Part shown: piece after piece, positions 1-64,000 of the stretch | How the letters are laid out: the number at the start of each line of letters is the position of its first letter | How positions within the stretch are numbered: position 1 is the stretch's first letter | NCBI RefSeq assembly: GCF_947623445.1 | Contig: NC_135240.1 | Span: 18,910,001-18,974,000 of the forward strand | Source of the DNA: Clavelina lepadiformis | Taxonomy: Eukaryota > Chordata > Ascidiacea > Aplousobranchia > Clavelinidae | Length of the DNA stretch: 64,000 nt | Direction: 5' to 3' | Translations under genes and position numbers: made by a program | The notes under the pieces: generated by a model | What the model was told of the DNA's origin: nothing | Databases searched by the model: none | The model's input: the letters and a program-made list of their open reading frames with translations, nothing else

Positions 1-45
1 TAGTGCAATACAGTATTTCAAATGACACTACTCTTTCACTTACAG

Positions 46-219
46 AAGGAAGAAATACAAACAGCTCAACAAGCTGCATTAGCTAGAAATAAAGATGCCT
101 CTACCAGTGTAAGAAAACCGTCCGATCTTTCTAAGAAAAATAGTAATAATAACTGTTTAAAAAAATTCAAACTATTTTGTAAAAACGACGTTGAACCAAT
201 TCATAGTATGCCTGTTTAA
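46..219 (+). CDS. Terminal coding exon of an unidentified gene (5' part outside window)
   Basis: A pyrimidine-rich tract ending in ACAG at 41-45 gives a good splice acceptor. The open frame after it runs 57 codons to a TAA at 217-219. The residues are polar and basic: a KEEIQTAQQAALARNK stretch that looks helical, then a Ser/Lys/Asn-rich tail ending HSMPV. An AATAAA overlaps the stop (218-223) and a second lies at 299-304, the more normal distance for cleavage. I do not recognise the protein. The upstream exons lie before position 1, so frame and identity rest on this exon alone. Confidence 0.5.
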   Translation, partial: KEEIQTAQQAALARNKDASTSVRKPSDLSKKNSNNNCLKKFKLFCKNDVEPIHSMPV

Positions 220-1545
220 TAAAACATAGCATAATAGCATTATTGGACTACACAACTTTTTGATATGTTATATTGTATCAACATGCATTCACGAGGTGAA
301 TAAACATAAGGCCTATTTTCTGTGGCTGCGTGATATGGATTTGTTATAGGCTACGTCAATTCTGTTTTAAGACGAAAGAAAATAATTGTGCTAGAGGAGT
401 TTTGAGCCTATAAGCCGCCAAGCTTGGTGAAGACTTTTACCCGCCATTCTGAAGTGTGGTTAAAAGTCGGTATCACTTAAAACGCGATAAAAAAATGCAG
501 TACCAAAGATAAGGTAATGATCGAAGCCCTTTTTAACACGGGAGATTGTGGAAGGGAAGTAGCACGATACTATACGTTCAATGCAGGCCTACATCCGAAG
601 AGTTTGATCAGCTTAATTCTAGTTTAAGACATCGAATGTAATGGCGACTATAAGAAGAGTTTGAACGTATTGATGTTCGGTTAGATCTTGGGGCAAGTGT
701 TCTTGACGGCCCATTTCTCATGTTTGGATTTGAATAAATTCTGCCATTTTCTTTATTCTGTATTCGAACCTTTTCATCTGCTCTATAAAGTTTCTCTTCA
801 CACTAGCAGTGACAGTGAGCACTGAAAGGCAGAATAAAAGTATTGAACTCAGTTTTAACATAAATGCGTTTTGGGTTTCGTGGCCATGCTATGCTTCCAT
901 CGTTGTAACACCATTTTAATTTACCCTTTGCACGTTCTGGGCCCTCAGGGTTTTGCCGTTTGCAATTAATTGTTAGAACATATCAATCTTTATCAGAACA
1001 CAGGAATAATATCCACTTGCCCGGTATGTGATCTTTTACCTGAAGCCCACGGCACTTGACATATACGGGTGAACCAGAGGACTCCTTCTCGGTCCCTGGC
1101 TTTCAGCATTTCCGATTGAATTTCATCAAAACCAGCCGACTTCCTGGCCTACCAGCTTACAGAGATGTTGCAGCCTGGGTAACTTCAGCCCAATTGAGAT
1201 TGCGTTTTATCGCATAGGCATTGGCTTAGTGTTAGGTGATGTTTTTTGAAACTGATAGAGTTTAAGAGATTGTTAAAGTATTCTCTTAAATGCGATTATT
1301 TCACTTAAATGCTCTTGGCACTATGGATTCTGAGTGAAGACAACTCAAGCAAGCATCACAGGAAAGCTGCAAGCATAGCCAGAAACTAAGATTGAAGATA
1401 AATTATGAAGAAGAACGAAGCCATCAATCTCTGTGGACACCTTTACATCGTTTTGGATCTGTTCCCGACTAGTTCTTAGCCGATGAAGTGCATTACTCAT
1501 TTCTGTAGCTTAGCTTATTTCTATAGGTGTTAACATATTGTAGAG
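220..1545. other. Intergenic stretch, no gene seen
   Basis: No open frame with plausible coding character was found. Positions 890-1010 belong to a dispersed repeat that recurs near 6600-6765 and 16085-16270 (shared blocks around TTTACC..TGCACGTT and GGGC.TTG). The rest is AT-rich sequence with scattered short palindromes. Confidence 0.4.
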
Positions 1546-1880
1546 CAGGGCTTCTCAAACTTTTTGGGTCTGCAACCCCATTTTAGAAAAGAAATTTCTA
1601 TGCTACCCATTGAGAGGTAGCCTACACGTTAATGATGTTAAAACAATAAACGTCCAATTACAAATCTCAATTGGTATTTTTGTCTCTGGAAAAATCATAT
1701 AAGTGCACACAATCCACCGAAGTACAGTAACTGTAGCTTGCAGTAATAAAAGAATCAAACCGCATAATCGAAACAGCAAAGCGAATAAAAAATAATCAAA
1801 AAACAATTCAATTTGTAAAAATTAAACTTGTTTCGCGACCCCAAAATTACATTTTGCGACCCACAGTTTGAGAAGCCCTG
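1546..1880. mobile_element. hAT-type MITE (335 bp)
   Basis: The left end reads CAGGGCTTCTCAAACT and the right end is its inverse, AGTTTGAGAAGCCCTG, a 16-bp perfect inverted repeat. The element is flanked by the perfect 8-bp duplication TTGTAGAG at 1538-1545 and 1881-1888. Eight-base duplications and CAGGG ends are the hAT superfamily signature. The interior has no transposase, so it is a non-autonomous copy. The clean duplication suggests a fairly recent insertion. Confidence 0.9.
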
Positions 1881-4800
1881 TTGTAGAGCACATATTTCAT
1901 GATAATAATGGCAAAAATATTTAATGCGTTTCCAAAGCTGATGTTACCTTACTGATTGTATTTCATAGGACAAGGCGCGTAAATCCATACTATATTTCCA
2001 CCTTGTATTCGTTCTTCTTAACCCACGCATCATATAACCATAAACCAGAACTTTAATATGAACAAAAGTTAATGCATTATTCACCCCCTATCGACTTCTG
2101 TCTTTACGTATTTTTTCAATGTGTTTTGAGGTAGATGGTTTTTCATTTTATTTAATGGACACTAGCTAAATAGGCCCCTACTTTATCACACCGAATCAAT
2201 TACTCCCCTTTATTTACCTACAAAGCATTCTTTTAGTCTTTTCTTATGCTAAGCAACTTTAGCTTATGCTTTATATTAACCCACCACTCTTGCTTTCATT
2301 AATGACATACATAAAGCACAAGCGTTATCACTTATCACACGCCGTACGATTACTATTTGCCTTGTTTGTCATAATATACCAGTTTGCAAGCTGCCATCCT
2401 GTATAAGTCAGAATCTGTTACTTTGTGGCTGTCACGATAGCCTCAATTTACAACATGGGCCCGCTGAACTTGCATGTACAGCACATGCAAGGAGAAAATA
2501 TATGGAGGCAAATCGCCACTTAAACTCATTACTCAGTCTGATTGAATTTTTTTTATATTTTCTTGCATTTCGAATCCTCTTACCCTAACTAGGCCTAACC
2601 CTTATACTTACATTAACTAGCATTAAAAATTCGGCAAACCCTACCCGTTGTCCGATATCATTTTGTACCAAAATATTGAATTTCTTTTTGTTATACCGGC
2701 AATATTTTCATTCAATCTCTTTGTGTACGTTTTGTGTGCATTTTCTGGTATAAGGTACTGGTTTATTTTACTTTGGTTGTGGTATTATAAAACATATAAA
2801 AATATTAAGATATTAAAAATCAGTTTGCTACAACATACTGTAGTTTAGTGAACAATTTTTACTGCCATAGGTTTTCTTTTTCATGTATCAAATCGTGTGA
2901 TTTTTCGAGAAATGCGGAAGCTTAGCTGGTGAGAACACAATGTTGCATTCTTTTGACTTACAAGCTGCCAACGCCAACAAATTCATTACCTCAAAGCTTA
3001 AATAGGCCTAAGCGTCGGGTACTTTTTGGCCATTAGTGAATTATAATAATTTATAAATTGGCGTATTAGTTTAGCAATTTGTATGGTTCTCTGGCTAGGA
3101 AATGTGTCATTTAAAATATTAAAAATGGTTTTTGGTAGCTATAATGGTTTGATGATTAATGTGGTACTTGAAATGTTAACAATAACTTTGCTGGGTTTTA
3201 AGTATGACGCAGTAGTAAGTACTATTAAGTGGTTTAGCATTAGAATGACATGCACAGCTTACAAAAATATTGATTTCTGGATCATGCTTGGTTGGCAGAT
3301 ATATTCTATGATGAAGAATTTGTGTGGTTTTGTCTGATTGGTTAAAGCGATGAAAACAAATGTTTACGTTGAATCGCTCTCTTCTGTAATAATTTCTACT
3401 ACAGCATAATTCAAGCATGGTTACATTTCAAATATAAACATTTAGACGTTTATAAATATTGTACTGGATAGAAGAAACCAATAAGCGATAGAAGAAATAA
3501 CGCAGTTAAAAATAGAACAGACAAATGGAGTTCCAAATGACAATTAAAGCTTTGGCTTTAGGTGATTCCAATACAGTACATTAATATAGCATTATAGCCC
3601 CATCATTTGCTATAACATATTCATTCTACGGAACGAAGCAAAATTAATAGCTCTTTGGCAGGATCATTAACGAAACACTTTTTATAATTAATAGGTAATT
3701 TGCGGAGGTTATAGGCTACTTGAAGTGAAAAAAATAGCCTACCAAAGGCCTATGCCATGCAAAATTTAAGAAGGCTTTCTTATCATAATTTGCCAAAAAA
3801 ACAAACTACATTTTATGCTTAACAACCAAGAAAGCAGAAAAAAATAGCGGTATAAATTTTTAGATGATCGTTATTCGTTGTCTGTTCGGTCAATCAATTT
3901 CTTTGTCCGATTCATATTTAAACTTTGCAAAAATTGGTTCAAATTTGGTTTTAAGTTAAGAAATCTTGTTTTAAAAGTGAGTTTTAAAAGTGTTTTAAAA
4001 GCTACTGCTTAAAAGCAAGGTTTTACTGATAAGGATACAGGCTATAGCCTAATTATAAGCTTACTGCTCCCCCAGATTTATCATGGTAATCCAAGATGGG
4101 ACAAAGAATTCGTTTTGATTTTGTAAATCGCTCAATAAATAACAAGAAAATTTGTTAAAATTCGTGCGCTTAATCTCGATTAATGACGTATTTAACATAA
4201 ACCATAAAAAATTAGACTAAGAATATTGCGTTTTTGCGTAAGAGCGAGCTCAAGTGCCTCATCATGATTGATTTTGCCTGCTTCATCATGGATCTCTATA
4301 AACACGTGTTTACAGAGATGTTTATAGCGTGTTCATAGAGATCAGTAATTGGACCAGAGATCGACGTTAACGTACCAGTCAGCGAAATATACCACGTAAA
4401 TCATGTAAGAGTTTTGCGCGGTACCTGCTGTCAGTGGAGTATTTAAGATTGCATTAAGTGGACTTGAAAAAGGTTTTGAAAGCTGAGTCTAAAATTCCCG
4501 CATGTACCATTTACCCACGCTGCCAAAATGTGCGAAGCGCAAAAATTTGAGTTCTAACGCCGTGACCGCCACAAGCCTACTGCCCAAAACTGGGTTCTTG
4601 AGGAAAAGAGTTGTTTCAACTTTGCTGATCCTAAATATGTTAGTGTCTGCTGTGAATGTATATATAATACCGTAATAAAAATCGTATAAACATTAGTCTA
4701 CTAATTTATATTTTGCTATAATGCAAGGAAAATTTTTTGTGGGCCTTTGTATTGCATTTTTTGTGTTGCTTGTACGTCACGTCAAGTCTCGCTATGTTAG

Positions 4801-5161
4801 CCACGTTCCGTGACGTCAAACCAAACAAATTAAGTGCGCAGAATTCAAACAGCTGTGAAATGAATCCCCCGAAATAAATTTTTCTTTGTTATATAAAGAA
4901 ATTGATATACTATTCACCTAAAATTAGATCATAGTTATTTGATGGCCAAAACGCTTGCAGCGAAGAGCAAAAAACCGAAGTGGGTCAACAATTTCCATTG
5001 TTGAGGCAAGGCAAACAGATTTTAAAACACATAAGTTTTAATCTACTGTATTTGGAAAAAGCGATCAAAAAATTTTTGCCAGCTATAGAAGTGACTGACA
5101 TAGCTCGGAAAGGGACTATGGTTTAAATTTTTCTATATTTTTACTTAAAAACAGCTGAAAT
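1881..5161. other. Intergenic stretch, no gene seen
   Basis: About 3.3 kb of AT-rich sequence. Open frames here (for example 3083-3337) have composition typical of random AT-rich DNA and no recognisable motif. It holds an imperfect hairpin at 4291-4343 and several TAGGCCTA-type motifs (near 2590 and 3006). The promoter of the gene starting at 5162 presumably lies in its right part, but no core promoter element could be assigned. Confidence 0.4.
4291..4343. repeat. Short imperfect hairpin
   Basis: The outer arms GATCTCTATAAACACG and CGTGTTCATAGAGATC pair at 15 of 16 positions. The 21-base interior TGTTTACAGAGATGTTTATAG partly repeats the arm motif. It could be a fragment of an inverted-repeat element. 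No flanking duplication was found. Confidence 0.5.
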
Positions 5162-5896
5162 ATGAACAAAAAGACAAGTAAAAGGTTAGTTGTATTTGAC
5201 TTTGACCATACTTTTGTACAAGACAACACTGATATGGTTGTATTTGACATGATACAATCAAGTGAAGCAAAGCAAGCTTTATGGAATCAGTACGAAAAGG
5301 GTAAATGGACAAACTTTATGAATGAAGTCTTTGACTATTTGTACAACAACAAGTTTACATTAAATGAGATGAAGATGAAATTAAAAAATATGAAAATCGT
5401 GGATGGGATGCTAGAATTGTTTGAATTCCTGAAAGCCAATTCTCACATATTTGACTGCATCATTGTTTCTGATTCTAATCAATGGTTTATTGAGAGCATT
5501 TTAGAAGTGCAAGGATTGCGCTCCATTATAAAGCATATTTGTACAAACAAAGCCACCATTCAAAATGGCAAGCTTCATGTACTAAATTGCCATTCACACA
5601 GTCATTCTGCATGTCCAGTCAACATGTGTAAAGGGCAATTGTTAATGGAATACAAAGATGAAATGCTGAAAAGTGGAACTAACTACATTAGTGTTTGCTA
5701 TATTGGAGATGGCTCAAATGATTATTGTCCATGTGAAAGATTACACTCCAATGACTATGTATTTGCTCGAAAAGATTACCCTCTTGAGAAAAAAATCATT
5801 TCATCTTCTACGTTGTCAACAAAAAACATTTTAGCAAAGTGTGCATTTTGGGTTAGTGGTGTGGACATTTTGCATAAAATAAAGCATTTAATTTAG
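5162..5896 (+). CDS. PHOSPHO2: PHOSPHO2-like pyridoxal phosphate phosphatase (HAD superfamily), single coding exon
   Basis: A 244-residue intronless open frame, close to human PHOSPHO2 (241 aa). All HAD motifs are present: DFDHT with the nucleophile and acid at D13 and D15, IIVSDSN with S103, K157 in CPVNMCKG, and the metal-binding GDGSNDYCP at 182-190. The C-terminal SGVDI matches the family. Known family members are Mg-dependent cytosolic phosphatases; PHOSPHO2 acts on pyridoxal 5'-phosphate, while PHOSPHO1 acts on phosphocholine and phosphoethanolamine. The FDCII.SDSN stretch favours PHOSPHO2. The start is the first ATG, just after a TTTTTACTTAAAAACAG acceptor-like sequence at 5138-5154, which could end a 5'UTR intron or accept a trans-spliced leader as is common in ascidians (inference). 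An ATTAAA at 5947-5952 may be the poly(A) signal. Confidence 0.93.
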   Translation: MNKKTSKRLVVFDFDHTFVQDNTDMVVFDMIQSSEAKQALWNQYEKGKWTNFMNEVFDYLYNNKFTLNEMKMKLKNMKIVDGMLELFEFLKANSHIFDCIIVSDSNQWFIESILEVQGLRSIIKHICTNKATIQNGKLHVLNCHSHSHSACPVNMCKGQLLMEYKDEMLKSGTNYISVCYIGDGSNDYCPCERLHSNDYVFARKDYPLEKKIISSSTLSTKNILAKCAFWVSGVDILHKIKHLI

Positions 5897-7930
5897 CCTG
5901 GAAATTGTGTTGTGTGAAAGATTGTTTATTGTGCATTCAAAGATCAATTAAACGTGGGCTTGAAATGTTTTATCAAATGGATAAAGTGTTGAATTTATTT
6001 TCAAATGCAATTATTCTGTGCATGTTTAAAATTGTGGTAACATTTTTTGGATGTTCTTATCTCTACCGTTTCTCATGACAAACACAGCATAGCACTTATT
6101 ACAACCCCAAATTAATATACTACAGTAGTTACATACTATTAACTAGAAAGTAAAGATTGTACACTGTTTTTATGGTATTGGAATCTTTATCCATGAACTG
6201 AGAAAAGCCTTTGCATGAACTAAACTAAGCGATGATTTCTCACCACCCGAGAATAGCTTTGGTCATTTATTGCGCTTGCCTGTGTGTGTTTTTTTTTGCC
6301 GGTTGTTGATAATTTGTTTTTCTTTTAAGTTTTAATAACCTTTCTCATGTTTGGGACTGTTCACCCAAGTGTGTTATAAAAAGGCAACAACGATATTTGA
6401 GGAGTGTGCTTAAAAAGTAAAAATACTAAATTACTTCTAAATATGATAATAACTTTGGGAAATAAATTGTAAAAGTTTTTAAAATAAATCGCTAAATTAT
6501 GTATATTTATAAACTTTTTTAAAGCATTATTAAAAGCTAAGCTGGTAGTTCAGTACACTACTATGTATTAAATAATCAAAGCTTGTTTGAACGAAATACT
6601 TACCTACCATCTTACAGCACACTTGTATTATTACCATTTTGTATGTTTTAAGCCCTTGGGCATTACCGCTTCCTGTTCCTTAATTCTTCATGAGTACGTT
6701 CTTTGAAGAGCCATAACGGTCAGCATCATAATCTTGTCTCCGCACAGTGAATGGCTAAAAATTGAAGATACTATACGAGTTCCTATATTAAATAATGTTG
6801 AATTAGTTTTTACTTGTCACATAGTAAAACAATCGTTTACCGATTTTCAATTTTTGGAAATCAGTTTCCTCAAATTCTGTTATTATTAAGAAAAATGTTT
6901 TTTGTGTATCTGTGATTTGGTAAGCTTAGACATTTGTTGATTGTGTTTTCAATACGAGTGCAGTATGCAGTGAACCTCGCATATGACGGATAACCAGCAT
7001 AACTGCTTATATCGGATGAAAAGGTTGATTTGGATGGTTTCCTATTTTTTTTAATGCATTCTACTTTGCTGGTAATGGATCTGTGGACAAATGTATAGCA
7101 GATAACTTTTACACTCTACAGTCCCTTTGAGACATAATGCAAAATACCTCGTACATAACGGATCCATTAGTTTTGCAAAAAAATTGATTGTTGACACTGG
7201 CACTAGGGTTGCTAACTTACTATTATATATAAAATGGTCTTCCTAAAAGCAAATGATGATATCTTGGCGCAGAGCCCGCAATTATTGTGTTACCTATCAC
7301 AGTGTGAATCCATATGCAGTGCCTTGTGATGTCATACATGAAATTAAAGCTTGCATTTTCGCTTGTTTTTTGCACTTTTTGAAAGGATAACTGACTAATT
7401 CAGATTATTTAGCAACCCTACTGTAAAACCAATTATAACTACAACTGCAAAGTGACTACAAGGTTGTTCATGTTGTACTCAGAATCAGTGGTTTACTTTT
7501 GTTAGGATTTTAGCGCCTATCAGTACATCACAAATGAAAAGTAAAGTTCATGAATCATATTGTAATCCAAAGGTAAAAGCGCTGAACTTGACTGCATATT
7601 TAATAGGTTTCATAATCATAACCTCATTACACATCATTATTGTTTAGTGCGGAACTGACTTTGTATGCATTTAATACTCCTGCAAGAATAACATATATAC
7701 ACGTATAATATGAAAAAAAGTTGCAATGAATATTTAAGATTTTTCAACTGTTTTGTAAAATTGCTGCATAGTGTTCCACTTTGATGTATTATCTCTAATA
7801 CGAACATAGACTTTTATTTTTTAGGGATATCATATTTCTTTCTTTTTATTGTCTAAAATAAAAATTATAGAGACATCTTAGCTGGATCTTTATGTGTGAA
7901 AGTTGTCATCAATAAACTTGGTATAAAAAT
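5897..7930. other. Intergenic stretch with repeat fragments
   Basis: No gene was seen. Positions 6600-6765 hold a copy of the dispersed repeat also found at 890-1010 and 16085-16270. Positions 6968-7165 contain CAGTGAACCTCGCATATGAC and a related internal TACCTCGTACATAACGGA, which look like the end of a Tigger/pogo-type element. The matching right end was not located. The DUS3L promoter should lie at the right edge. Confidence 0.4.
6968..7165. mobile_element. Possible Tigger/pogo-like element end
   Basis: CAGTGAACCTCGCATATGAC followed by repeated ATAACGGA/ATGACGGA motifs resembles the ends of Tigger/pogo elements, which typically start CAGT and carry ACCTCG plus tandem ATAACGGA-like words. 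No second end and no clear TA duplication were found, so only a fragment is claimed. Confidence 0.35.
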
Positions 7931-10900
7931 ATGAGTAATTATAAAAGTTTTATACCTGAGAGTGGTGATGGAAATGCTTACATCAAGAGAGAGTATGTCA
8001 TGTTTTCAGTTTAGTTTAGTTAATTTTTTTTATCTGAGAACTAAATCTGATATTATTATTTTGAACCAATGGTGCACTTAAAAATTTAGTTCTAGCATAG
8101 TTTGTTAACAATAAATAATTAAAACAGGTGTATATACTACTGAAAAGTTATAAGTAATACCATTTATGCCGTATCGTTCAATGAGTATGTAGTTTTAAAC
8201 TCCTTCTTTTGATCAAGTTTTATGGGCAAGATGAACATTTGCACACAAAGTTTTTCTTTATACGTTTTGCAATTATAGGTTTGTTTTAGCAAAGAAAGGT
8301 GGCAATGAAAGGAAAAATGTTACAGGAGAAATTTTGTCTGTTGTAAGTCATTGCTTTGCTTTACTGTGCTTAAATGTGACTATATAATGTGACTATATTA
8401 TTGCAGGTTAATATCATTACAAAGCAATTGGTATTATTGCTGTGTTTGTTAATGATGCTTGTAAATATTCTGTTTGTCGATTATGGCAACATAACTTCCA
8501 GAATGATATTGCTTAAACAATTACTGATTTTATTAGGAAAGTGAAAACATCAATGCCACTAAATTGGAAAGCAAACATACAAAAGCTCGCGGACAAAACA
8601 AACGCAGACCTCGGCCGCAGAAAGAAAAGCTTGAGGAAAAACTGTGTCCAAGTAAGGTAAGGGGCTGTCATATTTTGCATAATTGCTTGCCATCACCTTT
8701 AATAGCAACAGATAGTGATTTTTGATTCAAAGATTACTGATGAAGGAACGTGTACTTTTGGTGACAAATGCAAATATCTTCATGACATATCAGATTACAT
8801 GAAAATCAAACCTTCTGATCTTGGAGAAGACTGTTTTTCATACAGAAAGTATGGATTTTGCAATTATAGCTATGCTTGTCGATTTGCTGGTGACCATGTT
8901 GAATACAATCCTGAAAACGGTAAATACATTATGTTGTACCAACTTAAAATGCCACTGTTCTTTTTTTGACAAGGACAAGATGATCACATTGCACAATTAT
9001 TATTGAATGTTTTCATTAGGATACAGCAATGTAGTGGATGAAGATATGAAGTCTACGCAGTATGTTCCTGTAAAGAATGTGCTGTCAAGGGATTTACAAC
9101 TAAGCTTACGGAAACGCAAAGTTGGTTTCAACCGGACAGAAACTGCATTAAAAGGCATTTCTCTTAAGCAAGAGAAAAGGCGGAAGTGTGCCAAGGATGA
9201 AAGTAATGACATAGACAACGATGACCAAAAAACTGGGACTTTGAGTTCAGTAAATGTGACACATGATACTGAACCTGATAATAGCGTTTCAACAGAATCG
9301 AATAGTGGCTGTGTCCTTGACAGTGATGTCATTTCTTTGAGACCACCGGAAAAGAAGAAAATTGATTTCAAAAATAAATTGTATTTGGCACCATTAACCA
9401 CTGTAAGCTACTTAAATTTCTTACAACATTGTAAAAACAGCATATAGTTTGGCACTCTGAAGGTTAACTTTATATTTTTCGACACGAGCTTTCACAAGCA
9501 TAAGCTTGCTTCTTCAGGTGTTCTGTGAAAAGTGTTAATTTTTTATGTTCTTTTTTCAGAGTACACCTGAAGAAGCAAGCTTATGCTTGCGAAAGCTCGT
9601 GTCAAAAAATATAAAGTTAAACTTCAGAGTGCCAAAATATATCTTGTTTTATTTTACTTTAAAATCTGGTTAACACTTTTCAGACAACATTAAAACATAT
9701 TGTTTTTGTGAAGTTTGTTCGTTGCCACCAGCATGTTTGCCATTTTGTAAGTATTATGAAAAATTCTGACGTCATTTAGTGCCTGGATATGGCTGCTCTG
9801 CCCCACCTTATTTACGCCTCTGCATTTAATGTCTTCATTTAAAATTGTTTTTAAACTAATATTTAACAATAATAACATTTATATAGCATCTGAAAGTATA
9901 AAACAACAAGTACAGAGCTACTGTAAGCTATAACAGCATATACAATAACGGTATAAAATTAAAATATATTAGAACAGTATAATATTTTCAAAGTACTCAT
10001 CAATTTCACATAATTTTGAAAAGCTGGGCCAAAAATTGAGCTTTTGCTAATAAAGTGGGCGAAGGCCAGCCGTTCAAGCCACAAAATACCACATAATAAT
10101 TAATCACAAAATTTGACGAGTCTGATAAAAAAATTTGCCTAGAAGATAAAGTAACTTTTGGAGGTCTGAATGTGGTACCATTTGTCCTTTAAAAGGTTTT
10201 GCAAGTCCTTTTTTTATATCCAGATTGGTGACATTTTAAGCAAAATACAGACAATCCCCTACTAGTGGTAACAGTTTAATGCAGTAGTGCAATTCGTTTA
10301 TCAGAATATAACTCTGTTTTACTTTGTATGGACAGTGTGGGAATTTACCGTTTCGTGTCACGTGCAAAAGACTTGGAGCAGATATAACATGTGGTGAAAT
10401 GGCTGTAGCCACAAATCTTTTGCAAGCAAATATCTCAGAATGGGCACTGATGAAGCGTCATCCAAGTGAAGATATATTTGGTGTGCAAGTTAGTACACTC
10501 CTACTTAGATTGTTCTAGCAATTATAGGGAGTATTTACTATGTCTCGTGTGCTTTTGTTTTTTTGCTTTTGTATTGTATGGCTATTAAGAAAATGTTCTG
10601 CATGAACATAAAACTATTTAATTATGGTCTAGTTATGTGGTGCTTTTCCGGACACAATGGCAAGATGTGCAGAACTACTGAACAAAACCTGTGATATTGA
10701 CTTCATTGATATTAACTTGGGCTGTCCAATTGATTTGATTTATAAAAAGGTAACACCACTTGAATGTGTGATGGATAGGAAAGAATTCAGTGATCAAAGA
10801 AGTCTCCAAATGGAAAAAAATTCTGCCATCAAATAATTCATGGCTTGTGTGCTTTGTTTATTAAGGGTGCGGGGTCAGCCTTAATGAGGCGAAGCAAAAA

Positions 10901-12588
10901 ACTGTTTGATATCACAACCTGCATGGAGGCGGTACTTGATATTCCATTGACATGCAAGTTGCGCACCGGGATAGAAACAGGGAAAAATAATGCACATTCT
11001 ATCTTGCCTATAATTCGTGATTGTAATGTTGCATTGGCAACGGTAAGTTGTATCTATGTATGTTAGGACCATATAGGACAATTTAAGTTTAAGTAACATT
11101 AAGTACAAATGTTATCCACTTGAGTAATATTAATATATTAAAACAGTTATCTTGATGGTTAATCAAGAACTACATGAAATCCCCACCCAAGTTCAAAAGA
11201 ATAGTTAACTAAAGTTGTGAAATTAATTGTTATCAAAAAACAGGCTTTAAGATGTTACCTGTTTTTTACCTGTAAGTATTGTATGTGAAATTGTAAATGG
11301 TAATTTAAACTGGTTCACTTGTAAATGTTCCAAGTAGATGATGTTTTTTGCTATGTTCCATACTTAGCTAAGACGTTGATGACATAATTATTGACAGTAC
11401 AAGGATGACCTGACTCCTATTACTACAGAAATATTTATACTTGAGCGATATATTCTTCAGGTGCATGGCAGATCTCGTGAAGCAAGATACACTAGGGTAG
11501 CAGATTGGAATTACATTGATAAATGTGCCCAGGCTGCTGACCCCATGCCTGTGTTTGGTAACGGTGATGTTCTTTCTTACCACGATTATTATTCAGCTCT
11601 TGACAACACTTCTGTTGCGGGTATTATGATAGCAAGGTAATATTTCAGCTTTTGCATTGTCATCCAAATGTTATTTCATTGGATGTCAACTTTTGAAAAT
11701 TTGGTCTGGTTGGTATGTTGATTGTTCATTTTTGTCACTTTTGTTTAAAGAGGCGCGCTTATAAAGCCATGGATTTTTACGGAGATAAAGGAACGAAGAG
11801 ATTGGGATATATCAAGTTCTGAAAGACTTGATTTGCTTAAAAACTTTGTGAATGAGGGCCTTATGCATTGGGGATCAGACACAAGAGGCATTGCCACTAC
11901 GAGGAGGTTTTTGTTAGAATGGTGCTCCTTCTTGCATAGGTTTGTGTGCTATTATGATGTGGCTTTACTACGTTTCCAAATCTACCTGCATTATAGTTGG
12001 AAAAGCAAAGGCTGGGTGCTGAAAGCAGATCTCTATTTTAACCCCAACCACGCCATAACTACAGTAATCCAAAATCTCAACATAACCCAAAATATCTTAA
12101 CTATTGTCAAGTTTTAGCAATACTGTCTCAATTGTAATGATATTATTTCAGTGGAGGCTTAAGGACGTACCTGCGTTGCTCACAACCTTAATCATCACGC
12201 TGGTTTTCTTTAGGTACATACCTGTTGGTTTGTTAGAACATGCGCCACAAAGAATCAACGAACGGCCTCCATATTATTTTGGTAGAGACGACCTGGAAAC
12301 GCTGATGGCTAGTCCTAATTGCAACGACTGGGTTAAGATTAGGTGTTTATGAATTCATCATTTATCATTATATAAAGTTATAGTGTTAAGCCTGGTTCTT
12401 CTAGAAGTCCGTTCGTGAAGAAGTCCAATTACGAAATTTTGATAGTAAAACTGGTAGTATGTATTATTCGTTGTTGTTTTCAGGATATTACTTAACCGAT
12501 TTTTTTTATTTTCAGCGAAATGTTACTGGGAAAAGTTCCAGAAAATTTTGAATTTCTTCCTAAACACAAGGCTAATGCGTATAAGTAA
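7931..12588 (+). CDS. DUS3L: tRNA-dihydrouridine(47) synthase DUS3L, 12 exons, 609 aa
   Basis: Exons: 7931-7992, 8279-8342, 8537-8656, 8733-8919, 9020-9402, 10336-10488, 10633-10749, 10866-11042, 11461-11636, 11751-11939, 12214-12342, 12516-12588. All introns are GT-AG and phases join exactly. Human DUS3L is 650 aa. The N-terminus has the conserved IKRE.V start and KARGQNK block. Two CCCH zinc fingers follow (C79-C89-C95-H99 and C116-C125-C131-H137). The FMN-binding TIM barrel starts at LYLAPLTT (about 265). The catalytic Cys is C354 in NLGCP, and LRTG and HGRSREARY bind flavin or tRNA. The C-terminus is the family ending KHKANAYK. The enzyme reduces uridine 47 in the tRNA variable loop using NADPH. 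For exon 4 I chose the acceptor before ITDEGTC because it restores normal zinc-finger spacing; an upstream acceptor (8712) would add seven residues. An AATAAA lies at 12618-12623. Confidence 0.95.
9448..9636. mobile_element. Palindromic MITE in DUS3L intron 5
   Basis: Two arms of about 80 bp, starting TTTGGCACTCTGAAG and ending CTTCAGAGTGCCAAA, pair across a spacer of about 40 bp. The inner arms contain AAGCAAGCTTATGCTTGC, itself a small palindrome. The whole can fold into one long hairpin. Flanking bases are AT-rich (CATATAG and ATATATC), so a TA-type duplication is possible but unproven. It has no coding capacity and sits wholly inside the intron between 9402 and 10336. Confidence 0.75.
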
Positions 12589-14741
12589 TAATATTGCTAT
12601 GGCGTGCTGTGTTGGAAAATAAATCATTGACGTGTGCAGGGTGTAAGGAAGTGAGCACTTACGAAACTAAATATGTGGTGCAACGTGCAAGGCCGAATTA
12701 CCCGCGTGTTTACCAAGGAAAATATGATGGTTTATAAAACAATAACAGGGTTCATAACGTTTGTGCTATCTTAGACCTATAAAATTCATGACAATCAATC
12801 ATTTTTTGTTGTCGTTCCCACAACGCTTATGACGAAAAATAAGAAATTGATTGATTAAATGGTTACAATAACAAAATAGATGAAAATCTTTTTCCCTCTC
12901 AGACATTTTATGCTAGGGAAAGTGTAGGACCGAAATGACAAGAAAGTGAAGATACTGCTTCCAGACAAAAAAAGCTATTTTAGCTGTTTTAAGTAGAAAT
13001 AGTTAGTGTATTTAAAGTATTATTTTTTGATATTGTCCAAAGATTAGGTTGTAGTAATTTTACAGTAGAAACGTAAGCACAGACCAATGTGTTTAGCTCC
13101 CACTACTCGCTTAACGAAAGTTATTAGTTAATTATCAACTTCTTTGTATTAAGTGGAGGCATATGTGACGATATATACGGCACTGTCCCTTTCGGTTCTT
13201 CGTAGATAGGCCTATTCCATATATACAACACATGGAAATTTAATTGTTAAAAGTAAATCGTGTAGCGTAAAGCGCCACATCCTGCAGTTTATAGACTTTC
13301 CAACAGTAGGCCTTCAACCTGCAGAAACAAACTTTGTCATCTCATATAGCTTAGCATAAACATTATGCTTCCTGTATCAGTGACGAGATAAAGATGTAAC
13401 TTATAAGCTAATCTCTTAGCGACGAAACTGTATAGAATTCAAGATGGAATTTTGATAGTTTAAATATAAAAAAAAACTATTTAATGGGCATATTCATAGC
13501 CTAACAGTAGCCTATGTATTATATTTTACTGCCAGCGATTTAGACTTAATTTAATTTTTTTAGTAGCCTATAGGCCTATGCTACAATATAAATCCGTAAA
13601 TTTATTAAATTAATGCACAACTTAAACTTAATAAAATGCCTTTTAATCTTCATGTATGAATATAAACGTAAGTCCATCGCACAATTACAGTAGCCTAAAT
13701 AAGCGCGGTCTACAACCGTAAATTGTTGCACTTGACCGACAATGAACGAATTTCAAACCAAAGAAAGTTTCATATTGATAATTAATATATGCAATAACGC
13801 ATAATTGAAGAACAAAGATAATTTTGAAGAAGCTGTTGTGATCTCGGCAGCAGTGTTAGCGTCCATTTAGTATACCATAAACATTTCTTTAATATCTTAT
13901 AAATAATACTTAAACCTAAAGCACTTACAAAAATACAGGTTATATTTGACGCATTTAATTTTAACAGAGCCTAGGCTTTTGTAAATGAAGTATCTCGTAT
14001 CAGACAGAATTTTTGATGTTTAAATACAGAGAAATGATTCCGTTGTTTTTTGGCCATAAATTTTAAATATAACAGAATATATTATAATGTAGAAAATATG
14101 AGTTTTGTGCATACTAAAGCCCGTTTACAAAAGTAGTGTTCGTACAATACAGTTTTAGATGTTCTAAAAATCTAAAATAATTGCAAGCAAATCTCGGTGA
14201 ATAAAAATATTTGTATACCTGTTATCGTTCACGTAAGTAGGCCTATACAACCCCAAAATCTTGTAAAAGTGATGAGGTTGCATAAACAAGAAGGTTTTAT
14301 TTTCAGACATTAATTTTTCATAGACCCTTTATTTATAAGGCACTGTTTTATTTGTAAGATTTGTTTTACAACAAACCAGTAAACAATAAACACGCAATGG
14401 AATGTATAATAATAGTTCAATTGTCCTTAGGTTTTCATAATAGTATCAAATTTCATGGCATCGGCCGTTTCTTGGGTGATATAAGATTACTATCCTATGG
14501 GGACGTCTGTCAGGTAATAGCTGCTAAAAAATTTTATTGGCATATGTTTCTACCTTTTGAAGCAAAAGTTTTGAAAGCGGAAAGAATATAATTTTCGATG
14601 TTCATATTTAGTAGCAAAGGATAATAGCTCTTCAAGGTTTGTAGTTACAAGATAATTCATTTAAAATTTCATAATGTAGACGTTTTACGATGACATAAAC
14701 TTGGAGTTCATGTCAGTCTTTGTGTCGTGTAAACATTCAAG
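12589..14741. other. Intergenic stretch between DUS3L and the next gene
   Basis: After the DUS3L 3' end, about 2.1 kb has no supportable gene. It is AT-rich with several TAGGCCTA-like words (13211, 13562-13575, 14238). The open frame at 14361-14591 has no coding features. Confidence 0.4.
12618..12623 (+). terminator. Poly(A) signal of DUS3L
   Basis: AATAAA 30 bases after the DUS3L stop codon, the first such hexamer downstream. Confidence 0.6.
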
Positions 14742-17700
14742 ATGATTCCAACGTATTCACCTGTCCCAGATGTAAACCCTGTGAGTTGAGGTTTGCTATA
14801 TGAACGAGACAGAGAAAAATGTAGGCCTATGTATACTGATTAATAGCCTACCTGCAACTAACGTTGCTGCGGATAGTAGACTAGTTTTTGCCTGTGTCAA
14901 TTACGCTGAATTTGTCGGTTACTTACCAGTCATACAGTGCAACAAATCTCGTGTAGATTTCTAGATCACAGTTTACAGACAAATAAACGGTTTAATTGTA
15001 GGCCTGTGTTGTTGCAGAACGTGAATATGCAGCATTCCCCAATTCTGCCGCCATTTACTCCCCACTCAAGGATCCGAGCAGCTATGCAAAGCAGGCCTGG
15101 TGCTAGCCCATGGCAGGCTACGTAACTTGCATTTTTAATTTTGTGTTAAAAATTAGAATAATTATTTTGGACAATTGATCTATCGGTAACCTGTCATTTA
15201 CTTATATGCAAACTTGTTCCTAAATTTAAAACAGCTGTTCGTTCTATTAGGCGTGGAACTGAACGCTTTCCGCCTCTAGCAAGAACGGCAGACAATTGGA
15301 GGCACACTATAGATGATCAATATCTTGAATCAATGACGGTTTGAGCATTGGATGACTTGGTACCTTACCGGTTTACATTTACTTCAACCATATTAAATTT
15401 TTCAAACTACAGCTACTTTCACCTGTCATACACACCGAACAAAACAAGAGCTTCCAGTCAGCTACGATATTAAGATCTGTACCTATAATGCGTCGACATC
15501 TTGACACATTCGGTGGAAGAACTTTTTCCCTTCCTGCAAAAACAAAACCTGTTCCTTTCCATACTGGACGGTTTATTGTAAGCTTGGGAAGTTTCTTAGT
15601 ATAAACATTTTTAATAGTTTTTAAATTTCCAACATATATTATTCCTGTAGTACGATCCACAAAATCGACCCGTATTTTTGGAAGAATTAACGCAAAATCA
15701 AAGACTGCAGGCCGAGGTTGCAATGGTAGAGAAAGTCAGAGGCTTAAAGCGAAAACGGGAAGCTTTAGAACATCGGTAAGTTCGTGTATGTATCCGTGCA
15801 CTTAAGAATCTTATTATCGCTCTAAACCTGGCCACAAAATAAAGACCCAGTCCTTGGGCTGGTGTTTTAAATTAATCATCCTCGTTCACATAATGCAGCA
15901 TGACGTTAACGTTTCCTTTTGTTGATATTAATGTAAATTAGCGATATATTTTTGGCAATAACAGTTTAACCACAACATGTTATTATAAATCCTTTCCCCA
16001 GCATACTTACGGGCAAATATTCTTTGATTTAAGGCCAATTTTTTTTGGACTTGCCCTCACATTAACATGTTTGAGTTCGGTGACCGTGCTTATCTTCCAA
16101 CGTTGTAGCGCCACTGTAATTTACTCCCTGCACGTTTTAAGCCGAGCTCAGGGCATTGACCCCTTCTCTCATTCGTTGATTGTTTGTGAGCGTATTTCTT
16201 TTTCGACCAGTCTACAACAAGGTTGGCACCATAATTTTCGCTCTCCACAGTCAATGGCGAATAATAAACAATACAATAAAAGTCATACTTCTTTTCTGCA
16301 AAATACTGATAGCCCAAAACATTAACAAAATATTGTAAAATATTTCTATATATAGCCAAATAAGTTAGGAAAAACTGCATGGGGCTAAACATCACAGGTG
16401 CTGGATGCGAGAAGTGCTATATTTTAAACGGTTCCATAGTGATTGTATCCACGGAATTGCACCCACAACGGATGGCAAACGTTCAGGGTTTGGGTCTGCT
16501 TCAAACAAGTACACTAATACATAAGGAAATACGTGCGTACGTACAGAACTGTTTATAATAGGCCTAGAACCGTATGGCTGGGTAATGCTGGTGCGCTAAA
16601 ATATAAAGAAGGGCATTATTGGGCCGTGCTTCATCACAAATACCCTTTTGGGAGACATTGGCGTTTCACATCTTTATTCCATTTATTTCATCGCATTTTG
16701 TTATGTGCGATTACTTATCCGTTAAATGATCTAGATTTTAGAAAAACATATTTATCTTAACAGGTAGGTTACACGCATAGATATAAGCTCTATAACGTTA
16801 ATATATTATGTTTATGCTATATCTATGGTTACGCGAAATCTAAATCGTTTTATATGGCGTTACAAAATCGTTTTATACGGTGTTTCAAAATTGTACAACA
16901 TTAATTGCCAACTGTTGTTTTACGTATGAATGATAGAATGCATTTCATGATTTGGACATTTTGGACGAAATGGTCAAAGGCGGAAAGTAGGCAAATTCCA
17001 TTACAGGTCGCTCCTTCGGTGTTCGTTTTTCTCATTTATTTTGATAAAGGTGAAGGGAAATAAATAGCCCATTGCCTCTTTCCCCGGGCACTGAAAACCC
17101 TAGGTACGCCTCTGATTCTGTGCGTGTGCGATTTAGTATTGGCTCAACCCCTTATGAATGCAATTCCGTGAGGGTGCAATTCTGTGTGGGCGCAATTACG
17201 TTGGGTGCAATCCCGTGTCGGCGCATTGCCGTAGCCACCATTTTAAACACCGGTTGTCGCATAATAAGAAACTTTTTTTTGCGAAAGTGTCGTTACTGTG
17301 ACATTTTATATAGGCTAATTGTACGATTATAAGTTTAGTTTGGGCTATAGATTGGGACTATATTTCAACACTTGTACTCAGCCACATAAAAAAGATGTTT
17401 CGCCAAGAGCAGAACGTGCAGTTGTATATGGAAAAATACAGCATTAAGATCATTGCAAGCACTTTTTTGGGCATAAACGCAAAAGGTTAACACACTGTTG
17501 CAAGAAATTATGATTGAAGATAATTGCTAGCAGTTCACCATATTCTATTTCGAAATTTCATAAAAAGAATGCCGATTAACCATAAACGGATGCGACTGTC
17601 GAAGGTGGCTTAGTTTTCCTTAGGTGTGTGACAACCAAAACGGCGGCAGAGTAGATTTTCACCCACAAACTTTTGAAATTTTCAAATCTTCGTGAACCAT

Positions 17701-20700
17701 TAAAACGGCTGAAACCATGCCAAAAGTGTGAGTTTTAAGTCGGCAGAAGGTCTTATTTTTTAAATATCTATCAAAAAGCTTATAACATTTGAATTAGCCT
17801 ATACTACAGCTACTAATTTACATAAACATTGAAAATGGGATATCCATCCCCGGTCTCCCCTCAGCATACATACTGTCACCCATTTTAGCAAAAAAATGCG
17901 TATCACATCACAGTTTTGCGTTTTTGCTCTTTCGCAGATGGGGCGGGAGAAAGTTAAACCTGCAAGGCTTTGAAATGGCCAAAGGTGAAAGATATAGTTT
18001 GCAAGCCGAAATTCAGAAACTAAAGGAACTAATTTTACCAGCTACTGCAAGAGATATTTACACCGGACGAGGAATACGACTACCAGAGTACAATAGTTTT
18101 CTAAGCCCTTTATATACTTTAATATATCGAACAATGCAAACTCCTCTAACGATTTATAAGGATTTAGCCTGAGAATTGCTGTTTTTATTTGCAGATATCA
18201 TCACACCTTGCGTGCAATGAAACGTCCTACTCCTGGAGAATTTCCTGCTCCTCCTCCACCAACCACAACCTTGGACTCTATTCGAGAACCGGCGATAAAA
18301 CCATCTCCTTCTCCGCCTCCACGTCGCCATCAAACAATATTAAAGACTGCAGCGTCACGAGAAAGGGCCACTTTTAAACAGATAGGACCACAACCCCATG
18401 TCCGACAAAATGTAGACTTGTTGGTGCAAAGTGTACCGGTTCCTGGTATGTGATGACGTGACACTTAGAAAATTTTTTCATAGGTTCAAAAATTGTTCCA
18501 TTACATTTTAATTTTCATAGCAATTTCAGTTTCCCCAACTCCACGAACCTTACCGGAAAAAACAACCATGAGTTCTATTAAAAATACCATTGAAGAAAAG
18601 AGGGAGCCAAAGCCACAGCCTCAACCCACTCCTGTAAGTTGCTTCTTGATTATTTTTTATCATCCATGGTAATCCATGATGTTCTTATGATAGATACAAG
18701 GTTTTCCATTAGTTTTCTATAAAAAGCTGATAATGGTGTTATAAGGTAGCGCTGGTGATAAAGGTCATCTCGCAAATAAACTGTAACTTCTTATAAGGGA
18801 TAATTTTGCGTTGTAGTTACGAAAGTATCTGATTTCGGTCTATAGTCTGAATATGAATGTTTAGTTTCGCGTAATTTTTGTGTAACGTATGATAGATGAT
18901 AAAAATGCACGAGCCAGTTGAACAGATAGAAGTTATCGAGCCTCCGCCCACATTGCCCGAAGAGGAAGAAAGTGACTTGTAAGTAGCCCTGCATATAACA
19001 ACTAGATTGGTAGTTTTTTAAGTTTACCGACATTTCCTCACAATATGTCACTCACGAAAACAAAGTTTTTTTTAGCTTTTGATGTACTAACAGCCAGAAA
19101 TATTTTTTTCTAAAATGTTATATACCAATTTTTAGAACAAAACAAAGTTCCCCTTTAGTAAGAGACACGCCGGTAGATCGATCGAGGTCCATGGCAGCCC
19201 CGAGCGCCAGCCCCGACGGAAAGACCCAGCTTAATCCGCTAATTTCTATTTCGGTACTGGAAGACTCAATTGTTACGGAGCAAAAATATTTAGAAATGAA
19301 GACAAAATATGATGAACTCGTTAAGGAAAGCGCTGAGTAAGTGATTTTTCAACAAACTGATTTGTTTTGAAATAGTTAGTATAACCAGACATATCGTTAT
19401 GTTCACTTAACATTTGCAGGAACATCTCCTTTCACCAGGTGCTTTCAGTCTGCTCTGCAGATCTTACCCAACATCAACAACGATTTCTTTACTGCTTGTA
19501 CGAATTTGCTGCGCAAAACCAACCCATCGGTCCGGAAGAATTTATTGCAATGTCTTGTCTCTCAGGCAAAATAGTCAAACTATCGTAAGTCAATACAGCT
19601 TTCGCAGAGTAAATGGTACAGGTCAGTGGTGTCCCAACTCTTTTTACTGAGGGCCATGTGCTACCAAGTTAACCAGTGGCCGGGCCATTTTGGCCTATAC
19701 TGCCTATGTGTAAAGATTACTGCTTTGCCCATTACGTCAAAAAGATGGTGAAGATCATGAATAATGACATTGACTGCAAAACACATTTTGTAACCAAAAA
19801 TTCTAAAAAGTAGTAAACATCGCCAAACGACTTAAAAAAGTCGCACAACAATTTATTTATTAATTTATCCGGAATGAAATTAATGATGTCATTTCACAAA
19901 TGGGCGGATAAAGGATGGCAATGCCACATTGTGCATAGTGGTAGTAATGATGCTGCATCTTATGCATTGAAGGTTGCCAAGCCCGTAATGAGTTTCGTGG
20001 ACGAGCTGCAAAGGTTACGGCAATTCCGTAACTTTTTTATCTTTGGTTCTAAGTTATGCGTGTGCCCGGTAATGGCCGCGGGCCATAGTTTGAACCCTCT
20101 GGTATAGGCTATATTTTTGCAAATTTACTTTCAACACAAAAATTTTACAAACAAATACGATAGGAACAAACACAACGTTCAAGCAATCGCGTAACACTGA
20201 ATTTGTCAGGTAAATTAGCATTTAGAATGAGTATACAACGCTTTGCAAAAATGGCACACGTCCGCCTTGATATGTTGAAACGTGAAATAACACAGGAACG
20301 AACTTGAACTACTGTAACATATGAGAAAATTTCCTTATTGGAAACGCATAACGAGCAAAATATAGAGGAAATAACAGGTGTATTATTTGCACTAACACTA
20401 AAATTAATAATTAACCAAGGTATAAATTTATTACAGCAAAACAATGTTACGCAACAACACGCAAAGATTTTAGAATCTTTTGCAGATGATTTATGTAATT
20501 GACCTATCACACTACAAAGAATACATCATCATATTATTAAAAAGTATAAAGATACAGCATTTATACGAGTTACCACGTTGCACGCATTGCACGATCAGTA
20601 TAATAAACTGTTATGCTCTAATTTACATTTTACATAGCCTATATGTATATAGGGTGTAGGCGCTTCGGTCAAGTCCAACCAACAGTTTCTTCCAACTTTG

Positions 20701-23700
20701 CAGTATTTGTACTGGAAGTGGAAATGTTCTCCAAAATAACTCGTGCAAGGTTGGCAGCTACCATAAGAGCAACGTAGGTCATGTAGAGGGCATTGATTAA
20801 AACAAAAGTAATGAAAGTGTAGGCGTAAAAGATGCATTTGTAGAGAATATGGAGAAAACGTTGCATACGCAACCACATAAGTCTTCGTTCACACATTTTG
20901 CGTTGATGGTTTACTTCATCGAGATTTCTACTAACTGTCGACAGTTCAGTGTCTAATCTTCCCAGTTCTGCCAGAAATACCTGTGCACAGACATAACTGT
21001 GTTACCCAACGTATAGAATATACTTAGGCTATGCTATAGGCTATAGCTTTGATTGAAACAAAGTTCAGTAAATCAGAAATCATGCAGGCTTACATATCTG
21101 TGTCTGTTTATTCTATCCTTTTCCTTCGTTAGTTCAATCTGCTTTCCGCATAATTGAATGAACTCGTCATTCTCTGTTTGAAGCCGATCTCCGATATCCA
21201 TTTCAGTAAATATTAACAAAATGTTTTTAAAATACCTAAATCATATGCATATGATACTCACATTGTTTAGTGTTCACAAACATTTCCTATATTTTCCAAA
21301 ATACTAATCGATTCATTTCAAGGAATAACTTAAATGCTTTGTAAATTTTAAAATCGTTTTACCTGCTTATGTAGTTATCGCATAGGCTTAGGCTATATCT
21401 ATTAATTTTGTCACTTATTCGCTTGAAATTAGGCCTGAAATACTTTCTTTTCTCGAAGCACTGACTAACAGTACGTTTGCATCAACTGTACTGATTTATA
21501 GATCAAAACAACTAAACAAACTTATTGCTAATAACAGCACCCTTTGTCGCACGGTACAAAGTTCGTTTTTATCGTGAACGTTGCCCCTCTGCTGTGATTA
21601 GCGCTGCTAGTGTAATATTAACTATACCAGGGGTGGGCAAACTTGTTCTATGAAAGAGTCACTTGCGGAAAACTATAAACACCAGCGAGCCGCAAAATCA
21701 GTAATGATTGTCAATTTGGTTATTATATTATTAGTAGTCATTTTGGGATATTACTTTTCAACTAGAAGACCCATAAAAAACATGTCGGCGAGGCGCACTT
21801 TGACCACCTTTGCCATAGAGTGACTATAGAGTGTAGAATCTATACCTGAAAACAATGTCGGATTCTATGTCCATTGTTACGTCATAAACGAAATGCTGGC
21901 CTAAATAAAGAAAAAAATAGACAGAAACGTTCATAAACGGTACTCTTGGTAGCCTTTACAATTTTTTTGGAATTTTACGATTCGACTAGAAGAGCCACAA
22001 AAAACATGCTGACGAGCCGCAGTTTGCACACCCCTGAACTATACCATCGTTTACATGCATTGTAAAGAGAAACTTTTTTCTGTTAGGTGTTGTAACATAG
22101 ATTTATTTATTTTATTGGAATTTGGTAGTAAAACTGACTAAGCTTATCTAATATAAAACTACAACGAATTGTGTCGCAACGCTAGTAAATGCATAACAGT
22201 CTTCATGTTGCTGACAAAGCTGGACTTTGGTCACTTGCCCTTTCTTATTTGCGCTACGTAGTCGTAATTATAAGGTGTCGCATTGGGTTTCAAGGTTTAA
22301 AGTTTACAAGTCCACATGGTTCATATAATACTTCACTCATTGTTTGAACTACAGTCACTGCAGTGGGAAATCGTAAACACAATAATGCAGCTGTAGGAGA
22401 AACTCATTATTACATAATGAAATGAAAACCTGCGATAGAATCTATTCTTACCAAAACAACAATAGTGTTAACTTGCAGGACATGTGCAGCTTTTGAGATT
22501 ATTGTTGAGTTGAGTTTAAACAAGTTGAATATGTATGTAAACGTACACTGACTATTCTGTTAAATATATAGTACTACTATAAAAAGCATTACCTTTTGCA
22601 GACCATCCATACAAATGATGTTTGAGCAAATTAACTTCGCAGTGTTCGAAGAGTCCCTGGCGCAATACACCGTAAGTACCTGAACTGGTAAAGCTTAATC
22701 AAACATCCGCTTCAACAAACAAAACTTATCGCGGTAAACGTGGGATCTGTCAAAAAATAGTATTTTTCCAGTCTCCATGATTACAAGAATAAGATAAATA
22801 TCATTATCTTTTCCGATCTTACATTTATAATAATTGGCATTCTATGTTGATATTGTTAAACTAATTAGGTGTATATGCAAACAAGAGTGCTACAAGCAGC
22901 AACGTTCCTTCTTTAAGAAAAGTACATAAAATTTAAATCAGTAATGAGGAAACAGATAAATAATTTCCATTGAACAATCCCATTCCACTGAATTCAAGAA
23001 ACCGCTTGACCAAGAGCAATATAGCAATATAGCCAGGGTTGCCATACCGTCCTTATTTCTAAGATTTTTCCTTATTTTAAAGGTCCGTGTCTTAGAAAAT
23101 ATGTTTGTCCTTTTTTTTAAGAAATGTCCTTATTTTCACTTTCGTCCTTATTTTTAGGGCGGAGGTAGGCACTTTTGTCCTTATTTTGGGCATTTTGTCA
23201 CCTTTAGTATACCATTTTGTACCAAAGAGATACCAAAATTATGAACATGCAGATAGTGTCTTGTTTTTTTTTTGTTTTTTTTTAGGAACATTGGTTGCTT
23301 TCTCTTGTTGTACACTGTTTAAGGAGGTATTCCTCGTTCATTTTCTAGTCGTCCTTATTTTTGAGTTTGAGACTGATGGCAACCCTGAATATAGCTCAAT
23401 ATAGCTCAATATAGCTCAATATAGCTCAATATAGCTCAATATAGCTCAATATAGCTCAATATAGCTCAATATAGCTCAATATAGCTCAATATGACTCAAT
23501 ATAGCAACTTTCAACATGCAAAGACTGTCCTTGAAAAGCTTTTCATAATGTTTAGTTTACAGCTGGCAATAATAAATACTAATAGAACGCGTTCCTAACC
23601 ATTAGTCTTATTCTTCGCACCCATAGAAAACACTTGATGTGTTGTTGGAATGTTGCACTCCCTGCTTCTAAAAGGGATAAAAGAAGACCAAACGTTTTAA

Positions 23701-24880
23701 CTTAAGTTGAGACCTAAATGTGTTCACTTGTGTTCAAATGTGTAAATGTGTTCACTCATATTTGATTGAAACGCAGCCGTCGTATAACAAAACTTAAATA
23801 CCTTTACACCAAAATAATTTCTCTCCCGTAGATGTCGCACCCTTTTACAAATTTATTCCTGGGTTAGATTGAAAATGTCAATTGACTCCTGCAAAATTTT
23901 ATGCAGGAATTGTTCTGTTCGGTAGACCGCACCGCCAGGGGACGCATTGGAGTAGGAGCGTTGTTGCAACTTTTAGGTACAACGCTGCAACGGCAGATAG
24001 AGCCTGACACCAAACTGGCTCAACAAATCATGGAAACAATGCAAAAGGTAATCTATCTACAGTACAATCAAACAAAAAATAACAGTATTTCTAAATTGCT
24101 AAATTCTATGATGAAAAATTTTCAAACATACTACAGTCAGAAACTTACGATGTTTGTTAGAAATAATACAATGTAACAATAAAAGTTACGTCTAAATTCC
24201 ATAATAAATTTCTTGAAAAACGTAAGGACCGACTGTGAGATTTATGAAAATTGCTACCTACATATTGAGAGTTATAGTTTTAGACCAGAGACTGGCAATT
24301 GTTTTGCAATAAATGGTTCTTTGGATAGTACTAATTATATCATGGGCGGCGTGTAAATCTTATAAACACAAATAGCTAACAACGGTTTAATAAATTAGTG
24401 CTTTGTACTACTATCAATTACAGTAATACCTCGTGCAATAGCTGAAAATAGGGATTGATTTCTACATGTCAAGTAATTTCATTGTAATGCATAACGTGGC
24501 CATGTCGTGCACCGGATAAAATTGCTTTCAGGACCACTGTTTGATGTTTTCCACTCCTGTCTTAAACCATCGATTTTCTGTTGCCTTTCGGAAGCACTAT
24601 TTATAAGCATGAAATAAAACACTAAGTATAGCATATAGCTTTTGTTAAGTTAAGTACAAAGATGAGAAGGGTTTCGCCAGATTTCAACTTGGTTGCTCTT
24701 AGATCAGATAAATTAGACACATTTTTCCGCAGAGTTAATTTTTTTGTACCTATCATTATATGCTAATGCTATCTTTTGTTAAACTGCTTATGTTTGTTTC
24801 AGGAATACACAAGTGATGTACCAAAACTCGACTTTCTCGCATACCTTCCGTATTTTCTCTATCTTGAAGAAATGACGTAA
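14742..24880 (+). CDS. Uncharacterised coiled-coil, proline-rich, degenerate EF-hand protein, 14 exons, 587 aa
   Basis: Exons: 14742-14780, 15018-15121, 15251-15338, 15413-15577, 15651-15775, 17938-18087, 18195-18445, 18530-18633, 18896-18978, 19136-19336, 19420-19584, 22602-22671, 23907-24047, 24803-24880. Every intron is GT-AG and frame continuity holds throughout, which strongly supports one gene. The N-terminus is Pro/Ser/Arg-rich. A coiled coil starts at about residue 140 (EELTQNQRLQAEVAMVEKVR) and continues to about 215. Residues 224-307 are proline-rich (APPPP, SPSPPPRRH). The C-terminal 200 residues are helical, and DRTARGRIGVGA (about 522) has the Gly and Ile of an EF-hand loop but lacks the acidic calcium ligands. 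I do not recognise the family; the architecture recalls ciliary or centrosomal proteins (inference only). AATAAA hexamers lie at 25209 and 25247. The weakest junction is the GTACAA donor at 18088. Confidence 0.8.
16085..16270. repeat. Dispersed repeat copy in an intron
   Basis: This stretch matches 890-1010 and 6600-6765 over several blocks (CGTTGTA.C.CCA.T.TAATTTAC, GCACGTTTTAAGCC, and CACAGT.AATGGC near its end). The three copies are diverged and have no coding potential. It looks like an old interspersed element of unknown class. Confidence 0.45.
17159..17230. repeat. Degenerate 15-16-bp tandem repeat
   Basis: Four to five head-to-tail units begin GCAAT or GCATT and contain CGTG or TGTG followed by GGG/GGC (for example GCAATTCCGTGAGGGT, GCAATTCTGTGTGGGC). 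It lies in the 2.1-kb intron between 15775 and 17938. A related word, TTGCACCCACAACGGA, occurs inverted near 16455. Confidence 0.6.
19624..20101. mobile_element. Diverged hAT-type MITE (478 bp)
   Basis: The left end CAGTGGTGTCCCAACTC and right end AGTTTGAACCCTCTG are imperfect inverted repeats. Flanks GTACAGGT (19616-19623) and GTATAGGC (20102-20109) match at 6 of 8 positions, consistent with an old duplication. Subterminal GGCCGGGCCA and GCCGCGGGCCA are typical of the other hAT MITEs here. It lies in intron 11 of the 14-exon gene. Confidence 0.7.
20227..20502 (+). pseudogene. Short open frame with one in-frame TGA, possible pseudogene
   Basis: The frame from ATG 20227 is open for 91 codons except for one TGA at 20305-20307. 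It can extend upstream without stops to about 20164. The predicted residues look protein-like: RFAKMAHVRLDMLKREITQE, then after the stop EKISLLETHNEQNIEEITGV and ESFADDLCN. It is helical and charged, with no family I recognise. It sits on the plus strand in the intron that also holds the antisense membrane-protein gene. It may be a decayed retrocopy, a chance frame, or a gene with a strain-specific stop. Confidence 0.3.
20669..21201 (-). CDS. Small uncharacterised coiled-coil membrane protein, two exons, 139 aa, nested in an intron
   Basis: Exon 1 is 21094-21201 (start ATG at 21201, 36 codons, donor GTAAGC) and exon 2 is 20669-20980 (acceptor TGCACAG, 103 codons plus TGA). The junction is phase 0. 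The N-terminal half is charged and helical, with heptad-like stretches (LGRLDTELSTVSRNLDEVNH), suggesting a coiled coil. Residues about 78-120 are hydrophobic (FLHILYKCIFYAYTFITFVL, then INALYMTYVALMVAANLARV) and could be one long or two close membrane segments. A polar 20-residue tail follows. I do not recognise the family. The gene is wholly inside intron 11 (19585-22601) of the 14-exon plus-strand gene and is read antisense to it. No AATAAA was seen just downstream. Confidence 0.65.
21628..22036. mobile_element. hAT-type MITE (409 bp)
   Basis: The left end CAGGGGTGGGCAAACT and right end AGTTTGCACACCCCTG are inverted repeats. A perfect 8-bp duplication AACTATAC lies at 21620-21627 and 22037-22044. 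Subterminal GAGCCGCA motifs face each other inside. No transposase is present. It lies in intron 11 of the 14-exon gene. Confidence 0.92.
23034..23387. mobile_element. hAT-type MITE (354 bp) with internal GTCCTTATTTT repeats
   Basis: The ends CAGGGTTGCCAT and ATGGCAACCCTG are inverted. The perfect 8-bp duplication AATATAGC lies at 23026-23033 and 23388-23395. The interior repeats TGTCCTTATTTT five or more times on the plus strand, which creates a spurious 99-codon open frame. It lies in intron 12 of the 14-exon gene. Confidence 0.92.
23391..23500. repeat. 10-bp minisatellite (ATAGCTCAAT)n
   Basis: Ten identical head-to-tail copies of ATAGCTCAAT span 23391-23490, and an eleventh (ATGACTCAAT) is a variant. 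The array overlaps the right target duplication of the adjoining hAT MITE. It is intronic. Confidence 0.97.
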
Positions 24881-26219
24881 TTAGAAAGTTCGGACACTCT
24901 CTGGGAGCGACAACTAACTGCCATTGGCTTTGGTTCATTCATGAAACGCATTGAACACTAATGCACAGCGATGTGATCATACATTACTGGTGTAATCGTC
25001 AAACATAAAAAGAACGATATTCGAAAAATAATGCGGCTAATAATGCAGAAAAGTATGTCAAGTAGACCGACTTCACGAGAGCACCAGAAATGTCGCCAAA
25101 ATATTGCAAACCGTCAAACTATCTTGGTTAAGGCAAAATGTCTAAAAACTGCATATGGTAAACGGGAAGCTCAAACGATGAAGTGCATTTTTCGGTTACA
25201 AAATAAGAAATAAATATTCAGAATACTCCTGCAGATGCTCACGTAAAATAAAGTTCAACCGAAAATGCACGTTTATCAATAACCCGAACAGCTAAGCAAT
25301 GCTTCATGAAAATCAGCATAAAAATCGATGAAAATGATGACGCTTTACTCCAAATTCTGACGTGTGCTGATTTTAAAAAACATCTGTGTAAGCCAATTCA
25401 CAAACATATAGAGATCGAATCACTTAATCGTACGCCCAAGTAAGAAACCAAACATAGTAATGCGTATATTCGTATAGCAACATAACAAACAGGAACAATC
25501 TGGGCGTATAACTAATCGTAACACAACTAAAACACTGAATAAATTTGACGGATGCAACAAAACAGCAAAAGCACTTTTGTACCTAGTTAGATGACAAACG
25601 AAATAATCCGCTGGATGCTGGAATTAAAAAAAGTGGATGGAAATGATCTTAGCTCTTACAAGCAATAAGACTTAGTTTGTTACGGGGATATTTTTCAATT
25701 GAAGAATTCAAAAACAGCTCACATTTACTCATTCTTATAATTGCTAGAAGTAGTACAATGCAATAACGCGAAGATATAAATTTTATATAATCGTAGAGGG
25801 GAAGTTACAACGGCACAATGCTTCGACAAAAAGGAATTTCAGCATGGCATTAGCCTTGGACTTACAAGAGCTGATCACTTGCAGTCACATCGTGAGCAAA
25901 CAATTTAAAACGAAAAAGAACTTAATGCATAGATTGTTTAAGTCAACAAAAAATTCGATGCCAGCAAAACGTTTCCAGCCAATGTCCAATCGAACTAACT
26001 TGAAAAAATAAAAACTTTCGAATTTTTTAAACTGTCGACTTGAAAAATATTTCGCATAAGGTACATACTGTGTGTCAAAAAACTGTTTTATGCTGTCTTG
26101 CACAGCGTACATGTATCGGTTAGACGTATTTTATTATTATTGCTAATCTATGGCAGTATAATACTTCGGTTCCAAACTGACAACCAATGTGTTTATACCG
26201 CACTTAACGTTAGTACATT
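24881..26219. other. Convergent intergenic stretch (two 3' ends)
   Basis: This region separates the plus-strand gene ending at 24880 from the minus-strand gene ending at 26220. It contains possible poly(A) signals for each (25209 and 25247 on plus, 26130-26135 on minus). No further gene was seen. Confidence 0.5.
26130..26135 (-). terminator. Poly(A) signal of the PAG1-like gene
   Basis: TTTATT on the plus strand, which is AATAAA on the minus strand, 84 bases after the stop codon. Confidence 0.55.
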
Positions 26220-29200
26220 TTAAGACGAAGACGACATGCTGGGTCGTTCGATTTGTTCATAATGGTGTTGTCTAGGTGGTCGCGTCTGAAGGTCCGCACC
26301 AAGTGAGCGGGGACGGACTGGCTGATCAACGTTATTAGTCCCGTTAAGCTGAATTGGTGGCAAATTACTTGAAGGCGGCAGTTCTCCTATAACGGAATAA
26401 GCAGCATTGCTATGGCTGGGAATAAAGGTACCGTCGGCCGACCCTGCCCGACTCACGCTCTCGTACAGGGACTCAGGATTGACTTCATCAATCTTTGAAA
26501 AAACAAAAGATGGTATAAAAGCAATAATATTATAGACTATATCGGGAATTGTAATGCTACGAAGATAGAAAAAATGGAACTCGTTAAAATATATACCTTT
26601 GGTTGAAATATCAAGTAACATGGCTGTTAATTAAATTGAGTTTCACAAGTAGCCAATTAATTCCTTCATACCTGGGCATACACGTCTGTATTTGCACTGG
26701 CTTCAGCAGCATTGATGGCACTCATATTCGCATATCTCCCTTGGTCAGCTTCTTTTCGCATGCGAATATGATCAAGACTCTCACGCACGTTGAGTTTGTC
26801 ATACATGGGACCCTGCAAAAGACCTCCAATGTCAAACATACACTCCCATACTACATAATCCATTTAAACAGCAACACATGATTACATATAGGTATTGATT
26901 TAAGATTGCTTACAATGGCAGATTCGTTATTCCATTAAACAGAAGGGCCGTTTTACTTTCATTTTAACATTAAATACTGACACTTCACTATTACTAAATT
27001 ACTTACTACCTTTATTTTGAGGAAAAAATAGTTCACCAATTACCCATAAGTAGGGAAAACAAAACATTATTTTGAACGAAAATGCAAACTGTTCTCAAGG
27101 CCAAATATTAAATGCCAAATACAGTATTAAAATGTGCACAAAATTATATACCTTAATGAGGATAGGGCCTACAGCAAAATAGCCAACATACAATATTATC
27201 CATTCCTTAAACTGATTTACCAATTCAGATCTAATCTGAAGCTTTTAAATTCATGAACAAACTGTGTAGTTGCAAGACATGCCTCTTTTAAACTTAAAAA
27301 CGAAGAGTTGAGAAAAGTTAATATTATTGTGACTAAAAATCACAATAGTGACGATTAACTAAATATTAACCAATTAAGCATGTCGACAAAGCAATCCTAA
27401 AAAGCTGCCTGGCAAGCCATATGATGGGTGAGTGGTCTGCTTAGCTTGGTTTAATCTAACTTAGTAATTTCAATGGACCAAATGTTGAACTACAACGAGA
27501 AGGATTTAAAAAACGCAAAGTCATGGAAACCAAAATGCTATAAAAGTTGTTGAAAAACTTGCTATATAGTATTCCATTTACGAAAAGACAAAACAGCTGC
27601 AAAGTCACGCAAAGAGCAAAGCTTCTGAAACTCTTTTATACAATCAACATAAGAAACAAAACAACTTATAAATCTAGAAAAATGGCATTTTTCTCATTCT
27701 GTGGCAACATGACCATGAATGAATTCTACATGACTTCTATTGTCAATATATACTATAGCATATAAAATATAAATACAAAATTTAAGAAAACAAAAAATAA
27801 AGACAATATAAGACAAAGCAAAATTACCCATTACAATCAGTATGTGATATTCACATGTTTGCCTAATTTGCACGGAGAGTGTGTGATTTACCAACTTATG
27901 TGACTTACACTTGCAACAGCAAGCAGATTGGAGCATGAAAAAACAAGTAAATGGGTGGTAGACGGAAAATAAATTAATAATAAAAATAATAAATGAAAAA
28001 AAGTTGGAAATGGGCCATGCCAATGTGAAAAATTTGGGCAAACATGAATACTAATAGGCTACTGGCGAACAAATACAACATTATCCAAATTATTGACTTC
28101 AATGAAATTTGAAGTTCTAGTTGGTTGATTCAAGTTGATATAGCATTTCTCAAAATAAAAGATTTTTATCAATTGGGGTTGCATCATGTTGTAAGCCAAA
28201 TAAATGATACAAATGAAATTTTATTGTTTTACACAGATAAAAATGTTTTTGGGATTTACTTAGGTCAACCTACATGACATTAGCGTTAATATAATTTTGG
28301 AATAATTTTCTTCGCAGGCACTCCTAAAAAGATGAACACAAATACCTGTTTATCATTGTCAGACAAAGTAGACTGATTTTCTGGTATCTCAGGCATGGAA
28401 ACAGATGGGTCTTCCAGTTCATCCTCAGCATCAAAATTTCTTTCAGGAATGGGAGGAGCAGGAGGTTCATCTGAAACTGCTAATTAATACAGTATAAGAA
28501 TAAAATTGCGTGTGTTGATTGCAAACAAAATCACGCATAATTTATATTATTTCTGCTAAGGATAAAATAAAGATTACAAGCAAAATTCTCCTGCTCATTC
28601 ATACATTCATTTGCATGATACACCCACAATGAGTAGTTGTGGTGTAACAACGGAATAATAATTAAATCTAAACTAGTTTCACGGCGTGTTCTGTTTTAGT
28701 AGACTACATTTTTTCTGCAATGGAACAGAAAACTTTCCTTGAAATTTTGATTTTTTTATTGTTATAAAGAATCCCTGGCAATGCCTAAGTGGTTGTTTTT
28801 CTACAATTCAGTAAAGATAAGCCTTAGGGAATAGGGATATTAGTTCTTTGAAGCATATCTCTTGTTGATTTAGACAAGCCTGTTTCTCCACTTATTTTGG
28901 AAAAAATCAAACATATTCAATTATTCTGGAGAACAGATAAATAAATACAGCAAAAGACACATCAAGTGTTTTTGCATTAAGATGTCAGCAGCAGAAGATG
29001 GAAAATACAAAAATATCTGTTTTTCCATACCTGGTTTCCTTTTCAAGCTCACTTTTTTTAGCTTGTCTATTGTAGCATATTCTGGACGACTATATTTATC
29101 TGGAGAATTTTGATCCATGGACAAATGTTTCGAAGTTCCCGGAAAGTCATCATCATCACTTTCTTTATCTTCATTTTTTTGTTCTGTGCCCTGTACACAA

Positions 29201-32200
29201 ACATTCTTGTTATGTTGAAAAAAGCATAAAAGACAATCCATAAATGTGCAGTGTTCATTGTACAAACTTAACTACTGTATACGATACAAGGTGTTGACAA
29301 TGACATCTACCCTGTCTTACTACTTTCTTTCATCTACTTTGTTTTCAATACAGTTATAAACAATTGTCAATATTTTAAAGAATACTTACAACAACGTGGA
29401 AACAAATTATGTGTTAAACAATATTGCGCACATTCTTATGCACAGCATGTTTAACTGAGATAAATTAACCTATGTGTATATGAAAGTCTAACAGCAGTAA
29501 AAAAAACAAATATTTATTCACACTGAAACACAATGGATGGAAAACAGCACAACAAATGATACAGATCTCCGTTAGAGTGAAAGTGTAGAAAATTAAGGTG
29601 TGAAAAAGTTATGACCTAATTAGATCCTCACTTGTAATGTTTTGTCATCAACTTGTGCATACAGGTCTGTATCTTCAGTGTCTACATTATCGTTGACCTA
29701 CAAAACAAAATTGAGCTAGGTGATCAAAACCAACAATACCACGTACTTTAACCAACTCCACCCAAACTTGAACGTTCTCTGAGTTTCTTATCATTAGATT
29801 GCTAGTAATTAACAGGTGCCGGACCGCAGTTGGCCTGTGTGCGGTAGTTTGCACACCCCAGTCATAGGCTAATCATGCATTGGGAAGCTATAGTTTCCCA
29901 GTTAAATATAAACCAGTTTCAATAATATACTGACCAATCAATGTTCTAATTCATTTAATCAATGTTCTAACTCCGTTTTAACCCAATTGTCATCTGTCAA
30001 TTGATTAATTACCCAAATTGGATGTTTAACAACGAGTTGCATATATCGGATGTTGCATTATGTTTACCAGCAAGAACTATTTTGGATGAAATTGTCTCTG
30101 TTTCAGAACAGAGCTACAACACTATTTCAATGAAAACTTACACTATTTAAACCTAAACCAAACATCTGTCAAAAATGGTAAAAACTCATAATTTGTGAAA
30201 AAGTTCTGCTATTTTTAGGTAATTTGTGAGAGTTTGGGCATATTTAAAAGAATTTATAAAAATTGCAAGAAAAATTTAGTTAGTTTTCTTAATCAAAGTT
30301 TAGATTGTTGCAGCATGGGGACAAATGCAGGGACCGTTCTCCATAGACCTTGTTAAACTTGCAAATATTTAGCTATTTATAAAAACCATGTTATTATTTA
30401 AAAATAATTTATAAAATACCTTACCTTGGCATAAAACGAAGAATCACCACTTCCTTCAGGTATTTCAAGAGTTTTTATCTTCATGCGAAACGTTTTCTTC
30501 TTCTTGGCATCATCAACTTTGGCATACATATCGTCATCATCCTGCACAACATATGATCTTTGGAATACATAGTTATGGTTTGTATCATGTTGCGCATTAT
30601 TGCTAGTGCTATGTCTTCGAAAATGTTACAACTTGAAAGTAAACAATAGCCTCATTAGGCATGATTGCCATGATCGATTGATTGATCATCGTAACAAGCC
30701 CATGAGCATACAAAATCCTATGACAACATCTTTTTGCAAAAAGCATATGTCAATATCTTATAACAACCGATAAAAACAGTTGTCATTGAGTCATTCCTGT
30801 ATGTAATTATAACTAAATCAACCAGGCCCTGTAACCACTACTTTTGAATTTTAATGGTTTGGATATATGTTGTAGTCTCAAAAAATTTGAAAAAAAAAGA
30901 ATTTTGAAAATATCTCAAGATATTTGAGTTATTTGCGATTTGAATTTTTTACCACTTGAGGGAGATTAGATTGGTGAGCACTGGTCACGCTTAGTGATTT
31001 TCTTCAATATCTCTATTTCTGAAGGTAGAATAATGAAACAAATATCATTTTTACCATTTTTGGTGTCAAGGAATTTATTTCAGCAGTTAAAAAGTTTCTT
31101 AAACACTTCCTTCACATGGTAAATTAGGTTTTTTGAGTGAAGATCAAAGGTAAAATTTATGATGCAATTAAAAAAATATCAATGAACTTTGAAACAAAGT
31201 TTTTAAATATTTGTGGTAGTATGGTTGAAGTATTTTCTTATATACAAAAATAGTGAACTTGTTTTTTGAGCTTAAAGAGTAAAATGAGTTTGAAGAAGTG
31301 CACTACATTTTATGGCGACAAGTTTAGATTAACAGACACTATCTTCCGACAATAAAAAAATGCGGCACATGCAATTGATATTTTTTGAAACATCTATCAA
31401 AATGTCTGATAGCACTAAAGCTTCTGTTTTATCCTTGTATGAAAATGATGAATTCACTTGTTTAATGCCTGGAATAAACGCCTTGTGTGAGCGTTTCTAA
31501 AAATGTCCATCAACAAAAGCGGTTTATTCTGTGCAGTTTAGAGGAATTCTATGCTACATTACTTTTCACACTGCAGCAGGGATGATATGCAAGTTACTGT
31601 GAATGATTATACAGCTTTCAAGTCTGATGAAAAGTGGTGGGTGGGATTGATAGTAAAAGTAGACAGTACTCAGCTGAATGCACAAGCGTCCATAACATAC
31701 ATTTTTTGACCCTCAGTGGATGATATGTGCTGGGTTCCATTCCAGCAAATTCTCTGCAAAGTTGCTGCTATAAGTCCTTCCAGTACTTTTACTGGAAGTT
31801 CTTACAGCATTTCTGCAGAACACTTTAATGCAATCACGAATGCCTACGCTAATGGACGATGACATCTAATTATAAGTAGTTCATTTAAAAAATGTTACCT
31901 TGTGTTTTCTCTTAAGATTTTTAGGACTGCAAATTTGCCTCAACTTTAATTCGACTTTTCAAAAATCTGCGCAATCTCCATTATAAAATTCCTGTGCTCT
32001 AACTCAGCCTTTTTCTTGATGAAATTTGACAAAACTTACTTTTTGATACAGTTAACGAATAAATTTTATGCCTTCTATCATCTTTAATCAAAATTTTTGT
32101 TTGTATCTCAGTGAAAATGGTGAAAATATTCACATTATAATTCTATTATGATTACCTGCAGTCTGTGAATATTTTATCATGTGTGAGTATAACTAGTAAT

Positions 32201-35200
32201 TAAATCAGCTAAGAGTAACACGATACCAGAATTTGTCTTCAAAGCATTGCATGTGGGCAGGTTGTTGACATTATGTAGTTCATGTCTTGAACCAATTTCT
32301 ACTTTTGACTCGCATTCAAATTCAATTTTCCAGTTTTATGACGTGCCTTTGTTTTTAGCCCACTAAGTCCAAGTGTCACAGTATCACAAATAGTGCGGTT
32401 GTTCAAACTTATTTTACTCATTAAGCTCAAAAAACAAGTTCACGACGTATGGATATAGGAAAATACTGGAACTACAAAAATTTTTTTAAATTTTGTTTTG
32501 GAAATGACTGCTATTTTTATAATTGCGTCAAGAACTTGACCTTTGATCTTCATTCAAAAACCCTAATTTACTACGTGAAGGAGATGTTCTAGAAACTTTT
32601 TATATGCTGAAATGAATTCCTTGACACCAAAATTAGTAAAAATAACATTTTCTTCGTTATTTTACCTTCAGAAATAGAGATATTGAAGAAAATCACTAAG
32701 CGTGACCAGTGTTTACTAACCTAATCTCCCTCAAGTGACGGAAATTTCAAATCGCAACAACTCAAAAAATACTTGAGATATTTTCAATTATTTTGAAGCT
32801 CTACAACATATATCCAAACCATCAAAATCTATGACCAGTGGTTACAAAATTTAAAAAAATTGGTTGATTATACAGAGAATGATTCCATTACAAGTGGATA
32901 TTATAAGCAGTTAAGCTTTTGAAAACATGATAAACAGTGACAAATTCTTACAGAAAATCCAGACATATGCAAAACAACATGCCATCAATTCAAAGCAAAC
33001 ATCTATACCCAAAATTAACTGTAGACTTATTGCTTTGTACTACATTCTGTTTAAAAACAAATTTACTACGGCATTGACTTTTAATATTTTACTTGAAAAT
33101 ATTACACAAATGATTATATGTCTAGTGATATATGTACTGCAACAAAAAAGATTTTAAAATAAATTTTTTTACTAGTTATCATGGAACTTCTATAAAAATA
33201 CTATGGTTGCCACCAGGCATAATAACATCCGAAACGTGACACCACTGGTGAATTATTTCTGTATTTTAGCAGATATATCTCGTATCTGATATAGAACTTC
33301 TATGTTAACACAGTTCCCAGCTGTCAAGTAGCAACTAAAACACAGTTTGAATAAAGCAATAGAATTTAACAAAGAATAAATAAAATTAAAATAAAATAGA
33401 AATTTTAGGGAATGAATGGACCATCACCTGCACATTAACAGCTTCCATATTTTCAGATATATCAGGAGGAGGGGTAGGTAATCTTCTCCCTTTAGGACTA
33501 GAGTGACCCGGAGTTCCAGCCACTAAAGTATGCAAGATAAAAGAAACTCAAAAGGCTAGGCTTGTATAATTGTTCGTCATTAAAGGTATATACATAATAT
33601 CATATATGCATATATTATATGCCATAGTGATAGCTGAAACTCAACAACCATTTATATATAGATCAGTTTTATAATACAGTAGAAATTTGGTTAATACATC
33701 CACCTCGGGACCAGCTGATTTTGGATTTAATAAGCTGTGATTACAAGTTGTAAAAACTAGTTTTCCTAGAAGTGCAAAAAACAATTTCCCAGGCGGTCAA
33801 AATGCATTCAATGAATTATATTGTATTTATTCAACATGTAGGCTAGAAAAAGCAAGAGACTTTGCTGCAATAAGAAGACTACTTCAGTTACAATGAGAAA
33901 CACTTTTAACTGCAATGACTGATGTTCTAATCCAGTGGGTCTCAACCTCAACCTAATCTAAAATAACCTGTTTCATTAGACATTTGTTCACAATCGACTA
34001 CTGTTTCTTCAAAGTTAATAGCCATTAATCTACACAGCATGTTCAATAAGATTTCGTACATAATAGGCAATTATCTGAACACACTAAAGAATGATTTGTC
34101 CGCAGGGGGAATCAAGAGTGGATGTATTAAGCAGTAGCTGGTTGTATTAAACAGGGTTTTTATAACGAGGAATGACTAGGAAAACTTCATTCCAAGCAAT
34201 TTGGATGTAACAAGCAGTTAGTTATATTAACCATAGATGTATTAACTGGATTCTACTGTATGTGTCCATATACAGTGAAAGCCGTATCCACTTGGTCCCA
34301 CTCAAAATTTCTGATAACTCTATGTAACCTAACTGGTCCTAACTAAAGTAAAATCAATTAACTTATATCTATCAGGAGTTTAATCTACCCTTCAACATTG
34401 AGTTTACCGAGCCAGTCCTCAGACTACCTTTTCTTCATGGAACCACCTGACTAATTTTAAACAAGTATGTCACTTGCTTGGAAATCATGCTTTATCAGGA
34501 AGCGATTAATTTAGTGTTCTTTTGTTACGAACAACACTGTGCTTAAAGCAGGGCTTCTCAACTGGGGGTAATGGCCCCTCTGGTGGGCCATGAGCATATG
34601 CCTCACTAGTGAGCAATAGTGTAGCAGAAGGTAAGACGAGTTAAAGCGGAACAAAAGTTTCTAACGTTTTTGTGCTTGCTGTGCAAAATTAGAGGCACGA
34701 AGGCTACAGCACATGCAGTAGTGAAATAAAAAGTGTTTTGCAATCAAAAATCGACATTTTTTTATTGGTAAGCAGGGGGCACGAATTTTGAGGGCCACGA
34801 ACCAAGAAAGGTTGAGAACACTGGCTTAAACTTTTCCAATTCTTAAATCTCAGTAGTAACAAGGTTGTAGTCTATTAATTTTACAGATGTATAATTTCGA
34901 AACACTGGACCATCTAGACCAGTGGTTCCCAATCGCGGCTCTTAGAGCCGCATGCGGCTCCAAGCTAGCCTTCTTGCGGCTCTCAATGAGCCCTGAAAAT
35001 CCCACAAAAAAATAAAAAATCTATTAATAATAATTAGGTCGATTATTTTTTGACTTGTCAAAAAAAGTCAAAAATTGGTCTAAATTTATAGCGTTAGGTC
35101 AAAATTGTTTACAAATTTTTCATTTTACATCATACAGTTACACCTTGTAGCCTACTTTATACTGTTGTGAATGGCCCATTGTCTACTTATTGTGAATCAT

Positions 35201-37326
35201 AAACGGCTTCCTGAATCCTTAACCACAATTGCGACTCGGTTTGACAAAGTTGTTAAAGTTCAAAGCCAATGCGAAGTTGGACATTAAATTGATTTGTGTT
35301 ATTTTTGTCTTGTTAGTGTTGCTATTCGTTGCTACATGCTTTAAAATTTTCGTTATAATTTCTTGAGTGTTTTCATGCGGCTCCATACGTACTCTGAAGT
35401 TTGAAATTCGGCCCCGACACCAAAAAAGGTTGGGAACCACTGATCTAGACCATACGTGTCAAACTCCCGGCCCGCGGGCCACATCCGGCCCGTTTTACAA
35501 TAAAACTTGGCCCGCAATCGCTATTTTATACATTGAACTATTTCCGTGAGATCATTGTACAGTATAACTTACTTTTTTCCAGCAAGAAACAAGATTATAA
35601 CAAATCGCACAATACAGCAGCACAGCAGTTGCCCCATCATACGATTGAATAAATCGATTTATCCTAACGCTTGTAATCTGGGCTGCTTTTTTCTTTATTG
35701 TTTGTTAATTCTTTAATGCTTTTGCAAGGAGATGAATGAAACATAATGAAGTAAGAGAAGAATAATCAAAAATAGCCCAGTCAAAAATATCAAAAATTTG
35801 GTGTTGTTTCGCTGCCTGTTCCAATTCATGTTTCGTGTCACGAAACGTTCCATCAAGTTTTATCTTCACGGCCCGTGGCGTTAAATAAGTTTTGAGTTTT
35901 GGCCCCTGGTGCAATTGAGTTTGACACCCCTGATCTAGACATTTACCATATTTATCCGAATAGAAGATCCCTGTTTTCTATTTTTTTAAAGGTACAGTAT
36001 TTTGTGGGGCTTCTGAACAAGGGAACTTTTTAATGAAGTAATCATAGTTGTATTGTATCAGTATGTAATCATTTCAACTGAATGTTTTAACCTATTGAAA
36101 GTGCAAATATACAAGCAAACATATATTTAAAGAAGCACCTGAAGACTCATTGGACTCAGCATTAATACCATCAGCTGAGCTTCTTTGGTTGGTTTCTTGT
36201 ACAACAGGTGGTAGTTGAGGTAATTCACGACTGGACTGGGCTGAAAATTGCACAAGGTTAAACGTAATTTCCTGCAATTCTATGATAGTTTAAAAGTGAT
36301 TCTTAACCTTTGAATGCTTGTGTAAAAAATAAAAGCACTATTTTATTGACCAGCATATGAATGTATGCATTGCCTACAAAAAAAGTATAAAACGAATAAA
36401 GGTTAAATTTACATTTCAATATCACAGAACTCAAATGTGATAAATGCACAATTACACACTTCCTATGCACAAACCTAGCAAAAATGCATTTAAAAATTCC
36501 TCACGCGATCGGTTTTATTTTACAACATATATTTAACCAGACCCTTCTTTCAATATTGATTTATCAGGTCACAATTTAACATTTGGTTAATTGAGAACAA
36601 TTTAGACAAACATCACATATATTGTGAAGACAATGTCATAATGAATACCAGAGTATTTCAATAACATTTGGTTTTAACTACATCCATTTTTTGATACACT
36701 TTCAAAATGTCAAGATCGTGTATTAAAAATTTTGTATTAAACATTGAAATGTAATTTGTTAAGTGCAGTATAAAAAGTTAAACTCTTTCTGACGGACGCG
36801 CCAAAAAGCAGTGGTTAAGAAATATTGGTTTAAAATGTAGATAAATTGAAAAGTTATGTTACATATAGAATGGGGTCGCCATTCATTTTTTCCATTTTCC
36901 GTTGCAGCTTGAGTTTGTGAAGGTTTAGAGACTTCATTGGCTCCCTTTGCTTCATCACTCTCGGAATGGATGTCAGTTCGTGAAGAATACCCAATTGTTG
37001 TAATTTTAGGTCTGTAAGAAGTACATATTTTTAATAAATTTAAAGACAGAACTATTTTCATCAGAAATTAAATTATTTGAAGGAAAAAGCAACATTTTCA
37101 TAATACATTTGTTAAAAACAATAACTACAGTGCAAAAAAAAACAAAAACAAACATTTTTTTATAAAGCAAGGTTAGTGATACCATACTGCATAATATGAA
37201 AATACTAATACACACACATACAGTCTATATATATGCTTACTGTTTCTTTTTGTGTCCAAGGCACAAAATCAATAAAAAAACTAAACTAAAGGCAGACACG
37301 AATATAATGACAACGGGTGCAAACAT
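26220..37326 (-). CDS. PAG1: PAG1/Cbp-like transmembrane adaptor with multiple YxxPhi motifs, 10 exons, 440 aa
   Basis: Exons in gene order: 37326-37241, 37011-36863, 36240-36139, 33522-33428, 30541-30425, 29697-29632, 29190-29031, 28479-28346, 26812-26672, 26492-26220. All are GT-AG and the frame is continuous. Residues 3-25 form one membrane helix right after the start Met, followed by basic HKKK, so the N-terminus is probably outside. The long acidic cytoplasmic tail has SSRELPQLPP (82-90; human PAG1 has SRELPRIPP), PPAPPIPE, and YxxPhi sites near Y150, Y181, Y196, Y243, Y307, Y330, Y348, Y360, Y382 and Y428. Human PAG1 is 432 aa; it is phosphorylated by Src kinases and recruits Csk through its SH2 domain. 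The vertebrate CxxC palmitoylation pair is not visible (one Cys, C23 or so) and the tail ends SMSSSS rather than a PDZ ligand. A stop lies in frame before the Met, but an upstream exon cannot be excluded. Alternative: a LAX/LAT-like adaptor. Confidence 0.82.
29813..29861. mobile_element. hAT MITE remnant
   Basis: CAGGTGCCGGACCGCAGTTG followed by TAGTTTGCACACCCCAG recalls the two ends of the MITE at 21628-22036, here almost abutting. It is probably a deletion product. It lies in an intron of the PAG1-like gene. Confidence 0.4.
30788..32890. mobile_element. DNA element of about 2.1 kb with inverted repeats of about 500 bp
   Basis: The left arm (about 30788-31310) and right arm (about 32390-32890) are inverted copies. 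Clear paired blocks include GTAACCACT/AGTGGTTAC, TTGATGGTTTGG-like words, CTTAGTGATTTTCTTCAATA, and GAACTTGTTTTTTGAGCTTA. Arms differ by scattered substitutions. Between them, about 31400-31890 (+) reads as a decayed protein with several stops: STKASVLSLYENDEF, then a tail with EKWWVG, VDDMCWVPF and TGSSYSISAEHFNAI. That tail resembles, from memory, uncharacterised transposon-associated proteins. The superfamily could not be assigned and a target duplication was not found. It sits in intron 4 of the PAG1-like gene. Confidence 0.7.
33677..34258. mobile_element. Tigger/pogo-like MITE (582 bp)
   Basis: The left end CAGTAGAAATTTGGTTAATA and right end (read inverted) CAGTAGAATCCAGTTAATAC are imperfect inverted repeats. 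Both sides are flanked by TA (33675-33676 and 34259-34260). Internal GGATGTATTAA words recur. CAGT ends plus a TA duplication fit the Tc1/mariner-pogo group. No transposase is present. It lies in intron 3 of the PAG1-like gene. Confidence 0.75.
34549..34823. mobile_element. hAT-type MITE (275 bp)
   Basis: The left end CAGGGCTTCTCAACTGG and right end GGTTGAGAACACTG are imperfect inverted repeats. Flanks GCTTAAAG (34541-34548) and GCTTAAAC (34824-34831) match at 7 of 8 positions. Subterminal GGGCCATGA and GGGCCACGA face each other. It is in intron 3 of the PAG1-like gene. Confidence 0.85.
34920..35442. mobile_element. hAT-type MITE (523 bp), first of a same-site pair
   Basis: The ends CAGTGGTTCCCAATC and GGTTGGGAACCACTG are inverted. 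ATCTAGAC flanks it at 34912-34919 and 35443-35450. The subterminal region has GCGGCTCTTAGAGCCGC and ATGCGGCTCCA. No transposase is present. Intron 3 of the PAG1-like gene. Confidence 0.92.
35451..35932. mobile_element. hAT-type MITE (482 bp), second of a same-site pair
   Basis: The left end CATACGTGTCAAACTC and right end GAGTTTGACACCCCTG are inverted with a few mismatches. ATCTAGAC lies directly before it (35443-35450, shared with the preceding MITE) and directly after it (35933-35940). Subterminal CGGCCCGCGGGCC is palindromic. The internal sequences differ from the neighbouring MITE, so this is a different family. Confidence 0.9.
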
Positions 37327-38592
37327 AGCAAAGAATATCCAAAGTAGTGATTGAAATAACTTTTATCTTGTTCCAGATTCAAGATGCTTGAGAATAACAA
37401 AGCAGACTGATTTCATCTTTTTTGATTTAACCGCATACAAGTACAATCTTCCACCTTCAAAATATGTTCAGATAGAGCTGCACAATGTACACATTGCTAA
37501 AAGTTACTCGTTGCCCTGTGAGTGCATACAATATATGGGATAGACCGATAGAATAACAACATAATATAAAGTATCAATAAGTACAAGTTCTAAATACTGG
37601 TCTTGTATTAGTATATGCAAAGCATGCAATGCAAATTTACAAAGTATAGACTGAGATTATACTTTCATGGGAGGGCATTGACAAAAGGCTGCCACTACGT
37701 CTAACACTACTTAACTTATTACAACACTGCCCTAAACCTAACCTAAATCTAACTTCAATTAAACCCAAAATAGCTTAAATGAACTTTTTGCATGTACCCG
37801 TTCTCTTAATCTAACTACCTATCTTTAACAACGAGCTGCATGACTTACTTAAGGTGAAATACTCACTCTGATCACAAAATCAATCGAATTGTTTGAATCT
37901 ATCGCTCTCTCTCAGTTTAACTAACCTTTTAAATTTGTTGGTAGTTAAACTTTATAAACCAGGCTGCAATTAAATTTATACCTTGGCATAAAGTGGGCTA
38001 ACTTTGTTAACAGTGGCAGATCTAGCCTAGGTGTTAGTGTTTAAATACCTCCTATTGAGAATTAACCTAGCGAATATACTGGCCAAAAAAACGGAGGAAC
38101 TTTATACCTCAACTTGAAATCTGACCAAAACATTTTATGTCTCGTAAACCAAAAATCTGTTCGTGGGATAAACAGCACACATGTCCTCATCCATATACAA
38201 AATGAACAAACTTACCTACAAATTAATTGTCAAATTTTATTTGACATATTGTGGAAAACCATTGACCCTGAATGTAATTGAATTTTTTTTTTTTTGGCAA
38301 ATATTCAACCTCGGTTCAACATCCTTTATGAAAATTTTACGATAAAATGTTATGGTTTACCATTGACGCTTTGGAGTGTGTCGCTTGTTTGATTTTAATA
38401 CATACATATTCTTTTGATATATAATAATTAATAAACAATTCTTTGGTTGGAATGCGGTTTAACTTTTCCCACCCAAAGCGTGTCAGCGATTCGTGCTTAC
38501 TTCTAAACGTTGCATCGTCATTTCAATTATGGAAATACTTTTCAGGAAAAAACGATGAAAATAATGCATAGTGGTACTGGAAGGTTCTAAAC
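37327..38592. other. Region upstream of the PAG1-like gene, no gene seen
   Basis: AT-rich sequence between the first coding exon of the minus-strand adaptor gene and a hAT remnant. It should contain the promoter and any 5'UTR exon of the adaptor gene. No core promoter element could be assigned. Confidence 0.35.
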
Positions 38593-40372
38593 CCCTGTGA
38601 TAAAGGCATAATAGGTCGCATTTTGCAACATGGATTATCTGGTTAGTTGCTATATTGCTTGCATACAATACTTGCATATATATGTCAGTGTGCACTGAAG
38701 CAGTGTGTGGGTTTTGATGTAACAATCGCTTTTCAGATAACGTTTCAAGGCATCGTTAATGAACGCATTCAATTGAAAATTGCTCGAGAAAAAGCGCCTC
38801 ATACAGCGGGAGAGAACTTGATCAAACCAGTAGTTGTAGAAATGACCAGGATAATGTGTGGTGATGCTGTTGCTAAAAGTTAGCTATGGTTCCTTTGTCA
38901 AACGACACCATCAAGCGGCGTATGCAAGAACTCTCAGAAGATGTTCTGCAACAAACTATTACTTCTGTAAAGCAGAGTGGAAATTTAGTTTGTTTAATTG
39001 GATGAGATAACAGATATAGGGAATGATGCACAGCTCATGGTGTTTGTGCGATATGTTGACACAAATGACCATGAGGAGCAGTTTTTGTTTTGCTATGCAC
39101 TTGCCAAAAAAACCACTGGAGAGCGCTCCGTCCATGATGGGGAGTAAAAAGGGCTTTATGAGTTTCATGAAAAAGGAAAACAAAAACATTTCAGTTGTTC
39201 ATTGTATTTTCCACCGAGAAAATCTGGCAGCAAAAGAGATACAAAAAGACCTTGCCATAGTTTTCAAAGAAGTTGTTTCTGCGGTCAATTTTATTAAATC
39301 TCGTCCCTTGCACACTCGTTTAGTTCGTGTATTACGTGACGAAATGGGGGCAGAACACAATGGGCTTCTGTTCCATTCAAACATTCATTGGGTATGGCGA
39401 GGGAAGGTGCTGGAGAGAGTGGCTAACCTACGAGATGAAATCAGCACCTTTTTCAAAGAACAGAAACATGATTTTGTTAATCGCTTTAGCGATGACAAAT
39501 TGCTTTTCTTCGCTGATTTTTTCAGCCATGTGAACCAACTGAATGGCTCTATGCAGGGAAAAGACAAAAATATTTTAGATATAACAGAAAGCATTGATGC
39601 GTTCAAAGGTGAAATAAAATTGTAGATACATCGAATGGAAAGTGGAAAGATCGCTGCTTTTCCAGCGTTGAACTTTTGTTGAGAAGAAAAATATTGATTT
39701 GCGCAGTATTCGTCGAATCTTTGAGAATCTAAATACATTTGTTTCTGAGCTGGATCGATATATTCCTTCCCACATTTATAACAAGATATTTAACTGGGTA
39801 CGAAGTCCTTTTGAGGTGTCAGCATGAGAGGTTCATTCAGAAATAGACTGCACTGCTGAACAGTTGATTGAACTGCAAAGTCGACAGATGTCGAGAGACA
39901 AGTTCAAAATTGTTTCTCTGACTCAATTTTGGGCGAATGTTCTGTCGGAGGAACCTAACCTATCTGACCTCTGCAAACAGGCAACAATAGCTCTTTTGTC
40001 TTTTCCGACTACATACTAGTGTGAAGCTGGATTTTCAACATTGGCTATGGTTAAAACCAAGTACCGGAACCAACTTCACCCAGAAGATGATATCAGATGT
40101 ATGTTGACGACCATAATTCCTGATTTCGACAAACTTGTGAAACAATTTCAGGGACAAGGTTCTCACTGAGACAGGTTGAGCAAAGGTCGTAATTTTCAAG
40201 GTTCTCACTGAGATTTATAGTGCATATGTGCCCAATAAACAAAACGCTTCTGCTTTTTTATCTCACCGTTTTAGTGTTGAACTAACTTATTTTTTATTCC
40301 TATTACCCGAGTATGCGAATACTTATGCTAATGGGAAAACAGTCCGTGGGCTAAAAAGGTTGAGAAACACTG
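38593..40372 (+). mobile_element. Decayed hAT transposon with ZBED5/SCAND3-like transposase remnant
   Basis: Identical 8-bp words TTCTAAAC at 38585-38592 and 40373-40380 bracket it. The right end GGTTGAGAAACACTG is hAT-like; the left end is eroded or deleted. Inside, in shifting plus-strand frames, lie recognisable transposase pieces: LSNDTIKRRMQELSEDVLQQ near 38890, LDEITDIGNDAQLMVFVRYV near 39000 (first catalytic Asp), VVHCIFHREN near 39200 (CxxH), an open stretch of 200 codons to 39625, and CEAGFSTLAMVKTKYRNQL near 40020 (C-terminal Glu region). Several frameshifts and stops mean no working enzyme. The BED finger was not found. It is a different subfamily from the intact copy at 44586-46984. 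Confidence 0.8.
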
Positions 40373-42119
40373 TTCTAAACCAAAAAAGTGGGAGTGCATG
40401 AGAAAGTGAGTTAAGAGGACTTGAGATGGGGTTTAGGTTTTGGCCCCTAGGCTCGACAGAAAAGTATGGCAGTTTGATGAGAAATCGTTCAAACAAAGAT
40501 GCAAATTTTGTTGTGATAGCATACACTGAAGCCTCAATTTTTTGTTTGTTTATTACAAATCAGCGTGAAAATCAAAAATTTCGTGTAAAGCAGCCACACT
40601 TTCCACAGTGACCCTAGCCCCCAGTAAGGAAAGTTCGCATTTAAGTATAGAAAGATTTGGGCCGAATAAAATTGAGTTTATGTTTTATGCCATGCCAGTA
40701 TTATGTTTTTACTGCCAAAACTAATTCTTATTTTAATAAATGGAGCTAATTTGAAAGCTGTTCGCTGCCCTGCTGATCTACGCCACTACCACTGTCAAGT
40801 CATGAAACTAAAGGAAATTTCATTGCACTTTTAATGTTTGTGTTTCTTGTAAAATTTTGTGACGCCATGTTAGGATGGTCAAAGCTGATATTTACGACAG
40901 TGGTATAACAGTAATTTGTCTCTTCGCCATGCCAAAAATCTCTGGCTTTTATCATAGACTTTCCGTAGAGCAGTAGGGCAGGCCAGGACTGACTGCAGGG
41001 TATTATCATTTTCAGCAAAATCTTGGGTGCACACGCAAGTGCAGTGCACAAAAATTCTCAGACACAATGAAAGTGTGCACTTAGGTGCGTAATTACACAG
41101 GAATGTACACAGTTTGACTTATTCAAACTTTAGGTTGGTATACAAGTGCATCACTGGATGCTTTTGTATATTAGGCCTAGACTTCAACTACTCAAATCGT
41201 GACATCATCTGGTCGTACACTTGTACGCTAGACCTAAACTTTAAATCAATTGATAATTGAGTGCACAGAAGTTCTGTCTAAGTCATTAAGTGCAATATAA
41301 CGCAACTTAGGCTAAGTGCGGGACGAAAGTTCATGAAACTGAGAAGCAGTACCGGTATGGAAGTATGGGTACTGCATTCTGTGGGCAGGCCTGGAGCAGT
41401 ACTTTTTGATCAAATGACTTGATTTTCTATGTGGTAAGCGGCAGTACGCTAGGCTTAGCCTATTTCTGTTACTGTATTACGTCAGGTTGGCGCGGCGCTA
41501 ATTTGCATTTACTGATTTATTGGCGCATTTATTCGCCAACCTACTCCGTTCTACCTATCTCCAGTTGTTTTTAAAAACTAGGCTATGGTAGGCAAACTAA
41601 AATAACAGCCCGTTTAAAACACGTTAACGGTGTTGTTGCCTTTGAGGCTGTTATTAAAGCTTTATAAATTTGGTTGCTTTGATATCAGACCACTTTCATT
41701 CTGACAGATTCCTAGTATCCAAAATGATAGCAAGGTTTCCGTTTGCTTTTTATATAAACTAAGATTAATTAAATCTTATTTTTAGTATAATAAAATCTTA
41801 TTTATATATATATTTTAAATAATTAGATTAATTAATTATTAATGAGCGTTTTAATAAGCTTACTCTTATTAATCGGGGCTCTGTTGTTGGAATCCAATTA
41901 AAATCACTTTTTTTGTAATTTTGTTATTTATTAAGGTATTAATGCATTTACTGATACAATACAAACAACATAAGAGGCAATCGAAACGAGTCACAGTCAT
42001 TTGTTAAAAAGGTAACCTACAAGCTGTTAGTTGAAGTTAACTTTTAGCCTAATACTAATGTTAAACTGCTTAATTGTTTTAATGTGGTATACTTAATCGT
42101 ACAATAGGAGCGGCAACCA
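40373..42119. other. Intergenic stretch, repeat copy, no gene seen
   Basis: Positions 40425-40612 are one of three copies of a dispersed repeat (others 47455-47700 on plus and 48740-48900 on minus), sharing ATGCAAATTTT..GTGATAGC and TTTCTTTAT-like blocks. The rest is AT-rich, with a run of TAATTAAT near 41820. No gene was identified. Confidence 0.4.
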
Positions 42120-42960
42120 CTATATGTCAGCTAGTACGCCTACTAATTGGTGGCCTATACCGACAATTGTCCACACTGAATGGACTTGCTGACTTTGTTA
42201 CAACATGAGGAACAATGGAATTATCTTGATTACTTTTATCACAACCTGAACATATCACCAGACTTTCAACAGTAGACAGAATTTGACAAACAGTTAAACA
42301 TTTCAAATCAAACTTTGTTTCTGTAAATGTGACAATCCATCCATACTAAATAACAACATCATCTAAAATTTCATTGACTGCCACCAAATATTTCACTTGA
42401 TGATATTATTCCTTGAGTTCAAATTCAACATAGTTGCCTTTGTCATTACAGAGCCATGGTTTTCTGAAATAATTCTTTACTTAATTGTTGTCCAATATCC
42501 ATTAAGCATGTGGAATAAACTTTGGAGGGCAATATTCTTTCTTTAGGTTGTCTTCTTTCTGGAAATTTTTTAACTTCCACAGATTTGTGTGGTAGCTTCA
42601 GAGTTGAAATGGCCACTATGCGTAACTCCTTGCGAGTTCCTTCTAAAATTTAAACGCATATGATACTGTAGTAGGCCTACTAAAATGGTAAGCTACAAAT
42701 TTAATTTTTAGAAGCATGAGTTAGACACTCAAAAATAATTTCAAAAAAACTGCTTACTCATGATAATGTCTTCTTATACAAAATGCTCCTCACAGATTTT
42801 CACTTGATCTTTGCTGTACAACTCTTGTATAAACTCGTCCTCTCTGTATGACAAAATTTTTCTTCCTATTACTTCTGCCCATGCTTCTTTTTTTGATACA
42901 AAATTTTTTGTTTGGTGCACCAAACAAATTGTGCTGAGGTGGACAGTTGTTGCATTCAGG
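42120..42960 (-). pseudogene. Decayed THAP-domain protein region
   Basis: Read on the minus strand from 42960, pieces of a THAP zinc finger appear: NLFGAPNKKF, then in another frame EAWAEVIGRKILSYREDEFI and VKICEEHFV, where ICEEHF is the diagnostic end of the C2CH finger. After a possible acceptor near 42656 comes GTRKELRIVAISTLKLPHKS, then VEFELKE and VICSGCDKSN further on. At least two frame changes and several stops break it. THAP fingers occur in P-element transposases and in host regulators, so this may be the missing front of a P-type transposon or a dead host gene. No terminal repeats were found. Confidence 0.45.
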
Positions 42961-44585
42961 TGTGGCGTTTGGATATAATCAAATTAAACAAGTTCTATAA
43001 TTGGCATTTGTTAAGCAATTTTTGTTTCTCCAGTTAAATTCTAAACAAATTTGAAATGTATTGTTCCTAGTTTAATCCTTACTCAATCTTAGTTACAAAT
43101 CGACATGTGACGTAGTTAAGTGTGTCAAGTGGTTTTCTGTACCCGATGTAAATCGATTTTAATTCTTTGTGATAAAAGCTTAGAATGTAACATGGACAAG
43201 TAGATACGTGTCATTGTATGGCTAGTTTGGCACTCGCCCATTGGTCAAAATATGGGAGTATAAAACCTAATGTTTGGTCTAAATCTCTCTCTTCGCTTTT
43301 AGCTATTTCTTTTGTTCTGCTGAATTGAAGTTATTACTGAATTATTCGGAATTGGAATCATTACTGAATTCGAGTTATAGCTTGGTTTAAATGTGGAAAG
43401 ATGGTGTAAATGTTTCTAATTTGATACAACCTATTCGGACAATATAACAATTAGACTTTATGAAGTTGGTGTTGATTTGAAGAAACATTATAGAGACAGT
43501 AAAAGCAACGGAGTCAAAGACAATTATCTCGGAGTCAAACAGTAAGACTATTAGTCTTGGCTTCAGGCCAACCTAAAAGCAATCCACCACCATCATTCCC
43601 CATACAGGCATGCAACATATAGGCTACGTGGCATTTTCATATTGCAGTCTCAATCTGCAAGCATACCTGTAAATATTTAGGCTTTGTTTCACCGAGTTTT
43701 ATAAATTTCTCACCATTGTAAACTTCAAAGTTAACCAAATTCAGCTAGGTCTATAGGCCATACTGATATATACACTTACAAACGTCACCTTCCCCTAATC
43801 ATAGTTCTTTCTCCGTAAGGCCAGTAAGGCTACATTAAGTCCAAAAGCTCAACCAAAGCCAAACCAACGATATAAGAGTTCTTTATATCGTTGGTCAGAC
43901 GATTTACGTGTATGTCTGTTTATTTCTAAATTCCTTCCTAAATTCAGCAGCCTGTTTGGCCTAGCCTAGAAAAAAGCAATTTTCGATAATAAATAAACCC
44001 AATTATGCTTGCCAAAAAACTTGCTAGGCTATCATCTAACGGCTATCACGGCCGTTCAACCAACGATATAAAGAACTCTGTCTCGTTGGTTCAACCGTGA
44101 CGAGTCTTCAAGATTTTGCCAGTTTCCAATCCTTAGTTAATAACCTTTGATTGAACCATGATAAAATAACAGTTCCACCGGCAAACAATTAGCAGCAAAA
44201 CCTTAAAAAGTGCAAGAATAATTTAACCAAATGATAAACATGAATAACGGTTAGCACGGTCACTAAACCCAACATACAATTTTTACAACAATTAAAACCT
44301 TGCTTACAAACATTTAAGTATGTACAAATTGGATGTTAAGGGCAAGGCAGTGCGGTAATTAGGCTAAATGTAGAGATACATTGGCTGACATGGTAAAAAA
44401 ACAGCAACGCTACACAAACTTGATTACGATTAGTACATCCATTCGTGATAACTCGAATGCGTTGTGACAGAAGTGAATAACTTGTGGTGCTCAGAGAGGC
44501 AATAGTTTTTTCTACCAAGCATCGAACTAGGCCAGATACGAAATTCAAGTTCTGTAACTGGTCCTCTATGCCCCATTGTCTAGTT
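42961..44585. other. Intergenic stretch with two related hairpins
   Basis: No gene was seen. Hairpins CCAACGATATA..TATATCGTTGG (43862-43892) and ACCAACGATATA..CTCGTTGGT (44060-44094) are inverted relative to each other across about 170 bp and may be the ends of a small element. No duplication was identified. Confidence 0.4.
43862..44094. repeat. Inverted pair of hairpins, possible small foldback element
   Basis: The left hairpin contains AACGATATAAGAGTTCTTTA and the right, read inverted, ACAGAGTTCTTTATATCGTT. Each arm folds on itself and the two are inverted copies of one another. There is no coding capacity between them. Confidence 0.45.
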
Positions 44586-46984
44586 CAGGGTGGTCCAAAC
44601 CCTGGCACGCGGGCCGCATGCGGCCCGCGTGAAGCTTTTGTGCGGCCCGCGAACACTTTGTGGATGCCGGAATTATCAGTGCTAAATCCAAGGTTTAAAA
44701 ATACACCTACGCTTTATAAATACATTACATTCGCCACAACCCTAAATAAGTCGTGCATAATCGGGTCAATAGGTAACTATGAGGGAACAATGTCGGTTTG
44801 TGACGACACAAACGTGCGTTGATATTTTGCTTTTGTTGCTAGCGCAGAGTACACTCTCGAATTTGGTTGTAAATTAGCTGCAACTCGTTTATTTAGTCAA
44901 GGGGAAAAGTTTACTAAAAGCATGAGTGTCAAAAGAAAAGTGTCAGAGGAAAACAGAGAGTTCAATTCTACTTGGGAGGAAAGGTATTTTTTTGCCAATA
45001 GCAATGGTAAACCACAGTGTCTGGTTTGCTTGCAAGTTATTTCAGTGCCTAAAGAGTTTAATTTAAAGCGACATTACAGCACCATGCATGAGAAAAAATA
45101 TGGCCAATACCATGGAACTTCTAGGGAAGCAATTTTGAAAGAGTTAAAGGGCAATTATTCCAAGCAAAAAAAAATGATTATTGGTTTTTCCAAACCCGAT
45201 TCAACTGCAGACCTTAAAGCTTCATACGAAGTTGCTCTAACGCTCGCAAAACATGGAAAAGCTTTTCGAGACGGGGAGATTGTAAAAGAGTGTGCGATTA
45301 AGATGGCCCTTTCCTTTGGAGATAAAAAAATAGCCAAAAAATTTGAAAACGTTTCTTTATCTCATCAAACCGTTGCAAGAAGAGTGGCAGAATTGAGCGA
45401 AAACGTGACTGTGCAATTGAAAGACGTTGTTCAACAATGCAAGTACTTCTCTTTAGCCTTGGATGAAAGTACTGACATCAGTGACGTTTCCCAGCTTTTG
45501 GTTTTCATTCGCACTATTGATAAAAACTTTACTGTATTTGAAGAACTACTCAAGATATCTCCACTTCGTGGAACTACAAAAGGTATCGACATATATAACA
45601 GCCTTGCGTCTGTCGTTGATGCTTATGGAGGATTTGAGAAGTGTGCATGTGTTGTAACAGATGGTGCCAGGGCAATGACAGGACGAAAGAGAGGACTAGT
45701 TGGCATTCTAAAAGATCATGGAGTGAACTGCCCAACATTGCATTGTATCATTCACCAAGAAGCACTATGTGCCAAAGTTTTGCAGATGAGTGATGTTATG
45801 CTTAGTGTGACGAATATAGTCAACATCATCAAAGGGGGAAACAGAGCCCAGAGACATAGAAAATTCATCCAGTTCTTAAAAGATGTGGGTGCAGAATATG
45901 AAGATGTTCCACTATTCTCAAAAATTCGATGGTTAAGTGCAGGCAAAACATTGAAACATTTCTTTTCTTTGCGAAAAGAAATACTAAATTTTCTCCAGAA
46001 TGAGATAGAAGGGACGACCGAGACATACCAGATTCAGTTGAGTGATGACAAGTTCATTGGTTCGTTGGCGTTCTTGACAGACATTAGTAATCACTTCAAT
46101 ATCCTAAACATGAAACTGCAAGGTAAGAAACAAAATATTTCTCAATTGGTTGGACACATTGAAGGTTTTCGCAAGAAACTTGTGCTATTTAAGGCTTCTT
46201 TGCAAAGGAATGATGCTACCCACTTTCCTGCATGCAGTGAAGTACTTGGTGAAAGAAAAAGTATCGATTTTTCTGCATTTTCTAACAAAATTGGTGACAT
46301 CATCGATGAGTTTAACGACAGATTCGCTGACTTTGATTTGCTGAAAGCACAAATGGAGCTTTTCAACAATCCAATGGAAATAGTTATAGAATCCCAACCA
46401 TCTTACGTTCAGCAAGAACTATGTGAATTGCAGTCAGACCCTTTTCTTCTTTCACGTAAGAATGAGCGTTACGACGCCTTTTGGAGGCTTTTAAGCAACG
46501 AACAGTTTCCACGATTAAACGACTTCGCACTGAAGATATGCTCCATGTTTGGTAGCACATACATATGTGAAAGCACTTTCTCCATTATGAAGCGATTAAA
46601 AAGCGACACACGGAACAGAATGGCTGATGAAACCCTGGATGCCTGCTTACGTCTGTCGACCACTGAATTTAAAGCAGAGATCGACACCATATGCAAAAGC
46701 AAAAACGCAGAGTCGCAAGCAGAGATTAAAAAGTGAGTTAGGCGTGCAGCAAAACATTAGGTCGATCAGAACAGCAAACTCAGTCCTTTCCTTTCATTCA
46801 TTTCATTTCATTCATACAACTGTATTTTGTAAGCGACAAGATTTGTTAATGTTCATAGCCTGCGAACAGTAGTTAACAACGTTTCTACTTTCAGCAACGC
46901 GTTATCATTTCTCACTATGCGGCCCGTGAAGTTTTTCTCAGACCCTAATGTGGCCCTTCATGTTCGCAGTCTTGGACCACCCTG
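44586..46984 (+). mobile_element. Apparently complete autonomous hAT transposon (2399 bp)
   Basis: The left end CAGGGTGGTCCAAAC and right end CTTGGACCACCCTG are inverted repeats. A perfect 8-bp duplication GTCTAGTT lies at 44578-44585 and 46985-46992. Subterminal motifs CGCGGGCCGCATGCGGCCCG on the left and ATGCGGCCCGTGAAG on the right mirror each other. The only gene is an uninterrupted 604-codon transposase. Everything expected of a mobile copy is present, and the perfect flanks and open frame argue for recent insertion. Confidence 0.95.
44922..46736 (+). CDS. hAT transposase, BED finger plus RNase-H-like DDE domain, 604 aa
   Basis: An N-terminal BED zinc finger has C33, C36, H51 and H56, which in this superfamily binds the terminal and subterminal repeats. 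The catalytic core shows D181 in LALDESTDIS, D247 in VVTDGARAM, the CxxH pair C275/H278 in LHCIIHQEALC, and the third acid E550 in YICESTFSIMKRLKS within the C-terminal dimerisation region. KIRWLSAGK is also conserved. Length and motif order match the Charlie-type hAT module captured in vertebrate GTF2IRD2 and ZBED/FAM200 genes, from memory. The family excises and reinserts DNA with 8-bp target duplication. The ATG lies 336 bases inside the left end, and the frame has no intron or stop. No host gene function is implied. Confidence 0.95.
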   Translation: MSVKRKVSEENREFNSTWEERYFFANSNGKPQCLVCLQVISVPKEFNLKRHYSTMHEKKYGQYHGTSREAILKELKGNYSKQKKMIIGFSKPDSTADLKASYEVALTLAKHGKAFRDGEIVKECAIKMALSFGDKKIAKKFENVSLSHQTVARRVAELSENVTVQLKDVVQQCKYFSLALDESTDISDVSQLLVFIRTIDKNFTVFEELLKISPLRGTTKGIDIYNSLASVVDAYGGFEKCACVVTDGARAMTGRKRGLVGILKDHGVNCPTLHCIIHQEALCAKVLQMSDVMLSVTNIVNIIKGGNRAQRHRKFIQFLKDVGAEYEDVPLFSKIRWLSAGKTLKHFFSLRKEILNFLQNEIEGTTETYQIQLSDDKFIGSLAFLTDISNHFNILNMKLQGKKQNISQLVGHIEGFRKKLVLFKASLQRNDATHFPACSEVLGERKSIDFSAFSNKIGDIIDEFNDRFADFDLLKAQMELFNNPMEIVIESQPSYVQQELCELQSDPFLLSRKNERYDAFWRLLSNEQFPRLNDFALKICSMFGSTYICESTFSIMKRLKSDTRNRMADETLDACLRLSTTEFKAEIDTICKSKNAESQAEIKK

Positions 46985-47454
46985 GTCTAGTTATACATAA
47001 CCTTACTAGTAATGCCACGTTTCTCCAAAACAGCAAACATTTCAGGCTCAAAAACCCTATCTACACATGAAGCATTTTGTAATGGAAAGTGGGTAAATGG
47101 CACGTGAACTTGACAGGTTGACCCACTCCACTACAATAATACTTGTTGAAATGCTTATTGTGGGTGATTATATAGCCTGAGTCTCATAAGGTCGTTGTCT
47201 GCTTTTCTCACCCTCAGACTTAATTGTTCACCTCAACGGCTTATTGTCTTGTGAAGATGGAAGATGACAAAGTTGTCTAAACTTTACACTGAATTTCTTC
47301 AAATTGAATTGAACATCATCACAAGTTCTTCACGAAAAGTTGAACTTTTCACTGCTTTCACAACACTTTTTAGCAAATATTAACAGATAAAACCAAAGAG
47401 GCTTAAACTTGGTACATGGCATAGTTGAGATGACAATTAAGTAAGCCTATATTT

Positions 47455-47700
47455 ACCCCTACATTCAAATGGAAAGTAAGGCAGTTTTCGAAAAGAAATC
47501 GTTTGCATAAATACGCAAATTTTAGTGTAATAGCGTCCATTGAAACCTTAATTGCTTCTTTAATTGCTGCAAAGTGGGGTTCTAACAACGAACCTTTTTG
47601 TTTCTTTATCATAATTCAAGGTGAAGATAAAAAATTCCGCGTGAACGTTAATGAATCTCGTGCGTGCTTGTCCCACACTTTCCTGACTTTCCACTACGAC
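47455..47700. repeat. Dispersed repeat copy
   Basis: Shares blocks with 40425-40612 (AAATCGTTTGCA/AAATCGTTCAAA, ATACGCAAATTTTAGTGTAA-like) and, inverted, with 48740-48900 (GATGAATCTCGTGCATGC-like, CACACTTTCC). The open frame crossing it is a by-product. Class unknown. Confidence 0.5.
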
Positions 47701-48078
47701 ATGAGAATGACGCTAAAACACTCACTTGCGTATGCTACCTGAAAGCTATATGCAACCTTGCTCGCTACAACTATTATGCCAACTACTACTAGCTGGCATA
47801 CCAGCTACTACCTGGAACCAACATACTAGCTATTTGCTGGCAGTGGCATATTGCGTTACGACTTCGACTGGTGGTGCATGGTCGTAACTCGTAACTGCTT
47901 ACTCATGCTGTTTATTCGCTTACTAAGCTAGGGTGAGAGGCTCTACCCACGGCCGATATGTGTACAGATCTCACTAATAGTAAGAACTTTGGTAGTGGGA
48001 CTTTTTAGTCGAACAAGTAGCATGAATTCGTATTCAGAGATCTTACTAGTAGATCCTACTTGTATAGTCAGTCTAGCC

Positions 48079-48483
48079 CAGAGGTGTCCAACATATTTCG
48101 CCAAAGAGCCACATGCGTTTTACGAATGATTGCGCGGGCCACTGTTTACTGCTAATTTCTAATTAAAACCCTCACACCAAAATTCTAATCTCAGAAATAC
48201 GTGTTATCCTCTTTTACAATTATAAGAACAATAAACATACCAAGATATAGGGCCTAGGCCTAGTAAAGTCAACAAAGTTTCTACTACACGTTGACATTTC
48301 AATGTGAAGTTTGGCACTGTTTTTCTCTAACAAGTTTGGAAATATTCGGTGAGATGGAAAATGTAGCAATGCGAAACGAGTTTTCCATATGGCTGTCAGA
48401 ACTTAGTAAACAAACAATGATTGCCAATTTCTCGGAATATAAGCGGGCCATTCGGAACCTTCACACGGGTCGGACACCCCTTG
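48079..48483. mobile_element. Probable hAT-type MITE (about 405 bp)
   Basis: The left end CAGAGGTGTCCAAC and right end GTCGGACACCCCTTG are imperfect inverted repeats, and subterminal GAGCCACATGCG and GCGGGCCATTCG fit the group. Flanks GTCTAGCC and TATCTACT match poorly, so it is old or its ends are slightly misplaced. Confidence 0.6.
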
Positions 48484-48739
48484 TATCTACTTCTGCTCAA
48501 TTTTCCTATATTGTGGTTGAGACCAATCTAGAAGTCGAGCAATGTCAATGGCTGCCGTCACTTAGTTCCACCATGGCATACTGTAGCTTAGTTAAAACGT
48601 ATTCTGTACATAGATATATGTATTGATTACGGTTCCACTAAACAGCCGTCTTTTTCACAATCAAACTCTTTCATTTGTTGTATTTCATGGTGAATTAATA
48701 ACTATTGTTGGCTATTAAAAGCATCAATTAAGATTCTAA

Positions 48740-48900
48740 AACGAAACATTTTCAGAAATTTCTGCATTTGAAATCCGATTAGTTGCGTTATACTATAGTA
48801 GTGGAAAGTGTGGCACCTGCATGCACGAGATTCATCAATGTGTAAGCCAAAGTTTTTATGTTCGTGCCGATTTATAATAAGGAAACAATGCAAAGTACTG
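48740..48900 (-). repeat. Dispersed repeat copy, inverted
   Basis: Read on the minus strand it matches 47455-47700 over TTGTTTCCTTATTATAAATC, GATGAATCTCGTGCATGC and CACACTTTCCACTAC. Class unknown. Confidence 0.5.
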
Positions 48901-49995
48901 TACGTTGTTTAAGTGCTGATTATAATCAACAAAAAAATAGTAGACGCTTCTGTACTCATTGTCACATCAAAATTGCGTCTTAGCAGGCACAATATCTTGT
49001 CAAAACTACCATACTTTGCAGTCAGAGTTACATATATCAAAGTTATATAATAGGCATAATCATGTTGCTATGAAATGTCACTATGATGTTACATTCTGTT
49101 TTGAGCTCATAACTTGTTTGTTGCAAGCAGCGAATGTAAAAAAATGTAGACTACTACACTATAGGTTGTTCGACTACTTTTAGCATTCATGACTTCTAAA
49201 TAAGCTTCTAAGATGGAAAGTTTGCCCTGCCCTGATAAATGCGCAGTTGCAAGTAATAGAGTTGTTCACTGTTTGATCGAGCTGTAAAAGCAAAATAAGG
49301 TTATTTACGTTGTCCAAAGTAAATGTTGAAAGGCAATGGTAACCGCCCTGATAAATCCTACAATCGTTTTTACCCGCAATACGTGCAATTTCAGAGCTTT
49401 TCTCTGAAAATCTACATGATACAATTGAATCCGCTGTTGTTTTGGTAACAATTTTCATTTCCTACTATGATCTTATGAAGCAAAAGCTATGGAACATTGT
49501 TAACACAAGGCCACGACCTCAAATAACTCCGCTTTTCCACAATGTCATTGTGCTATTTGCTGAGGCTAGAATTGTGACAAGCCTCAAAAACTCATGCTGG
49601 GATTATAAGATGTCAATAGCTATAGCAACTTGGATAACAAAAGAAATCTCACAGAAGTCATTATTAAGAGTTGCGGCGTCAGTTTTATTCCAAAGTTTCT
49701 ACATATTTTTTGGCATAAACTCTTGTGCCCAAGCTCTAGGATACATTGTTTAAAAACCAAGCAATTGTCGAAAACCTCCAGGTCATGCATACAAACGAAA
49801 GACATGTTACACGTTGGACATCGAGTATATGCTGTATGGCGTGCGCTTTAACTTCCTTAAAAAGTTAATATAGAAAGACATTCTGCCCTGTTTGCGTTAA
49901 CTTTAGGCATTACTTCCATTTTAACTAAGGGTGCCGTACCTTTCACCTCTAAACGTATGTGCTGCAAGTGAGAACTTCGCATACGGCCCCAGGAT

Positions 49996-50062
49996 CAGTG
50001 GCGGAGTAGTTGGAGTGCCTACCTGACTGGCACGTAAAAATGCGGCATAGGTTCTCTTAATC
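49996..50062 (+). repeat. tRNA-derived SINE head or tRNA-like remnant
   Basis: TGGCGGAGTAGTTGGAGTGC resembles a polymerase III A box, and GGTTCTCTTAATC, about 35 bases on, resembles a degraded B box. The intervening CCTACCTGACTGGCACG is also SINE-like. Arms do not fold into a full cloverleaf, so it is not called a functional tRNA. Confidence 0.35.
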
Positions 50063-50508
50063 TATCAGTAAATTGCCGTTAATTATAAAATTTGCCATAT
50101 ATCAGATAGCTGTTCTGCCAGATTGGAAAGTTTGCTGATTTTGGGGAAGAAATTCCCCTCACAAGAAGCTCAAAAGAAAACAATTGCACATGCAAATAGT
50201 GCAGAAAAAGCATGTCAGCTGAACATCGTTAATTTTGGGGAAGGTTTATGCATGTAGGTATGCACTAACCAAACTTGTCAATCTTGTTGTTTTGCAGTAC
50301 ATGGACAATATAGTGGTATCAACAGAAACATCTGACTAGTAAAAACAGTTTGTTTCTTGCTGTTTTTGCTTTGGAATTTTTGTGGATAGGCCTAATGTTT
50401 TTTTTTAAATTTATGTTAGATTAAAAACTAAAAGTAGAATGAAAAAAGACTGATGAAATATTATGTACATAAACTGACTGTTAGTTCAATATTGGCAGTT
50501 TGTTGAAG

Positions 50509-52832
50509 ATGTCACTTATTGCAAAGAAAGTTGTGAGGATCAACATAGAGCCAAGATTTGCTTTATCATTTTGGAGAGTAATTAATTGTTCTTCAAATTT
50601 ATTGCAATCTTCAAATTGTGGGAAAATCAACAGCGATAAGAAATATATAAGCAGCTGTCCCAACTTGTGTTGTGGAAAAGCAGTCAAATTTTGTTCAATT
50701 AGTGTACTCTCAAGACAGTTTCCTAAACAAAGTTTGGTTTTACCTTGTCCTACCTTTAGCTTTGATTATTATGAAAAACTATCCTATTTTCAAACACCAC
50801 GTCGATATAATGCATCATCTCCAAAGCCAAGCAGTGAAGAAACTGAAGATGATTTGCAAAAAATACTTAAAGATAAATCACTTGGTATGGCAACCAAACT
50901 AAAACTGCTTTTTAGACAGTATGGGATAATGATGATCGGTGTTCATTTAACAACCTCAGCAGTATGGGTGGCTATATTTTATTTAGCTGTAAGCAGGTGA
51001 GTTACCTATCTACAATATCGTCTTTGTAACTTGAATTAGTTCATGAGAAGATATATACGTAAACTTTTGCTTAGTTTTAGTTACACTATCACATTAACTA
51101 TTAGCACCAAAAACATTACTATTTTTAGAGGAATAGATATACTTCCATTTCTTGAAAATATGGGTTTGTTTGATTTCCTGGAACGAATGGGATTTTCTTA
51201 CATGGATAAGTTAAAAAGCTCTGGTGCGAGTAACTTTCTGATGACATATCTTTTATATGAGGTAAGCTTTAAAATGTAGCATAAACAAAACAATATAACT
51301 TGCATTGTATAGTATCGAGAAATATTTTCCCACATCGTTGGTGTAACAACCAACCCATTGGTCCATTTTGGCATATAAAACCCACGAGTTTAGCTTACTT
51401 ATGCACGCCAATATATAAAATATGACATTATTATGTTTCAATGTATTCCATCCTGATCTTGGTATGTATTTGTTAGTGAACTAAGCATACACAGTTTAAC
51501 TGGCTTTATTGATTTTGTGTGGACAATTTCAATCAACTCTGATGCTTTACAAGTTTACATAGTTGGAACAAGATAATCTGGAGTTGGAACAAAGTATCCA
51601 ATTATATAACAATTTGTTCATGTTAAGATTTTCTTTATCTGAAAATGAAGGATGGGACCATACGAATAATCTCATAATAATTGAGTTGTGCTGTTTTGTA
51701 CCTTTTGGTATTATTTGCAGTAAAAATAAGCAATGAATAAATAAATCAAAAAATGAATCAGAACTACAGCAGTAATTAAGTCTTGCAACAAAAGTTAAAC
51801 ATTAAAAGTTTGCAACAAACCACTGGCTCCCGATTTTTTCAAAACATTTTGCACGGACGTACCTTTGCAATTTTTTAATGATTTGTCGTCCCTTAAAACT
51901 CAACGGCTAAAAACTTAATTGTATTCTAATTTTTTTATTCTCTTGTGTGTAAACACACCAATGCTGTAGGGAAGTAATGCAAATATATAACTAAAATAAT
52001 GCAAAGAACATAAAAAAGCATTATTACGCTTTTGGCATATAGAAATGGTCTCAATACTTTTTGTGTGAATACTACACCTGGGCGTGACAGTAGCATTGCA
52101 TTGAAATTGCTTAACCGGCTGTTTTAATTTTTCGATATTGATATATGTGTTCCTGCTCCAAAGCAAAAGGCATCTCAAAACTTCCAAACTACTCAACCTA
52201 GTTTGAGGGAGTTATCGACAGCGAAAAAAAGTTCAGTGAAAACAATATCAGTACAAAATTTTTTTCTTTTGATTCGTGATAAAGTGATATTTATTTATGC
52301 TTTGAATTTTTATAACAAGAGAAATGTGGATGAGCTTATAAACTGTACCGTGATTATAAATGCGAAGACCTTGTTGTTATCAATCATTGTATTTTTGTAT
52401 TGCAAGTTATTTTTCAATTAGTAAAATCAATTTGAATCTTATCTTAAGTTTTAATAAAATTTCTAATTTTATCTTCTTCTTAATTTTGAATCTTATCTTA
52501 AATTTTAATAAAAAGATATCAATGATTTAATTGCTTATCATTAATTTTTTTTTCAGCTTGCTAAACCCATTCGATATCCTGTCACATTGTTTGGAACCAT
52601 TTATGCAGTAAGATATCTGAGAAAAATTGGTTATTTTAAACCACCGCCTCAATCTGCAAGTATGACCCAGTTGGTTGAAACACAAGGAAAATTACTTCGA
52701 AGCAGATTTAGAAAAACTACAGTTAAATACAGAGACCGTTATAAGCAACACATCAAGTTCCCAGACAGGAAAAGAAAACCCTTTTCTGCGAAATCAGGAC
52801 GAACCACTTCCAATTCAAATCGTGAAACCTAG
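50509..52832 (+). CDS. FAM210A: FAM210A-like mitochondrial membrane protein (DUF1279), 3 exons, 298 aa
   Basis: Exons: 50509-50996, 51129-51261, 52557-52832, all GT-AG with continuous frame. The first 100 residues are basic and Ser/Arg-rich without long acidic runs (MSLIAKKVVRINIEPRFALS), consistent with a mitochondrial presequence. The DUF1279 core starts at FRQYGIMMIGVHLTTSAVWV with a membrane helix (about 141-162), continues through GIDILPFLENMG, then AKPIRYPVTLFGTIYAVRYL and GYFKPPP. The basic tail ends SNRET. Human FAM210A is 272 aa, and VHLTTSAVW resembles FAM210A (VHLITSGVW) more than FAM210B, though GYFKPP recalls the latter. FAM210A supports mitochondrial protein synthesis and muscle/bone mass in mammals. 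The first ATG is used; a frame extension upstream lacks another ATG. ATTAAA at 53001-53006 may be the poly(A) signal. Confidence 0.92.
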
Positions 52833-53681
52833 TATTTAGTAATGTGAAAAATTACATTCATCAGCATGGCTGGTTACCAATAACAAATTACTTTGTTGCA
52901 CATATTGTTTAATTTTTGCCATTGTAGTAGGTGCGTTAATTTTATTTTTTAACGTTTAGACAGAGAATATAGTATAAATACAGTTATATGATCATTGCAT
53001 ATTAAACTACATAACTTAAGACTGTTTGGAGGAAACAATACACTATTTTTGTGTTTGATAAAAAAGTATGCAGTTTAATACAATCTATGCTGAAAGTCAT
53101 ACAGGATATCAAAACTTTAAAGTTAAATATCTCTGTTTTCCAAGAATTAACAGCAGTTAAGTCGTTCATAAGAAACTTAAATTATTGCATACAGCAGAAA
53201 TATTTGTTTAAATTAACCTCGCTAAGAAACGTGAAGTCGGTAAATTACCAACTTTGAAAATCATAAAATAATAACCAAAAAAATTTTATTATGAAAAAAA
53301 CATAATCACTTACGGCAAGATCGGATTAACATAGCGGTGTGCTATTTGTCATAATTCGCCCTTATTCCTACGAAATTCTCGTGTAGATCTAATGATATTA
53401 TAATGTTACTTGTGTTCTATTTCGTGTGTTTGATAACAAGCGCTGTATTATATTTTGGCCGTGTTTAGAATACATGACCCCGTTTTGATTTCTTCTGAAT
53501 TGGGTCATTCGTACTACAGCGCTGAACGCGTTGAATTCAACTTGAATCTGACATAAAAAAACAGTCTGTTATTTACAGTTTACTGAATGCAGCTTCATTC
53601 TGTGCTCTGAATAATATTAACCGTTTCGTTGAGAATCGGTAATAAATCATTACTCAAGACATTGACAGTTTGACCTTAGGT
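52833..53681. other. FAM210A 3' region and spacer before the P-type element
   Basis: Probably the FAM210A 3'UTR followed by AT-rich spacer. No further gene or repeat was recognised. Confidence 0.4.
53001..53006 (+). terminator. Possible poly(A) signal of FAM210A
   Basis: ATTAAA 169 bases past the stop codon, the nearest canonical variant seen. Confidence 0.35.
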
Positions 53682-54206
53682 CATAGACACCTTAAATAGA
53701 AGGACTGGTATCCTCTATGCTCGGTATCTGGAACTTGGGTCCCAAGTTGGAACTTGGGTCCCATCATAATTTGTGTCAAATACATTCATTAAAACCTTCA
53801 TTCTGGTGTCTCTTGGGGGGTTTTGAAGGGTGAGGAATTACTTTTTCATACTTTTAACCTTCTACAAGGTCATTTAAAGGTCAAATCACATAAAAATAGC
53901 GCAAAATCACTCAAAATATTGCATATTTTCTCACTTAAGCAACTGAAACAAACAGTATGTTCCCCTGTGACTGAATTAAAATCTATACATGGACAGTTTA
54001 GCCTGGATAGTTCAACAGAAACATGTCTAAGACGAACAATTTAGTTATTCTTGAAATAAGATAATTGAAAGTTAATTTTTCTACAATATATATCTAACAT
54101 TTTTAGGTAAAAATTGCTAGAACAATGTTATTTCAAGGGACTCATCGCAATGAAATTTGTAGAAATGAGTAATCAAACTACTTGTTGGCATACTAAAGAT
54201 ATTTGT

Positions 54207-55595
54207 TCAGTTTTTAGTAGAGAGTTTTTCCTTTCTTCTGAAACAGCCGAGTTGTCTTTCTTTGTCACTGTTGTCAAGCACAAATGCTTTCAAAAGAATG
54301 TTTGATAAAGTAAGACATGCTCCTTGAATTACAACCATTGGACTATCGATACGACGCAAAGCATGGCTGAGATGAGCTCGGCAGCAATGCAAGTTGCACT
54401 TACCAAACAGTTTATAGGCTGAGTGTACGAAATGTAGGCCTACTGTTGAGAGTAGAGGTACAGTTAGTCCACCTCTATTTAAGTTTGTGAGAAACTCCGA
54501 ATTAATCCGATGGTCGTCGTCATTTTCAGTTTCGATACGCAAGATATTAGCTCGATATTTGTGTTCCAAATATCCAGCTAGAAAAATACATTTATGCTTG
54601 ACACTGTCATTAGATTGCACTAGGTCTTCAGTGTCAGCAATGGTGATGTCAAATTGATCATCATCAATGCAAATGTTAGAGGTGCAAGGCACATCATGAG
54701 ACTCGCACGGAGTTGACTCATATTTTAAAAGTGCATGGAGGTTTTTGGTTTTTGCAGCTGCCTTGATATCTACAATGTCAATATAGAAATTACCTCCACT
54801 GCGTTGTCTGGCTTGACCAAAGAACTTTTCAAGGGCCTCATCAGCAAACACACCAGGTAGAACGTAGATGAAGTTGTGCTGAGTCAGTAGCAACTCTGCG
54901 GCTTCGATGTTGGCTCTTGTAGACAGTACAAAAGCTTCTTCAGTTTGATTAGTAAACTTCTGCGTCCGACCTCGACCACCTGACCATGCACAAGAGGATA
55001 TAATGTCACAAGTTTCATTAAGTTTCTTGAAACTAGTGCAGTTCTTGGTCCATGGTTGACGACACTCATCACGCATGTTAATACCGGAATATCGATCTTT
55101 CACATTCATCATGTGAAACCAATCAGTGATGAGTTTGACAAAAATGATGGTACCCTCGTTAATGCCAAGTTTATCCTTTAGAGTTGAAAGAGTAGCGACT
55201 GTCTAGTCATTGAAGATCTGGCATACAAAAGGCACGCTTTGTCTCTGCAAAGATTTTGTGTACACAGCTGTGTATGTGATCTTGGTAAGACGGATGCTGT
55301 TTTTCCGGTCTTCATTGTACAGTGCTTCTATGTCGTTCCATCGTGCAATATATGTGTTTCCATCTTTTGTGAAAGAAAGTTCCTTATCATGCACCGTTGT
55401 CCAGTTATTTCTTATATTTTTAAAAGAATGAACGTAGTCAAAAACAAGGAAAGCATAAGAATTTATAGCGTCAATGAAGACTTTACCAGGACCATGTAAT
55501 TTACCATAAACCGCAACATTTGTATTGCAATTATCACCTACACAAGAAATTATACTACCACGAGATAATGAGATGAGACCAAGAGATAATAACAT
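54207..55595 (-). pseudogene. P-element (THAP9-like) transposase fragment
   Basis: Two open segments, 55595-55203 and 55112-54207, lie in one frame separated by a TAG at 55203-55205. The first has SCVGDNCNTNVAVYGKL and FDYVHSFKNIRNNWTTV, matching the D..N..N and VH..KNIRNNW signatures of the P/THAP9 RNase-H-like domain. The second has LPGVFADEALEKFFGQARQR followed by SGGN, the E.FF...R..GG.N block near the third acidic residue, and a C-terminal region. The N-terminal THAP finger and leucine zipper are absent because the right terminal repeat begins only about 80 bases upstream. These features identify the family but not an active enzyme. Confidence 0.85.
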
Positions 55596-55688
55596 AAAAT
55601 ATTGGGACCATATCTATTTAAGGTGTCTATGATTGGGACCCAAGTTTCGTAACCCAAGAGTACGAGTTACTAGTCCTTCTATTTAAGG

Positions 55689-56030
55689 CAGGGGTTCCCA
55701 ACCGGTGGTACGCGTACCACTAGTGGTACGCGGGAGCTTTTCAGGTGGTACGCGAGCAGCTCTCCGTTGCATGCGATATACAGTATAGTAGTATAACAAT
55801 TTAATTTTGAGTTGCTAAAATATGCGAACAACACTTTTATTTCTTTCCGTACTAAATTCTCTGCACTCATTAAGCTACTTTTGTCGATCTTGCTCCCTGC
55901 TGTCATTGTTATTAATACAATGCTGCTGTGCGAATATTGGATCAAATTAGTTGTTTTGAAAATAGTGGTACGTGTTGACAATCCGTGGTGGCTAAGTGGT
56001 ACGAGAACATAAAAAGGTTGGGAACCCCTG
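55689..56030. mobile_element. hAT-type MITE (342 bp) inserted in the P-element's right terminal repeat
   Basis: The ends CAGGGGTTCCCAACC and GGTTGGGAACCCCTG are perfect inverted repeats. The 8-bp duplication ATTTAAGG lies at 55681-55688 and 56031-56038, and this word is part of the P element's own terminal repeat. Internal GTGGTACGCG words repeat on both sides. There is no transposase. Confidence 0.95.
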
Positions 56031-56054
56031 ATTTAAGGTGTCTATGCCTTAGGT

Positions 56055-59000
56055 ATTGCGATGCTTGACAAGGCTAGCAGAGGTTATTGAATGCGCAATC
56101 ATGGAGTCAGACTAGCGAACAACCGATCAAGCAATAATTAACGACAACTTACAACCTCCAATAACATGCTCAGCATAGCGGTAGTTGCCTCATGCAAGTT
56201 AATATGAACTGACAAACATTTTTCCTGTTTGCGCTGTTCTTTCAGTTTATTTTTCGCCCTCAATGTGGGGGAAAAAATTGTGTTGGCACAGGTGGTTACA
56301 AACATTTTGACAGTTATGATCAAATTGGTCGGGCAAATGTGGCAACGCAGCGACAGCAAAAAACGTTGATTGAAGAATAATACGAGAATGTAAATGTTGA
56401 TTCCCTTATGTAAGCTTTTTATGAATTTTGGGCAATTTTATGAAAAAACTTTGTCGATAATAGTTGAAAGAGTGTTTGCTAAGTTTTTAAAACAATTTAA
56501 GTTACCGCAGGCTATTACTTAAAAATCAACATTTTCAAGGGCCCCGCAGAAAACTAGCCACGGCCATCTCAGTTGGGTCATCCGGCCCTGAGTTACGAAA
56601 GTCCATATGTAACATGTGCAACGTCATTTACTCTATATAACGACGTTGAGCATACGGTAAACCTGCATTTTGGGACATTTTCTGATTTCCCATTTGATTT
56701 TATTATACAGTATAAGCGTAAAAAGGTGCTACCTCCAAGGTTAAATTTTAGTTTATTTGGCAAAATAATTTAGACGCGTTTATTCTAAAATGTGCAAGAA
56801 TACAGTAAAAGTCATAGTGAATAGAATAATAGAACAATATAGAAACGCATCCCATTAGGTGTAGACCTACGAAGTAGGTCTAGTAGTGTGACGAATTTTG
56901 GCTCTAGAACCTACAAAATGAAATGAATAAAAGTTTACATGTTGCGGGTGCTGGCACAACTTATCATCAGTAATATGAACTCCAGTTAAATCAGCTGCTC
57001 TTCTGTTACTTCACAATGATCAAACCATGACTTTGATTGCAGATCAAACATTTGCACACCCCTTTGTTATTGCGGTATGCAGGGTATGCCAAGCGCATTC
57101 TGACATACCGAATGACGTCATAGGACACCCTGAAATATAGGGAAATTGCCCCATTTGCATATCTTCGCAATGTTTTTTGTGTTAGCATATCTTGATTTAA
57201 TTGAACTTGTAAAGTTTGCCCCCTTTCTAATTTTGTTTAACTTTCTTTCTGTTCCTTACTTGCAAAGTATGCGAGCAATCAAAGCCGATCTAGACCCTCC
57301 TTGTCTTATATCACAAATTTTTTACGTTGTTTCGTTTAAACCAAGTAAATTCACTCAGTAGAGCTTAGTTTGGCACACCTAACATCAATTAAATAATACA
57401 TTGAACATGTTAATTTTATTTAATGACTGTTAGTACCACTGGCTACTATCTTACAATCTTATTATGTAGTGACATGCCAGACAAGTGTTACTTAACGAAT
57501 TCTGCATTCATTTTCACCATTTGCTTATTGTTTGAGGCGGTTTCAGAAATAGGATATTTAGTGCATTAAAACACAAATGTATCATACATTGTTTAAAGAA
57601 ACATTTCAGTAAGTAAATAAATGTTTACTACAAACGATTTAACTTAATTTAGCATCACAAACGCAGTTGACATCGTTCCAAAATGTGCCTGCGTTGCAGG
57701 CTAATTATTAATTAACTATTAATTAAATTACTTGGCGTTTTGACTTTCGATCATGTCTGAAGCACGAAGTAATTATTTTGGTGGAATCTAGTAAACTGAT
57801 ATATACAAAACTAGTTTTAGATGAGGTCTTGACCTTTACTTGGATGCGTAACGTTTTACTTGCGAGATTTTAATCATATTCGTACATTAATTCTGCAACG
57901 CGATAATGGAATTATTACTAGGACCTACTACTTTATTTTTAAAGGGAAGTTGTCGTTATACTGATACTGGGAAATGATTTGCCAGGTTTTTGTATCATCA
58001 CTGACATCAAACAAAACCGGTAGAAAATTTAAAATTTTTAAACTTCTTTCCAAAGGCATTGCTTACTAAATTCATCAGTCAATTCAAAATAAAGTTTGCC
58101 CACTACACAAAAAAAAACATTTTCTTTTCACATAAATACTGTATCAATATATATATTAATATATATTCTACAGCGCCATCTTCCGATTGGCGATCCAAGT
58201 GATTCAAGCCAACCTGTATATTTTGGGTTTTCCTGTATGGGTTTCACAATATACATGAAATAAATGTTGAGTTTAATAACTATATGCTACATAGACCATA
58301 CCATGTAAATTTTTTTTAATTTTTCTAAACTTGACTTGACTTGACTTCCCAACACAGAGCTAACAAAGACTGTTTTGTATCAATAAATCTGGTAACATTC
58401 TGCAAAAATCTACAATGTTAACGTCACAATGGTTAGGTCTATATTCAATAAATTAAGTGATAAATATAGTAAGCCTATGTCCATGTTTAATTTGATAGAT
58501 AACACTGTTCAACAAAATTTTTTTATCGTGCCAAAGATGTTTCAATGGCTTTTAGCAAGCTTTGGGTCGCTAAATTCAAATATGGACGTAGTTTCTTTCT
58601 GTCAGATTTGGTTTGTGTATTATGATGTACCCACTATAGTGACAAGATAAGTTTATTAAAGCATAGCCGATGTTTATTGCAATACCGATAAAATGGTGAT
58701 GTATGAATGAAATTGTATGTCTATTTTTTTAAACAATGTATAAGAAGATACCTTAGTGATTTTAATGAAGTATATTCTATGTAAAATCATTAAAACAGTC
58801 AAATATCAGTCATAAATTGGCATTTTATTGATCTCTGTGAACAGTTCAGTAAGTTAGTCACAATGTTTTTGTAGTTTGAAGCTTTCCTATTCCCCCCCCC
58901 CAAAAAAAATTTTGACAACTTCCGCAAAAGCACTCCAAGCACTCTTTTTGATTCATGAAAGTTAGAATCATTTAACTTATACGTTTTCTGCAATGTCATG

Positions 59001-59982
59001 TGTTAACATGTTGCAGAACAAGATCCAAAGTCCATCTATTAACATTGCGTCTTTTTTATGGACAAAAAATTGTATCAAAACTTGCTTACGAAACCAGGTG
59101 GTTCGTGGAACACAATCACATTTCCAAATCTGACGTCCTTAATCGGTCTCATTTGCTTCTGTTCGGTCCCATATGTTTCCATTCGGTTTAACTTGGTTTT
59201 ATTTCGTTCCAATTCGGTCTCACTCGGTCATCGTTCGGCCCCATTCGTTCTTCATTCGGTCCCATTCGGTATTTAATGCAACTGCTACCATACAACATAC
59301 AACAGCAAAATTTATACCATCATATGCAGAATTTCATCCTTCATGATATACTTTTAAACTGCATCGTGTAGCGAAACAATTTTCAAGCTATTGCAAGTGC
59401 ATTTTTTTGCAGTGTACTCAATCTTTTCTCGAATGGTGCAAGTATACGAAAACAAAATTTTTCAGTTTCACACATGCTTGTGCTGAACTTACCGTTTACT
59501 GATCGTTGGGCTTTTTACATACACATCAGATGTTTTCAGTATCAAATTTTTGGACGATTTTTATTAACAAACTCAGCCATAGTCTGCAAAACTTTTCTGC
59601 AGATATCAACGGAAAATTTCAGGTAAAGTTAACAATTGTTTCTGTCATGCAGTGGTTGCAGATTCGATTTACAATGTGCAGCAAACGCGAAAACGATCGG
59701 TAGGGTGGGAAGTTACGGGATACTATAAATAAGCGAAACAAAATAATCCTGTCTCGGCTAAGTTCGATTTGAAATAATTAAAAACCAAAAGTACGTGCAA
59801 GCTCACTAGACCAGCATGCTTTCTCTGCCTGATTCCGTGCCGATAACTAAAATTTATTCTGAATGAGAAAGATCGTCATCCCGACTCGAAGATATTGTCT
59901 CGATTATTTCTCAATGCAAAGATAACTAAGAGCAGGGAGGTAAATGTGTTTGTTAAAATGTTTATTTTAATATATATCTGTA
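56055..59982. other. Intergenic stretch, no gene seen
   Basis: About 3.9 kb of AT-rich sequence. Open frames reach only about 75 codons and show no motif. A TATATATTAATATATATT run lies near 58150, and a TTCGGTC-rich low-complexity run lies at 59145-59272. Confidence 0.4.
59145..59272. repeat. Degenerate TTCGGTC-type tandem repeat
   Basis: Irregular head-to-tail units such as GTTCGGTCCCATATG, ATTCGGTTTAAC, ATTCGGTCTCACTCGGTCAT and ATTCGGTCCCATTCGGT fill this stretch. Spacing is about 11-18 bases and variable, so it is a decayed minisatellite. Confidence 0.65.
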
Positions 59983-60821
59983 TAAGGTACCTGTACCGAA
60001 TAAGGCCCACCTAACACTTTTTTGAAAATAACTCAAGAACCATAAATGAGAATAGACTGAAAAATCGTATTCTATTAGTGAGGTTATATGACTACAACAT
60101 ATTAAAACCACAATACCTGACAACCCCCCAAAAAAATTTTATAAAGAAATTAAAAATCCAAAAAAATGGGCCTTAATAGGAGCATAGGCTCCTAATAAGG
60201 CCCACCAAATTTGTAAGTATTTTCATTCAAAACATAGTAATAGACAACATATAAGATTATTAGAAATTTCACATTTTAAGTTGTACAAGCATTTAAAAAG
60301 ATTCCACTAGGCGCATCAAAGTAACTGCAACAATTTGCCAACCGATGACTGGTGACAATGATGACTGATGACAATTTGCCAACTGATGACTCTTGAAGTC
60401 TGGACATCAATTAGCCAAGCATCTTGCATGGGCCTTATTAGGCGCATGTGGCATCCACGAAAAAAATGTCACATTTTTATCATCAGAAAAATTTTAACAA
60501 AAAAAAGTGCATTATCCTTTTCAATACTAAGTTGGTTGTTACATGAAAACTTCAGCCGGCTGACAACAGTTCATTTAACCGGCCAAATTCTCGCTTACTT
60601 TTTTTCTAAATTAACAAAACCACCTTAACTGCAAATATCAAATTTTTGTTGTGCTCTAGCGAATCGGTTGATCACGTGACAAGGATGAAATCTGATAAAC
60701 AATCATGAATTTATATTAGTTTTTATGTAGGGACAAAATCTTTCATTTATTTGCACGGGTTTGCGAAATATGAGCAATGGGCCTTATTAGGGACCGGGCC
60801 TTATTCGGTACAGGTACCTTA
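59983..60821. mobile_element. Inverted-repeat DNA element (839 bp) with clustered GGGCCTTATTAGG motifs
   Basis: A 26-bp perfect inverted repeat starts TAAGGTACCTGTACCGAATA on the left and ends with the reverse complement on the right. Inside, a palindrome at 60168-60203 is built from GGGCCTTAATAGGAGC and GCTCCTAATAAGGCCC, and further copies are at 60430-60445 and 60779-60792. No transposase frame was recognised. The flanks are AT-rich (TGTAT / TTAA), so the target duplication is unclear and the superfamily is unassigned. Confidence 0.8.
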
Positions 60822-61519
60822 TTAATACCTTTTTAACGTATCCGGTATCGTAGCCTACTTTTCCATAGACATCGAGTAACGTTAATTTGCTATGGATCAC
60901 AATGCATTTTGACATAGTTAATCTTTTTCGTACACTGGCTCCGCCACAAAATTCGAACAAAGAAAAGGAAAGTAGTTATAAAGATGCTGCTGCAAATACA
61001 ATGTTTGCCGCTATTATGCCTCTGGTAAAGGTTACTCTAGGTCAAAACATCAGTGACGTTAATCGCTTGCAATTTTACTTGACATTTCTAGATTAAAAAA
61101 GATCAACAGATGCTAAAATTAGTATTAAGGGTTAATTAACATGTATTTTTGAAAAAATAATTGTTAAAATTTTGAAATTATCACGTGAAAAGTAACGGGA
61201 CCGACTGAAATTTCTTGAAAGAAGTAATTCAGTATAGAGATTCGGTACTTTTTTCAAAAGTACCAATGGCACGGTATCGGTATTGAAAAAGTACCGGTAC
61301 AATAATTCGGTACTGTAGTATCGCGGTACTGCCTATAAATTTGCTGCTGGTTGTGCTCTTTTGTTCCAGACTTCATTAAGTGAAAGTAAGCGAAATAAGC
61401 ATGAAACCTGGCTGGCAAACATAGGGTCAAGATCATAAGGGGACTCATACTGCGCTAATTAACCATCGACGAGGCAATCGACAATCAATTGTGATACCCA
61501 TACAGACTTCCATCTACAA

Positions 61520-61906
61520 CATAGACATCGGAAATATAAAGACTAGATGTCCAAGTAGATTGCGTTGCGTAGGAAAAAGGTGAAGCAAACATGCGATTGA
61601 CGAAAAAGCGCGAAAATGCATGGACGTAAATGGGCGCAAGGAAACGTTTCAAAAAATTGTTTGCTGTAGTTTTCTTCGGGTAAATCTAATTTTCTTTTGT
61701 AAAACAATGTGAAAGTGACATATTTAAAGCTTTATGGTGTGTTTTTTTTTTATAAATTTAGTGTCTGAATATGGGTGAATGCAGCCATAGCCTGGACCAT
61801 AGTCTGCGGAATAAGCAGCAAGGACGTTAAGTAAAACGATAAGTTAGCACGATCGGTTTGATTAATTTATATTTGTTATATAATGTTTATATTTCCGATG
61901 TCTATG
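61520..61906. mobile_element. Possible P-family MITE (387 bp)
   Basis: Ends CATAGACATCGGAAATATAA and TTATATTTCCGATGTCTATG are perfect inverted repeats. They resemble the P-element end at 53682 (CATAGACA, AAATA, AAnGACT) base for base at most positions. No matching 8-bp flank was found (ATCTACAA versus TGTATTGC), so the insertion is old or rearranged. No coding capacity. Confidence 0.65.
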
Positions 61907-62084
61907 TGTATTGCAAACAAGACATAAACTTTAATCAATGCTTTTACAAATACTAAAGTATTATAATATAATATATTTATAATAAAGTATTATAAAGACA
62001 TTGTTTCAGTCCTTCAATTAACAACCAACCAAACAATCGTTTCGTCGCGTATCTATTACTTAAACCAAAGAGATTTAAACACAT

Positions 62085-63396
62085 TAAAACTAACCACTAC
62101 AAAAAAATTCCTACATTTGGGTAGTACCCTACTATATGAATAAAAACATTGCATTACATTTATAACAAAATGTAATACCGTCTTATTCATACATAGTACA
62201 CTTGTAGAGGTTGATGCCGACAGATGCAGATACAGAGTTTATCGGTCTTAGCTTACGTTACGTTATTGACTTAGTTAACCTACTACATTAGTATCTGACT
62301 CTATTGTTGCGTGCGGTTAGAATTCTCTAACCTTTCTGACAGCCGAACGTTCGTATTATATTATAACAAATACCGTTTGCCAGAAAAGGCTTTTATTGTA
62401 GGTGCTGTACACTTTCTCAACATTACAAATAACCAAGAACACAAGTCATGCGACTGTTTGCACGATGTCTACTGATTCACGTCTGCGTCACCGTTTGTGT
62501 CTGAGGCTCTCCGGAGTCTCGCACAGAAGTTCGAGCTTATAAAACGTGCTGCGATGTGGCGGAAATATATGACAAAAAAAGCATGAACATTTCAAAGCGT
62601 GTGAACGAGAAAAACAGTGCGTTTGCAGTTTCTTGGAAGCGACTTGGCAACGTACAAATAAGGAGCTTTCACACGAAATTATTTGTAGCAAGTTTACAAA
62701 TATACCAACGGTAGTTTGCAGTGTTCTGAAAAGCAAGATTATAAACTCCAATTACTAGCTGGAAAACTCCTTCCTAAGAATGATGTGGCGAAACTGAAAG
62801 TTTAAAAACTCCAATTGTTCTGGAAAACACATTTCTATGAAAGACGTAAGGATTTTACAAAAGCCAGCCAAGCCGCCACACACTTGTATTATATTAAATT
62901 TCTTTTAGTATAGCTTATATTGGTATGTATTTTTGTTGTACAAACTCAGGTACATCAACAACGCCTTTCATTAGTGTTATGACCTCCAATCAATCAATCA
63001 TTTATTTCTTTTATGATAGGTTTTATTTTCCCATGCACTGATGTACAGCATTGAAGCGACTGTCATTCATCTGTTGCTTGAACACATCACCTGCTCGTCT
63101 GCTTAATTTCGCTTTTTTTAAGTTATATTTTATGGATTTAACTAATTATGGGTTTAGTGGACGTGCTAGTTTTTACCGGCAATTACTACATGAAATATTT
63201 TTTGTGCACGTTTTAAGCCTTTTTGGCTTCGTCACTTTTTCCCGTTTATTGACACGTTTCAGTAACAACAGGCTTGATTTTTCGTCCCCACCGTGCTTTT
63301 GACGATAAATAAAATGACTAATTCTTTGATTTACAACGTAACCTAACCACTATATTAAAAAAAATCCTACAATAGGGTAGTACCCTTACATATGAA
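62085..63396. repeat. Pair of short direct repeats around TAACCACTA and GGGTAGTACCCT
   Basis: Copies at about 62085-62142 and 63340-63396 share TAACCACTA, AAAAAAATTCCTACA-like and GGGTAGTACCCT followed by ATATGAAT. The central dodecamer is a palindrome. They may be tails of one repeat family or the edges of an undefined element. Confidence 0.45.
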
Positions 63397-64000
63397 TTGT
63401 CACGTGTGCGACTACAGATTAGTGCTGATCAGGCCAGCTTTGTAGACTTTGGATTCTAAGACCAGTGCTTCCCAACCTTTGAGTTGTATGTACAAAACAA
63501 AACGTAGTGCGAATGACGAACACGGTGCAGGCTCAAATCTCTGTAACTATTTTGAGACTTCATTATTGTAAATTTTTAATCTATTTTGTATTATTTTTTA
63601 TTTAAGCGTTTTTTGTTGTTGCATTGTATAGGTTTAAATCCGGTTTCGTTCTATTCTTTAGCGACGCTCATGATTGGTTGTGCAAGTTCGGCGTTTTCAC
63701 ACTTTACTTGCTGTCGTGCCATGGTCGAGGCAAGCTGTTTTGTACTGTACGTTGCGCAGGAATCAATAGGCAAATCCAGTTTCGTGTATATAGCCTAGGC
63801 CTATAGCTTCCATGAAAAAAATTGTTGGCCTAATTAAAAAGAGAGTGACAAAATAATGAAGTGGCGAAGAAAGAACAACCGCAAAGCAACAGAGCATGTT
63901 GATATCAAATCCACATCATTATAAGGCGATGGCTTACATGCTTATCTCATTGCTTTATTTAGATGAAAAGTAGTGGCGTTCAATTTGTCTGTTACAGACA

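Follow-up and report, generated by a model that had tools for sequence, protein, structure and literature searches.

A tunicate single-pass membrane protein with SH2 and SH3 docking motifs and probable kinship to vertebrate PAG1/Cbp

The closest described system is the vertebrate membrane adaptor PAG1/Cbp. PAG is described as ubiquitously expressed and palmitoylated and as binding Csk through one phosphotyrosine (PMC6082945), and as binding Fyn and Lyn via SH2 and SH3 (PMC3968143). The initial annotation of the locus treated PAG1 as a lymphocyte adaptor, a framing that is too strong in view of the ubiquitous expression described in PMC6082945; for the same reason, finding a homolog where lymphocyte receptors are absent is less of a paradox. 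A literature search turned up, among the matches listed, no account of a membrane anchor of the PAG1 type in any non-vertebrate.

Csk and Src kinases themselves predate vertebrates. Several other transmembrane adaptors resemble, in some respects, the tunicate protein described below. LAT, NTAL/LAT2 and LAX1 carry YxN sites, the pattern favoured by the Grb2 SH2 domain, and SIT1, TRAT1 and SCIMP are short and carry YxxPhi sites, the SCIMP segment LPPLPPRNW being slightly like the tunicate PPIPERNF. LIME1 (PF15332), a transmembrane adaptor associated with Csk and Src kinases, has the sites EYARV, LYSRV and VYESI in the sequence used here.

The gene and its tunicate relatives

Clavelina lepadiformis is an aplousobranch ascidian, a tunicate. 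In the 64,000-nucleotide stretch of its genome that was analysed (the window), ten exons on the minus strand run from the ATG at 37326 to the stop codon at 26220 and join in frame, with AG/GT borders and matching phases:

Exon 1, 37241..37326, minus strand: start codon, short N-terminus, membrane helix, juxtamembrane Cys22, Lys stretch
Exon 2, 36863..37011, minus strand: identical to the NCBI protein
Exon 3, 36139..36240, minus strand: SRELPQLPP, the first RxLPxxP motif
Exon 4, 33428..33522, minus strand: SPKGRRLPTPP, the second RxLPxxP motif
Exon 5, 30425..30541, minus strand: DMYAKV and IKTL..EGSGDSSFYAK
Exon 6, 29632..29697, minus strand: DLYAQV
Exon 7, 29031..29190, minus strand: EYATIDKLKK, the segment closest to PAG1 EYASVDRNKK
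Exon 8, 28346..28479, minus strand: EPPAPPIPERNFD; tandem acceptor 28479/28470
Exon 9, 26672..26812, minus strand: PMYDKL, the Grb2-type YANM, and YAQ
Exon 10, 26220..26492, minus strand: YESV, YSVI, the last site HHYEQI, and the stop codon

The intron phases are 2, 1, 1, 0, 0, 0, 1, 0 and 0. The predicted protein of 440 residues is letter-for-letter NCBI LOC143469273 isoform X1, which is named uncharacterized. This length follows from the exon-8 acceptor at 28479, and use of the tandem acceptor at 28470, 9 bases downstream, gives 437 residues. When the 209-Mb assembly was searched with the Clavelina protein, the matches listed numbered ten, all of them the exons given here, and thus a second copy was not found in the assembly.

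A search of 5.8 billion proteins returned the Clavelina protein itself and four relatives, including those of Phallusia mammillata and Ciona intestinalis, with 35-41% identity. The relatives are 425-523 residues long and the alignment spans 97-99% of the length, which argues against exons drawn from different genes. The weak donor of exon 2 is the point that speaks for such a wrong joining. Against it stand the identical NCBI model, the full-length relatives, and the fact that two of these come as open reading frames from contigs no longer than 1610 and 5051 bases, into which the intron-bearing gene would not fit; an artefact of this kind is largely refuted and we give it almost no weight. A profile search of the protein collection with the five tunicate sequences found no further member among the matches listed, and the tunicate profile had no match among solved structures at E up to 10.

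The architecture is shared throughout this family. Hydropathy indicates a short N-terminus and a single helix in all five proteins; in Clavelina the best 19-residue hydrophobic stretch covers residues 5-23 (mean 3.18), and any 19-residue stretch starting beyond residue 60 stays at or below 0.28. Outside the helix the Clavelina protein reads as disordered. The Cys22 that follows the helix is invariant, and two RxLPxxP motifs and PPIP[ED]R are common to the five proteins. Nine YxxPhi sites occur in constant order in all five, the sixth of which is always YxN (YANM, YANI, YENI, YVNI or YANL). In Clavelina, ten of the 12 tyrosines lie in YxxPhi, where 2.14 would be expected and 5000 shuffles reached at most 8.

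The organism guessed at in the initial annotation was right in kind, since the protein is that of an ascidian. Three further elements of it are borne out, namely ten exons joining in frame to 440 residues, a minimal N-terminus with one membrane helix, and about ten YxxPhi sites ending with YEQI. A fourth, the motif SRELP.(L/I)PP, holds for Clavelina as SRELPQLPP, but SRELP occurs in just three of the five tunicates, the others having TRTLP and GRTLP. We conclude that the gene is genuine and that tunicates conserve it together with its architecture.

Two of the introns hold repeated sequence. In intron 4, positions 30830-32846 contain inverted repeats with arms of 283, 82 and 46 nt that are 83-85% complementary and separated by about 1.1-1.9 kb, an arrangement resembling that of mobile elements whose terminal inverted repeats are long. 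Intron 3 has two adjacent elements of ~0.5 kb (34913-35449 and 35444-35939), each flanked by inverted repeats of 20-23 nt (95% and 83% complementary), and their ends resemble those of hAT-type elements.

Comparison with vertebrate PAG1

To compare the family with PAG1 we used a test set of 15 vertebrate proteins, selected out of 120 that were retrieved. The profile built from the five tunicate proteins scored all 15 at 18.7-32.3 bits. The same profile gave at most 5.0 bits on seven other transmembrane adaptors in the sequences used here: 5.0 for TRAT1, 2.6 for LAX1, 0.7 for SCIMP, -0.5 for LIME1, -2.1 for SIT1 and -2.2 for LAT2, with LAT not reported. All seven decoys are recognised by Pfam, SIT1 below its cut-off and TRAT1 via the SIT model; one of the five tunicate members in turn weakly matches Pfam SIT (E 0.55).

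Alignment of the tunicate and PAG1 profiles with hhalign gave a probability of 84% (P 7.5e-6) and a score of 50.2, compared with 23.7 for the reversed profile. It covers profile residues 1 to 442; the membrane helix lies at one end and the final YxxI tyrosine at the other, with the same order of anchors between them. The best HMMER segment consists of LY..V and EYA[ST][VI]D.-KK, then PP.P and acidic residues, and reaches 24.4 bits in the PAG1 protein P0006. The pattern EYA[ST][VI][DN][KR] is found in 5/5 tunicates and 120/120 PAG1 proteins. In a joint alignment, 39 columns are conserved at 80% in both groups, as an uncontrolled count, and direct BLASTP of the Clavelina protein with a PAG1 gave 21.9 bits (E 0.036, calculated for a single comparison).

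Other searches returned little or nothing. With default filters the tunicate profile reports two of the 15 PAG1 proteins, and the best 7997 candidates that it drew from 5.8 billion proteins include no PAG1. The reverse comparison is weak: the PAG1 profile scored the five tunicates at 8.7, 8.4, 7.3, -0.3 and -4.0 bits, the lowest being Clavelina, and reported none of the five with default filters. Pfam PAG (PF15347) matched none of the five proteins at E up to 10, nor Clavelina alone. The same model found nothing in a six-frame genome search that had no positive control, and a genome search with the single PAG1 protein P0006 yielded no candidate.

The shared motifs raise the question of convergence, in which a tunicate membrane scaffold of separate origin acquired these SH2 and SH3 docking motifs independently and works in a PAG1-like manner with no kinship. 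Residue shuffles (0/1500) and reversed sequences (0/15) never reached the lowest PAG1 score. When the motifs were kept during shuffling, however, 28 of 1500 sequences scored at least as high as the lowest PAG1 and 3 of 1500 at least as high as the mean, with a maximum of 31.1, indicating that part of the signal is motif content. In block shuffles the lowest PAG1 score was reached by 76/1500 sequences with 40-residue blocks, 22/1500 with 20-residue blocks and 1/1500 with 10-residue blocks, and the mean by 5, 0 and 0, respectively. Among the hhalign controls the score was reached by 0/60 single-column shuffles, 0/60 with 10-column blocks, 2/60 with 20-column blocks and 1/60 with 40-column blocks.

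Convergence thus draws on these controls, on the failure of the reverse profile and of Pfam, and on a disagreement between methods over the partner of PAG1 SRELPRIPP, which HMMER pairs with the first tunicate RxLPxxP motif and hhalign and MAFFT with the second. On the other hand, the seven adaptors carry many motifs of this kind and score low, the segment from EYA[ST][VI]D.-KK to PP.P aligns together with its flanks, and the anchors follow an identical order all the way between the helix and the final tyrosine. We consider convergence unlikely, though deserving of some weight, and prefer common descent.

The features of the two groups can be set side by side. Like PAG1/Cbp, the tunicate family has a very short N-terminus, one helix, a juxtamembrane cysteine, RxLPxxP, the EYA[ST][VI]D.-KK segment, a PP.P segment with acidic residues after it, and about nine YxxPhi sites of which the last is YE.I near the C-terminus. 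Unlike PAG1/Cbp, it has a second RxLPxxP motif. The CSSC found in 94/120 PAG1 proteins is replaced by one juxtamembrane cysteine in all five tunicates, and neither the PDZ-ligand tail TRL (117/120) nor the Csk site MYSSV (114/120) is present in any of them. With two defining features of PAG1 lacking and no match to the Pfam model, we do not file the tunicate protein as a proven PAG1.

Gene order was compared as well. We take human PAG1 to lie at 8q21 beside members of the TPD52, stathmin, inositol-phosphatase and lipocalin families. In Clavelina, TPD52 and stathmin are on contig C4, the inositol-phosphatase family is on C5, C1, C3 and C4, and the locus and its window are on C1; no lipocalin family was found in the genome. 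Synteny with these four families lends no support. The homology to PAG1 put forward in the initial annotation is partly supported: the profile prefers PAG1 over seven adaptors, and the profile alignment takes in everything between the helix and the final YxxI site, but the reverse search is weak and no backing comes from Pfam, the genome search with a PAG1 protein, the PDZ tail or synteny. Common descent with vertebrate PAG1 is probable, short of proven orthology.

Docking sites and likely mode of action

The two groups differ in their tyrosine sites. A YxN followed by a hydrophobic residue is present in 5/5 tunicates and in 3/120 PAG1 proteins. We take the MYSSV tyrosine of PAG1 (mouse Y314) to be its Csk-docking site, and in the profile and joint alignments four of the five tunicate rows place their YxN tyrosine opposite this one; in the Clavelina row, the two are three residues apart. 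If the alignment is right, the vertebrate Csk site corresponds to a Grb2-type site in tunicates. Sites elsewhere in the tunicate tail could serve Csk. The Csk SH2 consensus Y[TAS][KRQN][MIVR] occurs 4-5 times per tunicate protein (expected ~0.1) and 0 times in the three PAG1 proteins counted; since it misses the known Csk site of PAG1, YSSV, we place little weight on these counts.

By analogy, the tunicate protein most likely works like PAG1. We think it rather likely that it is a tyrosine-phosphorylated single-pass Src/Csk scaffold, probably sharing the ancestral gene of PAG1; palmitoylation, phosphorylation, binding and regulation are inferences. The helix and the probably palmitoylated cysteine would tether the long disordered tail to the inner side of the membrane. 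There, Src-family kinases would engage the RxLPxxP motifs through their SH3 domains and phosphorylate tyrosines of the YxxPhi sites. These sites, once phosphorylated, could dock SH2 domains of the Src-family, Csk and Grb2 types, and Csk recruited to the membrane in this way would shut off the Src kinases.

The conserved YxN site also suggests a different output, in which the protein is a Grb2-type activating scaffold, comparable to LAT, NTAL or LAX, rather than a Csk anchor and acts mainly on Ras/MAPK through YxN. The contrast in YxN between tunicates and PAG1 fits such a role, as do the five YxN sites in each of LAT, LAT2 and LAX1 (sequences used here). In the tunicate family, however, one YxN is conserved, and it is one among nine YxxPhi sites; the tunicate profile left LAT unreported and scored LAT2 and LAX1 low, and a Grb2 gene is not established in the Clavelina genome. 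We regard this role as quite improbable and retain the Src/Csk scaffold as the preferred reading.

A broader scheme would combine the two roles in a pre-vertebrate all-purpose adaptor, one tail of which docked Src, Csk (at YA[KQ][VI]) and Grb2 (at the YxN in the position of the PAG1 Csk site), with vertebrates later splitting these jobs between PAG1 for Csk and LAT-type adaptors for Grb2. This is speculative, and we rate it as unlikely.

If the protein is a membrane anchor of the PAG1 type, this scaffold is older than vertebrates and lymphocyte receptors. It would also give a testable role to LOC143469273 and to LOC100175574 of Ciona, both named uncharacterized; Ciona carries the gene and, as a laboratory chordate, would allow the idea to be put to the test.

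Kinase genes and other features of the genome

The kinases required by the proposed mechanism have candidate genes in Clavelina. Csk-like exons lie at C2:13.85-13.86 Mb, with a summed score of 330 for CSK versus 204 for SRC, and include an SH2 exon with 61% identity to the CSK sequence used here. Src-like exons at C3:3.31-3.32 Mb score 837 for SRC versus 225 for CSK, with identity up to 91%. The first five kinase loci examined were neither Csk nor Src, and both were among the next nine. A separate locus, C2:18981600-18984200 (L002), holds an intronless frame of 596 codons that encodes a tyrosine-kinase-like domain as well as two SH2 stretches.

The window contains further coding sequence. Two adjoining frames of 331 and 136 codons at 54207-55613 on the minus strand, without a Pfam match, look transposase-like by eye. 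An unbroken frame of 637 codons at 44823-46736 has a Spin-doc zinc finger and a hAT dimerisation domain and represents a hAT-type transposase-like gene. At 5159-5896, a single-exon frame of 245 codons matches the Put_Phosphatase family over its length, and 50485-51000 is an exon of a FAM210A/B-like gene.
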